A stretch of 64,000 nt of DNA from contig CAJNDT010003190.1 in NCBI GenBank assembly GCA_905221615.1, forward strand, positions 124,001-188,000, written 5' to 3'. The notes beneath the pieces are model-generated. The model was not told the origin of the DNA and searched no databases. It saw only the letters and a list, made by a program, of their open reading frames with translations. Below, piece after piece: positions 1-64,000 of this stretch. This stretch comes from Symbiodinium sp. CCMP2592. Taxonomy: Eukaryota > Sar > Dinophyceae > Suessiales > Symbiodiniaceae. Made by a program: the position numbers and the translations under genes. How positions within the stretch are numbered: position 1 is the first letter of the stretch; each line of letters opens with the position of its first letter.

Positions 1-594
1 AACCTCGGGAGCCCGCGCCATAGTTTCGGGAATCATGGAAATTGTTGGAAATGTTGGTAAAACCAACAATTTCCATGATTCCCCTCAGAGAAATCATGGA
101 AATTGTTGGTTTTACCAACATTTCCAACAATTTCCATGAATTTGGAAAAACCTCGGGAGCCCGAGCCATAGTTTCAAGAATCATGGAAATTGTTGGAAAT
201 GTTGGTAAAACCAACAATTTCCATGATTTCTCTGAGGGGAATCATGGAAATTGTTGGTTTCACCAACATTTCCAACAATTTCCATGAATTTGGAAAAACC
301 TCGGGAGCCCGCGCCATAGTTTCGGGAATCATGGAAATTGTTGGAAATGTTGGTAAAACCAACAATTTCCATGATTCCCCTCAGAGAAATCATGGAAATT
401 GTTGGTTTTACCAACATTTCCAACAATTTCCATGAATTTGGAAAAACCTCGGGAGCCCGAGCCATAGTTTCGGGAATCATGGAAATTGTTGGAAATGTTG
501 GTAAAACCAACAATTCCCATGATTCCCTACAGACAGATCATGGAAATTGTGGAAATTGTTGGCTTTTCCAACATTTCCAGCACGTTCCATCGAT
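1..594. repeat. 148-bp tandem satellite with internal inverted repeats
   Basis: Four near-identical units repeat with a period of 148 bp: the CCTCGGGAGCCCG segment recurs at 3, 151, 299 and 447, and a fifth unit decays after about 540. Each unit contains ATGGAAATTGTTGG and its reverse complement CCAACAATTTCCAT several times, so each unit can fold into a hairpin on either strand. This explains why similar open frames appear on both strands; none is likely to be a gene. Confidence 0.9.
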
Positions 595-756
595 TTGGAG
601 AAAGCTCGGGAGCAACAATACAGTAGACGCTACACTTAGAAGCCCAGGGAGCCACAGTAAACGAAAACGTGCTTTCCCAGAGACGCAATGACCAAGGAAC
701 ACAAACAAATATTAGGGACAAGGTGTCTGGCTTGAACAGGACACAACCTGGGTACC

Positions 757-772
757 GGGGGGGGGGGGGGTA

Positions 773-803
<31 letters not shown>
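757..803. repeat. G14 run followed by (AT)n microsatellite
   Basis: A run of 14 G at 757-770 lies inside a GGTACC...GGTACC bracket and is followed by about 14 AT dinucleotides at 775-803, directly abutting a family-A hairpin element. Confidence 0.9.
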
Positions 804-806
<3 letters not shown>

Positions 807-903
807 GCCTTAATACTTAGAATCGCGTTTGGAGGTATATTATACTATAACTTGAACAAGAATTCCCCAAAACAGTACGGGTAATTCTTTCGGCACCTAC
901 ATT
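802..903 (-). mobile_element. family-A MITE-like hairpin element, reverse copy, degenerate
   Basis: It begins ATAGGGGCCTTAATA and ends with a CACCTACATTA-like terminus, with TATTATACTATAA and TTCCCCAAAACAGTA inside. This is the reverse complement of the family consensus seen best at 7151-7251. The terminal inverted repeats are diverged. Confidence 0.5.
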
Positions 904-1679
904 AGGGTTAAGGGCTTGAGCCCCACACCCTAAACCGATTGCTTGAGATTCGTGGCCTAAGCTGGAAGCCCCCCGGCTCGGAATGGTTAGTTCTCCAAAC
1001 TCGGGCCTCCCTTTCGTGGGTAGCATGATGAGGGAGACCCCTTAAAGGGTGGCCCTTCCGAACCTTACTTCTGGCTCTCTTAACACGGACCTTATTGAGA
1101 GGGTCTATATCCCCGAGGGTCCCCCCTAATCCTAACTCCCATTTCGGTCTCCAAAACAGTACGGCGCCCTGACAACAAAGCACCCGAAAAGGGACCTAAA
1201 CCCTAAACCCTAAACCCTTAGATTGGAGAACTATTCCAAACCCTGAACGGCCCCGATACCAGACTCAGTAGGCTGGAACTAAGCCCTTGTCCTTGAGAAC
1301 GCAGAAGAAGGCATACAAAGGCTTAGAGTTTGGGGTGTAGGGTTTAGGGTTAGGGTTATACCACCGCAATTTCGAACCCTGGATTTCCATGATCTTTCCG
1401 TATCTGTTGCAGGAGTCCTCCACCGAATCGGAGACCAGCAGCAGCAGGATCTTGCATCCTCTGCAATGCTACACCTTAGCCCTCCAACCCTAAGGCCCGC
1501 ATCGCAAACCTCTCAGCCGCACACCCCTCAGGTGTTGGTCCAAATGCCAGCTCGGTACATATTTTCATCCGGCATAGTGTGCAGATCGGAGGATGTCTGG
1601 GAACCGTTTTGGCTGAGACGTTTGGGGTTTGGCTTGGCGATTTTCTGCTTTTGGGGGTGTCTGGTTCCCGGTGTACTGT
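904..1679. other. non-coding; short CCCTAAA tracts and a repeated segment
   Basis: I see no convincing gene. Positions 1015-1145 share, in reverse orientation, a block with 20145-20205 (GCATGATGAGGGAGACCCC and CCCCCTAATCCTAACTCCCA). Telomere-like CCCTAAA occurs at 1197-1220 and TTTAGGG at 1340-1358. Confidence 0.6.
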
Positions 1680-1773
1680 AGGGGCCTTCATAATCAGAGA
1701 AGGGGGCCCATTATACTATAAGCATAATACGGAACTTCCTAAATAGCATAGGTAATTATTCAGGCCCCTATAT
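1680..1773 (-). mobile_element. family-A MITE-like hairpin element, reverse copy
   Basis: It starts with AGGGGCCTT and ends CAGGCCCCTATATTA, with GGGCCCATTATACTATAAGC and TAGCATAGGTAATTATT inside. These are the reverse complements of the family-A terminal and internal motifs. Confidence 0.65.
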
Positions 1774-2104
1774 TAGCTGAGCCGACTCTGAAGCTCGCAG
1801 GCTTACCTCAAACCCTAAACCCCAAGCGCCCAACCCTGATCTGAGCCCCAAAAACCTGAATCCCTGAACCCCGAACCCAAGATTAGGCCATCAACGCTAA
1901 ACCCCGAACTCTAAACCTTAGCACTTTTCCTCCACCTGTGGGCACCTTGCAGTGTATGGTATCGGCCAGCAAAGCAAACCTCCCTGTCCTGTCTAGGGCT
2001 TAGGGTTCAGACGTCCTGGACTTGTGCCCTTAAGCAAAGCAGGAGAGACAGCGCATCTTCAGGCCCTAACCAAGCCTGTAACTCTACATCTCCCCCTACA
2101 GCCC

Positions 2105-2170
2105 TCAGCCTCAAGCCTTAAACCCTAAACCCCTAAACCCCTAAACCCTAAGCCTTAGACCCTAAACCCG
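2105..2170. repeat. CCCTAAA telomere-like tract
   Basis: Degenerate C-strand telomere-like repeats lie immediately upstream of the coiled-coil exon at 2252. Confidence 0.8.
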
Positions 2171-2251
2171 GCTTGGCGACCCAGAGGATACCCAGCTACT
2201 GGCAATGCCGGCTCGCGGGGAAGGTCCACCACGAGCACTGCGGGTGCGCAG

Positions 2252-2450
2252 GTAGCGAGACTGGATGAAGATCTCGCCGCAGCTCCGGAAGACAACCGAC
2301 ATTGGGAAGACAAGCCTGAGCTGCAGAAGGAGAAAGACCAGATGAGGAAGGAGCGGGATGACTCTCTCACTCGCGTGGAGAAGGCCGAGAAGCTGCTGCA
2401 GGAAGAGATGTCAAAAATCCATGACAAGAACAAGGAGCTTGAAGCCACTG
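2252..2450 (+). CDS. candidate exon, charged coiled-coil segment
   Basis: This is the longest coiled-coil-like open segment of the gene set. It follows the acceptor TGCGCAG and runs 199 nt to a canonical donor CTG|GTGAGA. It begins VARLDEDLAAAPEDNRHWED and continues with ELQKEKDQMRKERDDSLTRV and AEKLLQEEMSKIHDKNKELE, with heptad-like spacing of Leu/Val/Met and no stop. The frame stops shortly after the proposed donor, which supports the exon end there. The protein family is not recognised; a long charged coiled coil suggests a structural or scaffold protein. Its link to the downstream Gln/Pro-rich modules is inference from strand and spacing only. Confidence 0.5.
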
Positions 2451-2584
2451 GTGAGAATCCGAAGTAGACGGTCCCAGCCCCCGGGAAGAGACATGTACAT
2501 TTCAGGCGTAAGGAGCTCAAAAAAAACCGAAGACTTGAAGTCGAAACCCTAAAAGCCCCCAGCCTTAAACCCTGAGCCCAACGG

Positions 2585-2725
2585 GTTGAGGGCGAACCCT
2601 AAACCCTAAACCCTGAACTCTAAACCCTAAACCTTAAACACAGAACCCAGAACCCTAAACCCTAACCCAAAACCTTAAACCCTAACCCAAAACCCTAAAC
2701 CCTAAACCCTAAACCCTAAACCGCT
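2585..2725. repeat. CCCTAAA telomere-like array
   Basis: About 18 CCCTAAA and near-variant heptamers occur in tandem on the plus strand. Confidence 0.9.
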
Positions 2726-2848
2726 TCTGGGGCTGCCAGGACAACTCCAGAGACCGTGGGAGTCCTGCGTGAGGCGGGACAGCGAGCGCTGTTGCTGCTG
2801 CCCTTCTTCAACCTGAGGGTTCAGGGTTGCTGCTGTAATTTTTTTTGG

Positions 2849-3290
2849 GATTTAGGGTTTAGGGTTTAGGGTTCAGGGTTTAGGGTTTAGGCCTCAGGGT
2901 TTCGGGTTCAGGGTTTAGGGTTCAGGGTTTAGGGTTTAGGCCTCAGGGTTTCGGGTTCAGGGTTTAGGGTTCAGGGTTTTGGGGTTTAGGCCTCAGGGTT
3001 TCGGGTTCAGGGTTTAGGGTTCAGGGTTTAGGGTTTAGGGTTCAGGGTTTAGGGTTTAGGGTTCAGGGTTCAGGGTTTAGGGGGTTCAGGGTTCAGGGTT
3101 TAGGGTTTAGGGTTCAGGGTTCAGGGTTTAGGGGGTTCAGGGTTTAGGGTTCAGGTTCAGGGTTTAGGGTTCAGGGTTTAGGGTTCAGGGTTTTGGGTTG
3201 AGCGTCGAGGGTTCAGGGCTCAGGGTTTTTGGTTTAGGGTTGAGGGTTTAGGGTCTAGGGTTTAGGATGGTTTTGGGTTCAGGGTTCAAG
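2849..3290. repeat. TTTAGGG/TTCAGGG telomere-like array
   Basis: Some 50 heptamers in G-strand orientation alternate TTTAGGG and TTCAGGG. It lies opposite in orientation to the array at 2585-2725, so the two face each other across a CTG-rich segment. The G-runs have G-quadruplex potential. Confidence 0.9.
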
Positions 3291-3329
3291 CATTTCTACT
3301 AGCTGCTACGGCTTCCTCACTACCACCCC

Positions 3330-3490
3330 CACCAGCGCGACGACGACGACGACTGCTGCTGCTGCGACGACTGCGACTACGACGTACGACACGCGCGACT
3401 ATTCGTACCAGTGGTACTCGATGTACCTGTAGAGTTAGTAGTACTTGTGGCACCAGTAGAAGTGCTAGTTTAGTACCAGTAGACTGACAG
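3330..3490. repeat. ACG/CTG and GTA trinucleotide-rich segment
   Basis: Low-complexity trinucleotide stretches (GACGACGACG, TGCTGCTGC, then GTA/CTA mixtures). On the minus strand the second part encodes a Ser/Thr-rich low-complexity frame next to the open frame at 3465-3653. Confidence 0.7.
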
Positions 3491-3653
3491 TACCATCCAG
3501 ATGAGAAGAGACTCCCATCAGAACTACTTCGTCTGCAGCGACGATGACAGGCATAATCGAAGGCATGTCCTGTTTGGTAGGATTGAGTCGGGCAGCATTG
3601 ATGTCAACACTGACGATTGGTACCTTGCCCGCAGGAGTAGCTGCGGTCAGCAT
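3465..3653 (-). CDS. possible minus-strand exon, unknown
   Basis: This frame of 62 codons starts with ATG and has ordinary rather than low-complexity composition (MLTAATPAGKVPIVSVDINA at its start). It is not made of telomere or microsatellite sequence, unlike its surroundings, and runs opposite to all the other proposed exons. No family is recognised and no splice sites stand out. It could be a fragment of an unrelated gene or chance. Confidence 0.25.
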   Translation of the reverse strand: MLTAATPAGKVPIVSVDINAARLNPTKQDMPSIMPVIVAADEVVLMGVSSHLDGTVSLLVLN

Positions 3654-3737
3654 AGCAACGGCATGGTGTTTAGTGGTTAGGGCCTACGAGCCGTAGGGCA
3701 TCACAGAGAGTTGAGTCTAAAGTCCACGGGTGCACTG

Positions 3738-3848
3738 AAACCCTAAACCCTAAACCCTAAATGATAAACCCTAAATCCTAAACCCTAAACCCTAAATCCT
3801 AAACCCTAAACCCTAAATCCTAAACCCTACAAACCCTAAACCCTTGAA
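3738..3848. repeat. CCCTAAA telomere-like array
   Basis: Tandem CCCTAAA with CCCTAAATCCTAAA variants. Confidence 0.9.
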
Positions 3849-4027
3849 CCTGGCGCTTTAAGCTCATACCCGGGATGCCCCACATGCTAAGCCTCAGAAG
3901 CCCGACGCTTCTCCCAAACCGTATCCGAGCCCTATCCTAAAGCCTAGACCCTAGGCCGTCAGCCCGAAGCCCTAAACCCGAAGCCCGAAACCCGAAGCCC
4001 TAAACCCGAAGCCCTAACCCTTCACAC

Positions 4028-4150
4028 GGTTTAGAGTTAAGGGTTTAGGGTTTAGGGTTTAGGGCTTAGGGTTTAGGGCTTAGGGTTTAGGGCCTAAACC
4101 CTAAGCCCTAAACCCTAAGCCCTAAACACTAAGCTCTAAACCCTCCACCC
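4028..4150. repeat. head-to-head TTTAGGG / CCCTAAA arrays
   Basis: TTTAGGG heptamers run to about 4092 and switch directly to CCCTAAA/CCCTAAG, giving an inverted junction immediately upstream of the exon at 4174. Confidence 0.85.
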
Positions 4151-4173
4151 TAAGCCCCTTTTCCTTCAAGCAG

Positions 4174-4224
4174 CAGGAAGGGGGTTGGCATCAGCAACCT
4201 CAATGGCAGCTTGTGAAGGAGGAG
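4174..4224 (+). CDS. candidate 51-nt micro-exon (Q/W/P module)
   Basis: The segment follows CAAGCAG and encodes QEGGWHQQPQWQLVKEE (17 codons, phase 0), ending GAG|GCCCGC. It is the clearest member of a module family that recurs along the plus strand. The shared features are an AG acceptor, a whole number of codons, an ending such as VKEE or EEQ, and an AG|GC or AG|GT donor. CCCTAAA tracts lie upstream and TTTAGGG tracts downstream. GC donors are known in dinoflagellate genes. No function is recognised; composition suggests a disordered, repetitive protein. The same boundary rule is used for the modules below. Confidence 0.5.
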
Positions 4225-4532
4225 GCCCGCCCTTAGAGTTTCGTTTTTCTTCAGGGGTTTAGGCTAGGGTGTCGGGTAGGGCTGTTTAGGGGTTGAGGGT
4301 GTAGGGCTTGCCGGGGTTTAGGGTTTATGGGGTTTTGGAGGTTTAGGAATTCAGGTTTAAGGCTAAAACTACACCCTAACCCCCCAAACATCCCTAAACC
4401 CTAAACATACCTAAACCCTAAACATCCCTAAACCCTAAACATCCCTAAACCCCAAATCCTAACTCGCGACTCAGGCTTCAGAGTTCAGAGGTTCTAGTGA
4501 AGGAGTCGAACAGGAGTCAGTCCCGGGAGCTT

Positions 4533-4636
4533 ACGGTTGGTGATATAAATCCTGCATTACCCATAAAAAGGAATATACCATAATTCCCATAGTTTTGGGT
4601 CCTTAAGGTTATGTAGGATTTATATCATCAACAGTT
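4533..4636. mobile_element. family-C hairpin element (MITE-like)
   Basis: Terminal inverted repeats run from ACGGTTGGTGATATAAATCC to a GGATTTATATCATCAACAGT end, about 104 bp, non-coding. Related copies lie at 6519, 41808 and 61564. Confidence 0.8.
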
Positions 4637-4856
4637 AGCACGTGGGTTTGGGGTTTTTAGATCCGATTCCAAGAATAGTGCCTCTAAGCTAGGGGCTTTC
4701 ATGAGTAGAACAGGATTTAGGGGTGTGTTACACTACGATTTTAACAAGGACCTTACCCACAAAAAAACTAGCATTGGTGATTATCTTTATGCCGGAGCCC
4801 GAAACAAGCAAACTCACCAGTGGACAAGCGTTCTAGGCTCGGGTTCTTTTGGGCTG

Positions 4857-4933
4857 CTTGGAAGGGCAGGGGACTTAGTAAGTAGGTTATAAGTAGAGTT
4901 ATAAGTACTTACTAAGTCCCCTGCCCTTCCAAG
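4857..4933. mobile_element. family-B hairpin element, short copy
   Basis: The arms CTTGGAAGGGCAGGGGACTT and its reverse complement AAGTCCCCTGCCCTTCCAAG are perfect. Only the centre is shorter than in the 124-bp copies at 10351, 13084 and 61362, which suggests an internal deletion derivative. Confidence 0.85.
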
Positions 4934-5274
4934 TGGAGTTCAGGATTTCATGTTTCCGGGCTTCCTGGATCCCTTCTTGGTTCCGACCGAAATTCTCGCA
5001 GTTGACGGTCGCGACAGATCTTGCCGCCTGAAGCAGGAACTGCAGAACTACCCATAAAGGGGCACCGTATGGTATATAACCCTAAACCCCAAACCTTTAA
5101 ACCCCTAAACCCTAATCCCAAAACCCCTAGAGCGAACAAGCTTCAGGGTTCAGGGTATTAGTTTCGAGTCTAGGGTTCAGGGCTCAGGGTTTAGGGATGT
5201 TTAGGGTATGGTCAGTATAGTTTTGAGTTTAGGGTTTCGAGTGCGGGGTTTAGGGTATAGTCCTCAGACTGCAG

Positions 5275-5322
5275 GAGCGCGACTTGGGGCAGCGAGCGCA
5301 GCTGCCGGGTGTCAAGGAGGAG
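5275..5322 (+). CDS. candidate 48-nt micro-exon (Q/P module)
   Basis: After GACTGCAG it encodes ERDLGQRAQLPGVKEE (16 codons, phase 0) and ends GAG|GTCTCG, a GT donor. The VKEE ending matches the modules at 4174, 6448 and 8388. The TTTAGGG-type sequence is unusual in lying upstream as well as downstream. Confidence 0.45.
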
Positions 5323-5420
5323 GTCTCGGTTCAGGGTTTATAGGGTAATATAGGGGCCTAAGCAATTACCTACACTAATGTGGAAAGGGGTCTATAAGGG
5401 CTACAATAAGGGCTCTATAT

Positions 5421-5514
5421 TAGGGGCCTACATAATTACCTAGACTATTTTGGGGGTCCTTATTGTAATTATAGTATAATGGGTTTCAAAACCTTATTCT
5501 AATTGTTAAGGCCC
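5421..5514 (+). mobile_element. family-A MITE-like hairpin element
   Basis: TAGGGGCCTACATAATTACC at the left pairs with CTAATTGTTAAGGCCC at the right. ACTATTTTGGGGGTCC and ATTATAGTATAATGGG lie between, as in the other family-A copies. A second partial copy lies just upstream at 5348-5390. Confidence 0.75.
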
Positions 5515-5603
5515 ATTCGCTGTTGCGGCTGATGGCAGAGGGCCTCGTGTTTGGGAGCTTGGGATGTGGGCTTGAGTCTGCGGCTAGCCAGTATATAGAG
5601 CTA

Positions 5604-5695
5604 TACCTGGACCCCAAAAGTATGTAGAATAATAGCCTTCTATAGGTTTTGGGCCATTATTTTATCTACTTTTGAGGGTCTAGGTACAATCCACC
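5604..5695. mobile_element. imperfect hairpin element (single copy here)
   Basis: TACCTGGACCCCAAAAGTA faces ACTTTTGAGGGTCTAGGTA about 55 nt away, with AATAATAGCC and GGCCATTATT forming an inner stem. Size and architecture match the other hairpin families but the termini differ. Confidence 0.6.
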
Positions 5696-5963
5696 CTAAG
5701 CCCTAAACCCTAAGCCCTACCCCCTAAACCCTAAACCCTCATCCCTAATCCACCTTAAGTTTCGGGGTCCGGGAGCGACGCGCAGTTCGTACCTCTGCCG
5801 CTTGCACACTGGCCGGATCGAAGAAGCCTGCCCGGAGAGCCCTTAATGCTTAATTCATTGAGAAACATGTTTCAACTTATGCAGTATACTGTTATGAGTT
5901 AATTACGGCTCCTTGCTTATGGGTGCACGCTTCAGGGTTTGTGAAGCCTTCACGAAGCCGCAG

Positions 5964-6014
5964 GTGTGGGGCTGGCATCAGGCACCGCATCCGCATGAGC
6001 CTGCTGTGGAACTG
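5964..6014 (+). CDS. candidate 51-nt micro-exon (W/H/P module)
   Basis: After AAGCCGCAG it encodes VWGWHQAPHPHEPAVEL (17 codons, phase 0). The WHQ...P.HEPAVE pattern matches the modules at 7611 and 10101. The expected AG|GC end is altered to TG|GG, so this copy may be spliced elsewhere or be decayed. Confidence 0.4.
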
Positions 6015-6261
6015 GGGTGTGTGATTTTATCAGGCTGTGGGGTTTAGGAATAATGGATTCGGGATTAGCTGATTCACTGATTAGCGTTCAGGGTTCATGG
6101 ATTGGGGCGAAACTCGCCAGCCGCGGCAAGCCTGCTTGCACGCTTTCAAACCCCCAGCATGAAGCTTAGAAGCTTCCGCAGCCCGAAACCCTAGACCTTA
6201 AAGCCCGAAGCCCATGGCTCCAAAGCCTGAACGCCAAGCCCCTTAAGCCTTCAACCTTAAG

Positions 6262-6425
6262 GCCCTAAGCCCTAAACCCTAAACCCTAAACCCCTAAACC
6301 CTAAACCCTAAACCCCTAAACCCTAAACCCCTAAACCCTAAACCCTAAACCCTAAACCCCTAAACCCTAAACCCCTCAAAAATCCTAAACCCTAAGCCCT
6401 AAGCCCTAAACCCTAAACCCTAAAG
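6262..6425. repeat. CCCTAAA telomere-like array
   Basis: About 22 heptamers and CCCCTAAA octamers run up to the exon at 6448. Confidence 0.9.
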
Positions 6426-6447
6426 CCCCACAGCCTCAAGAACGGAG

Positions 6448-6498
6448 GAGCACAGCTTGCGGCAGCCAGAGCTCCGGCTGGGGCCTGTAAAGGAGGAG
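6448..6498 (+). CDS. candidate 51-nt micro-exon (Q/P module)
   Basis: After GAACGGAG it encodes EHSLRQPELRLGPVKEE (17 codons, phase 0) and ends GAG|GCCAGA. It is closely related to the exon at 8388 (EHGVRQPDPRLQRVKEE), also 51 nt, which points to duplication of an exon-intron unit of about 1.9 kb. Confidence 0.5.
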
Positions 6499-6518
6499 GC
6501 CAGAGAGGCCAGCTAGCC

Positions 6519-6616
6519 TTGCTGATATAAATCCTGCATTACCTTCAGCACCCTAAACTATGGGAATTATGGTATATTCCTTATTATGATAACGCAGGAT
6601 TTATATCATCAACCGT
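6519..6616. mobile_element. family-C hairpin element
   Basis: TTGCTGATATAAATCCTGCA at the left and the complementary GGATTTATATCATCAACCGT at the right enclose TATGGGAATTATGGTATATTCC, shared with the copy at 61564. Confidence 0.8.
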
Positions 6617-6871
6617 AGCATTGCAGCTGATGACAGGTTTAGGGTTTCGGGCTCGCGATGGGATCTAGGGATATGGAACGAGGTCTGACTTGTGCGGTTT
6701 TGGGTCAGGTGATCCAAGCGCAGATTTGAGGTGACCCAAGCAGCTCTTGAGCAGTAGTATGGACACAGATCGAATTTTTGGGCAGTGTTCTCGTGTTGGA
6801 GACCTTTGAAGCTAGGATGGGCTCTTGAGAATACATTTCTCTTCCGTTTCCGGACACCAAAGGCTCTTAAT

Positions 6872-6973
6872 GTAGCGGCCTTAATAATTACCTATACTAT
6901 TTTGGGGACTCCTGACTATAGTTATATTATAATGGGCCACGAAACCCTATTCTATTTATTAAGTCCCCTATAT
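6872..6973 (+). mobile_element. family-A MITE-like hairpin element
   Basis: GCGGCCTTAATAATTACC at the left and TATTTATTAAGTCCCCTATA at the right flank ACTATTTTGGGGACTCC and TATTATAATGGGCC. Confidence 0.8.
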
Positions 6974-7035
6974 TAGCTTTGTGAAGCCAAAGGCCCCCCC
7001 CCCCGCGACAACAGATGAGCTGGTACCGGGGACAG

Positions 7036-7062
7036 CAGCGCGAGGCTGCTGATCAGGAGCAG
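7036..7062 (+). CDS. candidate 27-nt micro-exon (Q/E module)
   Basis: After GGGGACAG it encodes QREAADQEQ and ends CAG|GCCAGC. The EEQ/QEQ ending followed by GCCAG is the same as at 11519. It is too short to stand alone; support comes from the shared donor context. Confidence 0.35.
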
Positions 7063-7150
7063 GCCAGCCACAGTTTTCGAGAAGTATAGGGGCCTAAATA
7101 ATTACCATAGGTTTCCTTTAAAGGGATCCTTTAAGAGATAGGGGTTGAAT

Positions 7151-7251
7151 ATAGGGGCCTTAATAATTACCAATATTATCTTGGGGGTTCCCTACTATAA
7201 ATATAGTATATTGGGCCCCAAAGCCCTATTCTAATTATGAGGGCACCTACA
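7151..7251 (+). mobile_element. family-A MITE-like hairpin element, best copy
   Basis: It starts ATAGGGGCCTTAATAATTACC-like and ends TCTAATTATGAGGGCACCTA, about 100 bp, non-coding. A truncated copy (GTATAGGGGCCTAAATAATT) sits immediately upstream at 7084-7125. Confidence 0.85.
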
Positions 7252-7467
7252 GTATTCAAGTTTCTTGTGCCGGTTCGGGAGTCGTGTGCGTTTCGTGTTT
7301 GGGTAGCACATGACTGTAGCTGACACAGGCACCTCACCTCCCAAACTTTCCAAACTCGGGAATACCCTAAACTCCCTAAACCCTAACCCTGCCCAGGGAG
7401 CCCGAGATTCCCAGATCCTTTCGGAGAGAGAAGTATTTCTCAACCTTCGCGGCTTAACGCTAATTTC

Positions 7468-7573
7468 GGGGCTCATAATTAAAATAGTTACCATGCGATT
7501 TTTTGGGGGGTTTCCTATTATACTTATAGTATAATGGGCCCCAATTCCCTATTCTAATTATTAAGGCCCCTAT
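7468..7573 (+). mobile_element. family-A MITE-like hairpin element
   Basis: The right end CTAATTATTAAGGCCCCTAT is intact. The left end is diverged (GGGGCTCATAATTAAAATAG). The internal ATTTTTTGGGGGG and TATAGTATAATGGGCCCC are conserved. Confidence 0.8.
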
Positions 7574-7610
7574 AGTATGATTCAATGCGTCTCGGTATGC
7601 CCAGGAGCAG

Positions 7611-7664
7611 GTTGCGGGCTGGCATCAGGTGGCGCAGCCGAACGAGCATGCTGCTGTGGAACAG
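7611..7664 (+). CDS. candidate 54-nt micro-exon (W/H/Q module)
   Basis: After CCAGGAGCAG it encodes VAGWHQVAQPNEHAAVEQ (18 codons, phase 0) and ends CAG|GCCGGG. It resembles the modules at 5964 and 10101. Confidence 0.45.
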
Positions 7665-8239
7665 GCCGGGTTTCGGGCTGCTTTGCGATTCGGGGTCTGT
7701 GTGATGGGATCAGGGTTTAGGGCCGTTTAGGGTTTAGGGTTTTGGGAATGGGGTTTAGAAAAGTTAAGCTTTAGACTTTTGGGAATAGGGTGGAGGGTTC
7801 GTCTTGCAGGCGCGGAGTTTAACCAGATGACGCCAAGCATCGGGACTTGAGCACCTTTCATCGCTGGACTGACGCACCAAGCATGCCTGGATAGAATGTG
7901 CGCGTAGTGGGTCTTCGTGGTTTTACGGCATTTTGTTCCAAAGCCCTCAGTGCGGCTTACTTCTTTCATTATTTCCCCAAAAGTCGCAAACTGCAGCAAG
8001 GGTGCCTGAACATATGAGAGCCCTGATCATGAAACTCTACGAACTTGCGCAGCACGAAACCCTAAAGCCTCTAAACCCTTAGCCCTAAACCTCTTCTGAA
8101 ACCGTAAACCCTGATAAAGCCTAAACCCTATAGAACCTAGAGCCCCCGTTTTTGCGGAGCCCAAAAGACACGAGGGTTCAAAAACACAAAAAGAGCCCCT
8201 TTGTAACCCCAAACTCGATAGCCTCCAAACTGGAGGAAC

Positions 8240-8372
8240 ACCACCCTAAACCCCTAAACTCTAAACCCCTAAAAATCCCAAATCCTAAGCCCTAAACCCT
8301 AAACCCCTAACAATCCCAAACCCTAAACCCTAAACCCCTAAAAATCCTAAACCCTAAACCCTAAACCCATAG
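8240..8372. repeat. CCCTAAA telomere-like array
   Basis: Heptamers and octamers with AAAATCC variants lie just upstream of the exon at 8388. Confidence 0.9.
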
Positions 8373-8387
8373 CCTCAAAGAATGGAG

Positions 8388-8438
8388 GAACATGGCGTGC
8401 GGCAGCCAGATCCCCGTCTGCAGCGCGTAAAGGAGGAG
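8388..8438 (+). CDS. candidate 51-nt micro-exon (Q/P module)
   Basis: After GAATGGAG it encodes EHGVRQPDPRLQRVKEE (17 codons, phase 0). The exact donor is altered (GAG|CCTCGA), although AAGGAG|GAGCCT would be a GA donor three nt earlier. CCCTAAA lies upstream and TTTAGGG starts 24 nt downstream. Confidence 0.45.
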
Positions 8439-8461
8439 CCTCGAGAGGCCAGAGAGGCCAT

Positions 8462-8580
8462 TAGGGTTGTAGGGGTTAAGGGTTCTGGGGTTTAGAGTTT
8501 TAGGGATTTAGGGTTTAGAGTTTTAGGTGTTTAGGGGTTTAGGGGTTAGGGGTTTAGAGTTTAGGGGTTTAGGGATTGCA
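8462..8580. repeat. TTTAGGG-type telomere-like array
   Basis: G-strand heptamers and variants (TTTAGAGTT, GGGGTTTAG) immediately follow the exon at 8388. Confidence 0.85.
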
Positions 8581-9093
8581 GCTGATGACAGGTTTAGCGT
8601 TTAGGGTTTCGGGGCTCGCGTTGGGGATCTTCGGATATGGTACGAGGTCTTGCGTACAGTTATTCCTTAGCAGGGCAGTTGACAACAATGGCATCTAGCT
8701 TTTTCAACTTCTATGCCTAACATGTTCGGGAAAATGATGTTCATGTATGAGTGGTCTTCTTTCTCAAGTTACGTCGAAACAGCTGGTGGTTTGGAGTTGG
8801 AGCCGGAGAAGCACATGTTGCAAAGCCTTTGGCTGCACTTTTGGAGCGGAGTTAGCCGGGGTTTGTCAATGGAGTTCCACGTGCGTGGCGGCACAGCGGC
8901 CTGACCCAAAAGGCTTCACCTGCGGACCTTGCTCGACACACCCCGCACCCTAAATCCCAGGCACCCGAGAACATTAAGCGCGAAACTCGAAATACTCCTG
9001 TTGCACCTCCAAATCTTCACAAAACCGCCGTCTCAGAACCCTAAACTCCTGAACCCTAAACCCATAAAGCCTACAAACCCCCAAAGCTAGCAG

Positions 9094-9144
9094 GCCCGGG
9101 AGTGGCAGCGAGAGCAGCGCCCCCCGCGGCATCCGATGGATGAG
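9094..9144 (+). CDS. candidate 51-nt micro-exon (Q/R/P module)
   Basis: After GCTAGCAG it encodes AREWQREQRPPRHPMDEA minus its last residue (17 codons to GAT GAG, phase 0) and ends GAG|GCCAGC. CCCTAAA lies upstream (9035-9080) and TTTAGGG downstream (9195-9340). Confidence 0.45.
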
Positions 9145-9149
9145 GCCAG

Positions 9150-9380
9150 CTGCTGCTAGGGTTCGATTTTTTGGGGTTTGGGCTTCGGGCTTTGGGTTTA
9201 GGGTTTAGGCTTTAGGCTTTAGGGTTTAGGGTTTCGGGCTAGGGTAGCTTTCGGTTTTCGATTTTTTGGGGTTTGGGCTTCGGGCTTTGGGTTTAGGCTG
9301 TAGGCTTTGGGGTTTAGGGTTTCGGGTTAGGGTGGAGCCTAGGGTTTTCGATTTTTGGGTTTGGGCTTTGGGGCTTGGGT
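9150..9380. repeat. TTTAGGG-type degenerate array with an internal duplication
   Basis: GGTTTAGGG/GGCTTTAGG variants occur here, and the segment CGATTTTTTGGGGTTTGGGC is duplicated at about 9163 and 9259. Confidence 0.8.
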
Positions 9381-9495
9381 TTTGTGGGTGTTCGGGGGAG
9401 CTTGGAACGTGGGCTTTAGTCTGGGGCTAGGTAGAGTGCATTCAATCTCGAATCGGCTCGAAGACGGTGCTTACGGGAATTCAAGTTCTTCACAG

Positions 9496-9546
9496 GTGCC
9501 CTGGCGGCCGCCGCAGCAGGAGTTTGCTGCACAGGAGCATGGGCAG
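9496..9546 (+). CDS. candidate 51-nt micro-exon (P/Q module)
   Basis: After TTCTTCACAG it encodes VPWRPPQQEFAAQEHGQ (17 codons, phase 0) and ends CAG|GTTTTC, a GT donor. The acceptor has a good pyrimidine context. Confidence 0.5.
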
Positions 9547-9708
9547 GTTTTCAATCGCTTGGGGTTTCGGGTTTAGGGTACAGAAGGCTTCATGTTTTAG
9601 GGTTTCGGGTTGAGGGTTTGGTTACGAGATCTCAAATCTACGTGGCTCATGGGGTACCGCTGCGACTGGCTTGGAAGAAGCCCGTGCAGCATATTATCCA
9701 GACTGCAG

Positions 9709-9765
9709 GAACGTTTTTCGCGGCAGCGAGAGCAGCACCCGCACCTGCTGCCTGCAAAGGAGGAG
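9709..9765 (+). CDS. candidate 57-nt micro-exon (Q/H module)
   Basis: After GACTGCAG it encodes ERFSRQREQHPHLLPAKEE (19 codons, phase 0) and ends GAG|GCCAGC. Compare the 57-nt exon at 11078, which shares EQH.HL.P.KEE. Confidence 0.5.
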
Positions 9766-10100
9766 GCCAGCCAATGCTCGGATCTTGAGACTCAACTTGA
9801 GACGTATACCCCTGTGGGCTCCCATGCGCTTGCACTCAGGTTATGTTATATGAACCAGCACGATGCGACAGCATAGAATGCACTTCATTCCACACAGCCT
9901 TGACTGTTGGCAAAGCCGCTTGTATGAACTGGGACGGACTCGTAAATTTTGCTTCACTTCATTCCACAACAATTAAAGCCCAAACCTCAAACCACAAAGC
10001 CCAAACCTCAAGCCGCAAGCCGCCCCCAAACCATAAGCCTCAAACCCCAAACTCCACACCCTCAAGCCCGGGATTGTCCTAGTTCTCCACACGACAACAG

Positions 10101-10148
10101 GCTGCGGCCTGGCGGCCTCCGCAGCATGAGCCTGCTGTTCAGGATCAG
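10101..10148 (+). CDS. candidate 48-nt micro-exon (W/P/H module)
   Basis: After ACGACAACAG it encodes AAAWRPPQHEPAVQDQ (16 codons, phase 0) and ends CAG|GCAGAG. A GT donor eight nt later (AG|GTTTAT) is an alternative. The QHEPAV core matches 5964 and 14647. Confidence 0.45.
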
Positions 10149-10209
10149 GCAGAGAGGTTTATATGGGGTGGAGGGATTTAGGGTTTAGGGGTTGAGGGGT
10201 TTAAGGTTT

Positions 10210-10329
10210 TAATGTAGGAACCTGATTAAGAAACCCTGGGTCTGTGTTAGTGTTCTTTGTTTATATGTGCCCTAATTTTTTTTTGGGGGGGTTTTAGGGC
10301 CAGGGTCTCTTAATCAGGTTCCCACATTA
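10210..10329. mobile_element. long-arm hairpin element (single copy here)
   Basis: TAATGTAGGAACCTGATTAAGA faces the complementary TCTTAATCAGGTTCCCACATTA about 75 nt away. The spacer contains CCCTGGGTC and GGCCAGGG, extending the stem. Non-coding. Confidence 0.75.
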
Positions 10330-10350
10330 GGGTTTAGGGCTCAAGGAGTT

Positions 10351-10474
10351 TACTTGGAAGGGCAGGGGACTTAGTAAGTAGGTTATAAGTAGAGTTATAA
10401 GTACCCCAAATGGAGTTACCCCAATAATAATCCTACTTATAACCTACTTACTAAGTCCCCTGCCCTTCCAAGTA
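10351..10474. mobile_element. family-B hairpin element, full-length copy
   Basis: 124 bp from TACTTGGAAGGGCAGGGGAC to its complement ending CCAAGTA, with TTATAAGTAGAGTTATAAG and CCCCAAATGGAGTTACCCC in the middle. It is nearly identical to the copy at 13084. Confidence 0.92.
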
Positions 10475-10572
10475 GGGTCCAGGATTTGGGGCGTAGGGTG
10501 GGGGTTCAGGAGCAGGCCGCAGCTGGAGTTGTTTGGGAGAGCTTGGCATGCGGCCTTGTGTCGTAGGCTCCG

Positions 10573-10730
10573 AAAAAAAATGCCTCCTTAAAGGGTTCCT
10601 TACAGGGCTCCTTAAAGGGTTCCTTAAAGGGCTCCTTAAAGGGCTCCTTAAAGGGTTCCTTAAAGGGCTCCTTAAAGGGTTCCTTAAGGGGCTCCTTAAA
10701 GAGGGCCTTAAAGGGCTCTCTAAGGGGTTA
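10573..10730. repeat. 12-bp minisatellite CTCCTTAAAGGG
   Basis: About 12 units alternate CTCCTTAAAGGG and TTCCTTAAAGGG. The period is a multiple of three, so it stays open in several frames (LLKGFLKG on plus, repeated Arg/Pro/Leu on minus). I treat these as shadows. Confidence 0.9.
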
Positions 10731-11077
10731 GGGTCTGAGGTAAGCACGGTAATAGTCGGGCGGGTGCTCGAGTAGGAGGCAGTCCTTCTCGCTGCAACGG
10801 GAAAGTCTTCTGGAACAGCAATTGTTACATCAAAGGTTTGATTGATTTTATTTGTTTTTTTTGAAAGTTGGGGTTTTGGGGTTTAAGCTTTAGGCTTAGG
10901 GCTGCAGATCATGAATTTCCGGTTTGAAGTTGGCACATCCGAGGGCAGGAAAAAAGCCCTGTTGAGTTTCCCCTATTCGGGGTTTGTGCCCGCTAGGACC
11001 TAGTTTGCCTGAAAAGCGAGGCTGCTGACTTCAAGTTCCACAAACGGTTTCCGCGGATGTGTAGTCTGCAGCGGCAG

Positions 11078-11134
11078 GCCTCGAACTTGTGGCAGCAAGA
11101 GCAGCACTCGCATTTGCAGCCGGTCAAGGAGGAG
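11078..11134 (+). CDS. candidate 57-nt micro-exon (Q/H module)
   Basis: After GCAGCGGCAG it encodes ASNLWQQEQHSHLQPVKEE (19 codons, phase 0) and ends GAG|GCCACA. An acceptor six nt upstream would add Arg-Gln. It is related to 9709 and 11807. Confidence 0.5.
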
Positions 11135-11150
11135 GCCACATTGCATAATC

Positions 11151-11237
11151 TAGCGGCCACAATAATTACCTACACTATTTTGGGGGCTCCTTCATAATGG
11201 TTCCAAAACATTTCCTCTATTTATTGAGGCCCCTGTG
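11151..11237 (+). mobile_element. family-A MITE-like hairpin element, internally deleted
   Basis: TAGCGGCCACAATAATTACC at the left, TATTTATTGAGGCCCCTGTG at the right. The central TATAGTATAATGGG is shortened to CATAATGG. Confidence 0.7.
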
Positions 11238-11518
11238 TTACCTCCTTGCGGTCGGAGTAGGTTTAGGTTTCTCGGGCCGTCGAATTGCAGGGGAACCCAG
11301 GCTCAGGAGAAGATGTGATTCAGCGAACCATTGGCCCTTCACATCGTTTAATGCCGAGCCGGTGAGCAACACGAAGTTGACTTCAGGCTGTGTCTTCGTC
11401 CCAGCTGACCATATTTTACCATAGCTGACCTCATAAGTGCACTTGACTTCATCAAGCCTTCCAAACCTGGACTGTGCATCTGAGAATCTGTAAATCCTTG
11501 ATCTCCAGCCGGCAGCAG

Positions 11519-11569
11519 GCGTCGAAAGCACAGCAGCCGCATCAGCACGACCCTGTCGCTGAGGAGCAG
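11519..11569 (+). CDS. candidate 51-nt micro-exon (Q/H module)
   Basis: After CGGCAGCAG it encodes ASKAQQPHQHDPVAEEQ (17 codons, phase 0) and ends CAG|GCCAGT. It sits in a longer open plus-strand frame, but the flanks lose the module composition. Confidence 0.5.
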
Positions 11570-11806
11570 GCCAGTCATCTGGGTTGGTCTTCGAGTGCTT
11601 TGGGTTTTGGATTTGTCACCTGCAAGCACGTGAAGTGTAAACGAGTTAAGCACGCGTCTTGTCCCGGGACTACAGCATGGAACTTGTACGTTCAAGTTGC
11701 GGGCCTGTTTTCACATCTGGGTCAAGCAGGATGCAGTTTGCAAGACTTCCAATGCCAAGGGCTTGTTATTGAACGGCCACTAAGCCAGAAGAAGTTAAGC
11801 CGGCAG

Positions 11807-11854
11807 GCCCGGAACTTGCAGCAGCGAGAGCGCCCACCGTGGGCAAAGGAGGAG
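11807..11854 (+). CDS. candidate 48-nt micro-exon (Q/R module)
   Basis: After AGCCGGCAG it encodes ARNLQQRERPPWAKEE (16 codons, phase 0) and ends GAG|GTGGTC, a GT donor. The A.NLQQ.E..P.KEE pattern matches 11078. Confidence 0.5.
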
Positions 11855-12192
11855 GTGGTCGCGCGGATTGCAGGGCTTTGCATAGGGCACAGGCGTCGAT
11901 TCCGAGGTGTACAGAGTGCTGGCTTTCGGTTCCGGGCGTCTTTTGGTTGAAATTCCGTTTCGCTCGTTCTGTGCCGTTCCTTGTTTTGGGAATATGAGGG
12001 TGCAAAGCAAGTGCATGCAGTGCACCCGGATGCACACCCGACCCTAAACCGTTTAGAGCCGCTAAACCCTTAAACCCTAAGCCGTAAACCGGCAAGCCGG
12101 ACCCCCAAGTGGTGGGATCCTTAATATCCCAAGAAACTTTTCACACTGTGCACTGCAACCTGCATTGCTTATGCGAAACACTAACTCATCAG

Positions 12193-12240
12193 GTGACGAG
12201 CCAGCAGCCTCAGCAGCACGAGCTGTATGCTGAGCAACAG
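12193..12240 (+). CDS. candidate 48-nt micro-exon (Q module)
   Basis: After CTCATCAG it encodes VTSQQPQQHELYAEQQ (16 codons, phase 0) and ends CAG|GCCGGC. CCCTAAA tracts lie upstream (12050-12080) and TTTAGGG downstream (12330 on). Confidence 0.5.
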
Positions 12241-13083
12241 GCCGGCCCCCTCGAGATCAAGGGCTTTAGGTTTTAGCTTTCTTTTTTCTTGCTTCGGATT
12301 TCAGGGTTTGGTATGGGGTCCTGCTTAAGGATTGTAGGGGTTTAGGGTTTCTGCATTCAGGGTTTAGGACTTAGGGCTTCGGGGTTTACGACTTCATGCC
12401 GTAGCGGCTGAGGGTTCTAGAGTTTTAGTCTTTAGGATTTAGGATTCAGGGCTGTAGATGGCTGTAGGGTTTCGGTGTGGGGATATAGTTTTTGTTAAAT
12501 CAGGGTTTAGGGTTTGGGTGGTTGGTGTGCTGTTGAAAATTCACCTTGCGACCTTTTTCTTTTCCGGTCTAGGGTTGTGGTTTGGGTTGATTCAGGAGTT
12601 GGGGTTGAGGCTTCTGATTCTGAGAAGTCGTACTTTAAATGGTTACATCTCAAGCTCACGTGGTCAATTGCTAAACATGCCTTCGGCGCTGATCACAGCA
12701 TGTCGTGGCCGAAGTGGCTGCTTGGGATGTTGGTGAACCTGCTCGCGTTCTCGAGATCTTCCGACGCCTTGCTTTTGGGTTTTGGGTTGGGGTATGTTGG
12801 GGTGTAGGGTTTAGGGTGTAGACGCTTGCGCTTTGCAGCTGACTGATGGTCGTAAGTAAGATTTGAGCAGTAGCTTTGCATCAGCTTTCGTAGCGGTGGG
12901 GGATGCTGTAAAGAGGGGGTAGGTAAGCAATTTACTTTCGTGTCCTGCCGCGACGGCCCAGCGCGAGATCTTGTCTAAACCATAAACCCTCCAAGCCCTA
13001 AGCCCTAAACCCTAAAACCCTAACCCCAACCCCGACCCCCCCAAAAAAAGGAAGAAACACACCGCAGCTTTGAACGTACACTG

Positions 13084-13207
13084 TACTTGGAAGGGCAGGG
13101 GACTTAGTAAGTAGGTTATAAGTAGAGTTATAAGTACCCCAAATGGAGTTACCCCAATGATAATCCTACTTATAACCTACTTACTAAGTCCCCTGCCCTT
13201 CCAAGTA
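13084..13207. mobile_element. family-B hairpin element, full-length copy
   Basis: 124 bp, differing from the copy at 10351 at only one or two positions by eye (CAATGATAATCC versus CAATAATAATCC), so one of the two inserted recently or they share a recent source. Confidence 0.92.
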
Positions 13208-13421
13208 CATGCTCACTGTTCTGAATGTCTGCAGAGCGGCCGGGAAGGGTTCCGGCACCTGTGGCACAACGCTGGGCCCTTCGAAAGCAATCAACCCTGA
13301 ATCCTATAAACCCGAAGCCCTAATTCCTAACCCCTGAACCCCAAACTCGAAGCCCTAAGCCCCTAAACCCGAAACCCCAAACGAAAACCCAAAGTGCTTG
13401 AACAGCAGACCTCTGGAGCAG

Positions 13422-13472
13422 GTAAGGAACTCGCAGCAGCAACGGCAGCCGGAACCGGCTCCTATGGGGCAG
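13422..13472 (+). CDS. candidate 51-nt micro-exon (Q/P module)
   Basis: After CTGGAGCAG it encodes VRNSQQQRQPEPAPMGQ (17 codons, phase 0) and ends CAG|GTCCGC, a GT donor. CCCTAAA/CCCGAAA lies upstream; TTTAGGG begins 15 nt downstream. Confidence 0.5.
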
Positions 13473-13548
13473 GTCCGCCGTTGGCTAGGGTTTAGGGTTT
13501 ATGGTTTAGGGTTTAGGGTTTAGGGGAAACCCTAAGCTCAGGGCCTAG

Positions 13549-13574
13549 GCCGCCCACCTTCGATGGTGGGCGGC
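13549..13574. other. perfect GC-rich hairpin
   Basis: A perfect 10-bp stem GCCGCCCACC/GGTGGGCGGC with loop TTCGAT. It is much more stable than its surroundings. No function assigned. Confidence 0.7.
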
Positions 13575-13688
13575 GCTTATGCCCTTCGACATCGATGGCG
13601 CAGTCGATCCAGGACGCTCGCCCGCCGTCCCACAGCCAGGGGTACTGTAGCACCCACGTTAGGCCCGGTACCGGGACACGTTCTTGCC

Positions 13689-13706
13689 GGGACCAGTACT
13701 GGTCCC
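13689..13706. other. perfect 18-bp palindrome
   Basis: GGGACCAGTACTGGTCCC is a perfect palindrome without a spacer, 115 bp downstream of the hairpin at 13549. Confidence 0.7.
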
Positions 13707-13740
13707 TATTAAAGAGTAATTACCTTAAACCGCAAGCTTC

Positions 13741-14110
13741 ACCATAAAGGACCAAGCCATTTGGGCCCCCCTCCAAAAGGGCACCCCCCGGGGGGGGGCT
13801 TGGGGCCTGCAGCAACCAGAGTTCGAGGACGTGGGGGAGACCTGGACAGAATTGCAATTTTTGGCCTCAACGCCCCCACTGGGCCGGCCCCCCCTGGCCC
13901 GGCCCTTTTCTGGCTCTCTGGCCTCCCTGGCCCCCCTGGCCTACCTGTTGGCCTCTTGGCTCCCCCTGCGCCCTCCAGAAATGTGGAAAACTGGGGCTGG
14001 TTTTCGCTTATTAAATTCCGTTCATAAAATATGCATTTTACTTATAGGGCCAAATCGAGGTCACACTCTTTCTTTGTCTGGGCCTACTGTAGACCCTTCG
14101 GGACTTCGGA
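13741..14110. repeat. GC-rich block related to 62.8-63.7 kb
   Basis: The segment rich in CTGGCCC and CCTGGCCCCCCTGGCC, ending near TTTGTCTGGGCC, resembles the duplicated block at 62.8-63.0 and 63.5-63.6 kb. Its open frames are low-complexity Pro/Gly/Leu and are not accepted as genes. Confidence 0.55.
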
Positions 14111-14646
14111 GCCTTGCCCTGCTTTGCACCGCCTGAGGTTGAAGAAATAAAGAAAACAGTAGACTGAGTTTAGGTGCTAAACCCTAAAAGGAATAGGTTT
14201 GGGTGGTTTAGCCGCCTTAGACGGCGTGGGGTGGGAGAGTGAATATAAAGAGCCAACCACAATCAGGCTCAAACGTTGAATCGCCTGAGGACGATGCACT
14301 CGAAATTACACTGTCGCAAGCTACTTCCGCTTATGCGCCATTCTACGGCAAACCCTAAACCCTAAACCCTAAACCCTAAACCCTAAACGGTATATGGTTT
14401 CTGGTGCTTTGCATGAGAGGGAAGTTTGGAAGATCAATTGGCCAGTGTTGGGGAAGGCGTACGGGTCGTCTCTACAATGGGGTTTAGGGTTTAGGCTCCG
14501 TGCGCTTTCCTTCCGAACTTCTCGGTGGTCGGTTTTCGTAAGGCGCGTTTTCAGTACGGTTAAGGGTTTTGGGCTTCGGGTATGCAGCTTATATCATGAA
14601 GCCTAACTTCAATGCGTCTCTGAAACCAATCGTCTTACGGCGCGAG

Positions 14647-14679
14647 GCACATCCCTGGCACGTGCCGCAGCATGAGCAG
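14647..14679 (+). CDS. candidate 33-nt micro-exon (W/H/Q module)
   Basis: After CGGCGCGAG it encodes AHPWHVPQHEQ and ends CAG|GCCTGA; the frame stops immediately after the proposed donor. The PQHE core matches 10101. Confidence 0.4.
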
Positions 14680-14821
14680 GCCTGATCTTAGAGCCTGGAA
14701 GAAAGTACGCGTCCCCTCATGACTCATGACGCACTTGGCTGATCTCTGAAGTAAGCTGTCCCCTAAACCCTAAACCGGTTTTTGCGGTCCAGTTCCATCT
14801 CAACAAGTGCACTCATAGTTG

Positions 14822-14872
14822 CGCAACCCGCCGCAGCATAGCTCCCCGTCGGACTCGCTGGCCAAAGCTCAG
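14822..14872 (+). CDS. possible degenerate micro-exon
   Basis: RNPPQHSSPSDSLAKAQ has the PPQH core of the module family but lacks a convincing acceptor or AG|GC donor, so it may be a decayed exon. Confidence 0.25.
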
Positions 14873-15249
14873 AGCCCTAAATCCTCTGTTCCCAGGGTTT
14901 AGGGTTTGAGATTTCGGGTTCATGGTTCAGGATTAAGGGTTGGTGCAGGTTTAGGGTTGGGTTCAAAGTTTGGGGTTTAGGGTACAGGGTTGGATTTAGG
15001 GTTCAGGGATGAACAGCAGGTGATACCGTTTTTCGGCCTTGTGATGTCGTCGTTAGAACAAGCAGACATCCAACACCCCGCGCACCCGATGTATAAACCC
15101 CTAACCCAAAACCCCTAAACCCTGCATAATGTGTTGCCCCATACCCTGAAGCAGAGCTGAATGCCCTGCGACTTGTTTGGTTGGATTGTAAGTTTGGGTT
15201 GAACTCCACATGGCACCTGCAACCTTGAGCCCCAAATGCATGTTTGCAG

Positions 15250-15426
15250 GTGATGCCACCGTCGCTGCAGCAGCAACAGTGGCAGCAACAGGTGCAGCAG
15301 CAGATGCAGCAGCAGCAGATGCAGAGCCAGCAGCTGCGGCAACAGTTGCAGCAGCAGCTGTTTCAGAATCCAGGGCTGCAGCAGCAGCTGTATCAGCAGT
15401 TTTATGTACAGGAGCAGCAACAGCAG
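15250..15426 (+). CDS. candidate 177-nt exon, glutamine-rich
   Basis: After ATGTTTGCAG the frame runs 59 codons to CAGCAG|GCCAGG, phase 0, and is mostly Gln with Met, Leu and Val (for example QQQVQQQMQQQQMQSQQLRQ). It then continues LQQQLFQNPGLQQQLYQQFY. The residues other than Gln break the repeat regularly, and a mixture of CAG and CAA codons is used, which argues against a pure CAG microsatellite. The next candidate exons at 15923 and 16805 join in frame. It is probably a disordered or coiled Q-rich segment. Confidence 0.55.
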
Positions 15427-15614
15427 GCCAGGCATAACAGTCAAACGCCTCCTGGGTTTTTGTCCATGGGGTTTCAGGGTTTCGAGCAGCGCTATAGGGT
15501 TTGGAGTAATTCGCAATAGTATTCCCTCGTAGTTTCTAAATCAGAATGTACTCTAGGTGTTTGCATATTCCAACAACTACAAGACGGCTGAGTGCGTTCT
15601 AAACCCTAAACCCT

Positions 15615-15749
15615 GCTTGGAGGCCCGGAAGACTTAGTAAGTCGGTCCTAGGTAAGCTTATACTTGGGGTATCTCCATTTAGGGTACTTATAAATTATAA
15701 CTCTGCTCTACTCATAACCTACTTACTATGTCCCCTGGGCTTCTAAGTA
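15615..15749 (-). mobile_element. family-B hairpin element, diverged reverse copy
   Basis: CTTGGAGGCCCGGAAGACTT at the left and ATGTCCCCTGGGCTTCTAAG at the right, with the central GGAGTTACC-type motif in reverse orientation (GGTATCTCC). Clearly older than the copies at 10351 and 13084. Confidence 0.75.
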
Positions 15750-15922
15750 AACCTTCCGCAGCCTTCAACCGTGCATTCTCTCGCACGCCTTCAGAGTTCG
15801 TACTGAGCCCTCACCCTAAGCCCTAAACCCCAGAGCATAATTTCAGGCTGCTGGTTACACAGCTAAGCAGGGGGCGTAATGGTTAGCATAGGGTTTGGGG
15901 TTTATTATACCATCATCATCAG

Positions 15923-15944
15923 AAGCAGCCACAGAATAGTCTTG
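15923..15944 (+). CDS. candidate 22-nt micro-exon
   Basis: Between CATCATCAG and a canonical donor G|GTGAGC lies KQPQNSL plus one base. Joining its final G to the exon at 16805 restores a GAA codon and a continuous Gln-rich frame, so the phases agree. The KQP start recurs at 60386 and 59099. Confidence 0.45.
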
Positions 15945-16335
15945 GTGAGCGTAAGGGTGCCAGGACCCTAGCCCTAAATTGCCTCTCGGCACTGACTGGT
16001 GTCGCCTTCAACGCTTCCGAGACCCGAAACCCCACATCTGAGACGGAACAAGCCTAAACCTTGAAACCTCGGAAGTAGGGTTTGGGTCCGGGTTGTGTTT
16101 GGTACGTAGAAAATGGCCAAGGCGCGCCCGCCCCGACCCCAAAATCCTGAACTCGAGTTGGAAGTTGAGCCTCTGAGCCGGAATTCTAAAACTAGGATCT
16201 GGCTCTGGAGTAGGCCCTTATTCCCTTTTTGTAGGTGTCAGGTTCCCTTATAGGCCCCTTTAAACCTAAAAGGGCACCCTTTTTATTCCTAGGCCACTCT
16301 CGCGTCGAGAAAATCTCAAGCCATAAGTTGCGTTC

Positions 16336-16441
16336 CCCGGACCTTCCAGTATCCTTTAATAAAGGAATATACTTGAAATCATACGGGGATCCTACTTAGT
16401 GTAGTATATTCCTTAATGAAGGGATATGTGGAAGGTCTGGG
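16336..16441. mobile_element. family-F hairpin element
   Basis: CCGGACCTTCCAGTATCC faces GGATATGTGGAAGGTCTGGG, with TTAATAAAGGAATATACTTGA and TAGTATATTCCTTAATGAAGG inside. Related copies lie at 42073, 58311 and 58705. Confidence 0.75.
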
Positions 16442-16804
16442 TCAGCCTGGATTGCATACTCAGAGGGTTTAGGGTTTAGGGCTTGGGATTTAGGGTCTCG
16501 GGGGTATTGGGGTTTACGTAACATGTAGGGGTTTCATTGCCTTCAGACCTTAACATGTTTTCACTCGAAAGGGAACCGTTCGATGCAACAAATGACGTGC
16601 CCAATGAGTCGCTCGCAAGCTTTATGGACCCTAAATCCTTGAACCCCAAGCCCTACAGTCAGAGCTTGCTGAAACTGCGGCTGTGCAGAGCTCCGGTACT
16701 GCTGCATGCAGCCTCCGTATGGGAGCTAGGGTTTGGGGGGGTTGTTTAGTTCGTTTTTAGGGTTTAGGCTTTTGGGTTTACGGTTTAGGCTTTAGGGTTT
16801 ACAG

Positions 16805-16906
16805 AACAGCAACAATCGCAGACGTGGCAGGCGTTGTGGTACCATGAGTACCTGCGTTGTGGGATCCCTCACGAGCGAGCGGTTCAATTGGCACAGGCGG
16901 CTTCTC
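16805..16906 (+). CDS. candidate 102-nt exon with a conserved-looking helix
   Basis: After GGTTTACAG it encodes, with one base from the preceding exon, EQQQSQTWQALWYHEYLRCG followed by IPHERAVQLAQAAS, and ends at the donor C|GTGAGA. It combines the Gln-rich character of the preceding exons with a predicted amphipathic helix, and looks like real protein rather than repeat. A later GT donor at GGCAG|GTTGAA is an alternative. The family is not recognised. Confidence 0.55.
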
Positions 16907-16949
16907 GTGAGAGAAGTGGGCAGGGCAGGTTGAAGAATGACAACAAAGA

Positions 16950-17420
16950 AGAATAATAATGATAATGAAAATAGTGATAATAACAGTAGTGGGTATATGT
17001 CATGTGCTTCAGGTTTCCTTTGCAGGCAGCGGATGCACACCGAGCTTTAAATCACACATTGTGAGTTTGACCACTTGAAATGGGTCAATGTTCGCTAATT
17101 ATCCTGCAGCCTTTGGGACATTTATGGTTTCTGCACTGGCACGGAAACAATCGCACTCCTCCGCCTCCCCCCCGCAGAACCATCATCATCGTCATCATAG
17201 CCATCATCACTCGTCACTATCACAGTTGCTGCCATGACCATCATGATTTGAATAAGGACAGTAGCTCTTGACGCGCGCGTCAACTTGTGTTTCAGGAAAT
17301 ACATGCTGTCTAACTGCTTACTGATCATGCTGATACCCGTTGTAACATTTCTTCTATACTTCTATACCCTGTTGTTACAATGTTACCGATGATGAGGAGT
17401 ATGAACACACAGGGAGGCTA
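16950..17420. other. non-coding stretch with (CAT)n microsatellite
   Basis: No module is accepted here, though TTTCCTTTGCAG at 17013-17025 is a good acceptor. A (CAT/CAC)n tract occupies 17176-17225. Confidence 0.4.
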
Positions 17421-17590
17421 TCACCGGGTCCTAATCTTCGGGCTATTGCACAAGCAAGTTCTTGCACTCATCCTGGTAAGCCTTGGCTTGTGAACTCAGA
17501 ACAGAGCTTCAGTACACAGCTTCTCGTGCCCTAAACAGTCAGTTTTGCAAGCCCGAATCCGTGAAACTGCGAGCGCAGCTGCCTGCACAG

Positions 17591-17707
17591 GTGGCCTTTA
17601 CCCAGCAGCAGCTGCAACCGCAGCAACTGCAACCGCAGCAGCTGCAACCGCAGCAGCTGCAACCGCAGCAGCTGCAGGAGCAGCAGCTGCAACAGCAGCA
17701 GCTGCAG
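17591..17707 (+). CDS. candidate 117-nt exon, QLQPQ repeats
   Basis: After CTGCACAG the frame encodes VAFTQQQLQPQQLQPQQLQP and on through EQQLQQQQ to CTGCAG|GCTGTT (phase 0); a GT donor ten nt later (GCGA|GTAAGG) is equally good. The 15-nt unit CAACCGCAGCAGCTG is tandemly repeated, coding QPQQL. It continues the Q-rich series of 15250 and 16805. Confidence 0.5.
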
Positions 17708-17719
17708 GCTGTTGCGAGT

Positions 17720-18500
17720 AAGGTGGTTTTGCTTAAGTTTTACAGGGTCTTCAAAGGTTCTAAACTGATTCTAGGACGAAGGTTGAACCGCAAGAAACTA
17801 GCTTCGTTTCGTAGTACCTCTATGGTAACCGCATCAGTTCCAAACCCGTGATATTGAGGTGGGGCTGGGACTTTGCAGTATTGCTTCGGTTCTTAGGGGC
17901 GGTGGCGGGTCGGCACGGGGGCTTCGCAGGTCTCTGATGGGGTGATCGTCCTTAAGCACAAGGGTTTAAGGTGATGGTCCTTAGCTTCCACGGGTTCTTG
18001 GGCATCTGGAAGCTCGATCAGGAATGTGGGACTTCCGCGGTATATATCCGGAAGCCTCAGAAAGGACGGCAGTTCTCCTTGCAGAGGAGCTTCAATAGAT
18101 ACCAAGTGCTTACGTTTTCTTTGAAGGCCAAAAACTCTTGACCATAAAAACTAACCCGAAACGCGCTGAACTCAACTGTTGCGGCTGGTGAGACTGTTGA
18201 ACCCGAAGAGTTCACGAAGAACTACCGTTTTCAGCCCTCAGCCCGAGTTCTGAATGACAACACACAGCCGGAGCCACCAAGACCTAGTTTTTGTAGGCGC
18301 TTTGGGGGTTTGTAGTAAGAACCTACAACAAGTAGGTTATGGTAGTTTCAGGTAGACTCTAGGGCCTAGGGCTTAGGCCTAGACGCGCTCATGCAGCTCA
18401 GGCCGCATCCCAAAACACAAAATATTTTTGCCAGGTTTTTCTGGACAAGACTTTTAACCCTAAACCCTCAACACACACTAAGCCCTAAACCTCCTTTTTG
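17720..18500. other. non-coding, few repeats
   Basis: Ordinary-complexity sequence almost free of telomere-like motifs. The minus-strand frame at 17893-18105 is open but has no further support. Confidence 0.3.
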
Positions 18501-18512
18501 CAATCTGATCAG

Positions 18513-18560
18513 GTTGAGAGGCAGCTCCCTGAAGACAATTTCGGCTCCGGTTTCGTAGAG
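18513..18560 (+). CDS. candidate 48-nt micro-exon
   Basis: After CAATCTGATCAG it encodes VERQLPEDNFGSGFVE (16 codons, phase 0) and ends GAG|GCCTTC. Composition is transitional between the Q/P-rich and K/E-rich sets. Confidence 0.4.
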
Positions 18561-20090
18561 GCCTTCAGGGGTTCAGAATTTAGGGTTTAGGGTTAGGGTT
18601 TCCGCGCTCGGGTCTTTAGGATTTGTCCAACATTGAGCGCTCTACACCCGAAACTCTCTTCAAGCTGGGCATGCCCCAGTAGTTGCCTGTTGCCCCTTTT
18701 GTTTCTGGGGCTCCCGATCACCACCGAATTGTAGCCTGCATGCTTCAAGGGCTTCTTGGGAACCCGGTGGCACCTGAAGCGTCCAAATCCTCTGTTTTCG
18801 TTTGATGCTCTTAGGATATTCCCAAACTTCAAGGGTTAAGTCTAGAGCTCAGGGGTGCAGAGGGGTTTGAGGAAGCATGCAGGGTTAAGGACCAGGGTTT
18901 AGGGGTCTGGTGGGGCTCAAGGCTGTAGATGTTGACAGAAAGCTTCGGGCTTAGGGTTTGCATGCATGTATGCACGCCGTTGATTGGGTACGCCTGTACG
19001 TTCATCGTTTGCGAAATTTATGAGTATATGCACATGTGTGCCTTCATGCCATGTAGAATCATGTAATACATCGATCAGTAGGACGGATGCTGGAGCGAGT
19101 GGAGCACGGATGCTGGAGACTCGTTGTAAGCTTGAGTTACAGCTATCAGCCCAGCTGTTCGTCTTGAAGGGGTCTGGGTAAACAGGGTTCAGGGTTTATG
19201 ATCCCTAAGCCCTTGAATCTATGGGTTTATGGGTTTATGGGTAATTAATCGGCGGGGCGCTGGTTCCAAGAAGAAAGCTTGAAACAGCCCACTCTGAACC
19301 GCACTGCAGCGGACTCTAAATCCTGAACCTAAATCCTGAACCTAAACTATCACTCCCCAAGGCAGCTCGAGGGTAGGGAATCTTAGGAGGTTTAGTGTTT
19401 AGGGTTTATTGTTTTTTTACAGCTTTTGTCGTATCCTCTGTAGACCCTATACTCTAAAGCCATACCCTATCGACCCTGGGCCCTAGAACCTTAAAAGGAG
19501 ATCTTAAGAGAACTCTATAAGGCTATTGAGGAGCTTCATCTGTGATTTTCAGGGAGCGTACACAATGAATGGAAACGCAAGCTCTGAACCTTCACCAGAG
19601 GCCTTCATGATTACAAAAACGGAATTCTGGGGTACATCGTAGTACAAATATGCTCAGGAGTACTATTGCTACCATGAGGACCAAATCTTGGAGCCAATCG
19701 ACCACTCCTGTAGCAAGACCTCTCGCGGAGTAGCGGCGTGCCCAGACCCTCAAAGTACGTGGCTTGGTTAGCGGAGTATTCTTTAGGCCGTTTTGAAGCA
19801 TACCGTACTACTTGGAATGTTGCCCAGGCTGGCCCTGGAAGCCGTAAACCGTAAAACCGAGTTGTTTGTTGCAAGTTCAAATCAGTAGCGCTCCAGGACA
19901 AGATGAGGAGTTTCCAGAAGGCTCAGCTGCATGGTGCCTAGGGCTTTTATGGGTAATGGTACTCGTAGTAGCGCTATTATAGTATTGTTAATACTGATTA
20001 GTATTACTATTTGTTGGAGGGTCAGGATTTAGGGCTCGACAGTGAAGGCTCTGGGGGGCTTCGAGGTAGGCTCGTTTCAGGATGTCGTTC
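18561..20090. other. non-coding, no convincing gene
   Basis: Scattered TTTAGGG and CCCTAAA motifs only. The minus-strand frames at 18593-18832 and 19592-19901 have mixed composition and no splice or homology support. Confidence 0.35.
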
Positions 20091-20109
20091 CCCGGGTTCC
20101 CCCCAAACC

Positions 20110-20245
20110 CTAAACCCGCGCCAGCGATCCACTTTGGCTCCACTGGGAGTTAGGATTAGGGGGACCCGGTACCCTTTAAGGGGTCTCCCTCATCATGCTA
20201 CCCAAACCCCAAACCCGCGCCAGCGATCCACTTTGGCTCCACACC
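20110..20245. repeat. local duplication, also found at about 1.0-1.15 kb
   Basis: GCGCCAGCGATCCACTTTGG occurs twice, at about 20117 and 20217. The intervening CTGGGAGTTAGGATTAGGGG and GGGGTCTCCCTCATCATGCT are shared in reverse orientation with 1015-1145. Confidence 0.75.
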
Positions 20246-20304
20246 CCGTTCTCATGACATCTCGGGAACCCAGCCCAAGGCCCATGGCAGCATGACAGAA
20301 GGCC

Positions 20305-20475
20305 ACCTCAAACCCTAGGTTTGAACCTTAAAAACTAAACCCCCCAACCCCTAAACCCCTAAGCCCTAACCTCTAAACCCTAAACCCCTAAACCCTAGAC
20401 CCTAAACTGCTAAACCCCTAAACCCTTAAACCCCTAAACCCTAAACCTTAATGTAAACTCCAAACCCTAAGCCCA
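20305..20475. repeat. CCCTAAA telomere-like array
   Basis: Heptamers and CCCCTAAA variants. A possible small module (20490-20540) follows and TTTAGGG resumes at 20566. Confidence 0.85.
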
Positions 20476-20971
20476 AAGCCCTGTTGCCAGAATGCGGAGA
20501 TCTCTGCGAGGCTAGACGAGGCTGGGAGCGGCAGCGGCTTCATTACGTTGTCCTAACATGTCGGGTTTAGGGGTTTAGGGTTTAGGGATTTGTATAGATT
20601 TTGTGTGTTTAGGTTTAAGACGTTAGGAGTTAGGGTCCAGGGCTTCGGGCTAGGGTGAGGGTTTAGAGCTCCGACCGAAAAGTCAAGTGAGTCTTAACTC
20701 AAAGCACCGCCGAAGCCTCTGTCACCAGTGCCTGAACTATGAAGCCGATATTGTCAAACCTCAAACTGCCTTTAAGCTGCTACTCGGAAGCCCTCAACGT
20801 CGGTTTTGCCCACCGTCTGCACTTTCCTTGCCTCCACAAGGCCCCCGTCCCCCCTCCCTGCACCCCCCCCTGCAACACACACCCGGCAAGCTCATGGGAG
20901 GAAAGCTGCATCCCAATGGTCGCAGGTCTCCGTATGGTGTGAGCAGCTTCTCAGATACATCATGCTCACGA

Positions 20972-21074
20972 TGGGAGTTTCCGAAAATTGGGGGGTACCT
21001 TATTTGGTGTATTTATTATAAGGATCCTACTATTTGGGTACGGTATTAGGGTACCCCATTTTCGGAAACTCCCA
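20972..21074. mobile_element. family-D hairpin element
   Basis: TGGGAGTTTCCGAAAATTGG pairs with CATTTTCGGAAACTCCCA; 103 bp. The second copy is at 51424. Confidence 0.85.
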
Positions 21075-21345
21075 GATACCAGCCGATAACTGATCCTTTA
21101 TACGTCCTTGGAGCCATAGTCCCATATCCCGGCAAAACCTCTTTCGATTACTTTCAGCCCCGATAGTACGCGATCATGTTGGGATTCCCAGGAGTAGGCC
21201 ATGACTACAGTGAAAAACAGCGTTCTAGGTGTTGTGAGTATGGATGTTCTTGCCGTGTGTGTGAAGGATTCCAACGCTTGCTATTGCACAGTACTGTGCG
21301 CAAAAGACGGAATCCCAGCAAAGGAAAAATGTCATCACACTTCAG

Positions 21346-21375
21346 GCGAAGAATCGGCAGCAAGAAGAGAAGAAG
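21346..21375 (+). CDS. candidate 30-nt micro-exon (K/E/Q module)
   Basis: After CACACTTCAG it encodes AKNRQQEEKK and ends AAG|GCCGCA; the frame stops five codons later. This is the first of the charged coiled-coil-like modules that dominate the rest of the window. Confidence 0.4.
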
Positions 21376-21399
21376 GCCGCACGGCATTGAAGTTGCTTA

Positions 21400-22220
21400 A
21401 ACCCCTTACAAGACAGACATTTTCCGTAGCATGAGTTTCTTTTGCATTGCGGTCGACTTTGTTTCCTGACTACAGATTTTCGATGCATTGTCCCTCATTC
21501 CCTCAATGCAGGCAACTACCCAAGACCGTACTCCCCCTCATGAAGATTGTCCAATGTCTGAAATGAATATGAAACCTGGCTCCCTGCAATTTCCGTGAGG
21601 ACATTAAGCCTTTTTTTTTTTTTTGTAAAAGCTTCCTACTTTTTCCATTGTTGCCTCGTCGGGAGCCGCCGGGCCGCCGTCGTTATCAGAGTTGCTGGGC
21701 GACGGGCGTGGGATTCGAGGCAGGCGGGTTCACAGGACTGCCATTTTCTTACCTTTGGTTCGTAGGGAATGGAAGAATGGTAGTAATAGTAGTTATAACT
21801 ATACTATACCCCATTCCTCCATTCCCTACTAACCGATGGTAAGTTGTCTAAAGAGGCGCAGATAGGAGTCAAACATGTGCATTGAGCCGTTTAGCCGTAG
21901 CAAGGATCGTTAAGTTGTGCAAGGAGTGTTCCTTGCAAGTGCTCGTAAGGATTATATTATACAGCTTCAAGAACCCCTATAGTAACCCTCTTTCGAGCCC
22001 TTTAGAGGAGCTCTTAAAAAGGAACACCATTACAACCCTTGAGGTCCCTGTGTAAGGATCGGCGGATCACCACCGACTAACTCGAAATGCTAGGCATGAG
22101 AAGTTTTCAAAATCGAAACCCGAAGCCCTGAACACCCGGCTCCAGCTGCTAGGCTCGTGCCTTCAGCGCATTAAGCCCCATCGCGGCTTTAGCCCTAAAC
22201 CAGAATGCGTCACCTCACCT
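21400..22220. other. non-coding; one short hairpin
   Basis: No accepted exon. Poly-T occupies about 21611-21626 and a hairpin element 21762-21829. Confidence 0.4.
21762..21829. mobile_element. short hairpin element
   Basis: TAGGGAATGGAAGAATGG faces CCATTCCTCCATTCCCTA with a TAGTTATAACTA palindromic centre; 68 bp. A related right arm (CCATTCCCCCATTCCCTA) occurs near 57479. Confidence 0.65.
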
Positions 22221-22221
22221 C

Positions 22222-22325
22222 CAAAGCCTAAGCCCCTAAACCCTAAACCCTAAACCCTAAACCCCTAAACCCCTAATCCCCTAAACCCCGAAACCCCTAA
22301 GCCCTAAGCATTAAAACCCCTAAGC
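22222..22325. repeat. CCCTAAA telomere-like array
   Basis: CCCTAAA/CCCCTAAA repeats upstream of the exon at 22362. Confidence 0.85.
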
Positions 22326-22361
22326 CCGAAGAAGCAGCAATCTCCAAGCCGTACTGGGGAG

Positions 22362-22391
22362 GCTGAACGGCGCCGACAGAAACAAGCCGAG
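22362..22391 (+). CDS. candidate 30-nt micro-exon (R/Q/E module)
   Basis: After ACTGGGGAG it encodes AERRRQKQAE and ends GAG|GTGGTC, a GT donor. The A-E-x-R-R pattern recurs at 28423, 29029, 43884 and 46383. Confidence 0.45.
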
Positions 22392-23555
22392 GTGGTCCTG
22401 ATTTGGGTTGTTGGGTGGGTTTTGGTTTTTGAGTGCAGGGATTTGGCTCGGTAGAGTTTGGGGTTGGGGCCTTAGGTTTCGGGGTTTAGGTTTCTAGAGT
22501 TAGTGTTTGGGGTTTTGGATCCGGATTTTGTATAGAGGTTAAGGCAAAGTTTGTTTTTGGGCTGCGTCTTAGGCCGGGATTGGTTTTATTTTTCGATGTT
22601 GGGGGATTGGTGGTTAGGGATGCGGGTGTTTGGTATTTGGGGTATCCGGCAGGCGATTCATTTTGGTCGAATTGAGGGCAGCCCTGAGCGCGTTTCGCGG
22701 GATTCAGGCATTATAGAGTTTTAGTTCAAACCCCTAGACCCCAAAAGAGCACGGAAGTCGAACCGTCCGGAAGAGAGGTTTTCGGGTTCTACGGCTCTAG
22801 CGGGGCGAATGGATCATCCATTTCATTTGGGCCATAAGTGAACACTTCAATTGCAAGTGTTCGTTCGTAGCAATGCTACTTGTGAGCGGGACGAGGGGTT
22901 GATGTGATTGTGGCTGTTCCCAAGCCCTAAACCCCAAACCCTGAACCCTTTGTTTGACGATGCGCAAGCCTCTATGAGGCAGGCCCTGCTGCTACAGAAA
23001 AGGTCCGATGCACTTTAAAAAAAAGGACCCTAAACCACTCAAAACGTAAACCCTTTACCCTAAACCGAACCCTGAACCCTAAACCCTGAACCCTAAAACA
23101 CTCAAAACCCAAACCCTAAACCCTGAACCCTGAACCCTAAACCCTGAACCCTAAAACGCTCAAAACCCAAACCCTAAACCCTACACCCTGAACACTACAC
23201 CCTGAACCCTAAAACACTCAAAACCCAAACCCTAAACCCTACACCCTGAACCCTAAACCCTGAACCCTAAAACACTCAAAACCCAAACCCTAAACCCTCA
23301 ACCTTGAACCCTAAAACACTCAAAACCCAAACCCTACACCATAAACCCTGAACCCTAAACCCTGAACCCTAAAACACTCAAAACCCGAACCCTAAACCCC
23401 ACACCCTGAACCCTAAACCCTGAACCCTAAACACCCAAATCCCAAACCCTAAACCCTACACCCTGAACCCTAAACCCTGAACCCTAAAACACTCAAAACC
23501 CCAAAACCTAAAGCACTCAAAACCCAAACCCTAAACCCTAAACCCTGAACCCTAA

Positions 23556-23975
23556 ACCCTCAAGAGCAGGATAAATAGAAATTGTGTGATTTTCGTTTCG
23601 AACTGCATTTGCATTAGATTCAAATTTTCATTAAACGTGTCCATCCAAAATCCAGCCCAAGCCAGCCACAGCAGCCCAGCCCAGCAGCCGACCCGCCCAG
23701 CCCACCCAGCCCCCCAGCCAAGTCAAAACCCTCCCAAAACTTTCGCTCAAAACTTTCGCCCAAAACTTTCGGTCAAAACCCAGGAATGCCAAATCACAAG
23801 TCACAAACCAAAACTTTCGCTCAAAACGTTTCGCTCAAAACTTTCGGTCAAAACCCGGACCCAGCCCCGGCCCAATGCTCCCAGGCCCAGCCTAGCCAAA
23901 CAGAATGCGAAATCACAAGTTAAAAACCAAAACGTTCGGTCAAAACCCCGGACCCAAACCCTATACAATTTCTAT
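23556..23975. repeat. non-telomeric insert, copy 1
   Basis: It begins CAAGAGCAGGATAAATAGAA and contains CAGCCCAGCCCAGCAGCCGA and repeats of AAAACTTTCGCTCAAAACTT. Copy 2 at 24298 is alike end to end except for indels. Open frames are Pro/Lys low complexity. Confidence 0.85.
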
Positions 23976-24297
23976 GAACCCTAAAACACTCAAAACCCAA
24001 ACCCTAAACCCTACACCCTGAACCCTAAACCCTGAACCCTAAAACACTCAAAACCCAAACCCTAAACCCTGAACCCTAAAACACTCAAAACCCAAACCCT
24101 AAACCCTACACCCTGAACCCTAAACCCTGAACCCTGAAACACTCAAAACCCAAACCCTAAACCCTAAACCCTGAACCCTGGACCCTGAACCCTAAAACAC
24201 TCAAAACCCAAACCCTAAACCCTACAGCCTGAACCCTAAACCCTGAACCCTAAAACACTCAAATCCCAAACCCTAAACCCTACACCCTGAACCCTAA

Positions 24298-24750
24298 ACC
24301 CTCAAGAGCAGGATACATAGAAATTGTGTGATTTTCGTTTCGAACTGCATTTGCATTAGTTTCAAATTTTCATTAAACGTGTCCAACCAAAATCCAGCCC
24401 AAGCCAGCCACAGCAGCCCAGCCCAGCAGCCGACCCGCCCAGCCCACCCAGCCCCCCAGCCCAGCCCCAGCCCCCACCAGCCAGCTCGGCCCCCAGCCCG
24501 CAACTCCCAAAACGAAAACTTCAAGTCAAAAAACATAACCCTCCCAACACTTTCGCTCAAAACTTTCGCCCAAAACTTTCGCCCAAAACTTTCGCAAAAC
24601 TTTCGCTCAAAACGTTTCGCTCAAAACTGTCAGTCAAAACCCGGACCCAGCCCCTCCCCAATGCTCCCAGGCCCAGCCTAGCCAAGCAGAAACCAAAACT
24701 TTCGGTCAAAACCCCGGACCCAAACCCTATACAATTTCCATGAACCCTAA
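24298..24750. repeat. non-telomeric insert, copy 2
   Basis: Same start (CAAGAGCAGGATACATAGAA) and same CCCAGCC and CTTTCGCTCAAAA repeats as copy 1, with an extra CCCAGCCCCCACCAGCC segment. It was probably duplicated together with the surrounding satellite. Confidence 0.85.
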
Positions 24751-25529
24751 AACACTCAAAACCCAAACCCTAAACCCTACACCCTGAACCCTAAAACACT
24801 CAAAACCCCAAAACCTAAAGCACTCAAAACCCGAACCCTAAACCCTGAACCCTGAAACACTCAAAACCCAAACCCTAAACCCTACACCCTGAACCCTAAA
24901 CCCTGAACCCTAAAACACTCAAAACCCAAACCCTAAACCCTACACCCTGAACCCTAAAACACTCAAAACCCAAACCCTAAACCCTAAAACCCTGAACCCT
25001 AAAACACTCAAAACCCAAACCCTATACCCTAAACCCTGAACCCTAAACCCTGAACACTAAAACATTCAAAACCCAAACCCTAAACCCTAAACCCTGAACC
25101 CTAAAACACTCAAAACGCAAACCCTAAACCCTAAACCCTGAACCCTAAAACACTCAAAACCCAAACCCTTAACCCTACACCCTGAACCCTAAACCCTGAA
25201 CCCTAAAACTCAAAACCCAAACCCTAAACCCTAAACCCTGAACCCTAAAACACTCAAAACCCAAACCCTATACCCTAAACCCTGAACCCTAAAACACTCA
25301 AAACCCAAACCCTAAACCCTAAACAGTCCTGCATTCGTCTTCATCCTTCTTGGCGTGACATCCTCGGAAAATAGTTTTGTAGAACTAAATGTTCGCTTGC
25401 ATCCTGTCAGGTCGCTGCGAGCATGGCCGTCCTGCCCGGCCACGAACTGAGAGCACCTCTGCAAGCTTCTGATGCCAACTTGTTCCTTGGTCAAGTCCTA
25501 TCTTTGCGATGCCGGTGCTCCCGCCTGCC

Positions 25530-26204
25530 GTGGACAATGAGCCTACCTTTGAGTCGCCGCCTCAGATAAGAAAAACTACTGAACTACTGCTTCCGTTCAG
25601 ACTTATGTTCATCTGAACTCAGATTTCCGAAGTGGTGGAGCTTCAAAATCGCGAACCAGGCTGGAGCATAGTAAGTTAGATGAATGATTCCCGAAAGACT
25701 CCGTCGGCAGGTGTACGATCGCGAGATCAAGTTCTTGAACAGCCTCGCCGAAGGCTTGGTTTTCGCGATCAATGTCAACTAATTTTTTCCCCCAATCTTA
25801 TCGCCAGGAGACTTCATCTATACCGAGTACACCAAGGCAGGATTCCACCGGCATCGAACGAGCACATACGTAGTTGTTTGAGGTTCGCGACTGGCCGACT
25901 ACTAGCAGTGATCATTTCGTGGTGCCTATGCAGCTCGTCATGGACTTCCGTATCAGGCCCGGTTCGGTTGCTTAGCTTCGTATCGTTTTTTTTCGCAACC
26001 GCGCTTGGCAGGAAGCTGGAGTATTACTGCGACGTTATTGGGCTGGATCCGCCAGGGCCTTGGGCTCGCGATAAGTACTGTCTTCACGCCTCGTCGCTCA
26101 GGAACCTTCTCACCAAGCAGTTCACCCCGCACGAGCTGATCTACCAGCATATGAAACCGCCGAAACGTGGGGTCCTCGATTCGAGCGAAGTCGAAGCTGG
26201 TTGA
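25530..26204 (+). CDS. small multi-exon gene, unknown protein
   Basis: Four exons join in one frame by GT-AG splicing: 25623-25670 (ISEVVELQNREPGWSI), 25711-25773 (VYDREIKFLNSLAEGLVFAI plus N), 25808-25869 (ETSSIPSTPRQDSTGIERAH plus part of a Thr codon) and 26012-26204 (KLEYYCDVIGLDPPGPWARD and on to a TGA stop). The introns are 40, 34 and 142 nt; the first has a GTAAGT donor and the second a CTAAT branch-like motif and pyrimidine tract. An earlier exon with an ATG near 25510 (MPVLPPAVDNEPTFESPPQI) probably precedes, but its donor is unclear. The island lacks telomere-like repeats and lies between arrays. No family is recognised. Short introns with GT donors contrast with the GC-donor exons around it. 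Confidence 0.5.
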
Positions 26205-26805
26205 CGAACCATGCGCAACTGAGGTCAGCGCGGTGATTGACGGACCACTTGAGCGACCGGCACCGGGATTATAAAAGCAAGAGGTTTTTGGTAAGAAGGT
26301 TTTTGATTTGTGCAGAATAAAGAAGTTTCAACATTGACGATGCGTGTTCAGTTTATCCCACAAGCATTCACGACGCACCAACATGTAGTGCATAAGGTGT
26401 AGTTGTATTTGGGATTTTTGTATGAGGTGTATGTACACATATAATATATATATATATATATACATAGAAACACATACACATAGATATATAGTATGTATAC
26501 ATGGTTTACTTTAATTATACATATATATATATATATATATAGATACAACTATACTTCTACGGGTTCTAGGAACGTTTCTGCATTTTACGTGCCGCGATTT
26601 CGAACCTAGATGTTGTAATAATCTCGGGTTCGTCGATTAAGACTGCAAATAGGACTACGCGAAACAAGTGTTTGGACTACTTCACCGACTACATTTGCAA
26701 CATAGTATTTCTTTATGACGTGAGATATATTTCTTTGTACGAATAGATTCTATTGACTTTTATCGTTTACTTGTCCGGTATTTATATGCATATATATATA
26801 TATAC
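26205..26805. other. AT-rich non-coding tail with (TA)n tracts
   Basis: (TA)n at 26439-26462 and 26519-26540 and TA-rich CACATACACATAG repeats. No gene is seen. It ends where CCCTGAACCCTAAA repeats resume. Confidence 0.6.
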
Positions 26806-26807
26806 AT

Positions 26808-26965
26808 ACCCTGAACCCTAAACCCTGAACCCTAAAGCACTCAAAACCCAAACCCTAAACCCTAAACCCTGAACCCTAAAACACTCAAAACCCAAACCCT
26901 TAGCCTTACACCCTGAACCCTAAACGCTGAACCCTAAAACACTCAAAACCCAAACCTAAACCGTG
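26808..26965. repeat. CCCTAAA/CCCTGAA/ACACTC satellite, resumed
   Basis: Same composition as 22920-25325, so the gene island at 25.3-26.8 kb interrupts or bounds one satellite field. Confidence 0.85.
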
Positions 26966-27141
26966 AATCCGAAACCTTGAGGCCTCCAGGCTCCGGGCCT
27001 GCATCAGCCTTTACATCCTCCGGAGTTTAGTTTGGTTTTACGGTTTAGGGGTTTAGGGTTTCAAGGTTTTGGGTTAGGGGTTTAGGGCTTAGGGTTTTGG
27101 GTTTAGGGTTAGGGGTTCGGGTTTAGGGGTATCGGGGTCAG

Positions 27142-27174
27142 GAGGAGAAAAGACGGGCCGAAGAGGAGGCCGAG
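27142..27174 (+). CDS. candidate 33-nt micro-exon (E/R/A module)
   Basis: After TCGGGGTCAG it encodes EEKRRAEEEAE and ends GAG|GCACGG. A TTTAGGG tract lies directly upstream. Confidence 0.45.
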
Positions 27175-27584
27175 GCACGGCTTGCTTCGTCGGGTGGCGT
27201 ATGTTTGGGTTCAGACTTTCGGGCCTATCGTCTAGGCTTCAGGAGGTGGTGGGTTCAAGGACTGGGTCCAGATTGCGTTGTTGAATGTTTGGGAGCTGGA
27301 GCATCCTGACCTTTGAATGCCTTTTCAAGCTTACTTTGCTGAGTAGCTTCATCAGGCACCCGTCTTATAACCCGTATCCCGAAACGGGAACTCCACCTTT
27401 GAACCCTTCCATGGCAAGCAACTTCGAGGATGTGGGGCTTTGTATGTTCGTAACCCCCAAACCCTGCTGTAAACCCTAGACTGACCCCCAAAACCTTAAA
27501 CCCTAAACCCCCTAGTGGGAGGTTCCGGACTTCCGGACAGCGGAACCTCAATGTACGAACGCAAAGAATACGCCTGCAACCCTG

Positions 27585-27845
27585 CAAGGAGACTGCCGAC
27601 AGACCAGCAGGAGACAACTAAGAGACCGCCATGACATCAGGAGATCATCAGAGGACCCACCATCCGGAGAACACCATGAGATCATCCGAAGACCATCGAC
27701 AACGAGCACTGCGACCAGGGCGACAACCCGGCAGGAGACCAGCCACAGACCACAGACCAGCAGGAGGGCAAGGAGACCACTAGGGGACGAGCAGGGGACC
27801 AGCAAGAGACCAGCAGGACAGCACCAGCAGACAACCAGAACACTG
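27585..27845. repeat. degenerate ACCAGCAGGAG-type purine-rich repeat
   Basis: Variants of GACCAGCAGGAGACC recur about every 15-30 nt. One plus frame stays open through it (27543-27907) with Arg/Thr/Ser-rich sequence, and minus frames give Cys/Leu/Val-rich shadows. I do not accept a gene. Confidence 0.6.
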
Positions 27846-28422
27846 CCAAGATACTTTCCGCCGAGTACTGGTGCATTCAGAACTACCTCCCCGAAGGCTT
27901 CCCCCACCTAGTCTCCGGATTCAGAAACATCCGAGAGCGTCCGCGGACATCCTTTCCCCTCAAGTACTGGCGGCTCAAGGGCCCTTGCGAAACTGCTTTC
28001 CATGGGAGCAGGCACCCCCGGTCGTTTCCTACAACTACCGCTGCGATTCAAGGTTTTCGAAAGCCAAAGTGGTCCATCTAGTATTGTTCACAATGAATCC
28101 TGGCCCTGGAGCACGTGCTTGAGGGGAACCCTCCACATACCACCGGATTCCAGCGAAAAGTATGCAACAGACCACAGCGGCAGACAGTAGCAATTTTTCC
28201 GCGCACGCCGCGACTTTGAACGCAAGAACCCCATGAGTAGTGTTGCCATGCTGTTTGGGGAAAACTGATGGAAGAACTTCAGTGCACCCAGACGCGCTAT
28301 AGCTCTAAAGAGCCTTATAAACCCATCGAAAAACCATGTAAACAACAACCCAATGCCAGTGTTAAAAACCCTATGAAACCCCGTAAGCCCAACGCAAAAA
28401 GCCCGAATTTGGACTCCTCCAG

Positions 28423-28449
28423 GCCGAGACAAGGCGGGCCGCCGAAGAG
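28423..28449 (+). CDS. candidate 27-nt micro-exon (A/E/R module)
   Basis: After GGACTCCTCCAG it encodes AETRRAAEE and ends GAG|GCCACG. Same length and pattern as 29029. Confidence 0.45.
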
Positions 28450-29028
28450 GCCACGATCCCATGTAAACAAGGATTCCGGGCCTAGGGGTTAGTGGGTTAG
28501 TGACGATCCCATGTAAACTAGAAGGCCCAAAGACGAACTTGGCAGACGGGGTTTTGGGAGTGGGGGTGGAGGGATTAGGGTGACGCACTATTTGCGGTCG
28601 TGAATCCTTTTCTGTGAGGTCTTGCATTCAGGATCCTTGGATGTGGGTTTTGTAAGCTCTCACGTAAACCGTTGGTACAAGCAGAAGCTATCACAAGGGC
28701 CAGCAAGGTTACCCCAATCGCAGTCAAACTCTTCGAATCCCGCCAAAGTAGCATGTCCTAAACTCTAAACTAGCTTCCAAGCCCTAATTAAACCCGAAAT
28801 CCCAAATCTTAAATCCTAACCTGAAATCCTAGAGCCCAAACCCGAAACCAGACCCTGCAAACTCCAACTACCCAACTCGGAAGTGTAAACGGGCCATAAT
28901 CTCGGGGTTGATTTTTAGATGAGATTCTGCAGATTCCAAATCTACTTCGTAAGCCCAAAACTGTAAGCTACGTAGAAGACACAGATACCGATTCCCAAAA
29001 TTTCTACAAATTGCCAAGAGCGCGTGAG

Positions 29029-29055
29029 GCCGAGAAGAAACGCCGTGCCGAGGAG
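29029..29055 (+). CDS. candidate 27-nt micro-exon (A/E/K/R module)
   Basis: After GCGCGTGAG it encodes AEKKRRAEE and ends GAG|GTGTTT, a GT donor. It is the last module before the retroelement; the next is at 40859, so the intervening intron would be about 11.8 kb. Confidence 0.45.
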
Positions 29056-29224
29056 GTGTTTTTCACTTGGGGTTCATGAATGTTTGGCACGGCCGATCTC
29101 TGCCCATGATTGATGTGGGCTTTCATGGAAATGTTTACCGGACGAGATCATGTTTCAGAAGCCCATGTTTCGAAGCTTCGTCCAAGTTCTGCGGCGGTGC
29201 AAATGCAAAGTGCGACTGCCTTGT

Positions 29225-29395
29225 TGGTATCCTGCTGGTTGGGGTTGTGGTTATTTTTGTGGTGGTTGTTCTCTTGTTGTTGTGGTGGTGGAGGTGGCTG
29301 CAGTTGCGGCTGCGGCTGTGGCTGTCGCTACGGCTGCGTATGTGGTTGTGGTTGTGGTTGTTGTTGTTGGTACAGAGAAAAGCAGCAGCCCGCAA
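29225..29395. repeat. (GTT/GTG/GCT)n microsatellite
   Basis: Imperfect trinucleotide repeats TTGTGGTGG and TGCGGCTGTGGC. All overlapping long frames are shadows. Confidence 0.85.
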
Positions 29396-29523
29396 TTGTT
29401 GTTGATTGGAAGCACTTGGGAATGATTCCGGCGACCGCATAGGGTGTCTATAGAGTTTTGGGGAATGCAAGCCACGGTTTACAAAACATCTGCCACATGA
29501 TGCAAATGCGGTGTAGGCTGGAT

Positions 29524-29694
29524 GGTTGTTGTTAAGGGGGGGGGGGTCAAAACAACAGACGGGGCTGAAAATTTTTGTCTCTACCACAGGGTAGAGACAA
29601 AGGCCCCATTGAAACCAGGACTTTGTCTCTACCCTGTGGTAGAGACAAAAACTGGAGCCCCGTCTGTTGGTTTTGCACCCCCCCTTTCCAACAA
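29524..29694. mobile_element. long-arm hairpin element with nested palindrome
   Basis: GTTGTTAAGGGGGGG...ACAGACGGGGCT pairs with GCCCCGTCTGTTGGTTTTGC...CCAACAAC. Inside lie TTTTTGTCTCTACCACAGGG and the inverse TACCCTGTGGTAGAGACAAA. About 171 bp. Confidence 0.8.
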
Positions 29695-29974
29695 CCGCCC
29701 ACATTAGACCACATCTCCGCCACGGGTATGGGACTCTCCGAAATCCAGAAGGGGTTCTCATGGGTTTTGAAAGGGCTGGTCTGGAATGTTGAAGGGTTTG
29801 CACTAGTCACTAGATATCGAGCGATTTTTACAGGATTTGAGGGGAGATTGACGGGTTTTATGTGATGGTGAAGGGCTTGATCCACGTCTGCCGCTTTGAC
29901 TTTGGTCCCAGGCCCTCAGATCCACGTCTGATGCTTTGGACATGCGCACACAAAATCTTCTCAAAACCACGCAA

Positions 29975-30250
29975 AATCCACGGACACACATCCACGGACA
30001 CACATGCAAGATCCGCAGAAACCTTGCAAATACAAAATCAACGGAAATACGTAAGAAGTCCTTGGAAACACTTAAAAATCCATAGAAACAACACAAAATC
30101 CTTGCAAACACGCACAAACTCCATGTAAACACACACAACATACTTGCAAATACAGTACACACCAAATCCTTGCAAACACGCACCAAGTCCTTGCAAATAC
30201 ACACCAAATCCATGCAAATACACACAAAATCCATGGAAATACGCTGAAAG
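29975..30250. repeat. tandem repeat of AAATCC.TGCAAA.ACACAC type
   Basis: A 22-30-nt unit related to AAATCCTTGCAAACACGCAC recurs about ten times. It creates the Cys/Phe/Leu-rich minus-strand frame 29803-30279, which I reject. Confidence 0.75.
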
Positions 30251-30303
30251 TATTGAAAAATCCTATGCAAACCGTTCAAACCTTATACACTTTACACCAT
30301 AGC

Positions 30304-30363
30304 CACTGTGTTGTTGCTGTTGCTGTCGCTGTTGTTGTTGTTGCTGTTGCTGTTGCTGTTGGT
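30304..30363. repeat. (TTGCTG)n microsatellite, 5' target flank of the retroelement
   Basis: TTGTTGCTG repeats end in TGTTGCTGTTGGT (30351-30363), which is repeated exactly at 40408-40420 beyond the coding block. Confidence 0.8.
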
Positions 30364-30381
30364 AAGCCTCTCGGCTCAGGA
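30364..30381 (+). other. possible spliced-leader relic at the 5' end of the retroelement
   Basis: The first bases after the direct repeat, AAGCCTCTCGGCTCAGG, resemble the 3' part of the dinoflagellate spliced leader (AGCCATTTTGGCTCAAG), matching AGCC, GGCTCA and the final G. Such relics are known in retroposed dinoflagellate genes. The match is imperfect. Confidence 0.25.
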
Positions 30382-30549
30382 AAGGTCAGGCTAGTACAGT
30401 TGCCTTTTTCCTTTCTTGCCATGGCATTTGTCAGCGCCTGAGCAGTCCCGGTCCCAAGTCCGGGAGGGAGTATTAGATCTACAGCTCTCTAACATCTCCC
30501 AGAGGTGAGGGTTGTCGGTATTGCGAAGCCGACAGGAGCCGTACTCAAC

Positions 30550-33500
30550 ATGAGTGCTGCGAAACAGCCTAGTGGTTCGACCAAGCATCAGCCCGTTCCT
30601 AAAGGGAAGGGTAAACGCTCTTATCAAAGGGCAGCACGTAAAGCTCTGCTTGAAGGTAGTGCGGTCTACAAGGGAAGGACGATGTCGTCAACAGAGCTTG
30701 GAGTTGCTCCGGCACATGTAAAGCCCACCAATCCCGGCAGAAGGACTCGGCCTTCAAAATTTACAGAAGATAAGAATCTCAGCTATCTATCCTGGAACGC
30801 AGGATCTCTCACAACAGCAGTTTGGGAAGAGTTACTCTCCGTACTGCAAAGTGCAGCATTTCAGGATGTGAAGCTGGTAGCAATTCAGGAAACACACTGG
30901 AGGGGCTCATGGCAATTCAGCAAGTCAGGTTGGCACGTGATCAGCTCTGGCTCCACAGGGGAGAAGGGAGCCGGGGTCCTCATAATGGTGCACTCCACGC
31001 TGTGCAAGTCACAGGATCTTCGCTACAACGAGGTTGTTCCAGGAAGAGTTCTCCAGGTCCGGGTGCCGAGCAACGGCATCTCACTGGACGTCTTCAGCTG
31101 CTATCAATACGTTTGGCGCTCTAAGGAGACTGTCGCTCAGAATAAGGAAACCCGGAAGCAGACCCTTCACGCCCTAAGTAAGTCCATCCGAGCTGTTCCC
31201 AATCGCAACACTCTCCTTGTGCTAGGAGATTTTAACTCCTCGCTCAAAACCGACAACAAACACGTAGGGCCATGCACGATCCAGGCTTGCAGACTCGGGC
31301 ATCGCGGATCTAAGGATCTCCAGACCCTACTGTCGGAGCACCAGCTAGTCGCAACCAACACTTGGGGAGTGCATAGACCAGCCACCCACGAACAAGGCAA
31401 CTCTGTTTCACAGATTGACTTCTCGTTTGTCAGGATTGCACAGTCCCAAGGCCCTGCCAGGTTTTGCCGGCCACTAAGGACCTTCCCAGTGGCATCCTGG
31501 AGGGATGGTAGTAGGCATTTCCCCCTTCTTGGTAAACTGAGGCACAGCAGGAGATACTCCGCCCAAGCCTCAAAACCCTATGACCAGCAGGCAATGGAGG
31601 ACTGCTACAGACACCGTTCCCCGAAAATACAGGCATTTGCCAGGGAGGTAGACTCCCTCCTTCAGGATCATCCCCAAACCTGGCAGAGTCTCCATCAAGC
31701 AATGAACTCAGCCCTCGCGACTCACTTTCCCAAGAGAAAGGGAGCAGCACAAAGAACAGATCTCAGCATTTGGGCAGAGCGCACAGTGTTGCGCTCACTC
31801 CCAATGTCAGTCAAGGTCTTAGCAGAGTTCTTGCCGGAGTTGCAGGTCCGAATGGTATTTCGCTGCTGGCTGTCGCTGTCTCAGCAAAGTGCACAGGCGA
31901 GGGTAGCAAAGCGTCAGAAGCAGGAAAGGCGACGACAGGAAATAGATGAACAACTCGAGCAGGCAGAGCTTAAATCCAAGCAAGACGGGAGTCATTCCCT
32001 CTACAAGGTGATCAAGCGCTTCCGGTCGGGGAGGCCTCAGGAAAGAGTTCAGCTACGTGACTCAGAGGGTCGCTTCCTAACAGCCAAGGAAGAACGTAGA
32101 CAATTAGAGGAATACTCCATTGAACTGTTTGGAGCAGGGGACGACTTCCCGCTCACAGGGATACAAGGCAGCCTGCACATCACCGAGCAAGAAGTTCAAG
32201 AACAGCTAGGCACTATAAAGCTTGGCAAAGCAGTTCCTAAAGAAAGTCCTCCCATAGTAGCTTGGCGCTCCCTAGGCCCCAACGCTATTCGGCTTATTTC
32301 GGACACTCTCAATAGGGAGGTCACTGCAGGAAGGCTTTCGGACAGCGTCACCTCGTCACAGATCTCTTGGCTCCCAAAGCCCCCCAAGAAGCCAGATAAG
32401 CCAACATCACTCCGTCCGATCGGGGTGATAGCACCTGAGGGCAAGGTCCTGGCAGGACTTGTGAGGCAGAGACTCAAGTCCACCCTCCATCAAGCAATGC
32501 AAGGAGTCTCTCAGTTTGGCTTCGTACCAGGTAGGGGCACAGAGGAGGCGATCTGTAAGGCCCTCACACATGTGGATCAGGCCAGGTTCAGGCAGGCCCT
32601 TACAACTAGAGCGGCTGGTAAGGGACAACAGGGGCTTAAGCTCAGGGGCAGTCTCACGATGAGCGTTGACATGAGCAAAGCTTTTGACACTGTGGACAGG
32701 CTACGATTAAGAGAAGCCCTGGAAGCTGAACAAGCAGACCCTCTTCTTATAGAGGTGGTGGGCCATCTCCACATCAAAGCCTTGTACAAGATGACAGCCA
32801 GCGATCAGAGCTTTGAGATAGCCACACGCAGGGGAATCAAGCAGGGATGCAAGCTTGCACCTTCCCTATTCGCCTTTGCATCCGGGCTTCTCTTTAGGAA
32901 GCTCTCTGGAAAAATCAGCCCCCCCGAACTAGTTAAACTTCTCACCATGTATGCGGATGACAGCTTGATTCAGTCGCATTTCGAGTCTGAGTCTGGCCTC
33001 ATTACAGCACTAGGGTACTGCGACCTTCTTCTGGATCAATTGGTTGAACTTGGGTTCAAGGTCAATCCGTCCAAGTCAGCAATACTGCTGCAGCTACAAG
33101 GAGGTTCAGCCTCGACAATTAGGAAAAAGCTATTTCGCCAGGTAGATGGAGAGAAGTTTGTGGAACTCCCTTCGGGCAAGTTGATATCGCTGCGGTACCA
33201 GGTCCCATACCTGGGGGTCATTCTTTCTTATCATGACTATGAAATGAAGACCCTTAAACATCGGCTGTCATCCAGTAAGCTAGCAATGTCAGAAGTCGCC
33301 CATGCAGTTAGGAACCATCGAGTCCTATCAGACAGACGTCGTCTGTCAATTTGGACAATAACTGCGTGGGCCTCTGCTCTGTATGCCCTTCACGTGGTAG
33401 GACTGACACAGCAGGGATTGCAGAAGCTCCATTCACACATGATGTACCAACTTCGGTTTGTCCTGCGGAGCTACTCCCAGGAAACGAAGGAATCCAACCA

Positions 33501-35223
33501 GGAGTTACTCCGGAGAGTACGGATTCCTCACGTGAAGGAGCAGCTGCAAAAGAGGCTTACACAGTTCATTAAGAGACAGCAACACTCAGATCCTCAGCTC
33601 CTCCCACACTACAAGCTGCGCGCTGAGGCAATCAGCCAGGCTCTGGAAGGCCTTGCCATTGACTTCTCCTCGCAATCAGTAGAGGATAAGATCCTGACCT
33701 GCGGCGAGTGTGGAGCATGTCTCTCTGGTACCGGGGCACTCCGTCGCCACCTGCAGAAGGCCCACCCAGATTCGCAGCAAAGCTTGAAAGGACCCAGATT
33801 TGACCCTATTTTGCATTCAATGCCAGGGTCAGCAACTTGCATCGCCTGTAGAGCAACATTCCGAACAGTGTTCTCTCTGCGCAAACACGTCGAAGCTTCT
33901 ACATGTCCTCGGGTAGAGCTCTTGCTTCGACAGCAGGAAGAGCTCCCTCTAGAAGCCCAGAACCGGATTTCACTTACAGAAAGTCTACAGTCTGATGCTC
34001 AGGAAAATCCGGAAGGAGCAGCTCGAAATCCGGTGTTCCATGATTACCTGATGGAGCACTGTGCACTCTGCGGTCAGGTCCTTGTTGGTCAGAAAGGAGC
34101 CAAACAGCACCTAAACAAGCAGCATCCTGAAGTGATGGCCAAGCTTGAGAAAACTCTCCAACCAAGACTTGCTCAGTTCAAGGTCTTCTTTCACAAAGGA
34201 GATAGCTGTCGCTATTGCAAACTCCGCGTGGATGCCCCGGGTAGACATGCTCAGCAGTGCGTTCCACTACTGCAGGTGCACGTACTGCAGGAGGTAGCGC
34301 GTCAGCAGCTCAGTAAGCAGCCCCGAGAATATACTCGAGCAAGGCCCACGACCTCGGCGAAGACAGCCACAAAGAAGCCCACAGATTCAATGCCAGGTAT
34401 TCCCCTTCCCGAATTTAGACTGGAAGGCTTTCTCCTGCTAGCCAACACTCGCAACCACTGCTATGCCAACTCAGGTCTACAGTGTCTGCACTGGCTATCT
34501 GATCCCACAGAGGCGCCTTTTCACGAGGCATCTCGGATCAGTCTACTCGCGAGAATAACCCCTGAACACAGAGTCTTCTCGGAGCTCACCACGGGCTGGC
34601 TCTTTGACGGAGGACAGCATGATTCTGCAGAGTTCCTGCAGCAAGTGTTTCGGAATCTCTCTGCATCAAAATTTGGACAGTGGGAAACTCGAGCATCAGT
34701 TCCAGAGGGTGTGATAGTCGATGAAGAAGGGGGTTCTCCCATTCATCTCGCCACGGCGATCAAGCCCAACCTGCAGGACATGCTAGTGGCATGGTCGTCT
34801 CAGGAGCGCTCATGTGCTCTCATAGAAGCTGCACAACAGGTGTGCTTAGCCTTACCGAGATTTGCAGGTGAAGCAAAGGATCACAACTGCATTGCCATTC
34901 CACAGCAAGTTCAGATTCCTGTCTTCCTAGATCACACTTCCCGAGTTTCCTTCTGTACCTACACAACTGAGGCAGTAATCATTCACCTAGGCATGGAGGC
35001 CACTAGTGGTCATTATCGAGCAGCAGTACACAAACTAGATTCTTGGTATATTGGCGATGACTCTCACCCTCCTAGCCCCTGCACCCTTGAAGATCCCCTG
35101 CTGCAACAAAATTGTTACGTCATTTTCTTATCTCGCAGCGCCGTCTCTCACGAGCTCCACGCCGTAGACATTCACCCGAACAATGTCTCTGCAAGAGCTC
35201 TTCCAGCGAGCCTCGATGGATGA
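30550..35223 (+). CDS. retroelement polyprotein: endonuclease, reverse transcriptase, zinc fingers, USP protease
   Basis: I start at the ATG at 30550 (1557 residues); the frame is open slightly further upstream but only from GTG. Residues about 75-325 form an AP-endonuclease-like (EEP) domain with SWNAG (Asn83), QETHW (Glu114), GDFN (Asp227) and QIDF (Asp290); the usual terminal SDH is SRH. Residues about 605-900 are a LINE-type reverse transcriptase with VDMSKAFD (Asp707), GIKQGCKLAPSLF and YADD (Asp803-804). Four C2H2/C2HC zinc fingers lie at about 1051-1240. Residues about 1292-1530 are a ubiquitin-specific protease domain: NTRNHCYANSGLQ (Cys1304), GQHDSAEFLQ, SGHYRAAVH (His1488) and a following Asp pair. 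No RNase H was seen. It should nick DNA and copy RNA; a fused deubiquitinase is unusual. Its last 41 nt overlap the next ORF. Confidence 0.93.
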   Translation: MSAAKQPSGSTKHQPVPKGKGKRSYQRAARKALLEGSAVYKGRTMSSTELGVAPAHVKPTNPGRRTRPSKFTEDKNLSYLSWNAGSLTTAVWEELLSVLQSAAFQDVKLVAIQETHWRGSWQFSKSGWHVISSGSTGEKGAGVLIMVHSTLCKSQDLRYNEVVPGRVLQVRVPSNGISLDVFSCYQYVWRSKETVAQNKETRKQTLHALSKSIRAVPNRNTLLVLGDFNSSLKTDNKHVGPCTIQACRLGHRGSKDLQTLLSEHQLVATNTWGVHRPATHEQGNSVSQIDFSFVRIAQSQGPARFCRPLRTFPVASWRDGSRHFPLLGKLRHSRRYSAQASKPYDQQAMEDCYRHRSPKIQAFAREVDSLLQDHPQTWQSLHQAMNSALATHFPKRKGAAQRTDLSIWAERTVLRSLPMSVKVLAEFLPELQVRMVFRCWLSLSQQSAQARVAKRQKQERRRQEIDEQLEQAELKSKQDGSHSLYKVIKRFRSGRPQERVQLRDSEGRFLTAKEERRQLEEYSIELFGAGDDFPLTGIQGSLHITEQEVQEQLGTIKLGKAVPKESPPIVAWRSLGPNAIRLISDTLNREVTAGRLSDSVTSSQISWLPKPPKKPDKPTSLRPIGVIAPEGKVLAGLVRQRLKSTLHQAMQGVSQFGFVPGRGTEEAICKALTHVDQARFRQALTTRAAGKGQQGLKLRGSLTMSVDMSKAFDTVDRLRLREALEAEQADPLLIEVVGHLHIKALYKMTASDQSFEIATRRGIKQGCKLAPSLFAFASGLLFRKLSGKISPPELVKLLTMYADDSLIQSHFESESGLITALGYCDLLLDQLVELGFKVNPSKSAILLQLQGGSASTIRKKLFRQVDGEKFVELPSGKLISLRYQVPYLGVILSYHDYEMKTLKHRLSSSKLAMSEVAHAVRNHRVLSDRRRLSIWTITAWASALYALHVVGLTQQGLQKLHSHMMYQLRFVLRSYSQETKESNQELLRRVRIPHVKEQLQKRLTQFIKRQQHSDPQLLPHYKLRAEAISQALEGLAIDFSSQSVEDKILTCGECGACLSGTGALRRHLQKAHPDSQQSLKGPRFDPILHSMPGSATCIACRATFRTVFSLRKHVEASTCPRVELLLRQQEELPLEAQNRISLTESLQSDAQENPEGAARNPVFHDYLMEHCALCGQVLVGQKGAKQHLNKQHPEVMAKLEKTLQPRLAQFKVFFHKGDSCRYCKLRVDAPGRHAQQCVPLLQVHVLQEVARQQLSKQPREYTRARPTTSAKTATKKPTDSMPGIPLPEFRLEGFLLLANTRNHCYANSGLQCLHWLSDPTEAPFHEASRISLLARITPEHRVFSELTTGWLFDGGQHDSAEFLQQVFRNLSASKFGQWETRASVPEGVIVDEEGGSPIHLATAIKPNLQDMLVAWSSQERSCALIEAAQQVCLALPRFAGEAKDHNCIAIPQQVQIPVFLDHTSRVSFCTYTTEAVIIHLGMEATSGHYRAAVHKLDSWYIGDDSHPPSPCTLEDPLLQQNCYVIFLSRSAVSHELHAVDIHPNNVSARALPASLDG

Positions 35224-36082
35224 GAGCTTCTCCTCTAAAAGGGGAGAGGCCGCCCCCTCAGGAGGAGATTCTCCCCTGAAACGCCAACGCGGTGGAGTTA
35301 CTCCCCAGCAGGGCGGCAAAGGACAAAAAAGAGGGGGCAGAAGCAGGGGACGAGGAAGCGGAGGTCGAGGGCGAGGAGCAGCCAGAGTGCAAAACGGGAA
35401 CGGTGGAAACAATCACCAGGCACAAGGCAATGTATCGCAAGAGCTGCTCAACGCAATAGCGCGGCTGGCGCTCCGACATGATGAGCAAATCACAGCGATC
35501 GCCTCGGATGTGACATTCGTCTCTTATGTCCGAACCGAAGATCACTCGATCCTACCTCATCTTTACGAGGAGTCTCAGCGAATCAAGAACAGTCCCATCG
35601 GAATTCCTCCCAGGGCAGCTTTGACCCTGAAGTTTCTCCTTGAACTCAAGGAGAGATTGGTGACTACCAGCCGTGATAAGAGCATACAGGAGCGCCTGCA
35701 GAACGATGAGCTGATGACGCAGGACGGCGAATGGCCGTTCCTGGAGTGGAGCCCCACCGATCAGAAGATGACCGAGACGGTGGAAGACCCTCTCACCACG
35801 GCTCAAGTCGTTTCAGGCCTGGGGGACGCAATCACTAGAATATCCTCAGATCCGGAACACATCAAGCTCTTCAAAACCTCGCGGCCATTGACCGAAGGCA
35901 TGACGGGAGGTCCGGTCCGAATCCAGATCCAACTGTCAACCAGGGCGGCCACATCTGAACTGCAGGAAACCTTGCAGTCCTTAATTGGCAACACTGCATT
36001 TTCGCTCATAAACGCGGATTTCCAGCGAATGGGAACTCAGCCATCGCCGCTGGTTCGTCAGATTCGCGATTTGCTCTCCTGA
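35183..36082 (+). CDS. retroelement ORF 2, N-terminal part, RG-rich RNA-binding-like
   Basis: This frame of 299 codons starts at an ATG inside the end of the polymerase ORF, in the +1 frame. Residues about 36-73 are Gly/Arg-rich (RGGRSRGRGSGGRGRG), typical of RNA-binding tails; I infer a nucleic-acid-binding role as for LINE accessory proteins. The remainder (ELLNAIARLALRHDEQITAI onward) looks alpha-helical and globular and is not a family I can name. The same frame continues past the TGA at 36080 and is interrupted again by TAG at 36152, TAG at 36206 and TAA at 36347, before the open part at 36350-36949. So this may be the first half of a damaged 589-codon gene. Two GGAG-NNN-CTCC mini-palindromes lie inside, coding GGDSP and GGVTP. 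Confidence 0.7.
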   Translation: MSLQELFQRASMDESFSSKRGEAAPSGGDSPLKRQRGGVTPQQGGKGQKRGGRSRGRGSGGRGRGAARVQNGNGGNNHQAQGNVSQELLNAIARLALRHDEQITAIASDVTFVSYVRTEDHSILPHLYEESQRIKNSPIGIPPRAALTLKFLLELKERLVTTSRDKSIQERLQNDELMTQDGEWPFLEWSPTDQKMTETVEDPLTTAQVVSGLGDAITRISSDPEHIKLFKTSRPLTEGMTGGPVRIQIQLSTRAATSELQETLQSLIGNTAFSLINADFQRMGTQPSPLVRQIRDLLS

Positions 36083-36208
36083 TCTTCTCCAGAGGACAAG
36101 ATCTCTTCAGCTCTGCCCCACGAGTGGGCGGGACTGGAACCAAGAGCTCAGTAGAAGCGAAGCAAATCTTACGAAGAGGAGTTGCTCCCACCTAGCCCCT
36201 TGCCCTAG

Positions 36209-36949
36209 CATGCTCATGCTCGTGAGGAGATTGAAGCGTCTTCGACGAATGGCGAGGAGGCCCTCCCGCGGAGCACTGCACTCATGTTGGCACCGCTTGA
36301 ATTGCTGCACATGTTCCTCCATGACGAAGCTCTCAGGCTCAAAAGCTAATCAATTAGACTGTGGTTCAACTCCTCGACCATGTATGATCAGACGCCAACT
36401 CGACTGGCCATGATGCTGCTCCCGACGATAGCAGCGGTGCACTTTCTGCACCAGAAGTCCCAAGGTGTGGAGATACTCCCCTGGGCCGTGCTCACAGAGC
36501 TGCTAGAGAGAGTGAAGGGGCTTGGGCTCATCACTAAGGATGAGATCCTGAACCTTGCCGTGGAGATACTCCCGGAAGGTGGGATTCGAAAGGTGCTCAC
36601 ACACCTCCACTCCATATCGGGCATCGATGAATGGGGACAAATCCGGCACAGAAGACGAAGAGCCCTGGTCGAACAGGGGATGCAGTACCTCTCTTTGGTT
36701 CGCATCCACGCTGGAGACCTGCTTTCCCCAGCAAGCCTCGGTTACCACCGGTACGACTTGGAGATAATGGAACGAGAATCCCATATTACGGGATACATCG
36801 CCAAATATCTCCCTGCTGAGTACCAAGAGGCATATCAAGCTGATGTGCAGACGTTGAGGTCTCAGTTTTTTGCTGAAGACGGCAGACTTAACCTGGCCTC
36901 GGCGACGTGGGAGGTATCTTACAATCACCTCATGGCCGCCACTTCCTGA
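36209..36949 (+). pseudogene. retroelement ORF 2, C-terminal part, frame shared with 35183-36082
   Basis: The frame of ORF 2 reopens after the TAG at 36206 with protein-like sequence (EEIEASSTNGEEALPRSTAL, then LELLHMFLHDEALRLKS). It meets a TAA at 36347 and continues SIRLWFNSSTMYDQTPTRLA to a TGA at 36947. From the ATG at 36380 alone it would be a 189-residue protein. The helical C-terminal part contains two mini-palindromes coding VEILP. The simplest reading is one gene with four stop codons (all three kinds), hence a decayed copy. An unrecognised intron, or independent translation from 36380, are alternatives. The family is not recognised. Confidence 0.55.
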
Positions 36950-37362
36950 GCCAAGTGAGAAGAGGAGATGCTCCCTAAGCAAGAGCTCCTGTAACAAATA
37001 GAGGAGTTTCTCCCTCGTTAGGCGTAGAGCTGGCGGAGTTACTCCCCAGGGGTTTTTGAACTAGTAAAGAGTCACAGGTGGAGCTTCTCCCCTAGTTGGT
37101 GGAGCTTCTCCCCCAACGAGGGGTGTACAGCTGGTGGAGTCTCTCCCTAGGGGTTTTTAAAAGCTTTGAGTCGCTGCCTGCAATAATTCTGCCTGCACTG
37201 AGACACACTGAGCCAACAGCAATCCACCATCCGTGATGCAGGTCTCCTCGTGGTGGCCTGGAGCTCAGTGGCCTAGGCCCAGCTGCCTGCTTAGAAGCCA
37301 GCTTGAGCCAGCTTCAGCCAGCTTGAGCCAACAACCGCAGCTTTCTCTCAAGACTCAGCATC
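36950..37362 (+). promoter_or_regulatory. inter-ORF spacer packed with mini-palindromes
   Basis: Six GGAG-NNN-CTCC palindromes lie at 36964, 37003, 37035, 37080, 37101 and 37136. Two sit in a longer duplicated context, AGCTGG.GGAGT..CTCCC.AGGGGTTTTT. CAGCTTGAGCCAGCTTCAGC repeats follow at 37300-37330, just before the ATG of the Tpt1 ORF. A role in RNA structure, processing or translation of the next ORF is inference. Confidence 0.5.
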
Positions 37363-39324
37363 ATGTCCAGACCTGAGTCAACACAGGATCCCTCGTTTCA
37401 AGCGGAGTACGAGGAATTCTGCCAGCGACGGATACGTGAACAACTTCCGCATGTCACGTATCGCAATTTCCTGCGCCAGTGGAGGCGCTCCGCTCGTGCT
37501 CACGGCGAAAGCTATCCTGCATATAAAGGAGTCTCTAAAGGTACTGGTGGACAGGAAGAGCTGGGAAGCGGAAAGGGTGGAGTCACTCCCCCTCCTCCTC
37601 CTTCCAAGAAAAGAAGTACAGGGCAAAGCGAGGGTGGAGATACTCCCCCAGCAGCAAAGGCCAAGAGTGGAGATCCTCCCTCGGGGGACCCAAACACGGA
37701 AGCTGCGATCAAAGTTCTTCAGTCAGCTGGTTATACGCCCTTTCCCAGTCTGATCTCAGACTGTGATGGGAACATCACTGACCTGAACAATCACCGAATT
37801 ATGGTGACAGTAACTCAGCAGCTGCGAGATGGCCTCAATCAGGTGGAACGACCCTCCCCGGAGATAGCCAATGCTCTCCTGGAGACCTTCCTGGCCTCTC
37901 GCCGGGGACTTGCCAATGAGCCTCTGCAGCCGAAGCTTGGATATCCCACAGCTGAGGAGAATGGGTGGTTTCGATTTGAGTATTCCTCACCGAACATTCT
38001 TCCCGCAGGGGACAGCGAGGTTGCGTTCCACGGCACACACCTGGAATGTTTGCATGGGATATTGGCCACAGGCAGGCTACTACCTTCGACACCTGACCTC
38101 TCCGGCACGCGAAGCTTCGAGGCACGACCAGGAGTGTATCTCCACAGGATGTCAAACAGGCATCTTGCTGCCGGTTACAGTTGTCTGGTGAGGATAGGAC
38201 CTCGGCACATATTCGTGCGGCCCATGTTTGAGGTGGAGGCTGCGCACTCTGGATCGCAAAAACGTGGTAAGAAAACAAACCAACTGATATACTCCTATGA
38301 TGCAGTCAAAATCCGAGCGCTGCTACTGCAAATATCAACCAAGGAGACACTCACCTTAGGTGAGTACCTCCGAGAGTGGAGTGGCTTGTTGGAGATACCA
38401 CTGAGACAAGCACGGGAATCCTTCTTGGCGTTGGGATACGAACTGTCTGGCGAAGCCTCGTCAAGTGGAGTCAAGGAAGGAGGAGTTGCTCCCCTTCCGG
38501 TTTATGAGCAGGCGTCCAGCTCCCAGGGTGGAGTTACTCCCCCGACCGTGGCGTCAGAGATCGCCCACAGCTCAACAACGCCACGTAGCTCCACTATAGT
38601 GGCCTGGGAGGGCCAACCAGGCGATCTAGGGGACTATTGCACTGCCTCTACGAAGCCGGAGAGCAACTTCTCGTTCGAAGTCTCGAAGGCTCTAGCAGCT
38701 TCGCTCCGGCACGGACATAAACCCTACATCAGCGTCACTTCAGCTGGTTGGGCCAAATTAGAGGACGTCCTGAGATGGCCAAGAGTGCAGGCCCAGCACG
38801 CCACGGCAGGCGACCTCATGGAGGTCGTTCGGAGTAACGCAAAAGGCAGGTACGAGCTGGGCGATTGCCAAGGCCAGAAGTACATCAGGGCTCTGCAAGG
38901 ACATTCTCGCTCTGATGTGGACTCCAATGAGGTGTTGGAGGAACTCACGGAGGAGATGCTCCCCAGAATGCTGTATCATGGCACATTCTGGTCCTTGTAT
39001 GACTCCATACGCCAACGAGGCCTTCTGCCTCAGAACAAGATTTCCAAGGGCCGCGGCAAAGGCGGACGTGGCAGAGAGGGACGACAGCATGTTCACTTCG
39101 TCTCGGATCGGGACTATGGGAGACCTGGTGTTTCTGGATTCAGAGATAGCTCGTCGATGCTGGTGGCGGTCGATCCACGCAGAGCCATGCAGGTAGGGGT
39201 GCAATTTTTCCGTAGCAAGAACGGCGTCATTCTCACCCCTTCCGAAGTGCCCCCTTCTGTCATAGAATACTACCAGAGCCTGAAATCAGGTACTAAGTAC
39301 GGAGGCGACAACAGGCCGCTCTGA
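37363..39324 (+). CDS. Tpt1/KptA-type RNA 2'-phosphotransferase with an ART-like N-terminal half
   Basis: 653 residues from an ATG with no in-frame competitor. Residues about 437-645 match Tpt1/KptA, which transfers a 2'-phosphate left by tRNA ligation to NAD+. The segment contains LRHG (Arg449-His450), GWAKLEDVL, KGRYEL, YIRALQGHS (Arg509), YHGT (His539), HVHF (His576, His578), SGFR (Arg594) and RSKNGVILT. The Arg-His-Arg-Arg set required in known Tpt1 enzymes is therefore present. Residues about 200-320 (AFHGTHLECLHGILATGRLL, then GVYLHR) also resemble an ADP-ribosyltransferase fold, but the family is uncertain. Low-complexity linkers at 65-110 and 370-410 hold the mini-palindromes. The position inside the retroelement suggests RNA repair or NAD-dependent RNA modification serving the element; that is inference. 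It may instead be a captured host gene. Confidence 0.88.
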   Translation: MSRPESTQDPSFQAEYEEFCQRRIREQLPHVTYRNFLRQWRRSARAHGESYPAYKGVSKGTGGQEELGSGKGGVTPPPPPSKKRSTGQSEGGDTPPAAKAKSGDPPSGDPNTEAAIKVLQSAGYTPFPSLISDCDGNITDLNNHRIMVTVTQQLRDGLNQVERPSPEIANALLETFLASRRGLANEPLQPKLGYPTAEENGWFRFEYSSPNILPAGDSEVAFHGTHLECLHGILATGRLLPSTPDLSGTRSFEARPGVYLHRMSNRHLAAGYSCLVRIGPRHIFVRPMFEVEAAHSGSQKRGKKTNQLIYSYDAVKIRALLLQISTKETLTLGEYLREWSGLLEIPLRQARESFLALGYELSGEASSSGVKEGGVAPLPVYEQASSSQGGVTPPTVASEIAHSSTTPRSSTIVAWEGQPGDLGDYCTASTKPESNFSFEVSKALAASLRHGHKPYISVTSAGWAKLEDVLRWPRVQAQHATAGDLMEVVRSNAKGRYELGDCQGQKYIRALQGHSRSDVDSNEVLEELTEEMLPRMLYHGTFWSLYDSIRQRGLLPQNKISKGRGKGGRGREGRQHVHFVSDRDYGRPGVSGFRDSSSMLVAVDPRRAMQVGVQFFRSKNGVILTPSEVPPSVIEYYQSLKSGTKYGGDNRPL

Positions 39325-39583
39325 TCGTGAGGACCCTCACCTAAAGGTGGAGTCCCTCCCCACACTGATAATGCAGCTGCTCTCGCAAAAATCTATGTTA
39401 TGAGGCTGAAGGTCACTTCAATTTCATCACCAGACAGCAAGTATACCCCGAGGTCGCATGTGAAGCTCCGTGCGAAGTCGTGGGCCCGGATCTGCAAGTG
39501 AGTTGTCAGCCAAAAGTTTTCTGGAAGCTCTACTTGCCTTCTCGTACAGGCTCAACTCACCAGCTGTCTCGACTGTAGAAGCC

Positions 39584-40102
39584 ATGCCTGAAACACCGAA
39601 GAAGAGTGGCAACAGAGCGACCTCCCGAACCCCTCCTCCAGTGCGACGTCGGCCCCACCTATCCAGGTCGCCGCCAGCCAGTGACTCCATTCGGGAGTCC
39701 GACTCCGAAGACACAGCAGCCCCTAAAGCAGCCCCCAAAGCAGCTGGGCCTAAGGGCCCGCCGCCTCCGATGCCTGTTAACCTGTCAGGAAGTGGATCTA
39801 GCACAGATCGGACATCGGGACCAGGTAAGGCACCTGGAGTGCCAGCGAAAGGTGGAGTCCCGGGAGGAGTTTCTCCCCTGGGACCACCGCCAAAGGCTGT
39901 GACCTCAACGATCTCCCATCCAGGGACAGGAGAGCTTCATGTCACCAGCACAAGTCCGGCAGGAGTTGCTCCGCCATCTACAAATAGCAACAACGGGCTG
40001 GAAATGGCGCCTGGCCTGCCATTACTGAGTGTTTCATTGCCTCACCGCCTCTACTATAACATAGAGCTAGTGGTTCGTACCGAGCCTTCACAGCGAGGCT
40101 AG
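39584..40102 (+). CDS. retroelement ORF 4, disordered Pro/Ser/Ala-rich protein
   Basis: 172 residues from the first ATG (MPETPKKSGNRATSRTPPPV); the frame is open upstream to 39470 without an ATG. It is rich in Pro, Ser, Arg and Ala (PPPMPVNLSGSGSS, APKAAPKAAGPKGPPPP), basic at the start, with a hydrophobic C-terminal stretch (LPLLSVSLPHRLYYNIELVV). It contains two mini-palindromes coding GGVSP and AGVAP. After the TAG at 40100 the same frame is open for 69 more codons (to 40309), another possible sign of stop-codon damage in this element. No family recognised. Confidence 0.5.
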   Translation: MPETPKKSGNRATSRTPPPVRRRPHLSRSPPASDSIRESDSEDTAAPKAAPKAAGPKGPPPPMPVNLSGSGSSTDRTSGPGKAPGVPAKGGVPGGVSPLGPPPKAVTSTISHPGTGELHVTSTSPAGVAPPSTNSNNGLEMAPGLPLLSVSLPHRLYYNIELVVRTEPSQRG

Positions 40103-40407
40103 ACACTCTCGCGAGACAGCAGTGTGCAAAATGGACGTCGCCAATCAGTCAGCGATACATTGCAAATCAGCCGGTTAACTACTTCATTAGTGCCAGAGTC
40201 TGCAGCTCGAGTCACTGAAGACACGTCCGATTCCGACTTCATTGCTTGCAGCCTTGAGGGGCGGAGCGTGTGCGAGTGCTGTGTTAAGGCACGGCTCGTC
40301 ATGAAGTGACCGCGCGAGTAGCAAGCAGAGCAGCAGGTCGATCCCTCGCAAAGCGTGGACGTTAAGTTTCACCTCAGACAGTATCCTCCCGCTGCGTGTG
40401 AATGAAA

Positions 40408-40443
40408 TGTTGCTGTTGGTGGTTGTTGTTGTTGATCGTCGCT
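40408..40443. repeat. TTG/CTG microsatellite, 3' target flank of the retroelement
   Basis: TGTTGCTGTTGGT at 40408-40420 repeats the 5' flank exactly and continues as GGTTGTTGTTGTTG. Confidence 0.75.
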
Positions 40444-40594
40444 GTCCCGAAGCCCGAACTACGCAGAGGGTTCAGCCTTCTTCCGAAACGAGCCAGTATG
40501 ATGAGACCTGAAAAGGGGCCACACTCTCCCCGGACTGAGCATCCCTGAACAGCAACTAATGCTGAAGCTTCAACTGCCTACGTGTACAGACCAC

Positions 40595-40712
40595 TACAGT
40601 GAACTCCGGAAAGTTGGAACATGGATTTAGGATGGTTAGTGCTGGGATTACCCTATACTTTACCTTGAGGGCATGGGGATTACAATGTTCCAACTTTCTG
40701 GCTTCTACTGTA
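40595..40712. mobile_element. family-G hairpin element
   Basis: TACAGTGAACTCCGGAAAGT...GGAACA pairs with TGTTCCAACTTTCTGGCTTC...TACTGTA. A second copy is at 56784. Confidence 0.8.
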
Positions 40713-40727
40713 CAAACCTATGACTTG

Positions 40728-40834
40728 GGTATGGCCCCCACTCAGTAATAGTTGAATAATGTTCATAGTATAGATATATTAGGACCTTAATTGTAGTCCT
40801 ATTCTAGACTCTTATTGTATGGGGGCAGTACCTA
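40728..40834. mobile_element. imperfect hairpin element
   Basis: GGGTATGGCCCCCACTCAGTAA faces TTATTGTATGGGGGCAGTACC; the centre is AT-rich (ATAGTATAGATATATTAGG). Confidence 0.6.
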
Positions 40835-40858
40835 ACCTACGACCCCAAAGAAATCGAG

Positions 40859-40879
40859 GAGGAGAAGAGCCGCCGCAAG
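40859..40879 (+). CDS. candidate 21-nt micro-exon (E/K/R module)
   Basis: After GAAATCGAG it encodes EEKSRRK and ends AAG|GCAGGT. First module downstream of the retroelement. The boundaries within GAG repeats are uncertain. Confidence 0.35.
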
Positions 40880-41303
40880 GCAGGTCCAGACAGCACTGAG
40901 GTGATTCTGCGGTTTCCAATGGAAAGGTGGCTTAGGTTTGAACAGGGTTCTTGTTGAGAGAGTTAGCTTACGTAGCTATAGTAGGGATCTACAATATATA
41001 ATAACAGGGCTTCCTTGTTCTGGCAACCTATATTAACTTCCTCGTCAGGCACCGAGTGTTGAGAGTCGGGAAGGTTTCTTTCTAAATGGAAGAAGAACCC
41101 ACCGGATGAGACCCGAAGGCCCTCAAATCGCGAACTTTACGGCCGCGTAACCAAGATGCCGTGACGCTCAATTTTAGGGTTTGGGGTTTAGGGATTTAGT
41201 AGGTTCAGGGGTTTCCAGAATCGTCACTTAAACCGGCAGGGCAGTGTGGCAGCCAGGGCAGCATACATATTGAACTCGGACCTGCAACCCTCAAGCAATT
41301 GAG

Positions 41304-41330
41304 GAGGAGAGGGAGAAGAAGCGCCAAGAG
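41304..41330 (+). CDS. candidate 27-nt micro-exon (E/K/R module)
   Basis: After GCAATTGAG it encodes EEREKKRQE; the usual AG|GC end is AG|GG here. Confidence 0.35.
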
Positions 41331-41599
41331 GGCTGGTGCTAGCATGGCTTAACATGATTTTCGAGGTTGCGCGTAGGATTTAAGACATAGGATTCAAGAC
41401 TTGCATTGCAGCAGATTTGGATGGGGCGCTTGGTGAGGATCCGGAGCCCTAATTCTACCCTCATGCCGCTTTGAAAGTCTCAAGAGTAGTAAGGGGAGGA
41501 AACAGCAATGTCCCACATCAGTCAAATAGGGTATAGTGACAATGTCTAACCACTTTCGAATCTGTTAAGGGACCGACCGTCCATCGCACACCTCCAAAC

Positions 41600-41800
41600 C
41601 CAAAACCCTGAACTCCTGAACCCCTAAACCTCTAACCCTTATAAACCCCGAAACCTTAGGCCCTAAACCCTTAACCCTAACCCAAAACCCCTAAACCTTT
41701 AAACTTTAAACCCTAAACCCTTAACCCCTGAGCCCCTAAACTCTAAACCCTGAAACCCTAGACAAACCTAAACTGCCCTAAGCCCCTGAACCATAAACTC
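41600..41800. repeat. CCCTAAA telomere-like array, degenerate
   Basis: CCCTAAA, CCTAAACC and CCCTGAA variants. Confidence 0.8.
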
Positions 41801-41807
41801 TGAACAT

Positions 41808-41917
41808 ACGGTTGAAGATATAAATCCTGCATTACCCATAAGACAGAAGAAGAAATATGCCACAATTACCATAGTCTAGAATAACTAAGGTAATGCAGGA
41901 TTTATATCATCAACCGT
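41808..41917. mobile_element. family-C hairpin element
   Basis: ACGGTTGAAGATATAAATCC to GGATTTATATCATCAACCGT; 110 bp. Confidence 0.85.
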
Positions 41918-42072
41918 AGTATAGCACATGTTCTTGGGGCTCAAATACCTACTAAGTATCTACTATAAGGGTACTCCTAGTACTACTACTGCTACTACTT
42001 TACTACCACCACTACCACTATTGGGACTACTTGGACCCTTTGCGTCGGAGTACTCTTGTAGAAATCCACGGT

Positions 42073-42165
42073 ACCCAGAGCCTCCAAAACCCCTTAATTA
42101 AGGAATGTACCTTAAATTACAATAGGATCCCCAATATGATTTAAGGTGTTTTGGAGGCTCTGGGT
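42073..42165. mobile_element. family-F hairpin element
   Basis: ACCCAGAGCCTCCAAAACCCC pairs with GGTGTTTTGGAGGCTCTGGGT; the centre ATGTACCTTAAATTACAATA is shared with 58705. Confidence 0.85.
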
Positions 42166-42195
42166 ATCTTCGGCTCCGGATGCATCAGACCTGAG

Positions 42196-42219
42196 GCGCT
42201 GGAGAAGAAGCGCCACGAG
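42196..42219 (+). CDS. candidate 24-nt micro-exon (E/K/R module)
   Basis: After CAGACCTGAG it encodes ALEKKRHE and ends GAG|GCCGAC. A TTTAGGG tract starts 25 nt downstream. Confidence 0.4.
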
Positions 42220-42239
42220 GCCGACCCGGTGTCGAGGGG

Positions 42240-42500
42240 TTGGAGTTTAGGGGTTTAGGGTTTCGGGTTTAGGGCGCACGGTTTGCGGGTTTAGGACTAG
42301 TTTCACGGTTTAGTTAGAGTTTGGGGCTAAAGTTTAGGGTTTAGGATTAAGTTTAGGCTTAAGTTTAGGGCTTGAGGGTTACATGTAGGGTTTAGGGTGA
42401 AGTTCAGAGCTAAAATTAGGGTTTTAGGGTTGAGTTTAGGGTTCAGGGTTTAGGTCAAAGGTTTCGGTTTAGGGTTTAGTTTTCTTCGGGTTTAGGCTCA
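42240..42500. repeat. TTTAGGG-type degenerate array
   Basis: G-strand heptamers with TTTCGGG, TTAAGTTTAGGG and GGGTTTAGTT variants. Confidence 0.8.
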
Positions 42501-42622
42501 CGTGGGACTCCCGACATGCTCGTTCCCAGGTGCTTTGTGTGGGTAGATGTCAAAATTTTGGGTTTAGGGTTTAGGGTTTAGGGACCCTAAACCCTGACAT
42601 TGCTTTTTGGAAGCTCATTGAT

Positions 42623-42728
42623 ATGGGTAGTTATCAAAATAAAGTTCCTTTTTTGGGTACGCTAAATATTAGGTGCCGTATTATAAGAAGGACCCAAAAA
42701 GGGACCCTAATTTTGAGAACTACCCATC
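42623..42728. mobile_element. family-E hairpin element
   Basis: ATGGGTAGTTATCAAAATAA pairs with TTTTGAGAACTACCCAT; it contains TTTTTTGGGTACGCTAAATA. Second copy at 44124. Confidence 0.85.
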
Positions 42729-43124
42729 TGGAAGGGCCAGAATGATGAGACCCGGATCTAAATGAAATACACCCTAGAGCCACAATGTCCTGACATTGAA
42801 ATCTAAACCCTAAATCCTAAACCTGAGCCGTATAAATCCTAAGCCCTATAAGCCGTAAACCCTAAACCCGAAGCCCGAAACCCTGAACCCAATACCCGAC
42901 TCTACTTTGAAGAGCAAGCACCGGCAGACCTGCAACCCTGGAGAAATTCAGGAGGTTTACGTAAACGGAAGAAGAAAAACAACAGGTACTAGAGTATAGT
43001 CCAATATTATGTCATGCAGTGTGGTAAATTATAGTACGACATGATCAGTTCAATACTATATGTTCTGTTCCAAAGTAAATACATAATATGTTCTGTTCCA
43101 AAGTAAATACATAAGCATTTGTAT

Positions 43125-43440
43125 ATATATATATATACATATACGCATGCACATCATTTTCGCACTATATAACAAACCACAACACAACATGACAAAATCG
43201 AGTACAAGGGACTATCATGTGCTATGATATAATACAACACACAACTAAAACGAACCAGTATATAACCTAGTAGTTAATATAGCACAGCACAGTATAATAT
43301 AACATAATACAGCAAAATCCAATAAGCACATAGTATAGTATAGCCCAGTATAGCACACCATAATACAATGCAATATTGTGTTGTAGTATATTCGAAAAAA
43401 TGTGGTATAATACAGTATAGTACTATAACCATGCAGTCTC
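43125..43440. repeat. AT-rich region with (TA)n and TATAGTACAGTATAATA-type repeats
   Basis: (TA)n at 43125-43142, then variants of ATAGTATAGCACAGTATAAT to 43440. Similar TACTATGATATACTGTA sequence recurs at 46475-46600, 51655-51760 and 53030-53125. The minus-strand frames here are shadows. Confidence 0.75.
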
Positions 43441-43883
43441 GTCGTTTTTGTTCCGGCATTTCGCATGTGCATATTACTTCCAGGTGGCATTGCTGGTCCG
43501 CAAACGCAGCACACACCCCAAACCCTCAATCCTAGGTGACAACAGTTGAATCATTGCAAATTCAATACCTGTCCAAAGGACACGAGAATTAGGTATCTGG
43601 GTTTTTACGATAATTTTTAGTGTAGGTTAGTCTTTGGCAATTAGTATGTACTTGGACCCTTGCGGTGCGGGAACAAGAAGAAGGCCGTTCAGCCGCGATA
43701 GCCTAGGTTCCAATCCTCAATCTCCGCTGTTCTGGACCTGACTTAGCTTCAAGTGAAGGGGTTTAGGGTTTAGGGTTTAGGGTTTATAGGGTTTAGGGCT
43801 TAGGGTTTATAGGGTTTAGGGTTTAGGGTTTAGGTTTAGGGCTCGTCAAGTGACTCGAACCTCAGACCCGTGACTCCCATGAG

Positions 43884-43913
43884 GAAGCGGAGCGGAAGCG
43901 TGCCGAAGAGGAG
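43884..43913 (+). CDS. candidate 30-nt micro-exon (E/R/A module)
   Basis: After GACTCCCATGAG it encodes EAERKRAEEE and ends GAG|GATGGG, a GA donor, which dinoflagellates also use. The CTC.CATGAG acceptor context recurs at 45569, 46052 and 47279. Confidence 0.45.
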
Positions 43914-44123
43914 GATGGGGCGGCTCTTGGGATTCACTATAGGCTTCGAGGGTGTCGTTTGAGGGTTTCGATTGTGTTTGGATATGGCCGGTGCCATGAC
44001 GGTGCTGCAGATGTGAGCCCCAACCAATTGGCCCAGTCCAGCCAAAGTTCTAGCTCACTTTTCCTTGAGCCCTTTAGTCGACGGCGCGACAAACACTTCG
44101 CTGTAGCAGAAGATTCAGTGCGA

Positions 44124-44230
44124 TGTGGGTGGTTGTCAAAGTTATGGGCCTTTTTTGGGTACCCGAAATATTAGGTGCAGTGTTATCATAAGGACCCAAA
44201 AAGGGGCCCTGATTTTGACAACCACCCATG
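44124..44230. mobile_element. family-E hairpin element
   Basis: TGTGGGTGGTTGTCAAAGTT pairs with TTTTGACAACCACCCA; it shares TTTTTTGGGTACCCGAAATA and GGACCCAAAAAGGG with 42623. Confidence 0.85.
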
Positions 44231-44881
44231 TAGAGGGACACAAGCCCTTGGGCATAGTACGACCAGCAAGTTCACCGAGTATGCGGCGATGGAGTGCAGA
44301 TGCGCATCGTCGCATTGTTGCATGATCCAATGATTAAAAACCAATGATTAGGGGCTGCTTGGACATGATCAAGTTTCCCAGCATGCATTCACAGATGCTA
44401 CAGTCCAACCGTACCGACCAGTGGTTTGTCGCACCAGGCAGACTTGGCTGGCAGGAGGGCCCCGCCACATTCCTGAAAGAGAGTTTAAGCCTACTTTCCG
44501 AGCGGCCGTCTGGATCCATAGCTTTCAGCACAAAGGAAACGAAGACATCCGAATATTGGGAAATCCTAGAAAGCCCGAACACAAAGCGCGCGGTGCATTG
44601 TCTGCTGGCCGTTAGCACGTCTTGTCTACAGTCGGTTTAGGGTTTAGGGTTTAGGGTGTGTAACAGTATGCGCGCGGTGGGTGCGCTTTTTTACTTTAGG
44701 AATAACTTGAAACAACTACGCAATGTGTTACAAGATAGTTGAACAGTTTACCATCGAGTCATGAGATGATACAGCATAAACACCATATATCATAATGCCG
44801 ATGCAAAAACCCTTTCAACGTTCAGCTTTGGCCGAGGCCCTAAACCCTCAACTGCAACTGCTGTGAACCCACAACTGACAG

Positions 44882-44905
44882 GAGGAGAGGAAGCGTCGCG
44901 AGGAG
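44882..44905 (+). CDS. candidate 24-nt micro-exon (E/R/K module)
   Basis: After AACTGACAG it encodes EERKRREE and ends GAG|GCACAT. Homologous to 46383. Confidence 0.45.
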
Positions 44906-45568
44906 GCACATGGGTTGACACATGAGGTTCTTATAGCTTAAGGTTACTTCTTGGATTCCGTACTTCTTCAAGTTATCCTTTCTTCTTTGGATTTGGACGG
45001 TGTGCCTTGGCTTTTTCGCATGCGGCGAGAAAGGTGCGGACCAGCAAGTTCACCTGCGCTGGAGTAGAGATTTGCATGGTGGTAGTATGATGATCCAATG
45101 ATCTGGAGCTTTTTTGACAGGGTTTTCTTTCCCATTATGCATTCACTTATGCTACAGCCCAACCGTACCGTCCAGACTCGGCTGGCAGGAGGGCTCGTAT
45201 TCCTGAACAGAGTTTCAGCACCTGTTTGGAATTGTCGGGTGAATCCGTAGCTTTAAGCACATGCGAGTTGAACAGCGCAGGCGTCTTGAGCAATCCGCAC
45301 ATGCCACGCAAGTTGGAAGAATGGAACGGATACGCCGCGATGAAGAATCTGCATCCCATAGAGGCTGGAATAAGTACCAATGTCCATTCCCAGGATTCCT
45401 GATTCTAAAAGTGCAGGGATATACCCCAAATCCCATTCCAATTATTACGGCCCCTATATTTTCTCCTGGTGTAGGCCCCTAAAGAAGCACTGAAATCGGT
45501 CAGCACTTGGGCCCCTCTATTATGCTGTAACGAAGCGGTTCGATCCTCAGACGTGCAGCTCTCATGAG

Positions 45569-45613
45569 GAAAAGGAAAAGAAAGAAGCGGAAGAGAGAAC
45601 GCATCTTCAAGAG
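45569..45613 (+). CDS. candidate 45-nt micro-exon (E/K module)
   Basis: After CTCTCATGAG it encodes EKEKKEAEERTHLQE (15 codons, phase 0) and ends GAG|GCGGGC. Nearly identical to the exon at 47279; the coding part differs by few bases. Confidence 0.5.
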
Positions 45614-46051
45614 GCGGGCTCGATGACACAGGGGATTCGCTTCCAGGTATTTGTTTGTCTGAGGCGCGTCAATCTGTCAGTTTTTTCTGGGAGTTTGCCG
45701 ATCTTTTCGCCCTCGCAAGAGCCCGAAGCCATTTAGCTCCGTCCGGCGGGCGCCTTCCTCAAAGAAAGTCTCAGGTTACTTTCAGAGCTGCAGTGTTGAT
45801 CCATAGCTTTCAGAACGAGGGAGCAGAAAACACCCATGCCTTGAGAACTCGGATACAAGCAAACCCGGTTGTCCTGAGGAGCAGAGGTCTGCCGGTCTTA
45901 GCACCCTTGTCACTGTCTATGCTCATGATGAAGGAGCTGCGTATACCTTCCGACCTCGGCCTGTTTCCTAAATCAAGCTCTGAACATGAACTTAAAGGAA
46001 GCGGCTAGACTCGTTAGACCCTCAGACCCTCAGACCTTCATCTCTCATGAG

Positions 46052-46084
46052 GAAAATTCCAAGATCAGGAAGCAGCTCGAAGAG
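46052..46084 (+). CDS. candidate 33-nt micro-exon (K/E module)
   Basis: After CTCTCATGAG it encodes ENSKIRKQLEE and ends GAG|GCAGAT. Its KQLEE|AD end matches KKLEE/ALEE|AD at 47955. Confidence 0.45.
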
Positions 46085-46382
46085 GCAGATATCGGGAGAC
46101 ATGAGATTCAGGTTTGGGCTTGGCATGAGGCAACTCAAGTTGTGTTCTTTGGCCTTTGGTGTGTCTGTGTGTGGAGCCGAGCCAAGCCAAACCATGGCAC
46201 CAATGCCGAGCCGAACCTTGAAATACCATCCGCCTTGTTGATCCCAGGGGAGCAGAAAACACGCGTATCTTGAGAGCTCCGAACAGGAAGCGGACGGAGC
46301 ATGGTCTGCTGGTCTTCAGCATCAACCGGGAACCTCAGCCCTCAACCGCCAACGTTGCGAAACCCGGACCCACTGTTGACAG

Positions 46383-46412
46383 GATGAGGCGGAGAGGAAG
46401 CGTTGCGAGGAG
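46383..46412 (+). CDS. candidate 30-nt micro-exon (E/R/K module)
   Basis: After GTTGACAG it encodes DEAERKRCEE and ends GAG|GCAGAT. Confidence 0.45.
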
Positions 46413-46984
46413 GCAGATAGGGTTACACAGTTACACATGAGGTTGGGTTTTACAGCTTTTCTACTTCTTGGATGTTTGTTAGAGTATACAATTACATATT
46501 GTAGCGTGTTGTAGTATTTTATTGTATGTTATGGTATACCTCAGTGTATTATCGTAACGTTATAGTATAATCTAGTACAATGTATGCTAGTAATTTGGTG
46601 TTCTTTGGCTTTCCCGAGGTGGCGAGAAAGGCGCAGGACACTCAAGCAATTGGCCCAGTCCAGCCTCACTTCAACCCTACGGTGACTTAAATGTGGTCAA
46701 GGCCGTGGGCATGCGATGTGCGACAGCAAGTTCACCCAGTATGTTTGCCACGCTGGGGTAGAGATGTGCATGGTGGTAGCAAGATGATCCAATGATCAGG
46801 AGCTTCTTTGACAGGATTCTTTTCCCATATGCATTCACTTATGCTACAGACCAACCGTACCGTCCAGACTTGGCTGGCAGGAAGGCTTGAACAGCGCAGG
46901 CGCCTTGAGCAATCCGGTACATGCAACACAGGTTGGAAGAACGGAACGGATATGCCTACGATGAAGACTTTGCATACGATAGAG

Positions 46985-47085
46985 GCCGGAATAACTACCA
47001 ATATTATTCCCAGGGTTCCTTGTTATAGCAGTGCAAGTATATACCCCGAAACCCTGTTTCAATTATTATGGACCCTGTATTTCCC
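46985..47085 (+). mobile_element. family-A hairpin element, degenerate
   Basis: GGAATAACTACCAATATTATTCC at the left and CAATTATTATGGACCCTGTA at the right retain the family outline. Confidence 0.45.
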
Positions 47086-47278
47086 TTAGACCTGAGCATA
47101 AGCCTTAAAGAAGGGCTAAACTTGATACAGGGTCCTTAGCAATCGGAACAGGGTTTGGGGTCTATTAGGCTCTGACCATATGGCACCCCCAAAACTAACA
47201 GTATTGGTAATTACGCAGGCTCCCCTCTATTATGCTGTAAAGAAGTGGTTCGATCCTCAGACGTGCAGCTCTCATGAG

Positions 47279-47323
47279 GAAAAGGAAAAGAAAGAAGCGG
47301 AAGAGAGAAAGCATATTCAAGAG
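47279..47323 (+). CDS. candidate 45-nt micro-exon (E/K module)
   Basis: After CTCTCATGAG it encodes EKEKKEAEERKHIQE (15 codons, phase 0) and ends GAG|GCAGAG. Duplicate of 45569, with the upstream about 50 nt also shared. Confidence 0.5.
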
Positions 47324-47954
47324 GCAGAGGCGGATCCGATGACTTTGGGGATTCGGTATTTGTGGGTGTGAGGCGTTTCAATCTGCCAGTTTTTTTCGTT
47401 TCAGTTTTGTTTGGAGTTCGACAGTTTTTTTGGCTTGCGGAAGTGGTGAGTAAGGCCCAAGAGCGAAGCAACTGGCTCCTTCCGGCCGAAGTTCTTGCCC
47501 ACATGTCTTGAACTCTCTAGCCGGGTAAAGGTTTCAGCGACTTCAATGCATTCGAGGCACAGATGCACGTCGTGGTTGCGTGATCTAATGATGAGGAGCT
47601 GTTTTGACAGGATTGTGTTTCCTAGCATGCTTTGACAGATAATACAGTCCATCTGTAGAGCCCAACAGGCAGGCTTGGCTGCAGCAGGATCCGCATTCCT
47701 CAAAGACAGTCTCAGGCTACTTTCCGAGCTGCGGTGTCGGATCCATAGCTTTTCAGAACGAAGGAGCAGAAAACACCCATTCCTTGAGAACTCCGATACA
47801 AGCAAACCCTGTTGTCCCGCGGAGCGGAAGGTCCCTAGTCTGCCGGTCTTAGCACCCTTGTCACTGTCTATGCTTATGATGAAGGAGCTGCATATACCTT
47901 CGGACCTCAGCCTAGTGCGTAAAGGAAGTAGACCCTCAGACCTGCAGCTCTCAG

Positions 47955-48002
47955 GAGAAAGCGGCCATGCTAAGAAAGAAACTCGAAGAGGCACTCGAAG
48001 AG
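47955..48002 (+). CDS. candidate 48-nt micro-exon (K/E/L module)
   Basis: After CAGCTCTCAG it encodes EKAAMLRKKLEEALEE (16 codons, phase 0) and ends GAG|GCAGAT. An internal GAG|GCACTC offers a 36-nt alternative. Typical coiled-coil heptad. Confidence 0.5.
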
Positions 48003-48020
48003 GCAGATACCGGGAGATAA

Positions 48021-48121
48021 TATAGGGGCCAAAATAATTACAAATACTATTCAGGAGGGTTCCTGAGAATAATGAGAGTATGATGGGCCCCAACACCCTA
48101 TTCTAATTATTAAGGCCCCTA
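48021..48121 (+). mobile_element. family-A MITE-like hairpin element
   Basis: TATAGGGGCCAAAATAATTAC to TCTAATTATTAAGGCCCCTA; the internal ATGATGGGCCCC is conserved. Confidence 0.85.
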
Positions 48122-48489
48122 GGTTCTGAGATTCGGGTTTGGGTTTGGCATGAGGCAACTCAATTTGTCCTCTTTGGCTTCTCGGGTGTGGTGAGTAAGT
48201 GCAACCGACCCAAGCCCAGTTCTAGACAACAACTTAAATCTTCTTGAATCGTTTGGCCGACGGCCCGGAGTAGATGTACTTCAATCATTGGGCATGGGAT
48301 GCCCCACCCGCAAGTTCACCAAGTATGTGTGCAACCATGGAGTATGCATGTGCATTGTCAGACTATGGTTGCACGGTTTAATCATTAGGAGTTGCTTTGA
48401 ATGGATTGTGGTTCCGTTCCCTGCATGCATAGATGCTACTAAGCCCCGCCTTTGCTGCGGCGGCGTTGTCTGGTTTCATGCGACGTAGA

Positions 48490-49090
48490 CATACGAGCAT
48501 GTAAAATTCTATGCACATATGAACATCTAGACACTGTTACGGTAGATGTCCATCTATGTCCACATCTGTGTTTCTATCTCTGTGATGTCGCCACCAAACC
48601 AAAACAAGCCGAGCCCAGCAACACCAAACCAAGCCGTGCCAAAAGCCGGACGAAGCCAAGCCAAGCCAAGGCAAAAACCGAGCCACACTCTAAACCCCGC
48701 CCTAAACCCTAAACCCTAAACCCTAAGCCCGAAACTCTATCAACCGTGAAGCTAGAGCCCGATTCGCCAAGCCATCAACCTTCGAAACGAAAGAAGACTT
48801 CAATATAGAGTCCTTATCATACACAGTTTTGGGGGCTGTTGAGACACTAAACCTAAACTCTCAACCTTCAAAAGGAAAGAAGGAAACCCTAAACCCTAAA
48901 CCCTTAACAACCTTCAAAAAGGAAAGAAGGAAACCTTAAGCCCCAAGCCCTCAACAACCTTCAAAAAGGAAAGAAGGAAACCCTAAGCCCCAAGCCCGCA
49001 ACAACCTTCAAAAAGGAAAGAAGGCGGAAGCAGGAGGAGGAGGAGGCGGCCCCCATCTTTTCCTCCAGGGGGGGTTCGGACCCGGAGCTG
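48490..49090. other. repeats of AAACCAAGCC and CCTTCAAAAAGGAAAGAAGG
   Basis: AAGCCAAGCC-type repeats at 48597-48690, then four tandem copies of an about 70-nt unit containing CCTTCAAAAAGGAAAGAAGG (48867-49022). A Glu-rich remnant (GAGGAGGAGGAG|GCGGCC, 49034-49045) may be a decayed micro-exon. Confidence 0.6.
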
Positions 49091-49094
49091 GTTT

Positions 49095-51005
49095 TAGGGT
49101 TCGGGGCTCGGGGTGGAGGGTGTAGGAACGTTTAGGGTTTAGGGTTCAGGGTTTAGGAACGTTCAGGGTTTAGGGTGAGGGGTTTAGGAACGTTCAGGGT
49201 TTAGGGTGAGGGGTGGAGGGTTTAGAAACGTTTAGGGTTGAGGGTTTAGGGTTCAGGGTTTAGGAGCGTTTAGGGTTTAGGGTTCAGGGTTTAGGAACGC
49301 TTAGGGTTTAGGGTTTAGGAACGTTTAGGGCTCAGGGTTTAGGAACGTTTAGGGTTTAGGGTTTAGGAACGTTTAGGGTTTAGGGTTTAGGAACGTTTAG
49401 GGTTTAGGGTTCAGGGTTTAGGAACGTTTAGGGTTCAGGGTTTAGGAACGTTTAGGGTTCAGGGTTTAGGAGCGTTTAGGGTTTAGGGTTCAGGGTTTAG
49501 GAACGCTTAGGGTTTAGGGTTTAGGAACGTTTAGGGTTCAGGGTTTAGGAACGTTTAGGGTTTAGGGTTTAGGAACGTTTAGGGTTTAGGGTTTAGGAAC
49601 GTTTAGGGTTTAGGGTTCAGGGTTTAGGAACGTTTAGGGTTCAGGGTTTAGGAACGTTTAGGGTTCAGGGTTTAGGAACGTTTAGGGTTTAGGGTTCAGG
49701 GTTTAGGAACGTTTAGGGTTTAGGGTTTAGGAACGTTTAGGGTTCAGGGTTTAGGAACGTTTAGGGTTCAGGGTTTAGGAACGTTTAGGGTTCAGGGTTT
49801 AGGAACGTTTAGGGTTTAGGGTTCAGGGTTTAGGAACGTTTAGGGTTCAGGGTTTAGGAACGTTTAGGGTTCAGGGTTTAGGAACGTTTAGGGTTTAGGG
49901 TTCAGGGTTTAGGAACGTTTAGGGTTCAGGGTTTAGGAACGTTTAGGGTTCAGGGTTTAGGAACGTTTAGGGTTTAGGGTTCAGGGTTTAGGAACGTTTA
50001 GGGTTCAGGGTTTAGGAACGTTTAGGGTTCAGGGTTTAGGAACGTTTAGGGTTCAGGGTTTAGGAACGTTTAGGGTTTAGGGTTTAGGAACGTTTAGGGT
50101 TTAGGGTTTAGGAACGTTTAGGGTTTAGGGTTCAGGGTTTAGGAACGTTTAGGGTTCAGGGTTTAGGAACGTTTAGGGTTTAGGGTTCAGGGTTTAGGAA
50201 CGTTTTAGGGTTTAGGGTTTAGGGTTCAACGTTTAGGGTTCAGGGTTTTTAGGAACGTTTAGGGTTTAGGAACGTTTAGGAACGTTTAGGGTTTAGGGTT
50301 TAGGAACGTTTAGGGTTTAGGGTTCAGGGTTTAGGAACGTTTAGGGTTCAGGGTTTAGGAACGTTTAGGGTTCAGGGTTTAGGAACGTTTAGGGTTTAGG
50401 GTTCAGGGTTTAGGAACGTTTAGGGTTCAGGGTTTAGGAACGTTTAGGGTTCAGGGTTTAGGAACGTTTAGGGTTTAGGGTTCAGGGTTTAGGAACGTTT
50501 AGGGTTCAGGGTTTAGGAACGTTTAGGGTTTAGGGTTCAGGGTTTAGGAACGTTCAGGGTTTAGGGTGAGGGGTGGAGGGTTTAGAAACGTTTAGGGTTG
50601 AGGGTTTAGGGTTCAGGGTGTAGGAACGTTTAGGGTTTAGGGTATAGGGTTCAGGGTGTAGGAACGTTTAGGGTTTAGGGTTCAGGGTGTAGGAACGTTT
50701 AGGGTTTAGGGTTCAGGGTGTAGGAACGTTTAGGGTTTAGGGTTCAGGGTGTAGGAACGCTTAGGGTTTAGGGTAGGAGCGTTTAGGTTAGGGTTTAGGA
50801 ACGTTTAGGGTCTAGGATTTAGGGTTCAGGGTGTAGGAACGTTTAGGGTTTAGGGTTTGGGAACGTTTAGGGTTTAGGGTTCAGGGTTTAGGAACGTTCA
50901 GGGTTTAGGGTAAGGTGTGGAGGGTTTTTAAACGTTTAGGGTTGAGGGTTCGGGGTTCAGGGTGTAGGAGCGTGTAGGGTTTAGGGTTCGGGGTTCAGGG
51001 TTTAG
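49095..51005. repeat. TTTAGGG/TTCAGGG/AACGTT composite satellite, 1.9 kb
   Basis: The core unit TTTAGGGTTCAGGGTTTAGGAACG of about 24 bp, or 31 bp with one extra TTTAGGG, repeats about 65 times. Only the G-strand orientation occurs. AACGTT marks every unit. The edges decay through GTGTAGGAACG variants. Confidence 0.95.
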
Positions 51006-51423
51006 GGCTTGCTGCTTCGGGCTCTCTGACTCTTCTACTTGTTTGCGCATATTTCCGAGATTCAAAATATGCGAATCCGATACACAAAGATACGGCTAAG
51101 TCCCACTGCATGCAGCATGCTTATACACTCAGGAAATGCTTCCTTTGTGCTTAGGAGCTAAGTGAGAACTTTTTTTTATTTGGTTCGTCAGTCGGATATA
51201 ATCGTGGTGGAAAGAGCACGGATACGTTGGCCGAATTTAATTAACTAGTATCTTGCATGCGTGGTTTGAATAACACTCCAAGCACCTTCATATTGGCATG
51301 CTCTATAACAATACGCTCGCAGCTAGGCCGAGCGCGACCGCGCAGCCAAGCTACCTGTCAAGAAGGTACCTATGTGGATGCATGACACAACGTCTATCGT
51401 GGCACAAGGAATTGAAGGCTAAA

Positions 51424-51524
51424 TGGGAGTTTCCGAAAACAGGGGACCCTGATATAGTAGCCTAAACAGTAGGATCCTCATTATAAGGACCCCAAAAGGT
51501 ACCCCTAATTTTCGGAAACTCTCA
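51424..51524. mobile_element. family-D hairpin element
   Basis: TGGGAGTTTCCGAAAACAGG to TAATTTTCGGAAACTCTCA; it shares GTAGGATCCTCATTATAAGG with the reverse of the copy at 20972. Confidence 0.85.
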
Positions 51525-51599
51525 AACGGGGGCCTGCCCTCAATGTGCTATTCATTCCTCGCCCCGAGATTTCTGAGAGAAAGACTCGCTCTAGCACAG

Positions 51600-51620
51600 G
51601 ATCGAGCAAAGGAAGAGGAG
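51600..51620 (+). CDS. candidate 21-nt micro-exon (K/E module)
   Basis: After CTAGCACAG it encodes DRAKEEE and ends GAG|GCAATG. Confidence 0.35.
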
Positions 51621-51639
51621 GCAATGCCGACAGGGCAGT

Positions 51640-52300
51640 GGGAAGTGGGATAGTTTTCTATAAAATACTGTAAATACTATGATATACTGTAACATACCAT
51701 GATACACCACAAACACGATGATATACTATAACATAACTGATATACTATGATATCCTTGCCATCACACGACGGCCTCAACAATTGGGGTAGGGTGTGATGT
51801 GCGCTGACTACAACAAGGACTTCGCAGTACAGGGTCTAATTGCTCCGTACTTCTCTGAACCCGAAACCCTAAAGCCTAAACCCTAAATCCTCAGTTTCTA
51901 GTCCGAACGTCCTGACCCTGGTGTGGTACAGTTCTGTATATTGCAACCCGGAGATGTGAGACTTTCGTTTCCTATGGCAGAACACATACACACATACCTA
52001 CATACATATGTAAATCTACAGATGTGTGTATATAGAACGAACAGCAGTATCGTATCGTGCACTTTCCGTGCGTTTTCCTCTCATGTGCAGCATCTGGCGT
52101 GATGTGTCTTCACAACTCTCAGCAGTGCGGAGCCACTTACGCGATCCTTAAACCCCAAACCCTTTGGTTGGTCAGCAAGACCCCGCGAAAGACAAGCTTG
52201 CTCAACATTCTCCCTACAATAGAAGCCTGAATCATTACCACTATTCTTCTTTAGGGCTGCTTCTTAGCATTCTACTACAATCTTTCAAAATTTATTCGAC
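51640..52300. other. non-coding, TA-rich
   Basis: TACTATGATATACTGTAACATA repeats to 51760, then ordinary sequence with one CCCTAAA remnant. No gene seen. Confidence 0.5.
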
Positions 52301-52410
52301 CGGAAGCTCCACTAAACCCTAAACCCTAAACCCCAAACCCTAAATGCTACACCCTTTCGAACGGAAGCTCCGCTGTTGTCATTTGGGTGTTGGAGGCTCT
52401 CCGCCAGCAG

Positions 52411-52455
52411 AAAGAAAAAGGCGCCCTGGATCTGCACAGGAAGCAAAAAGAACAG
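52411..52455 (+). CDS. candidate 45-nt micro-exon (K/Q/E module)
   Basis: After TCCGCCAGCAG it encodes KEKGALDLHRKQKEQ (15 codons, phase 0) and ends CAG|GCGCTG. Confidence 0.5.
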
Positions 52456-52664
52456 GCGCTGGAGATGTGTTGCTTGGGTTTAGGGCTTGGGGTGCAGGGC
52501 TCGTAGGATCTCGGGTATGGATCAGAGTTTAGGACTCGGAGATTTCGGTCTGTGGACCAGAAGGGTTTCGTGTGAGACATTTTATGGGACTGAACCGCAA
52601 GTTAAAGTTGCCGGGAAAGATGCAACACATCTTTGAAAGCACCGAGAGCCAAGGCGCAAAAGTC

Positions 52665-52738
52665 CTAAACCCTAAACCCCTAAACCCCTAAACCCCTAAA
52701 CCCTAAACCCCTAAACCCCTAAACCCTAAACCCTGAAT
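52665..52738. repeat. CCCTAAA/CCCCTAAA telomere-like array
   Basis: About ten heptamers or octamers in the C-strand orientation. Confidence 0.9.
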
Positions 52739-53140
52739 TCAGAAGCCTAGCAAACTGTGACCCGGCCCGGTTCACTCCAGAGAAGTACTTCTCACGGTCA
52801 CGGTTCAGTGCATGGTGAGGTACATGGCTATAGTTAGTGTTTAGTGATTGCGCAAAGTCCCATAGAAGTCTAGCCTACTATGCACCAAAACCCGATTCCG
52901 ATTGTTTACGTCCCCCGTATCATTCAATCGTGCTGTTGACTTTCGCCTCTACCCTCGTGATGTGGCATGCATTTCTATGGGAGTGTATCAAGACATATAC
53001 AGTTCCTATTTCTTTATGACCTCCAGTTTTACTATACTATATACTGTTACTACACTTCTTACTGCATACTGTACCATGCTATACTATGACGTACTATGCT
53101 GTACTATACAGAACTATACTGTGCGAATCAGTTTGCAGAG

Positions 53141-53194
53141 GAGGCGGAGCGGAAGAAGAAAGACCAAGACAAGATGAGGGAAAAGAGGATGAAG
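53141..53194 (+). CDS. candidate 54-nt micro-exon (E/K/R module)
   Basis: After CAGTTTGCAGAG it encodes EAERKKKDQDKMREKRMK (18 codons, phase 0) and ends AAG|GCCACG. TTTGCAG two nt earlier is an alternative acceptor. A TTTAGGG tract starts about 30 nt downstream. Confidence 0.5.
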
Positions 53195-53541
53195 GCCACG
53201 GCTGAGGGATCAGATTCAGAGTTTGGGGTTCAGGGTTTTGAGTTTAGGGTGTTGGGTTTAGGGTTTAGGGGTTGAGGTCAATCAAGGCATGAAGGAGATT
53301 AACGGAGCATTCCAGCCTTGGGGCCGTATTCACAGCAACACTATAGCCTCCAATCCGTCCTCTAACGGTTAAGGCCCCTAGGTTGAACCCTCCCCTGAGG
53401 TTTCAGAGCCCCTTCTTTGAGTATTTTGGGTGTGTTTGAGACTCGAGAGTTTGGAGTTTGGAGGGTCGCTAAGGTTGGTTCCTCAAGCGACAAACCCAAA
53501 CAACCCTGCACCCTAAACCCTGAACCCTGAACCGTTCCCAG

Positions 53542-53571
53542 AGAGCCGAATCCCTCTTGAAGAAGAAGAAG
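53542..53571 (+). CDS. possible micro-exon (K-rich), uncertain ends
   Basis: After CGTTCCCAG it encodes RAESLLKKKK. The pyrimidine-rich acceptor and CCCTAAA/CCCTGAA upstream fit the pattern, but the donor (AAG|CCTGAA) does not. Confidence 0.3.
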
Positions 53572-53754
53572 CCTGAACTCATAGCATTCAACTCTGAAGC
53601 CTCTTATCAAGTTGAGGCACTATATGTATTCTTCCATTAACGGCTATTCGACCAAACCCTAGTGGTCTCGCATAGTTACATTCACACTGCAATCCTTTAG
53701 GGTCCAAAGCTTTAGGCTTTTGGGATACCGACTCTAGGGTTCTAGGGTTTCAGG

Positions 53755-53900
53755 GTTTCAGGGTTTAGGGTTTAGGGTTTAGGGTTTAGGGTTTAGGATT
53801 TTGGGTTTAGGGTTTAGGATTTAGGGTTTAGGGTTTAGGATTTAGGATTTAGGGTTTAGGGTTTAGGATTTAGGGTTTAGGGTTTAGGGTTTTAGGGTTT
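53755..53900. repeat. TTTAGGG/TTTAGGA telomere-like array
   Basis: About 20 G-strand heptamers. Confidence 0.9.
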
Positions 53901-54168
53901 CAGGGCTTTGGGAGAAGAAGTATGCCGAACGTGTCTTCTGCAGCACGGCAGGCCTCGAAGCCCTAAGCCCGTGAACTCAAAACCTCAAAAGCCCGTGGGA
54001 GTTTTAGCAACCCCGCGACTGCAACAGGCCGATACCCCATATTCTTGGAAAATACGTTTAGACACAGATCAATCCATAAACTCTCAACCCTAAACCCTAC
54101 TGCCAGCCCGAAAATCCTCACTGCATCCCGTCAGTCGCAAATGGATTTTGTCCTCCATGCTTTTCCAG

Positions 54169-54208
54169 AAAGCGCAGATCAGCCGCAGGCAGCGGCACGT
54201 TGGAGGGG
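54169..54208 (+). CDS. possible micro-exon (Q/R), uncertain end
   Basis: After the strong acceptor CATGCTTTTCCAG it encodes KAQISRRQRHVGG. Several donors are possible (CGCAG|GCAGCG, GTTG|GAGGGG). Confidence 0.3.
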
Positions 54209-54859
54209 CTTCGGGTGTTGAGCTAATTTTAGGATCGTTTAGGTATGTAAATCCTGGTCGAGGTCGTCGGGGTTTGCTTTGGGGTTTAGGGTCTCAGAAG
54301 TTGGCATGGGTCTACTTTATAATCGTTACCATTACCACTGCTGCTGCTACTTTGGTTGCTACTGCTAAGAGGCTAGTGCTACTCGATCTAACAATACTAC
54401 TGCTTCTACCGCCACCACCCATCACCGCGACGACGACAACCACTACCCCCACCACTCCCGCTCTAAGCCATCGGGATTCTGCCACAAGCCCACGCCAATG
54501 AGGTTTGCTGTGAAATACGGTTGGTTTTGTAGAGAGCAAGAAAGCCCCCTTTGAGGGGGACGCGGACCCTAGACCCCAATTGGGACAGTTGGGTGGTTAG
54601 GGCGGGACTGCATGCTGATGCAAGCGCGCGATGAGTGTGCCCCTATTCTAACGAAGCGCACCCACCGTACGCACACTGTATGCACAGTTTCTTCAGTGTG
54701 TATGCAGTGTGAGCGCGGAGGGTGCGCCCCCCATAGCAATGGGGCCACACCCACTTAACGCACGCACACTGTGTACAACCCTCAAGCCAAAATCTTACAC
54801 TCTTAACCCTAAACCCGAAGCCCCAAACTTAAAGCGTGAACACCTTCAATCCTTTCCAG

Positions 54860-54892
54860 GGCAAGAAGAAGAAGGAGGGGCGGAAAGCCAAG
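54860..54892 (+). CDS. candidate 33-nt micro-exon (K-rich)
   Basis: After the strong acceptor CAATCCTTTCCAG it encodes GKKKKEGRKAK and ends AAG|GCCGCT. Read through, the frame stops four codons later, so this could also be a terminal exon ending in a basic tail. Confidence 0.45.
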
Positions 54893-54999
54893 GCCGCTAC
54901 CTAGTGCTCTTGAGGGCATCAGGTGGTTTCGGGTTTGGGGTCTAGGGTATCAGGTTTCGGGCTTCGGGTATTGGACATCAGTCTTTAGTAGTTGTTCGG

Positions 55000-55240
55000 T
55001 TTAGGGTTGAGGGCAGTTGGTGTTGCTGTTGTTGCTGTTTTAGCTGGTGCTGCTTTTCTGGTGTCATGGTGGCGGTGGTGGCAAATGCGGTGGCGGTGGC
55101 GGTCGTGGTGGTGGTTGTTCTCGTTCTCGTTGTCGTCGTCGCCATTGTTGTTCTTGTTATTGTTCCTATTCCTGCTCTTTCTCGTGTTCTTGTTCTTCTT
55201 GTTGTTGCTGCTGCTGTTGCTACTGTGTTTTTATATCTAC
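55000..55240. repeat. (GTT/GTG/CTT)n trinucleotide-rich region
   Basis: GGTGTTGCTGTTGTTGCTG, GGTGGCGGTGGC and TTCTTGTTGTTGCTGCTGCT tracts. Both overlapping plus frames are low complexity. Confidence 0.8.
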
Positions 55241-55776
55241 TGTAGTTTCCCGGTGATACTTCGTCCGACAGTAAAGCGTAAACCCGACCTGATCGATGTT
55301 CTGACTCAGGTCGCTACTCCGAAGCCTGTTTGCATTTCGATGATCCTCACTGGCTCCAAAACCGTCATGAAGCCCCGACCTTTTAACCCCACCTGCATCC
55401 CAAACCCCAAATCCCCAAACCCCAGCCCTACACTTCAACACCCTGCACCCAACACCGTAAAGTCCATGTTTTTTTCTTCCGTCTTCCTTTGACCAGAAAC
55501 CTCCTTAGGATATCCAAAAAAAGCCCTTGGCCCGAAGCCCACAGCCGATAATTCTTGAGAATGAGGGCTTTTTGTTTTCATTCCAATCCACACAGGCCCC
55601 AGTATTCCTCAATTTCATTGAGGGCCCCTTGTTCAGATAACCTGCAGTACTTGCTTTAGTGATGTATTTTGGGTTTTAAGCTCTGGATAGTAGACCCATA
55701 AGCCCTTAAACCGTGAGTAAACCGCAACCCCTGAACCCGAAACGTTTTCAAAGGAGCCGACTTATGACTACCCCTG

Positions 55777-55805
55777 CCCCCCCCCCCCCCCCCCCCCCGC
55801 CCCCG
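55777..55805. repeat. poly-C run
   Basis: About 22 C in a row followed by GCCCCCGG, upstream of the exon at 55840. It could act as an extreme pyrimidine tract. Confidence 0.85.
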
Positions 55806-55839
55806 GCACCCCCCACTGCTTCCCAACCACAACCCGCAG

Positions 55840-55917
55840 GCCCAGGCTGAGGAGATGGCCGATCCAGACCAGGAGTATCTGAAGACGCCGAAGGAAGGTG
55901 TGCCGATCGCGGACAAG
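55840..55917 (+). CDS. candidate 78-nt exon (E/D/K)
   Basis: After CACAACCCGCAG it encodes AQAEEMADPDQEYLKTPKEG then VPIADK (26 codons, phase 0) and ends AAG|GCCCGG. Less repetitive than its neighbours. A GA donor at AAG|GAAGGT would shorten it. Confidence 0.5.
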
Positions 55918-56339
55918 GCCCGGTGTGATCTCGCAGCTTGTTGTACTGAATCGTTAGAACACGTTTCTGGGGTAGAGGAGGGGATGTTGGGTAGCAAGAC
56001 GGCCAGCTCAGGGCGCTCCAAAAGGAGTTTGCAGGGTTCAGGGTGCTATGAAGAAAGTGAATTGATTCCTACAGTTTCTTGTTGCAATCATAAATCCTGG
56101 ACTAACCCTCGTTATCGTGACAGCTATTCAGCCATTATAGAAACCATTATGGAGTAATTAAGCGTTAGTCAACCCCTTCAAGAAAACCTGCCAGGCTCTC
56201 CTCGGGAACCTGTCCTGGTCTCATGGTTCTGAACAGATGCGATTACCTGAGCAGGAATATTGGTAATAGTTGCAGTACAAACAAAGACAAACACACACAA
56301 GTATAGAACCACAGCCGTCGTAGCATTAGTAGTCGCCGT

Positions 56340-56703
<364 letters not shown>

Positions 56704-56783
56704 TGGAAGTATTCGTCACTGCAGCTTGAAAGCTTGGATCGCTTAAGCAACACCCCAAAACCGGATTCTTCCGAACACGGCGT

Positions 56784-56893
56784 AACTAAAGGGAACTCCA
56801 GAAAGTTGGAATATGGTTTCAGGGTAGGATACCTTATGATTTACCATAAAGGGCTTAGGATAATCATATTCCAACTTTCTGGCTTCTACTTTA
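56784..56893. mobile_element. family-G hairpin element
   Basis: AAAGGGAACTCCAGAAAGTT...GGAATATGG pairs with ATATTCCAACTTTCTGGCTTC. Same arms as 40595. Confidence 0.8.
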
Positions 56894-56899
56894 AGCTGC

Positions 56900-57900
56900 C
56901 ACAATAAGGAGACGAGATCATTTTCTCTATACGCCCGCACTAATCTTCAAATTCCAGAAAAAGAGCCCCAATGACCCTTGGGCCACCAACCCAGAACCCC
57001 AACTCCAGAAGCGGAGTTCAGTATGCCTCACCCGACATTCCTACACAGAGCCAAATCAACATATAGAAGATTGGGACATAAGCACCGAAGCCCCAAACCT
57101 AGAGGGCTCACGATGTGCGACCCCTCTGTTGCTGGAATTCCTGGCAGGAAGCACTGATCGGAAGGTTGCGGCCACGCCTGGAGGCAGTTGAAACGCGAGG
57201 GGCCGTGTAGGAGCTCTGTCATAACGGGGGCCTGAAGTGTTAGAACAGCATTTTGGGATATGTTCTAGTATAATGAGAATACAGAGCCCTGAACAATAGT
57301 ATTCCTGCACTATGGTGATACCCGGGTCGTGTGTTTTGAGGTTTAAGGGGGTTTCGGGTTCGGCTAATTCGGACTTCGGGCTCTTTGAGGGTTGAGGGTT
57401 TGGGTTTTGGGGTTATGTGGGTTTTGGGTTTAGGGTAGACTAGTAGTGGGGATAAAATTAGAGACTACTATAGGGATCCATTCCCCCATTCCCTACGAAG
57501 CACCAGACAGATAAGGGAGGGTTTGTTCATGGCCAGGCTTTTAGATTGACGGGTCTTGATTCCGTAAGAACGGCAGTATTTCGTGCGGCTGCGTCGGACA
57601 CGACGAAACAACTTTTCCCATGTTGAATATATTTGGCCCCAAGTAGTTATTGACTTGGATATGAGTTCCCGTGCATGCTTGCTTGCAGAACGTATTCGGG
57701 AAACCCGAAAACCTGAACTGCTACAAGGCTCGAAAGATTTCAAGAAACGCAAACGGGGGACACATCCCCAAAGTTGGGTGTTGAATATACTGATTCTCTG
57801 CTTTTCCGGATGCCATGAGAACGTGGTTTTCGGTATTTTAGGTCATAGCCAGCATTTGCCTCTTAGGCCAGCTCGACCTTCCTGTCAGTCTAGGGTTTGA
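56900..57900. other. non-coding, no convincing gene
   Basis: Mixed-complexity sequence with one degenerate hairpin-like block (57225-57300) and an arm of the 21762-type element near 57479. The open frames on either strand lack supporting features. Confidence 0.35.
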
Positions 57901-57949
57901 GGGGTTAGGGTTTAAGGCGAGGCCCCAGCCAACATGTGAAACTGACCAG

Positions 57950-57988
57950 GAACTCAAGGTCAAGGAGGCGAAGAAAGATGCGGAGAAG
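57950..57988 (+). CDS. candidate 39-nt micro-exon (K/E)
   Basis: After AAACTGACCAG it encodes ELKVKEAKKDAEK and ends AAG|GCTTGG. Confidence 0.45.
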
Positions 57989-58310
57989 GCTTGGCTGGCC
58001 AGAATACAACAGACTTGAAACAGGGTTTTGAAGTATCTTATAGCCGCTTCTAGCAGACCACGATGCCGGGACCATAAGGGGAGATGATTACAACTTGTTC
58101 AGAGCTCTATAATGTATTGCAGGGTCTGGATAGGGCAGAAGTCATTTGGGTGCTTGTGGTGTGGGTGGGTCTTTTGCTTAGATTCTTAGATCACATTACA
58201 GGCGACCAAATGGAGTGGTCGACGGCAGTCGGAAAGTACCGACAAAGCCAGGTGGTGGAGGCGGGAGCGGCAGGCTCGAAGTCGCACTTGGTCGCAAAGA
58301 AGAAGAACTC

Positions 58311-58415
58311 CCCACAGAGCCCAATACCCCTTAATCAAGGAAAATAGCTTAAATCATAATATGAAGCCCTATATAATTTAAGCCATATTCCCTAAGGGGT
58401 ATTGGGCTCTCTGGG
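58311..58415. mobile_element. family-F hairpin element
   Basis: CCCACAGAGCCCAATACCCCTT pairs with AAGGGGTATTGGGCTCTCTGGG. Confidence 0.85.
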
Positions 58416-58525
58416 TCGGCCTCACACGTCCAGGAGAAGAGCTCCGCCGCACCGGCTCCTGCGTAGATCACGGCCCTGGAGTTTCCACGTGGCCAAACTC
58501 TGTCTCCCAAGCGGTTCTCCAAGTA

Positions 58526-58625
58526 AACTGGGTTGTGCTTTGGGATAATTGTTAATTTCCCTTATTTCCTTATAAAGGGAACCTATACATAAATAATTAT
58601 CAAAGGGTTTAAAACACAACCCAGT
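58526..58625. mobile_element. hairpin element, distinct termini
   Basis: ACTGGGTTGTGCTTTGGGATAA pairs with TTATCAAAGGGTTTAAAACA then CAACCCAGT; the inner stem is TTCCCTTATTTCC / AAAGGGAA. Confidence 0.8.
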
Positions 58626-58704
58626 AAAGAGTCGGGGCTCCGCAAGATCGATCACTGGAAGCTTCGTAGACGAAGAAGCGCCGGCTCTACCGGCCGTGGT
58701 AGCT

Positions 58705-58811
58705 CGAGACTCCAATATCCCTGAATTAGGGAATATACCTTAAATTATAGTAGGATCCCTTATATGATTCAAGGAATATTCCTTAATTAATGGATATTGG
58801 AGTCTCTGGGT
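58705..58811. mobile_element. family-F hairpin element
   Basis: CGAGACTCCAATATCCCTGA pairs with TTAATGGATATTGGAGTCTCTGGG. Three hairpin elements thus lie within 500 bp. Confidence 0.85.
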
Positions 58812-59069
58812 GGACGGAATCATGCCCATCACCTCTTCTTGCAGGTTCTTTCTCTAAGCTGGTCACCCGCTTCCGTGGAGCAGTTAGACTAGGGTTTTGG
58901 CGGTTTCTTTCTGTTGTTCTGTGGTACATCAAGGACGAGTATTAAACACTAATTCCCCAAGCCCAGCATTTGGCGAGTTGTCGGATCCCAAAGATGCTAC
59001 AACTTCAACACCGGAATTGCACCAAGCGCTGCTTCCACGCCCGAACCGGGACCCCAGACTGACCCTCAG

Positions 59070-59108
59070 TTTTTTGCACGCATCAACCGGGTCCGGAAGC
59101 AGCCAGAG
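59070..59108 (+). CDS. candidate 39-nt micro-exon (R/Q)
   Basis: After CTGACCCTCAG it encodes FFARINRVRKQPE and ends GAG|GCGGCA. The tail AAGCAGCCAGAG|GC.GCAACGGT is duplicated at 62505. Confidence 0.45.
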
Positions 59109-59540
59109 GCGGCAACGGTTTTATGGGGTTTAGGGTTTCGGGATTCAGGGTTTAAGGGCAATACCGTCAAGGGTTTAGGTTTACGGGCTTAATCAGGTTG
59201 GATCGGGAACATGCCCCTTCGTGTCCCTTCAAAGCGCTGCATGCTTTACAGTCCTCAACAGGCATCAATGTCTACACCCTAATCCCGAAATCCCACAAAA
59301 AAGTCTACATCAGAAAGCACCAACGGCGATTTAGGATTTAGGGCCCTGGGTTCCCGAGCACAACATCCATCCTGGACTCCCGGAGTTATGAAAATGCATC
59401 CACACAAGGGTCAGACTAATGAGCAATCGTATTCCCTTCAAGTCCCGTCCCTGATATAACTGTAGGAGAATGTACCCAAACACCTTGTCTAATTGTGAAG
59501 GCCACTACACTGCACCCTAAACGCCAGAAGCCCTGTGGAG

Positions 59541-59588
59541 GCGTCAGTGCCGACGCTCACATCTGCTGCTGCCGCTCCTGCTTCGGAG
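59541..59588 (+). CDS. candidate 48-nt micro-exon (A/S/P)
   Basis: After CCTGTGGAG it encodes ASVPTLTSAAAAPASE (16 codons, phase 0) and ends GAG|GCGAAG. Homologous to the module at 63900. Confidence 0.45.
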
Positions 59589-59769
59589 GCGAAGACAGCC
59601 TCCCGGCAACGGAAAGCATGGAAGCCCCCGATCGATGCACACATCAGGCCCCCTGTCTTACACACGATAAAAGCCCTCTTCAAGCCCTAACCCCTTTGCT
59701 AAAACCTTACCAAAGCCTTACGAGCACTTTGGTTTCGAAGCCCATCATGTCATCATTCAGCTTAGGCAG

Positions 59770-60060
59770 GGGTTTGGGGTTAGGGTATAGCGTGTAAGCT
59801 TGGGGTTTAGGGTTCGAGGTTTAAGTCTAGGGTTTTGGGTCAGGGAGCGTGTAAGCTTGGGGTTTAGGGTTTTGGGGTTTAAGTCTAGGGTTTTGGGGGT
59901 AGGGTTTTGAGGTTTAAGTCCAGGGTTTTGGGGTTAGGGTATAGGGTGTAAGCTTGGAGTTTAGGGTTTTGGGTTTATGTAAGTCTGGGGTTTTGGGGTT
60001 AGGGTATAGAGTGTAAGTTTGGGGTTTGGGTTTAAATCTTGGGTTTTGGGATAAGGGTAC
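59770..60060. repeat. TTTAGGG-type array with a longer unit
   Basis: GTGTAAGCTTGGGGTTTAGG and TTTAAGTCTAGGGTTTTGGG alternate, giving a higher-order unit of about 60-70 bp, four or five copies. Confidence 0.85.
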
Positions 60061-60235
60061 TATAAAAGATCATACTACGCTGAAATAGATTATAACAGAC
60101 TATCAACAGATTATAAATAAACAGACTATACAAGACACTTAGACCCGCCGCAGGAACCTTCGCCTGTCCTTGCCGGCCGCGGCCAAGAGGCCTCCTCGTG
60201 CTCCCGGCTGTTCATCGGGCGAATGTACGCAGTTG

Positions 60236-60392
60236 GTTTTAGGGTGTAGGGTTTAGGAGTTTAGGGTTTAGGGTTTAGGGTTTAGGATTTAGGGTTTAGG
60301 GTTAAGGGTTTAGGGTCTAGGTTTTAGGTTTTAGGTTTTAGGGTTTAGGGTCTAGGGTTTAGGTTTTAGGGTTTAGGGTTTAGGGTGCAGAA
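60236..60392. repeat. TTTAGGG telomere-like array
   Basis: About 20 G-strand heptamers. It ends at GTGCAG|AAGCAGCCAGAAG (60386), a possible decayed micro-exon of the KQPE type. Confidence 0.9.
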
Positions 60393-60499
60393 GCAGCCAG
60401 AAGTATCAGCCCGATAGGATGTGGGGTAGCGGGTATCGTAGCAGCAGCTATGTATGATTCAGGATGTCGTGGTTTGGGGCTTGGGCGGCCGAGACCTTT

Positions 60500-60900
60500 T
60501 CTAGGATGTTACGCCTAAGCCCTGAACCCTAAAGCCTAAACCCTGGGTTTAGGCTTTAGGGTTCAGGGTTTACGGTTTAAGGTTTAGGGTTGCAGACATC
60601 CCACAGAGCCTTAAGACTTCCTGATCCCGAAACTTCTAAGCCATAAACTCAAGCCCCAATCCCAAGCCTTGAACACTAAACTCCCAAAGCCCGAAAACCC
60701 AAAGCTCTACAACTCCAAAAAGTCTCAAGAAACGGAGCAAGAAGCCCAACACATCTAAACCCGTAAAGCCCCAAACCCCAAACCCTCGAAACCCTTAATC
60801 CCTGAACCTTAAACCTGAACCTGAACCCCTAAACCTCTATACCCCCCAACCCTAAAACCATGGAACTTTTAAGCCCTACAAACTCGGAAACCTCCAACGC
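60500..60900. other. CCCTAAA-like and CCCCAAA-like degenerate sequence
   Basis: Includes a TTTAGG/CCTAAA inverted junction at 60518-60590. No exon was recognised. Confidence 0.5.
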
Positions 60901-61079
60901 CTACACGGGGGGAGGAGCTTAATGGCGCCCTAGATCAGCGGCTGCAGCAATTCGACTCTGAGGCCCGGGGCGGCGTGGGATCGCTTGGGGCTTAGGGTTT
61001 TGGGTTAATCAGGGATTGCATTACGAAGTTAAAGATACGGTCTAGGGATTGCAGCTACGGCTAGTGCATAAAGCACAAA

Positions 61080-61360
61080 ACTCGTCAACCCTCAAACCCA
61101 AAACCCCTGAACCCCTAAAACCCAAGACCCCTCAACCCTAAAACCCAAAACCCCCAAACCCAAAACCCCTAAACCCCTAAAGCCCCAAACCCTTCAACCC
61201 TCAAACCTAAAACCCCTAAAACACGAAGCCCTGAACCGTCTTCAGGTCTCAGAATTGGGAGATCGGGGCTCGCCTTTGCCTTTAGGGTTTAGGGTTTAAG
61301 GTTTAGGGTTTAGAGTTTAGGGTTTAGGGTTTAAGGTTTAGGGTTTAGGGTTTAGGGTCC
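61080..61360. repeat. CCCTAAA/CCCAAAA then TTTAGGG arrays around a short unique segment
   Basis: C-strand heptamers to about 61230, then unique GTCTTCAGGTCTCAGAATTG, then G-strand heptamers to 61360. This is the same flanking arrangement seen around many candidate exons. Confidence 0.85.
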
Positions 61361-61361
61361 T

Positions 61362-61485
61362 TACTTGGAAGGGCAGGGGACTTAGTAAGTAGGTTATAAG
61401 TAGAGTTATAAGTACCCTAAATGGAGTTACCCCAACTATAACCCTACTTATAAGCTACTTGCTAAGTCCCCTGCCCCTCCAAGTA
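61362..61485. mobile_element. family-B hairpin element, full-length copy
   Basis: 124 bp, TACTTGGAAGGGCAGGGGAC to CCCTGCCCCTCCAAGTA, inserted within a TTTAGGG array. Confidence 0.92.
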
Positions 61486-61563
61486 GGGTTTAGGCTTCAG
61501 GGTTTAGGATTTACGGTTTAGGGGGGTAGTTATGAAGGAGCTCTATGGAGCTGTAAGGGTACT

Positions 61564-61671
61564 ACGGTTGATGATATCAATCCTGCATTACCTTAGGGAC
61601 CCTAAACTATGGGAGTTATGGTATATTCCTTATTTAATTTTGGGTAATGCAGGTTTTATATCATCAACCGT
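61564..61671. mobile_element. family-C hairpin element
   Basis: ACGGTTGATGATATCAATCC to TTTTATATCATCAACCGT; the centre matches 6519. Confidence 0.85.
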
Positions 61672-61679
61672 ATTGATCG

Positions 61680-62350
61680 GTTTAGGGCTTGGGGTTTTAG
61701 GGATTTAGGGTTTGGCTTGCAGGATTTAGGGTGAGGAATGTTCCTTTGGGGTTTAGAACCTCGATAGTTACAATAATGTTTCTTCGAGGTTCCTTCGAGG
61801 GCTTCGCAAGGGTTTCTGTTATGTGGGTGCAACACAGAGACCTTAGAGTTGCAGGCTTGGCTTTCGGAACAGTTTTGGCGGGACGGATTATGAAGGCTTC
61901 CATTTCCATGGATACCATCCGTTACTGTAGGCCCTAATGAGCCTACTTAAACATGTTGAGTTATAGGCACACTGATCTGATCTAGGCCCGAGGCCCTGAG
62001 CATACGCTTTTGCATCTTGCGTTTTATGATTGCGAGCTCGGTATCATCCCACCCTCATCTCCGGCAGTTTTGCGTGGCAACATTCCTCGCATAGTACTGG
62101 ATGGGCATTTTTGCCAGTATGCACATCGTTCATGCTGACTGCTACAGGTTTCTCGATACACTAGTGTTCGTTATTTGCAGGGTTGCTTTATGTTTAAGTG
62201 TAACTGATACGGCTGCATTCGAAACGGTGAAAGCATAAGCCATGTTTGTCACAAGCGGCCACCACGCACCAGTAAATATGCGTTTTGCTATAGCTACCGC
62301 CTTCAACCAGAATGGGACACAGGCTCTTGTGCATCACATGCTTACCATGT
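61680..62350. other. non-coding, no convincing gene
   Basis: Mixed sequence with few repeats; short frames on both strands without further support. Confidence 0.35.
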
Positions 62351-62356
62351 CCCCCC

Positions 62357-62452
62357 TACTTGGAGAATCATGGGACGTAGTAGGCACGGTTACATAATAA
62401 TTATGAGCTTATTACTTACCCCAGCTACGAAGTCCCCCGACCCTCCAAGTAG
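62357..62452. mobile_element. family-B hairpin element, diverged
   Basis: TACTTGGAGAATCATGGGAC to AAGTCCCCCGACCCTCCAAG then TA; the arms are mismatched and the centre rearranged. Confidence 0.6.
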
Positions 62453-62504
62453 CCCCCCTTAGACTCCCGAGCGACAGGATCCCACGCACCGAAGCCCGCC
62501 GACG

Positions 62505-62517
62505 AAGCAGCCAGAGG
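62505..62517 (+). CDS. possible remnant of a KQPE micro-exon
   Basis: GAAGCAGCCAGAG|GCAGCA copies the 3' part and donor of the exon at 59070. It is too short to judge whether it is functional. Confidence 0.2.
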
Positions 62518-62756
62518 CAGCAACGGTCTTGTCCCGGATTTAGGTCCGGGTTTCGGTTTAGGGTTTAGGGTTTAGGGTTTAGGGTTTAGGGGATTCAGAG
62601 GTTAAGGGCTTAGTTTAAGGGTTTTTTGGTAGCTTTGGATCCGAAACTCCGGCCCCAAACAGAGCAAAAGCAACAAGGAAGGTTGAGGGCTTGGAGTTTC
62701 CGAAATCAACATCCCTCATCGAATTGCGGAGTTCTTGAAGAAGCCCTGCCCAATAC

Positions 62757-63848
62757 CCTAAACCCTAAACCCTAAATTCCCACCCAGGCCTGCTTAGGCC
62801 GTACCCACCCTTTTTCTTAGGGTGAAAGGCCCCAGAGGCCGGCCCAGGGGGCCCCCTTTTCTGCCCTTTCCTGTGTCTGGCCCTTTTCTGGCATCCCTGA
62901 CCCTCCTGGGCCCCCTGGCCCCCCTGCCCCCCCTGGCCCCCCCCCTGGCCCCCCCCTGGCCCCTCCTGTGCGGCTTCCTGGCCCCAACAGATGGACCAGG
63001 GGCAGGTGGGAATTGAGGGCGTAAGCCCTAACCCTAAAAGGCAATATTTTGGGAAAAGGTTAGGAACCAATGTGTAATTGTTTGGTGGTGGAATCGCATT
63101 CGAACGCTAGACGTAGATATGCCGCCCCCCCCACACCCCTGGGAGTGTTGGGGCGCCATCCTACATAGAAAATACTGCCGCTGCGCGGCGAGACGCCCTA
63201 AACCCTAAACCCTAAATTCCCACCCAGGCCTGCTTCGTTACCCACCCTTTTTCTTAGGGTGCCTGGACCCAGAAGGAAATCCGGCAGTGATTGACACCAA
63301 CTCTGGATGGACAATGGGTGGAGCCATTGGAGAATCGTCGAATTCAGCCCCTAGGGCTGAGCCAAACCATTAGGCCCCTTGCGCGGCGCCTTTTTTCGCA
63401 GAAGGAATTTTCTCGAATCTCAAGAGATTAGAATACCTTAAACCCGACCACCAAATCCGTTTGGTGGTGTTTTCCATTTGGCTCCCTTCAGAAAAGGCCC
63501 CAGAGGCCGGCCCAGGGGGCCCCCAGCTGGCTTGGCTCTGGCCACCGGCCGGGGGCCTGGCCCCCCCGGCACCCTGGCTCTGGCCCGCCTTGTAAAGTGT
63601 AGCCTTTCCTGTCCTGGTGCGGCCTTCCTCGCCCCAACAGACAGACTGGGGCAGGTGGAGCCTGTGTGATCCACAGCGGCTGGGAAAAAGAACAATAACC
63701 AATTTGTGATTGTTTGGTGATGGAGCCGCCTTCTAATGCTAGACGTAGATATGCCGCCCCCTCACACCCCTGGGAGTGTTGGGGCGCCATCCTACATAGA
63801 AAATACTGCCGCTGCGCGGCGAGACGCCCTAAACCCTAAACCCTAAAC
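62757..63848. repeat. duplicated GC-rich block, two copies
   Basis: AATTCCCACCCAGGCCTGCTT is at 62774 and 63209; GGCCCCAGAGGCCGGCCCAG at 62828 and 63496; TAGACGTAGATATGCCGCCC at 63109 and 63740; and CTACATAGAAAATACTGCCG...CGGCGAGACGCCCTAAA at 63161 and 63792. The Gly/Pro-rich open frames are shadows of the CCCCTGGCCC repeats. Confidence 0.9.
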
Positions 63849-63899
63849 AATCATACCTACAGCATCCTGGAGCCCGGCAGCCCGAAAGAGGTGTCGAAG

Positions 63900-63944
63900 G
63901 CGTCGCTGACGGCTGCTGTCGCTGCTGAGGCTTCCGCGGCGAAG
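63900..63944 (+). CDS. candidate 45-nt micro-exon (A-rich)
   Basis: After GGTGTCGAAG it encodes ASLTAAVAAEASAAK (15 codons, phase 0) and ends AAG|GCAGGT. Homologous to 59541; CCCTAAA lies 60 nt upstream. Confidence 0.4.
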
Positions 63945-64000
63945 GCAGGTTTGCGGCACTGGAAACGATAGAAACCCCATGATGACATGTTAAGCCCTGA

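Follow-up and report, generated by a model that had tools for sequence, protein, structure and literature searches.

The window (the whole stretch of 64,000 nucleotides that was analysed) contains a LINE, here called family A, one of whose genes, ORF4, encodes at its C-terminal end what is almost certainly a Tpt1/KptA RNA 2'-phosphotransferase domain, judging from profile and alignment. That this open reading frame is borne by the element is beyond reasonable doubt. Two further LINE families of the same genome, B and C, have predicted Tpt1 domains upstream of an endonuclease and a reverse transcriptase (RT), and the presence of Tpt1 in three LINE families suggests that these elements need an RNA-cleaning chemistry. 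The best explanation as a whole, with a probability of roughly one half, is that the LINE encodes its own Tpt1 as part of its gene set and that 2'-phosphates are stripped by it from re-sealed RNA.

The Tpt1 domain of ORF4

37363..39324, + strand: ORF4, 653 aa, with a PARP-like region followed by the Tpt1 domain
38005..38154, + strand: PARP-like stretch (ORF4 aa 215-264; HGT at 223-225, GVY at 257-259), PF00644 21.1 bits, below the cut-off of 26.7
38677..39240, + strand: Tpt1/KptA domain (ORF4 aa 439-626)
38707..38712, + strand: codons of R449-H450 (tetrad), from alignment with 6e3a
38848..38850, + strand: codon of R496 (tetrad), from alignment with 6e3a
39082..39084, + strand: codon of R574 (tetrad), from alignment with 6e3a

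A preliminary description of this DNA had placed a Tpt1/KptA domain at the C-terminal end of ORF4 and had proposed a search with the PF01885 profile. The search bears this out. ORF4 matches the profile with E 1.6e-39 and 136.2 bits (cut-off 26) over positions 5-176 of 177, i.e. nearly the whole of it, and PF01885 is the sole Pfam family above its cut-off in ORF4. A phmmer comparison with all PDB sequences gave 14 distinct matches at E <=1, all inside aa 433-635; 13 carry the name RNA or tRNA 2'-phosphotransferase, the exception being 6nyr (Crov588), and the top match is 7yw3 (E 2.1e-20). The Pfam match, the PDB matches and the alignment with 6e3a thus agree in relating the domain to Tpt1. A mere look-alike was considered and is rejected on the PF01885 match and that alignment.

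The essential tetrad of the Clostridium thermocellum enzyme is Arg18-His19-Arg68-Arg121 (PMC6333775, excerpt). By a hand-numbered alignment with 6e3a, the tetrad of ORF4 is R449, H450, R496 and R574. The catalytic set named in the preliminary description (R449, H450, R509 and R594) was correct as to the positions of all four residues and as to the place of R449-H450 in the tetrad, but its other two members have to be replaced by R496 and R574. R509 corresponds to the conserved arginine in IRAxQGHS, and R594 aligns to Arg139 of the Clostridium enzyme, beside the NAD+ pocket. The domain can rightly be called complete-looking, because all six residues are present. The HGT motif of the NAD+ lobe is found at H539-G-T, and a Gly/Arg/Lys-rich stretch, GRGKGGRGREGR, precedes the fourth tetrad residue. 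An AlphaFold model of the protein has a mean pLDDT of 30.6 and is unusable for the fold of the winged-helix and ART lobes.

Boundaries and copies of the element

30351..30363, no strand: target-site duplication at the 5' end, TGTTGCTGTTGGT, lying in a TTG/TGC microsatellite
30364..40407, + strand: LINE unit of family A (10,044 bp), first letters AAGCCTCTCGG, last letters GAATGAAA; delimited by comparison with 10 other copies and by the target-site duplications
40408..40420, no strand: 3' target-site duplication TGTTGCTGTTGGT, a repeat of the 5' copy

The genome searched comprises 1.098 Gb in 5383 contigs. Ten family A copies fetched with their flanks can be aligned to the window as far as 40407-40444, where the similarity ends; the 3' end is common to all 11 copies. 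The 5' starts of eight of the ten lie at 30306-30362 (full length); C4998 is 5'-short, beginning at window-equivalent 34268, and C5107 is interrupted by an assembly gap. Target-site duplications of 11-13 bp are present in each of the nine copies with both ends (the window and eight others). The 5' flanks of the same nine copies terminate, as seen by eye, in T-N-N trinucleotide repeats of the TTG, TTA or TAG types; the 3' flanks mostly continue in trinucleotide repeats, that of C3891 being an exception. Family A inserts into trinucleotide microsatellites. Neither LTRs nor poly-A were seen in the unit.

The copies are well preserved. Among the best 68 of 1101 candidates, ORF4 is without a stop in 67, and all are 98-100% identical over the full 653 aa. 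In the fetched copies ORF1 is whole in six of the eight that reach its start, ORF2 in nine of 10 (C269 matches 27-299 at 82%), ORF3 in all 10 and ORF5 in eight of 10. Family A is a young, high-copy and apparently autonomous LINE. The dinoflagellate spliced-leader 21-mer has 217 + 212 exact occurrences in the genome and its reversed control has 0, which marks the genome as that of a dinoflagellate.

Linkage of RT and Tpt1 in the genome

A PF01885 search of the genome gave 152 matches, with 150 of 1550 candidates scored. The 150 listed matches were sorted by hand, from scores, frames and fetched examples, into 132 of A-type (a related family, A', included), 15 of B-type, two of C-type and one host-like. 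The loci read are the window and 10 A copies, the close copy L035, two A' loci, three B loci and one C locus.

Among the best 124 of 2828 RT matches, 99 of the 124 RT places are followed on the same strand, at a distance of 5.0-8.5 kb (median 6351; 6375 in the window), by a listed Tpt1 match. Conversely, 99 of the 132 A-type Tpt1 matches have a scored RT upstream, among the matches listed. Six of the 25 RT places lacking a listed Tpt1 were inspected at the expected distance. ORF4 is present at four of them, once through the whole Tpt1 domain and three times up to a run of N before or at the start of the domain; of the remaining two, one is all N and one has neither a match nor N.

Could ORF4 be a host gene, or a chance neighbour lying outside the element? 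This is hardly credible, and nothing was found in its favour. Target-site duplications enclose ORF4, the RT-Tpt1 spacing recurs (5.0-8.5 kb, median 6.35), and a host gene beside the element is rejected on these grounds together with the shared copy ends. The same evidence upholds the earlier view that the open reading frame is carried by a retroelement. A host gene with no link to RTs elsewhere had been named as the finding that would overturn that view; what was found is RT linkage across the genome and, in addition, the pairing of Tpt1 and RT in families B and C.

Other genes of family A

30505..35223, + strand: ORF1, 1572 codons from GTG (first ATG 30550); EEP-like, RT, zinc-finger-like (below cut-offs) and a USP-like C-terminus
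30787..31419, + strand: EEP endonuclease-like region (ORF1 aa 95-305), PF03372 17.1 bits, below the cut-off of 24.5
32386..33222, + strand: reverse transcriptase (ORF1 aa 628-906), PF00078 E 4.9e-22
34438..35121, + strand: UCH/USP deubiquitinase-like domain (ORF1 aa 1312-1539), PF00443 32.3 bits, cut-off 23.9
35183..36082, + strand: ORF2, 299 aa; RGG-rich at the N-terminus, with a likely relative in family C
36380..36949, + strand: ORF3, 189 aa
39470..40102, + strand: ORF5, 210 aa from GTG, Pro-rich

The EEP-like region of ORF1 aligns to the EEPs of family B (34%, E 2.9e-40) and family C (31%, E 1.9e-37), which themselves pass the PF03372 cut-off of 24.5 (41.7 and 27.3 bits, respectively); by way of these relatives, family A appears to have the EEP endonuclease that marks a LINE. 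The deubiquitinase-like domain has a weak match to USP15 (E 0.00078). ORF2, ORF3 and ORF5 contain no Pfam family above cut-off. No RNA ligase domain was found by Pfam in the five ORFs of the element, and a ligated substrate would therefore depend on the host.

Families B and C and a host-like exon

The RTs of families A, B and C are 29-32% identical. Family B was read at three loci (L031, L032 and L037). At L031 an open reading frame has Tpt1 (1.1e-44) towards its N-terminus and runs on to an EEP endonuclease (1.4e-10); a family B RT (L039, PF00078 6.9e-22) comes further along. At L032 Tpt1 (4.7e-51) is followed, as judged by eye, by an EEP-like region and the start of an RT-like open reading frame. 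With the RTs limited to the best 88 of 3035 matches, 12 of the 15 B-type Tpt1 matches are followed on the same strand by a B-type RT at 4.3-5.4 kb. For two the B-type RT is on the opposite strand (C4579 at 2.5 kb, C5059 at 4.2 kb); C4579 has a further one on the same strand at 16 kb. One match, on C5035, has no RT among the matches listed. In family C (L034 and L038, one locus read), an open reading frame with Tpt1 (1.5e-39) is upstream of EEP (3.6e-6) and RT (1.3e-18); a second C-type match, on C3345, has the same score. The open reading frame that follows the family C RT looks related to ORF2 of family A, at 30% identity in a MAFFT alignment that carries no E-value. The active-site residues of both Tpt1 lobes are kept in A, A', B (a second B copy included) and C.

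A further exon, L033 on C4512, matches PF01885 with 5.5e-48. It begins after a splice-acceptor-like tttttgcag and is without the RH-bearing N-terminus; no other open reading frame of more than 167 aa is found near it in the 2.5 kb fetched. It looks like one exon of a host TPT1, at a locus distinct from the element, and suggests a separate copy belonging to the host. Was Tpt1 captured by LINEs once, or several times? In a tree of 11 Tpt1 rows all the LINE domains lie to the same side of one branch (79/86, not starred). Alternative topologies in which the LINE domains are separated, or in which A or B groups with the host exon, gave p-AU of 0.223, 0.145 and 0.232, and none was rejected; the tree is therefore compatible with one or several captures. 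A search for relatives in viral contigs confirmed none among 1 + 29 pattern stretches.

Selection

Ratios of dN/dS were calculated by NG86. Family A' (L036, and C459 with its pieces L029 and L017) has about 80% DNA identity to family A over 5.5 kb. Between A and A' (L036 and C459, respectively) the Tpt1 ratio is 0.093 and 0.103 (dS 0.74 and 0.69) and that of the PARP-like region (ORF4 aa 111-360) 0.074 and 0.070; the ratios are 0.35 and 0.25 for the ORF4 N-terminus and 0.35 and 0.37 for the linker. For A and C459 the RT fragments give 0.14 and 0.11, ORF2 0.13, ORF3 0.19 and ORF5 0.22. Within family B, Tpt1 has 0.122 (L031/L032, dS 0.88) and 0.125 (L031/L037), and the protein part after Tpt1 0.245 and 0.291 for the same two pairs. 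Purifying selection constrains the element's Tpt1 (about 0.1) to the same degree as the RT fragments (0.11-0.14).

Between very close copies the Tpt1 ratio rises, contrary to this pattern: it is 0.16 for two A' copies and 0.515 for the window and its close copy L035 (6.3 synonymous and 10.7 replacement changes), the latter a value that includes a broken tail, because the L035 frame shifts near its end. Dead-on-arrival copies also raise dN/dS ratios. Tpt1 has very probably been selected for the benefit of the element; selection by itself does not point to a particular substrate.

Hairpins and palindromes

30448..30465, + strand: 18-nt hairpin CCCGGTCCCAAGTCCGGG with a twister-like loop; identical letters in LINE families B and C

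A self-cleaving ribozyme at the 5' end was considered and rejected, as Twister-P5 matches are sub-threshold and a complete twister was not seen by eye. Another repeated motif is the palindrome GGAG-NNN-CTCC. There are 26 in the element, against a mean of 0.35 over 100 sequences generated from a first-order Markov model; the window's other 54 kb contains one. The 5.5-kb A' alignment covers 22 of the family A sites, and the eight stem bases are kept in 20 of them (12 of 13 coding, eight of nine noncoding). Stem identity amounts to 96 of 96 bases compared in coding and 69 of 72 in noncoding sequence; loops are 81% and 78% identical and the background 82% and 70%, respectively, and 20% of random 8-position windows are fully kept. 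Coding sites are found in each of the three frames. In families B and C, every fetched locus has 0-1 such palindromes. GGAG-NNN-CTCC looks like a selected site of family A, putatively for binding or processing.

Might such sites be places where RNA is cut? A class of retroelements that cuts and re-seals its own RNA, with a host ligase joining the pieces and the element's Tpt1 erasing the 2'-phosphate junctions before target-primed reverse transcription, is quite unlikely. Its candidate cleavage sites, at the same low odds, would be the GGAG-NNN-CTCC hairpins in A, or the 18-nt twister-like hairpin in A, B and C.

What would Tpt1 do for a LINE?

A LINE requires a continuous transcript for translation and copying, and the plant/fungal-type ligases that seal broken RNA generate internal 2'-phosphates. 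On the preferred reading, the Tpt1 protein would join the element's RNP. There, RNA that had been broken and then re-sealed by a ligase of this type would bear an internal 2'-phosphate; in a first step with NAD+, RNA-2'-phospho-ADP-ribose would form, and in a second, ADP-ribose cyclic phosphate would be released. The element's own 10-kb transcript would be the first substrate and host RNAs the second. The product would be plain RNA with a 2'-OH, open to translation, not taken for an incompletely spliced molecule and fit as a template for target-primed reverse transcription. Catalysis, RNP location, substrate and step are what we infer. That the element's Tpt1 acts as a 2'-phosphotransferase on RNA is probable; that its substrate is mainly the element's RNA is rather less likely than not.

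Tpt1 moves an internal RNA 2'-phosphate onto NAD+ (PMC6333775, excerpt). In tpt1-deleted yeast, ligated and 2'-phosphorylated HAC1 mRNA is re-cleaved and decays abnormally, with an Xrn1-resistant product; as we read the data, primer extension in these cells apparently also gives a longer product that runs past the junction (PMC6456296, excerpt). As RT apparently passes the 2'-phosphate junction, the case made here is not based on a copying block, and a block to reverse transcription as the sole rationale is weakened by these data.

Other roles have to be weighed against RNA cleaning. The domain might be a nucleic-acid ADP-ribosyltransferase which, with the PARP-like region, modifies terminal phosphates of element RNA or cDNA, as a protective cap, or of host RNA. 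RNA can be ADP-ribosylated by TRPT1 (PMC9458441, excerpt), and the same open reading frame has the sub-threshold PARP-like stretch (HGT...GVY), within a region (aa 111-360) that is selected as strongly as Tpt1 (dN/dS 0.07). However, every tetrad residue required for 2'-PO4 transfer is retained, and the PARP-like stretch has no PDB match at E 10; at E 0.01 a PARP match is absent for the A' relative L036, in which Tpt1 is present, and for families B and C. Being below cut-off, without a PDB match and absent in L036, the region is not assigned to the PARPs, and the ADP-ribosyltransferase role is unlikely.

A role in counter-defence is likewise unlikely. Here Tpt1 would mend RNAs, host tRNAs among them, that a nuclease response of the host has cut, or erase a 2'-phosphate mark, so that translation continues during element activity. 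Phage KptA is proposed to act in this way (PMC9503650, excerpt), Tpt1/KptA homologues expressed in E. coli erase tRNA Up47 (PMC9095486, excerpt), and USP-type deubiquitinase-like and PARP-like parts in the same element are what is expected of conflict genes; but nothing in the data points to tRNA. Such a host response is, moreover, not known in dinoflagellates. LINE accessory proteins are frequently RNA-binding, and the domain might be selected for binding by its winged-helix RNA lobe while catalytically idle, yet A, A', B and C have all retained active-site residues in both lobes, which makes idleness very unlikely.

Comparison with known systems

Among the top-ranked papers of the open-licence PMC literature, no description of a LINE with Tpt1 was found; in the main text of a review of dinoflagellate genomics (PMC11453091), the terms 'phosphotransferase' and 'SymbioLINE' are absent. 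The domain shares with the eukaryotic Tpt1/TRPT1 structures 7yw2, 7yw3 and 7yw4 (presumably human, mouse and yeast) the full PF01885 domain, the HGT motif and, by alignment, the tetrad. As a rule, eukaryotic Tpt1/TRPT1 is a small host protein on its own that serves in tRNA splicing; here it makes up the last third of a LINE protein of 653 aa and includes the Gly/Arg/Lys-rich stretch. Why so many organisms retain this host tRNA-splicing enzyme is an old puzzle. Its selection in LINEs of three families would point to a retrotransposition step that involves 2'-phosphorylated RNA, or to a conflict between element and host at the RNA level.

Selfish elements with an RNA stage that carry Tpt1/KptA have precedents: KptA domains are described in polyproteins of +RNA viruses (Beihai picorna-like virus, Botrylloides leachii nidovirus) and in phages (PMC9503650, excerpt). 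A general use of the enzyme to RNA-stage parasites is therefore plausible. In contrast to these, the present elements are endogenous LINEs, with at least 132 A-type Tpt1 matches in one genome. LINEs with accessory domains such as an SF1 helicase (PMC6338049, excerpt) are likewise non-LTR elements that acquired an accessory enzyme, but enzyme and chemistry differ.

The closest parallel found in print is SymbioLINE-Dnmt, the Symbiodinium LINEs with a DNA methyltransferase open reading frame (PMC5890265, excerpt). According to the same excerpt, these too are dinoflagellate EEP-RT LINEs with target-site duplications, no poly-A and an enzyme gene from outside the LINE toolkit, with Ka/Ks < 0.2. They differ in the enzyme, which here is Tpt1, the five ORFs of family A having no DNMT domain (PF00145), and in its placement, Tpt1 being downstream of RT in family A and upstream of it in B and C. 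The Tpt1 LINEs would extend the DNMT-LINE pattern, whereby nucleic-acid-modifying enzymes are repeatedly taken up by dinoflagellate LINEs.

Motifs within the element

The 10,044-bp LINE that carries the Tpt1 domain (family A, window 30364-40407, plus strand) shows the following features, including those at its borders:

30351-30363 and 40408-40420, target-site duplications of the window copy
30448-30465, 18-mer CCCGGTCCCAAGTCCGGG, a hairpin whose loop is twister-like
34438-35121, USP-type deubiquitinase-like domain, C-terminal in the LINE RT protein (PF00443, above cut-off)
38005-38154, PARP-like stretch adjoining the Tpt1 domain (sub-threshold match)

The 18-mer is found with the same letters in LINE families A, B and C (family B, locus L031 at 3787 and L032 on the minus strand; family C, L034 at 3554) and occurs 402 times genome-wide, the control giving 0. 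When the hairpin was compared with Rfam, Twister-P5 matches were obtained, below threshold only.

GGAG-NNN-CTCC palindromes form a second group. There are 26 sites across 30700-39972, all inside the element, where 0.35 are expected (mean over 100 first-order Markov sequences). In the 5.5-kb stretch aligned between family A and its diverged relatives A', every stem base is retained at 20 of the 22 sites that could be tested, and the loops vary. The palindrome thus appears to be under selection, either as a hairpin or as a site in the DNA.

At the protein level, NHCYANSG and GHYRAAV boxes can be read by eye in the deubiquitinase-like domain. The PARP-like match is absent from the profile matches listed for the A' relative; residues 111-360, around this stretch, show the lowest dN/dS (0.07) of the segments for which A and A' were compared.

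Insertion sites and copy arrangement

Family A insertions, both the window copy and eight other full-length copies as judged by their flanks, are in T-N-N trinucleotide microsatellites, with target-site duplications of 11-13 bp. Tandem copies spaced by about one element length are present on contigs C890, C5312, C459 and C980, e.g. at 314972, 325078 and 335184 on C890 (spacing 10,106). In family B, Tpt1 and RT at C5059:245669-251304 and C4579:292445-295956 are encoded on different strands with a few kb between them, a pattern such as twin-primed 5' inversions would leave. The contig of the window contains long internal arrays of telomere-like TTTAGGG variants, at window 49117-51006 and in many other places.

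A candidate host gene

A separate Tpt1-bearing exon (contig C4512, locus L033, 809-1492, minus strand) is likely part of host TPT1. An upstream exon bearing the RH motif was not seen near it within the 2.5 kb fetched. Its best match is 7yw3 (E 2.3e-30).
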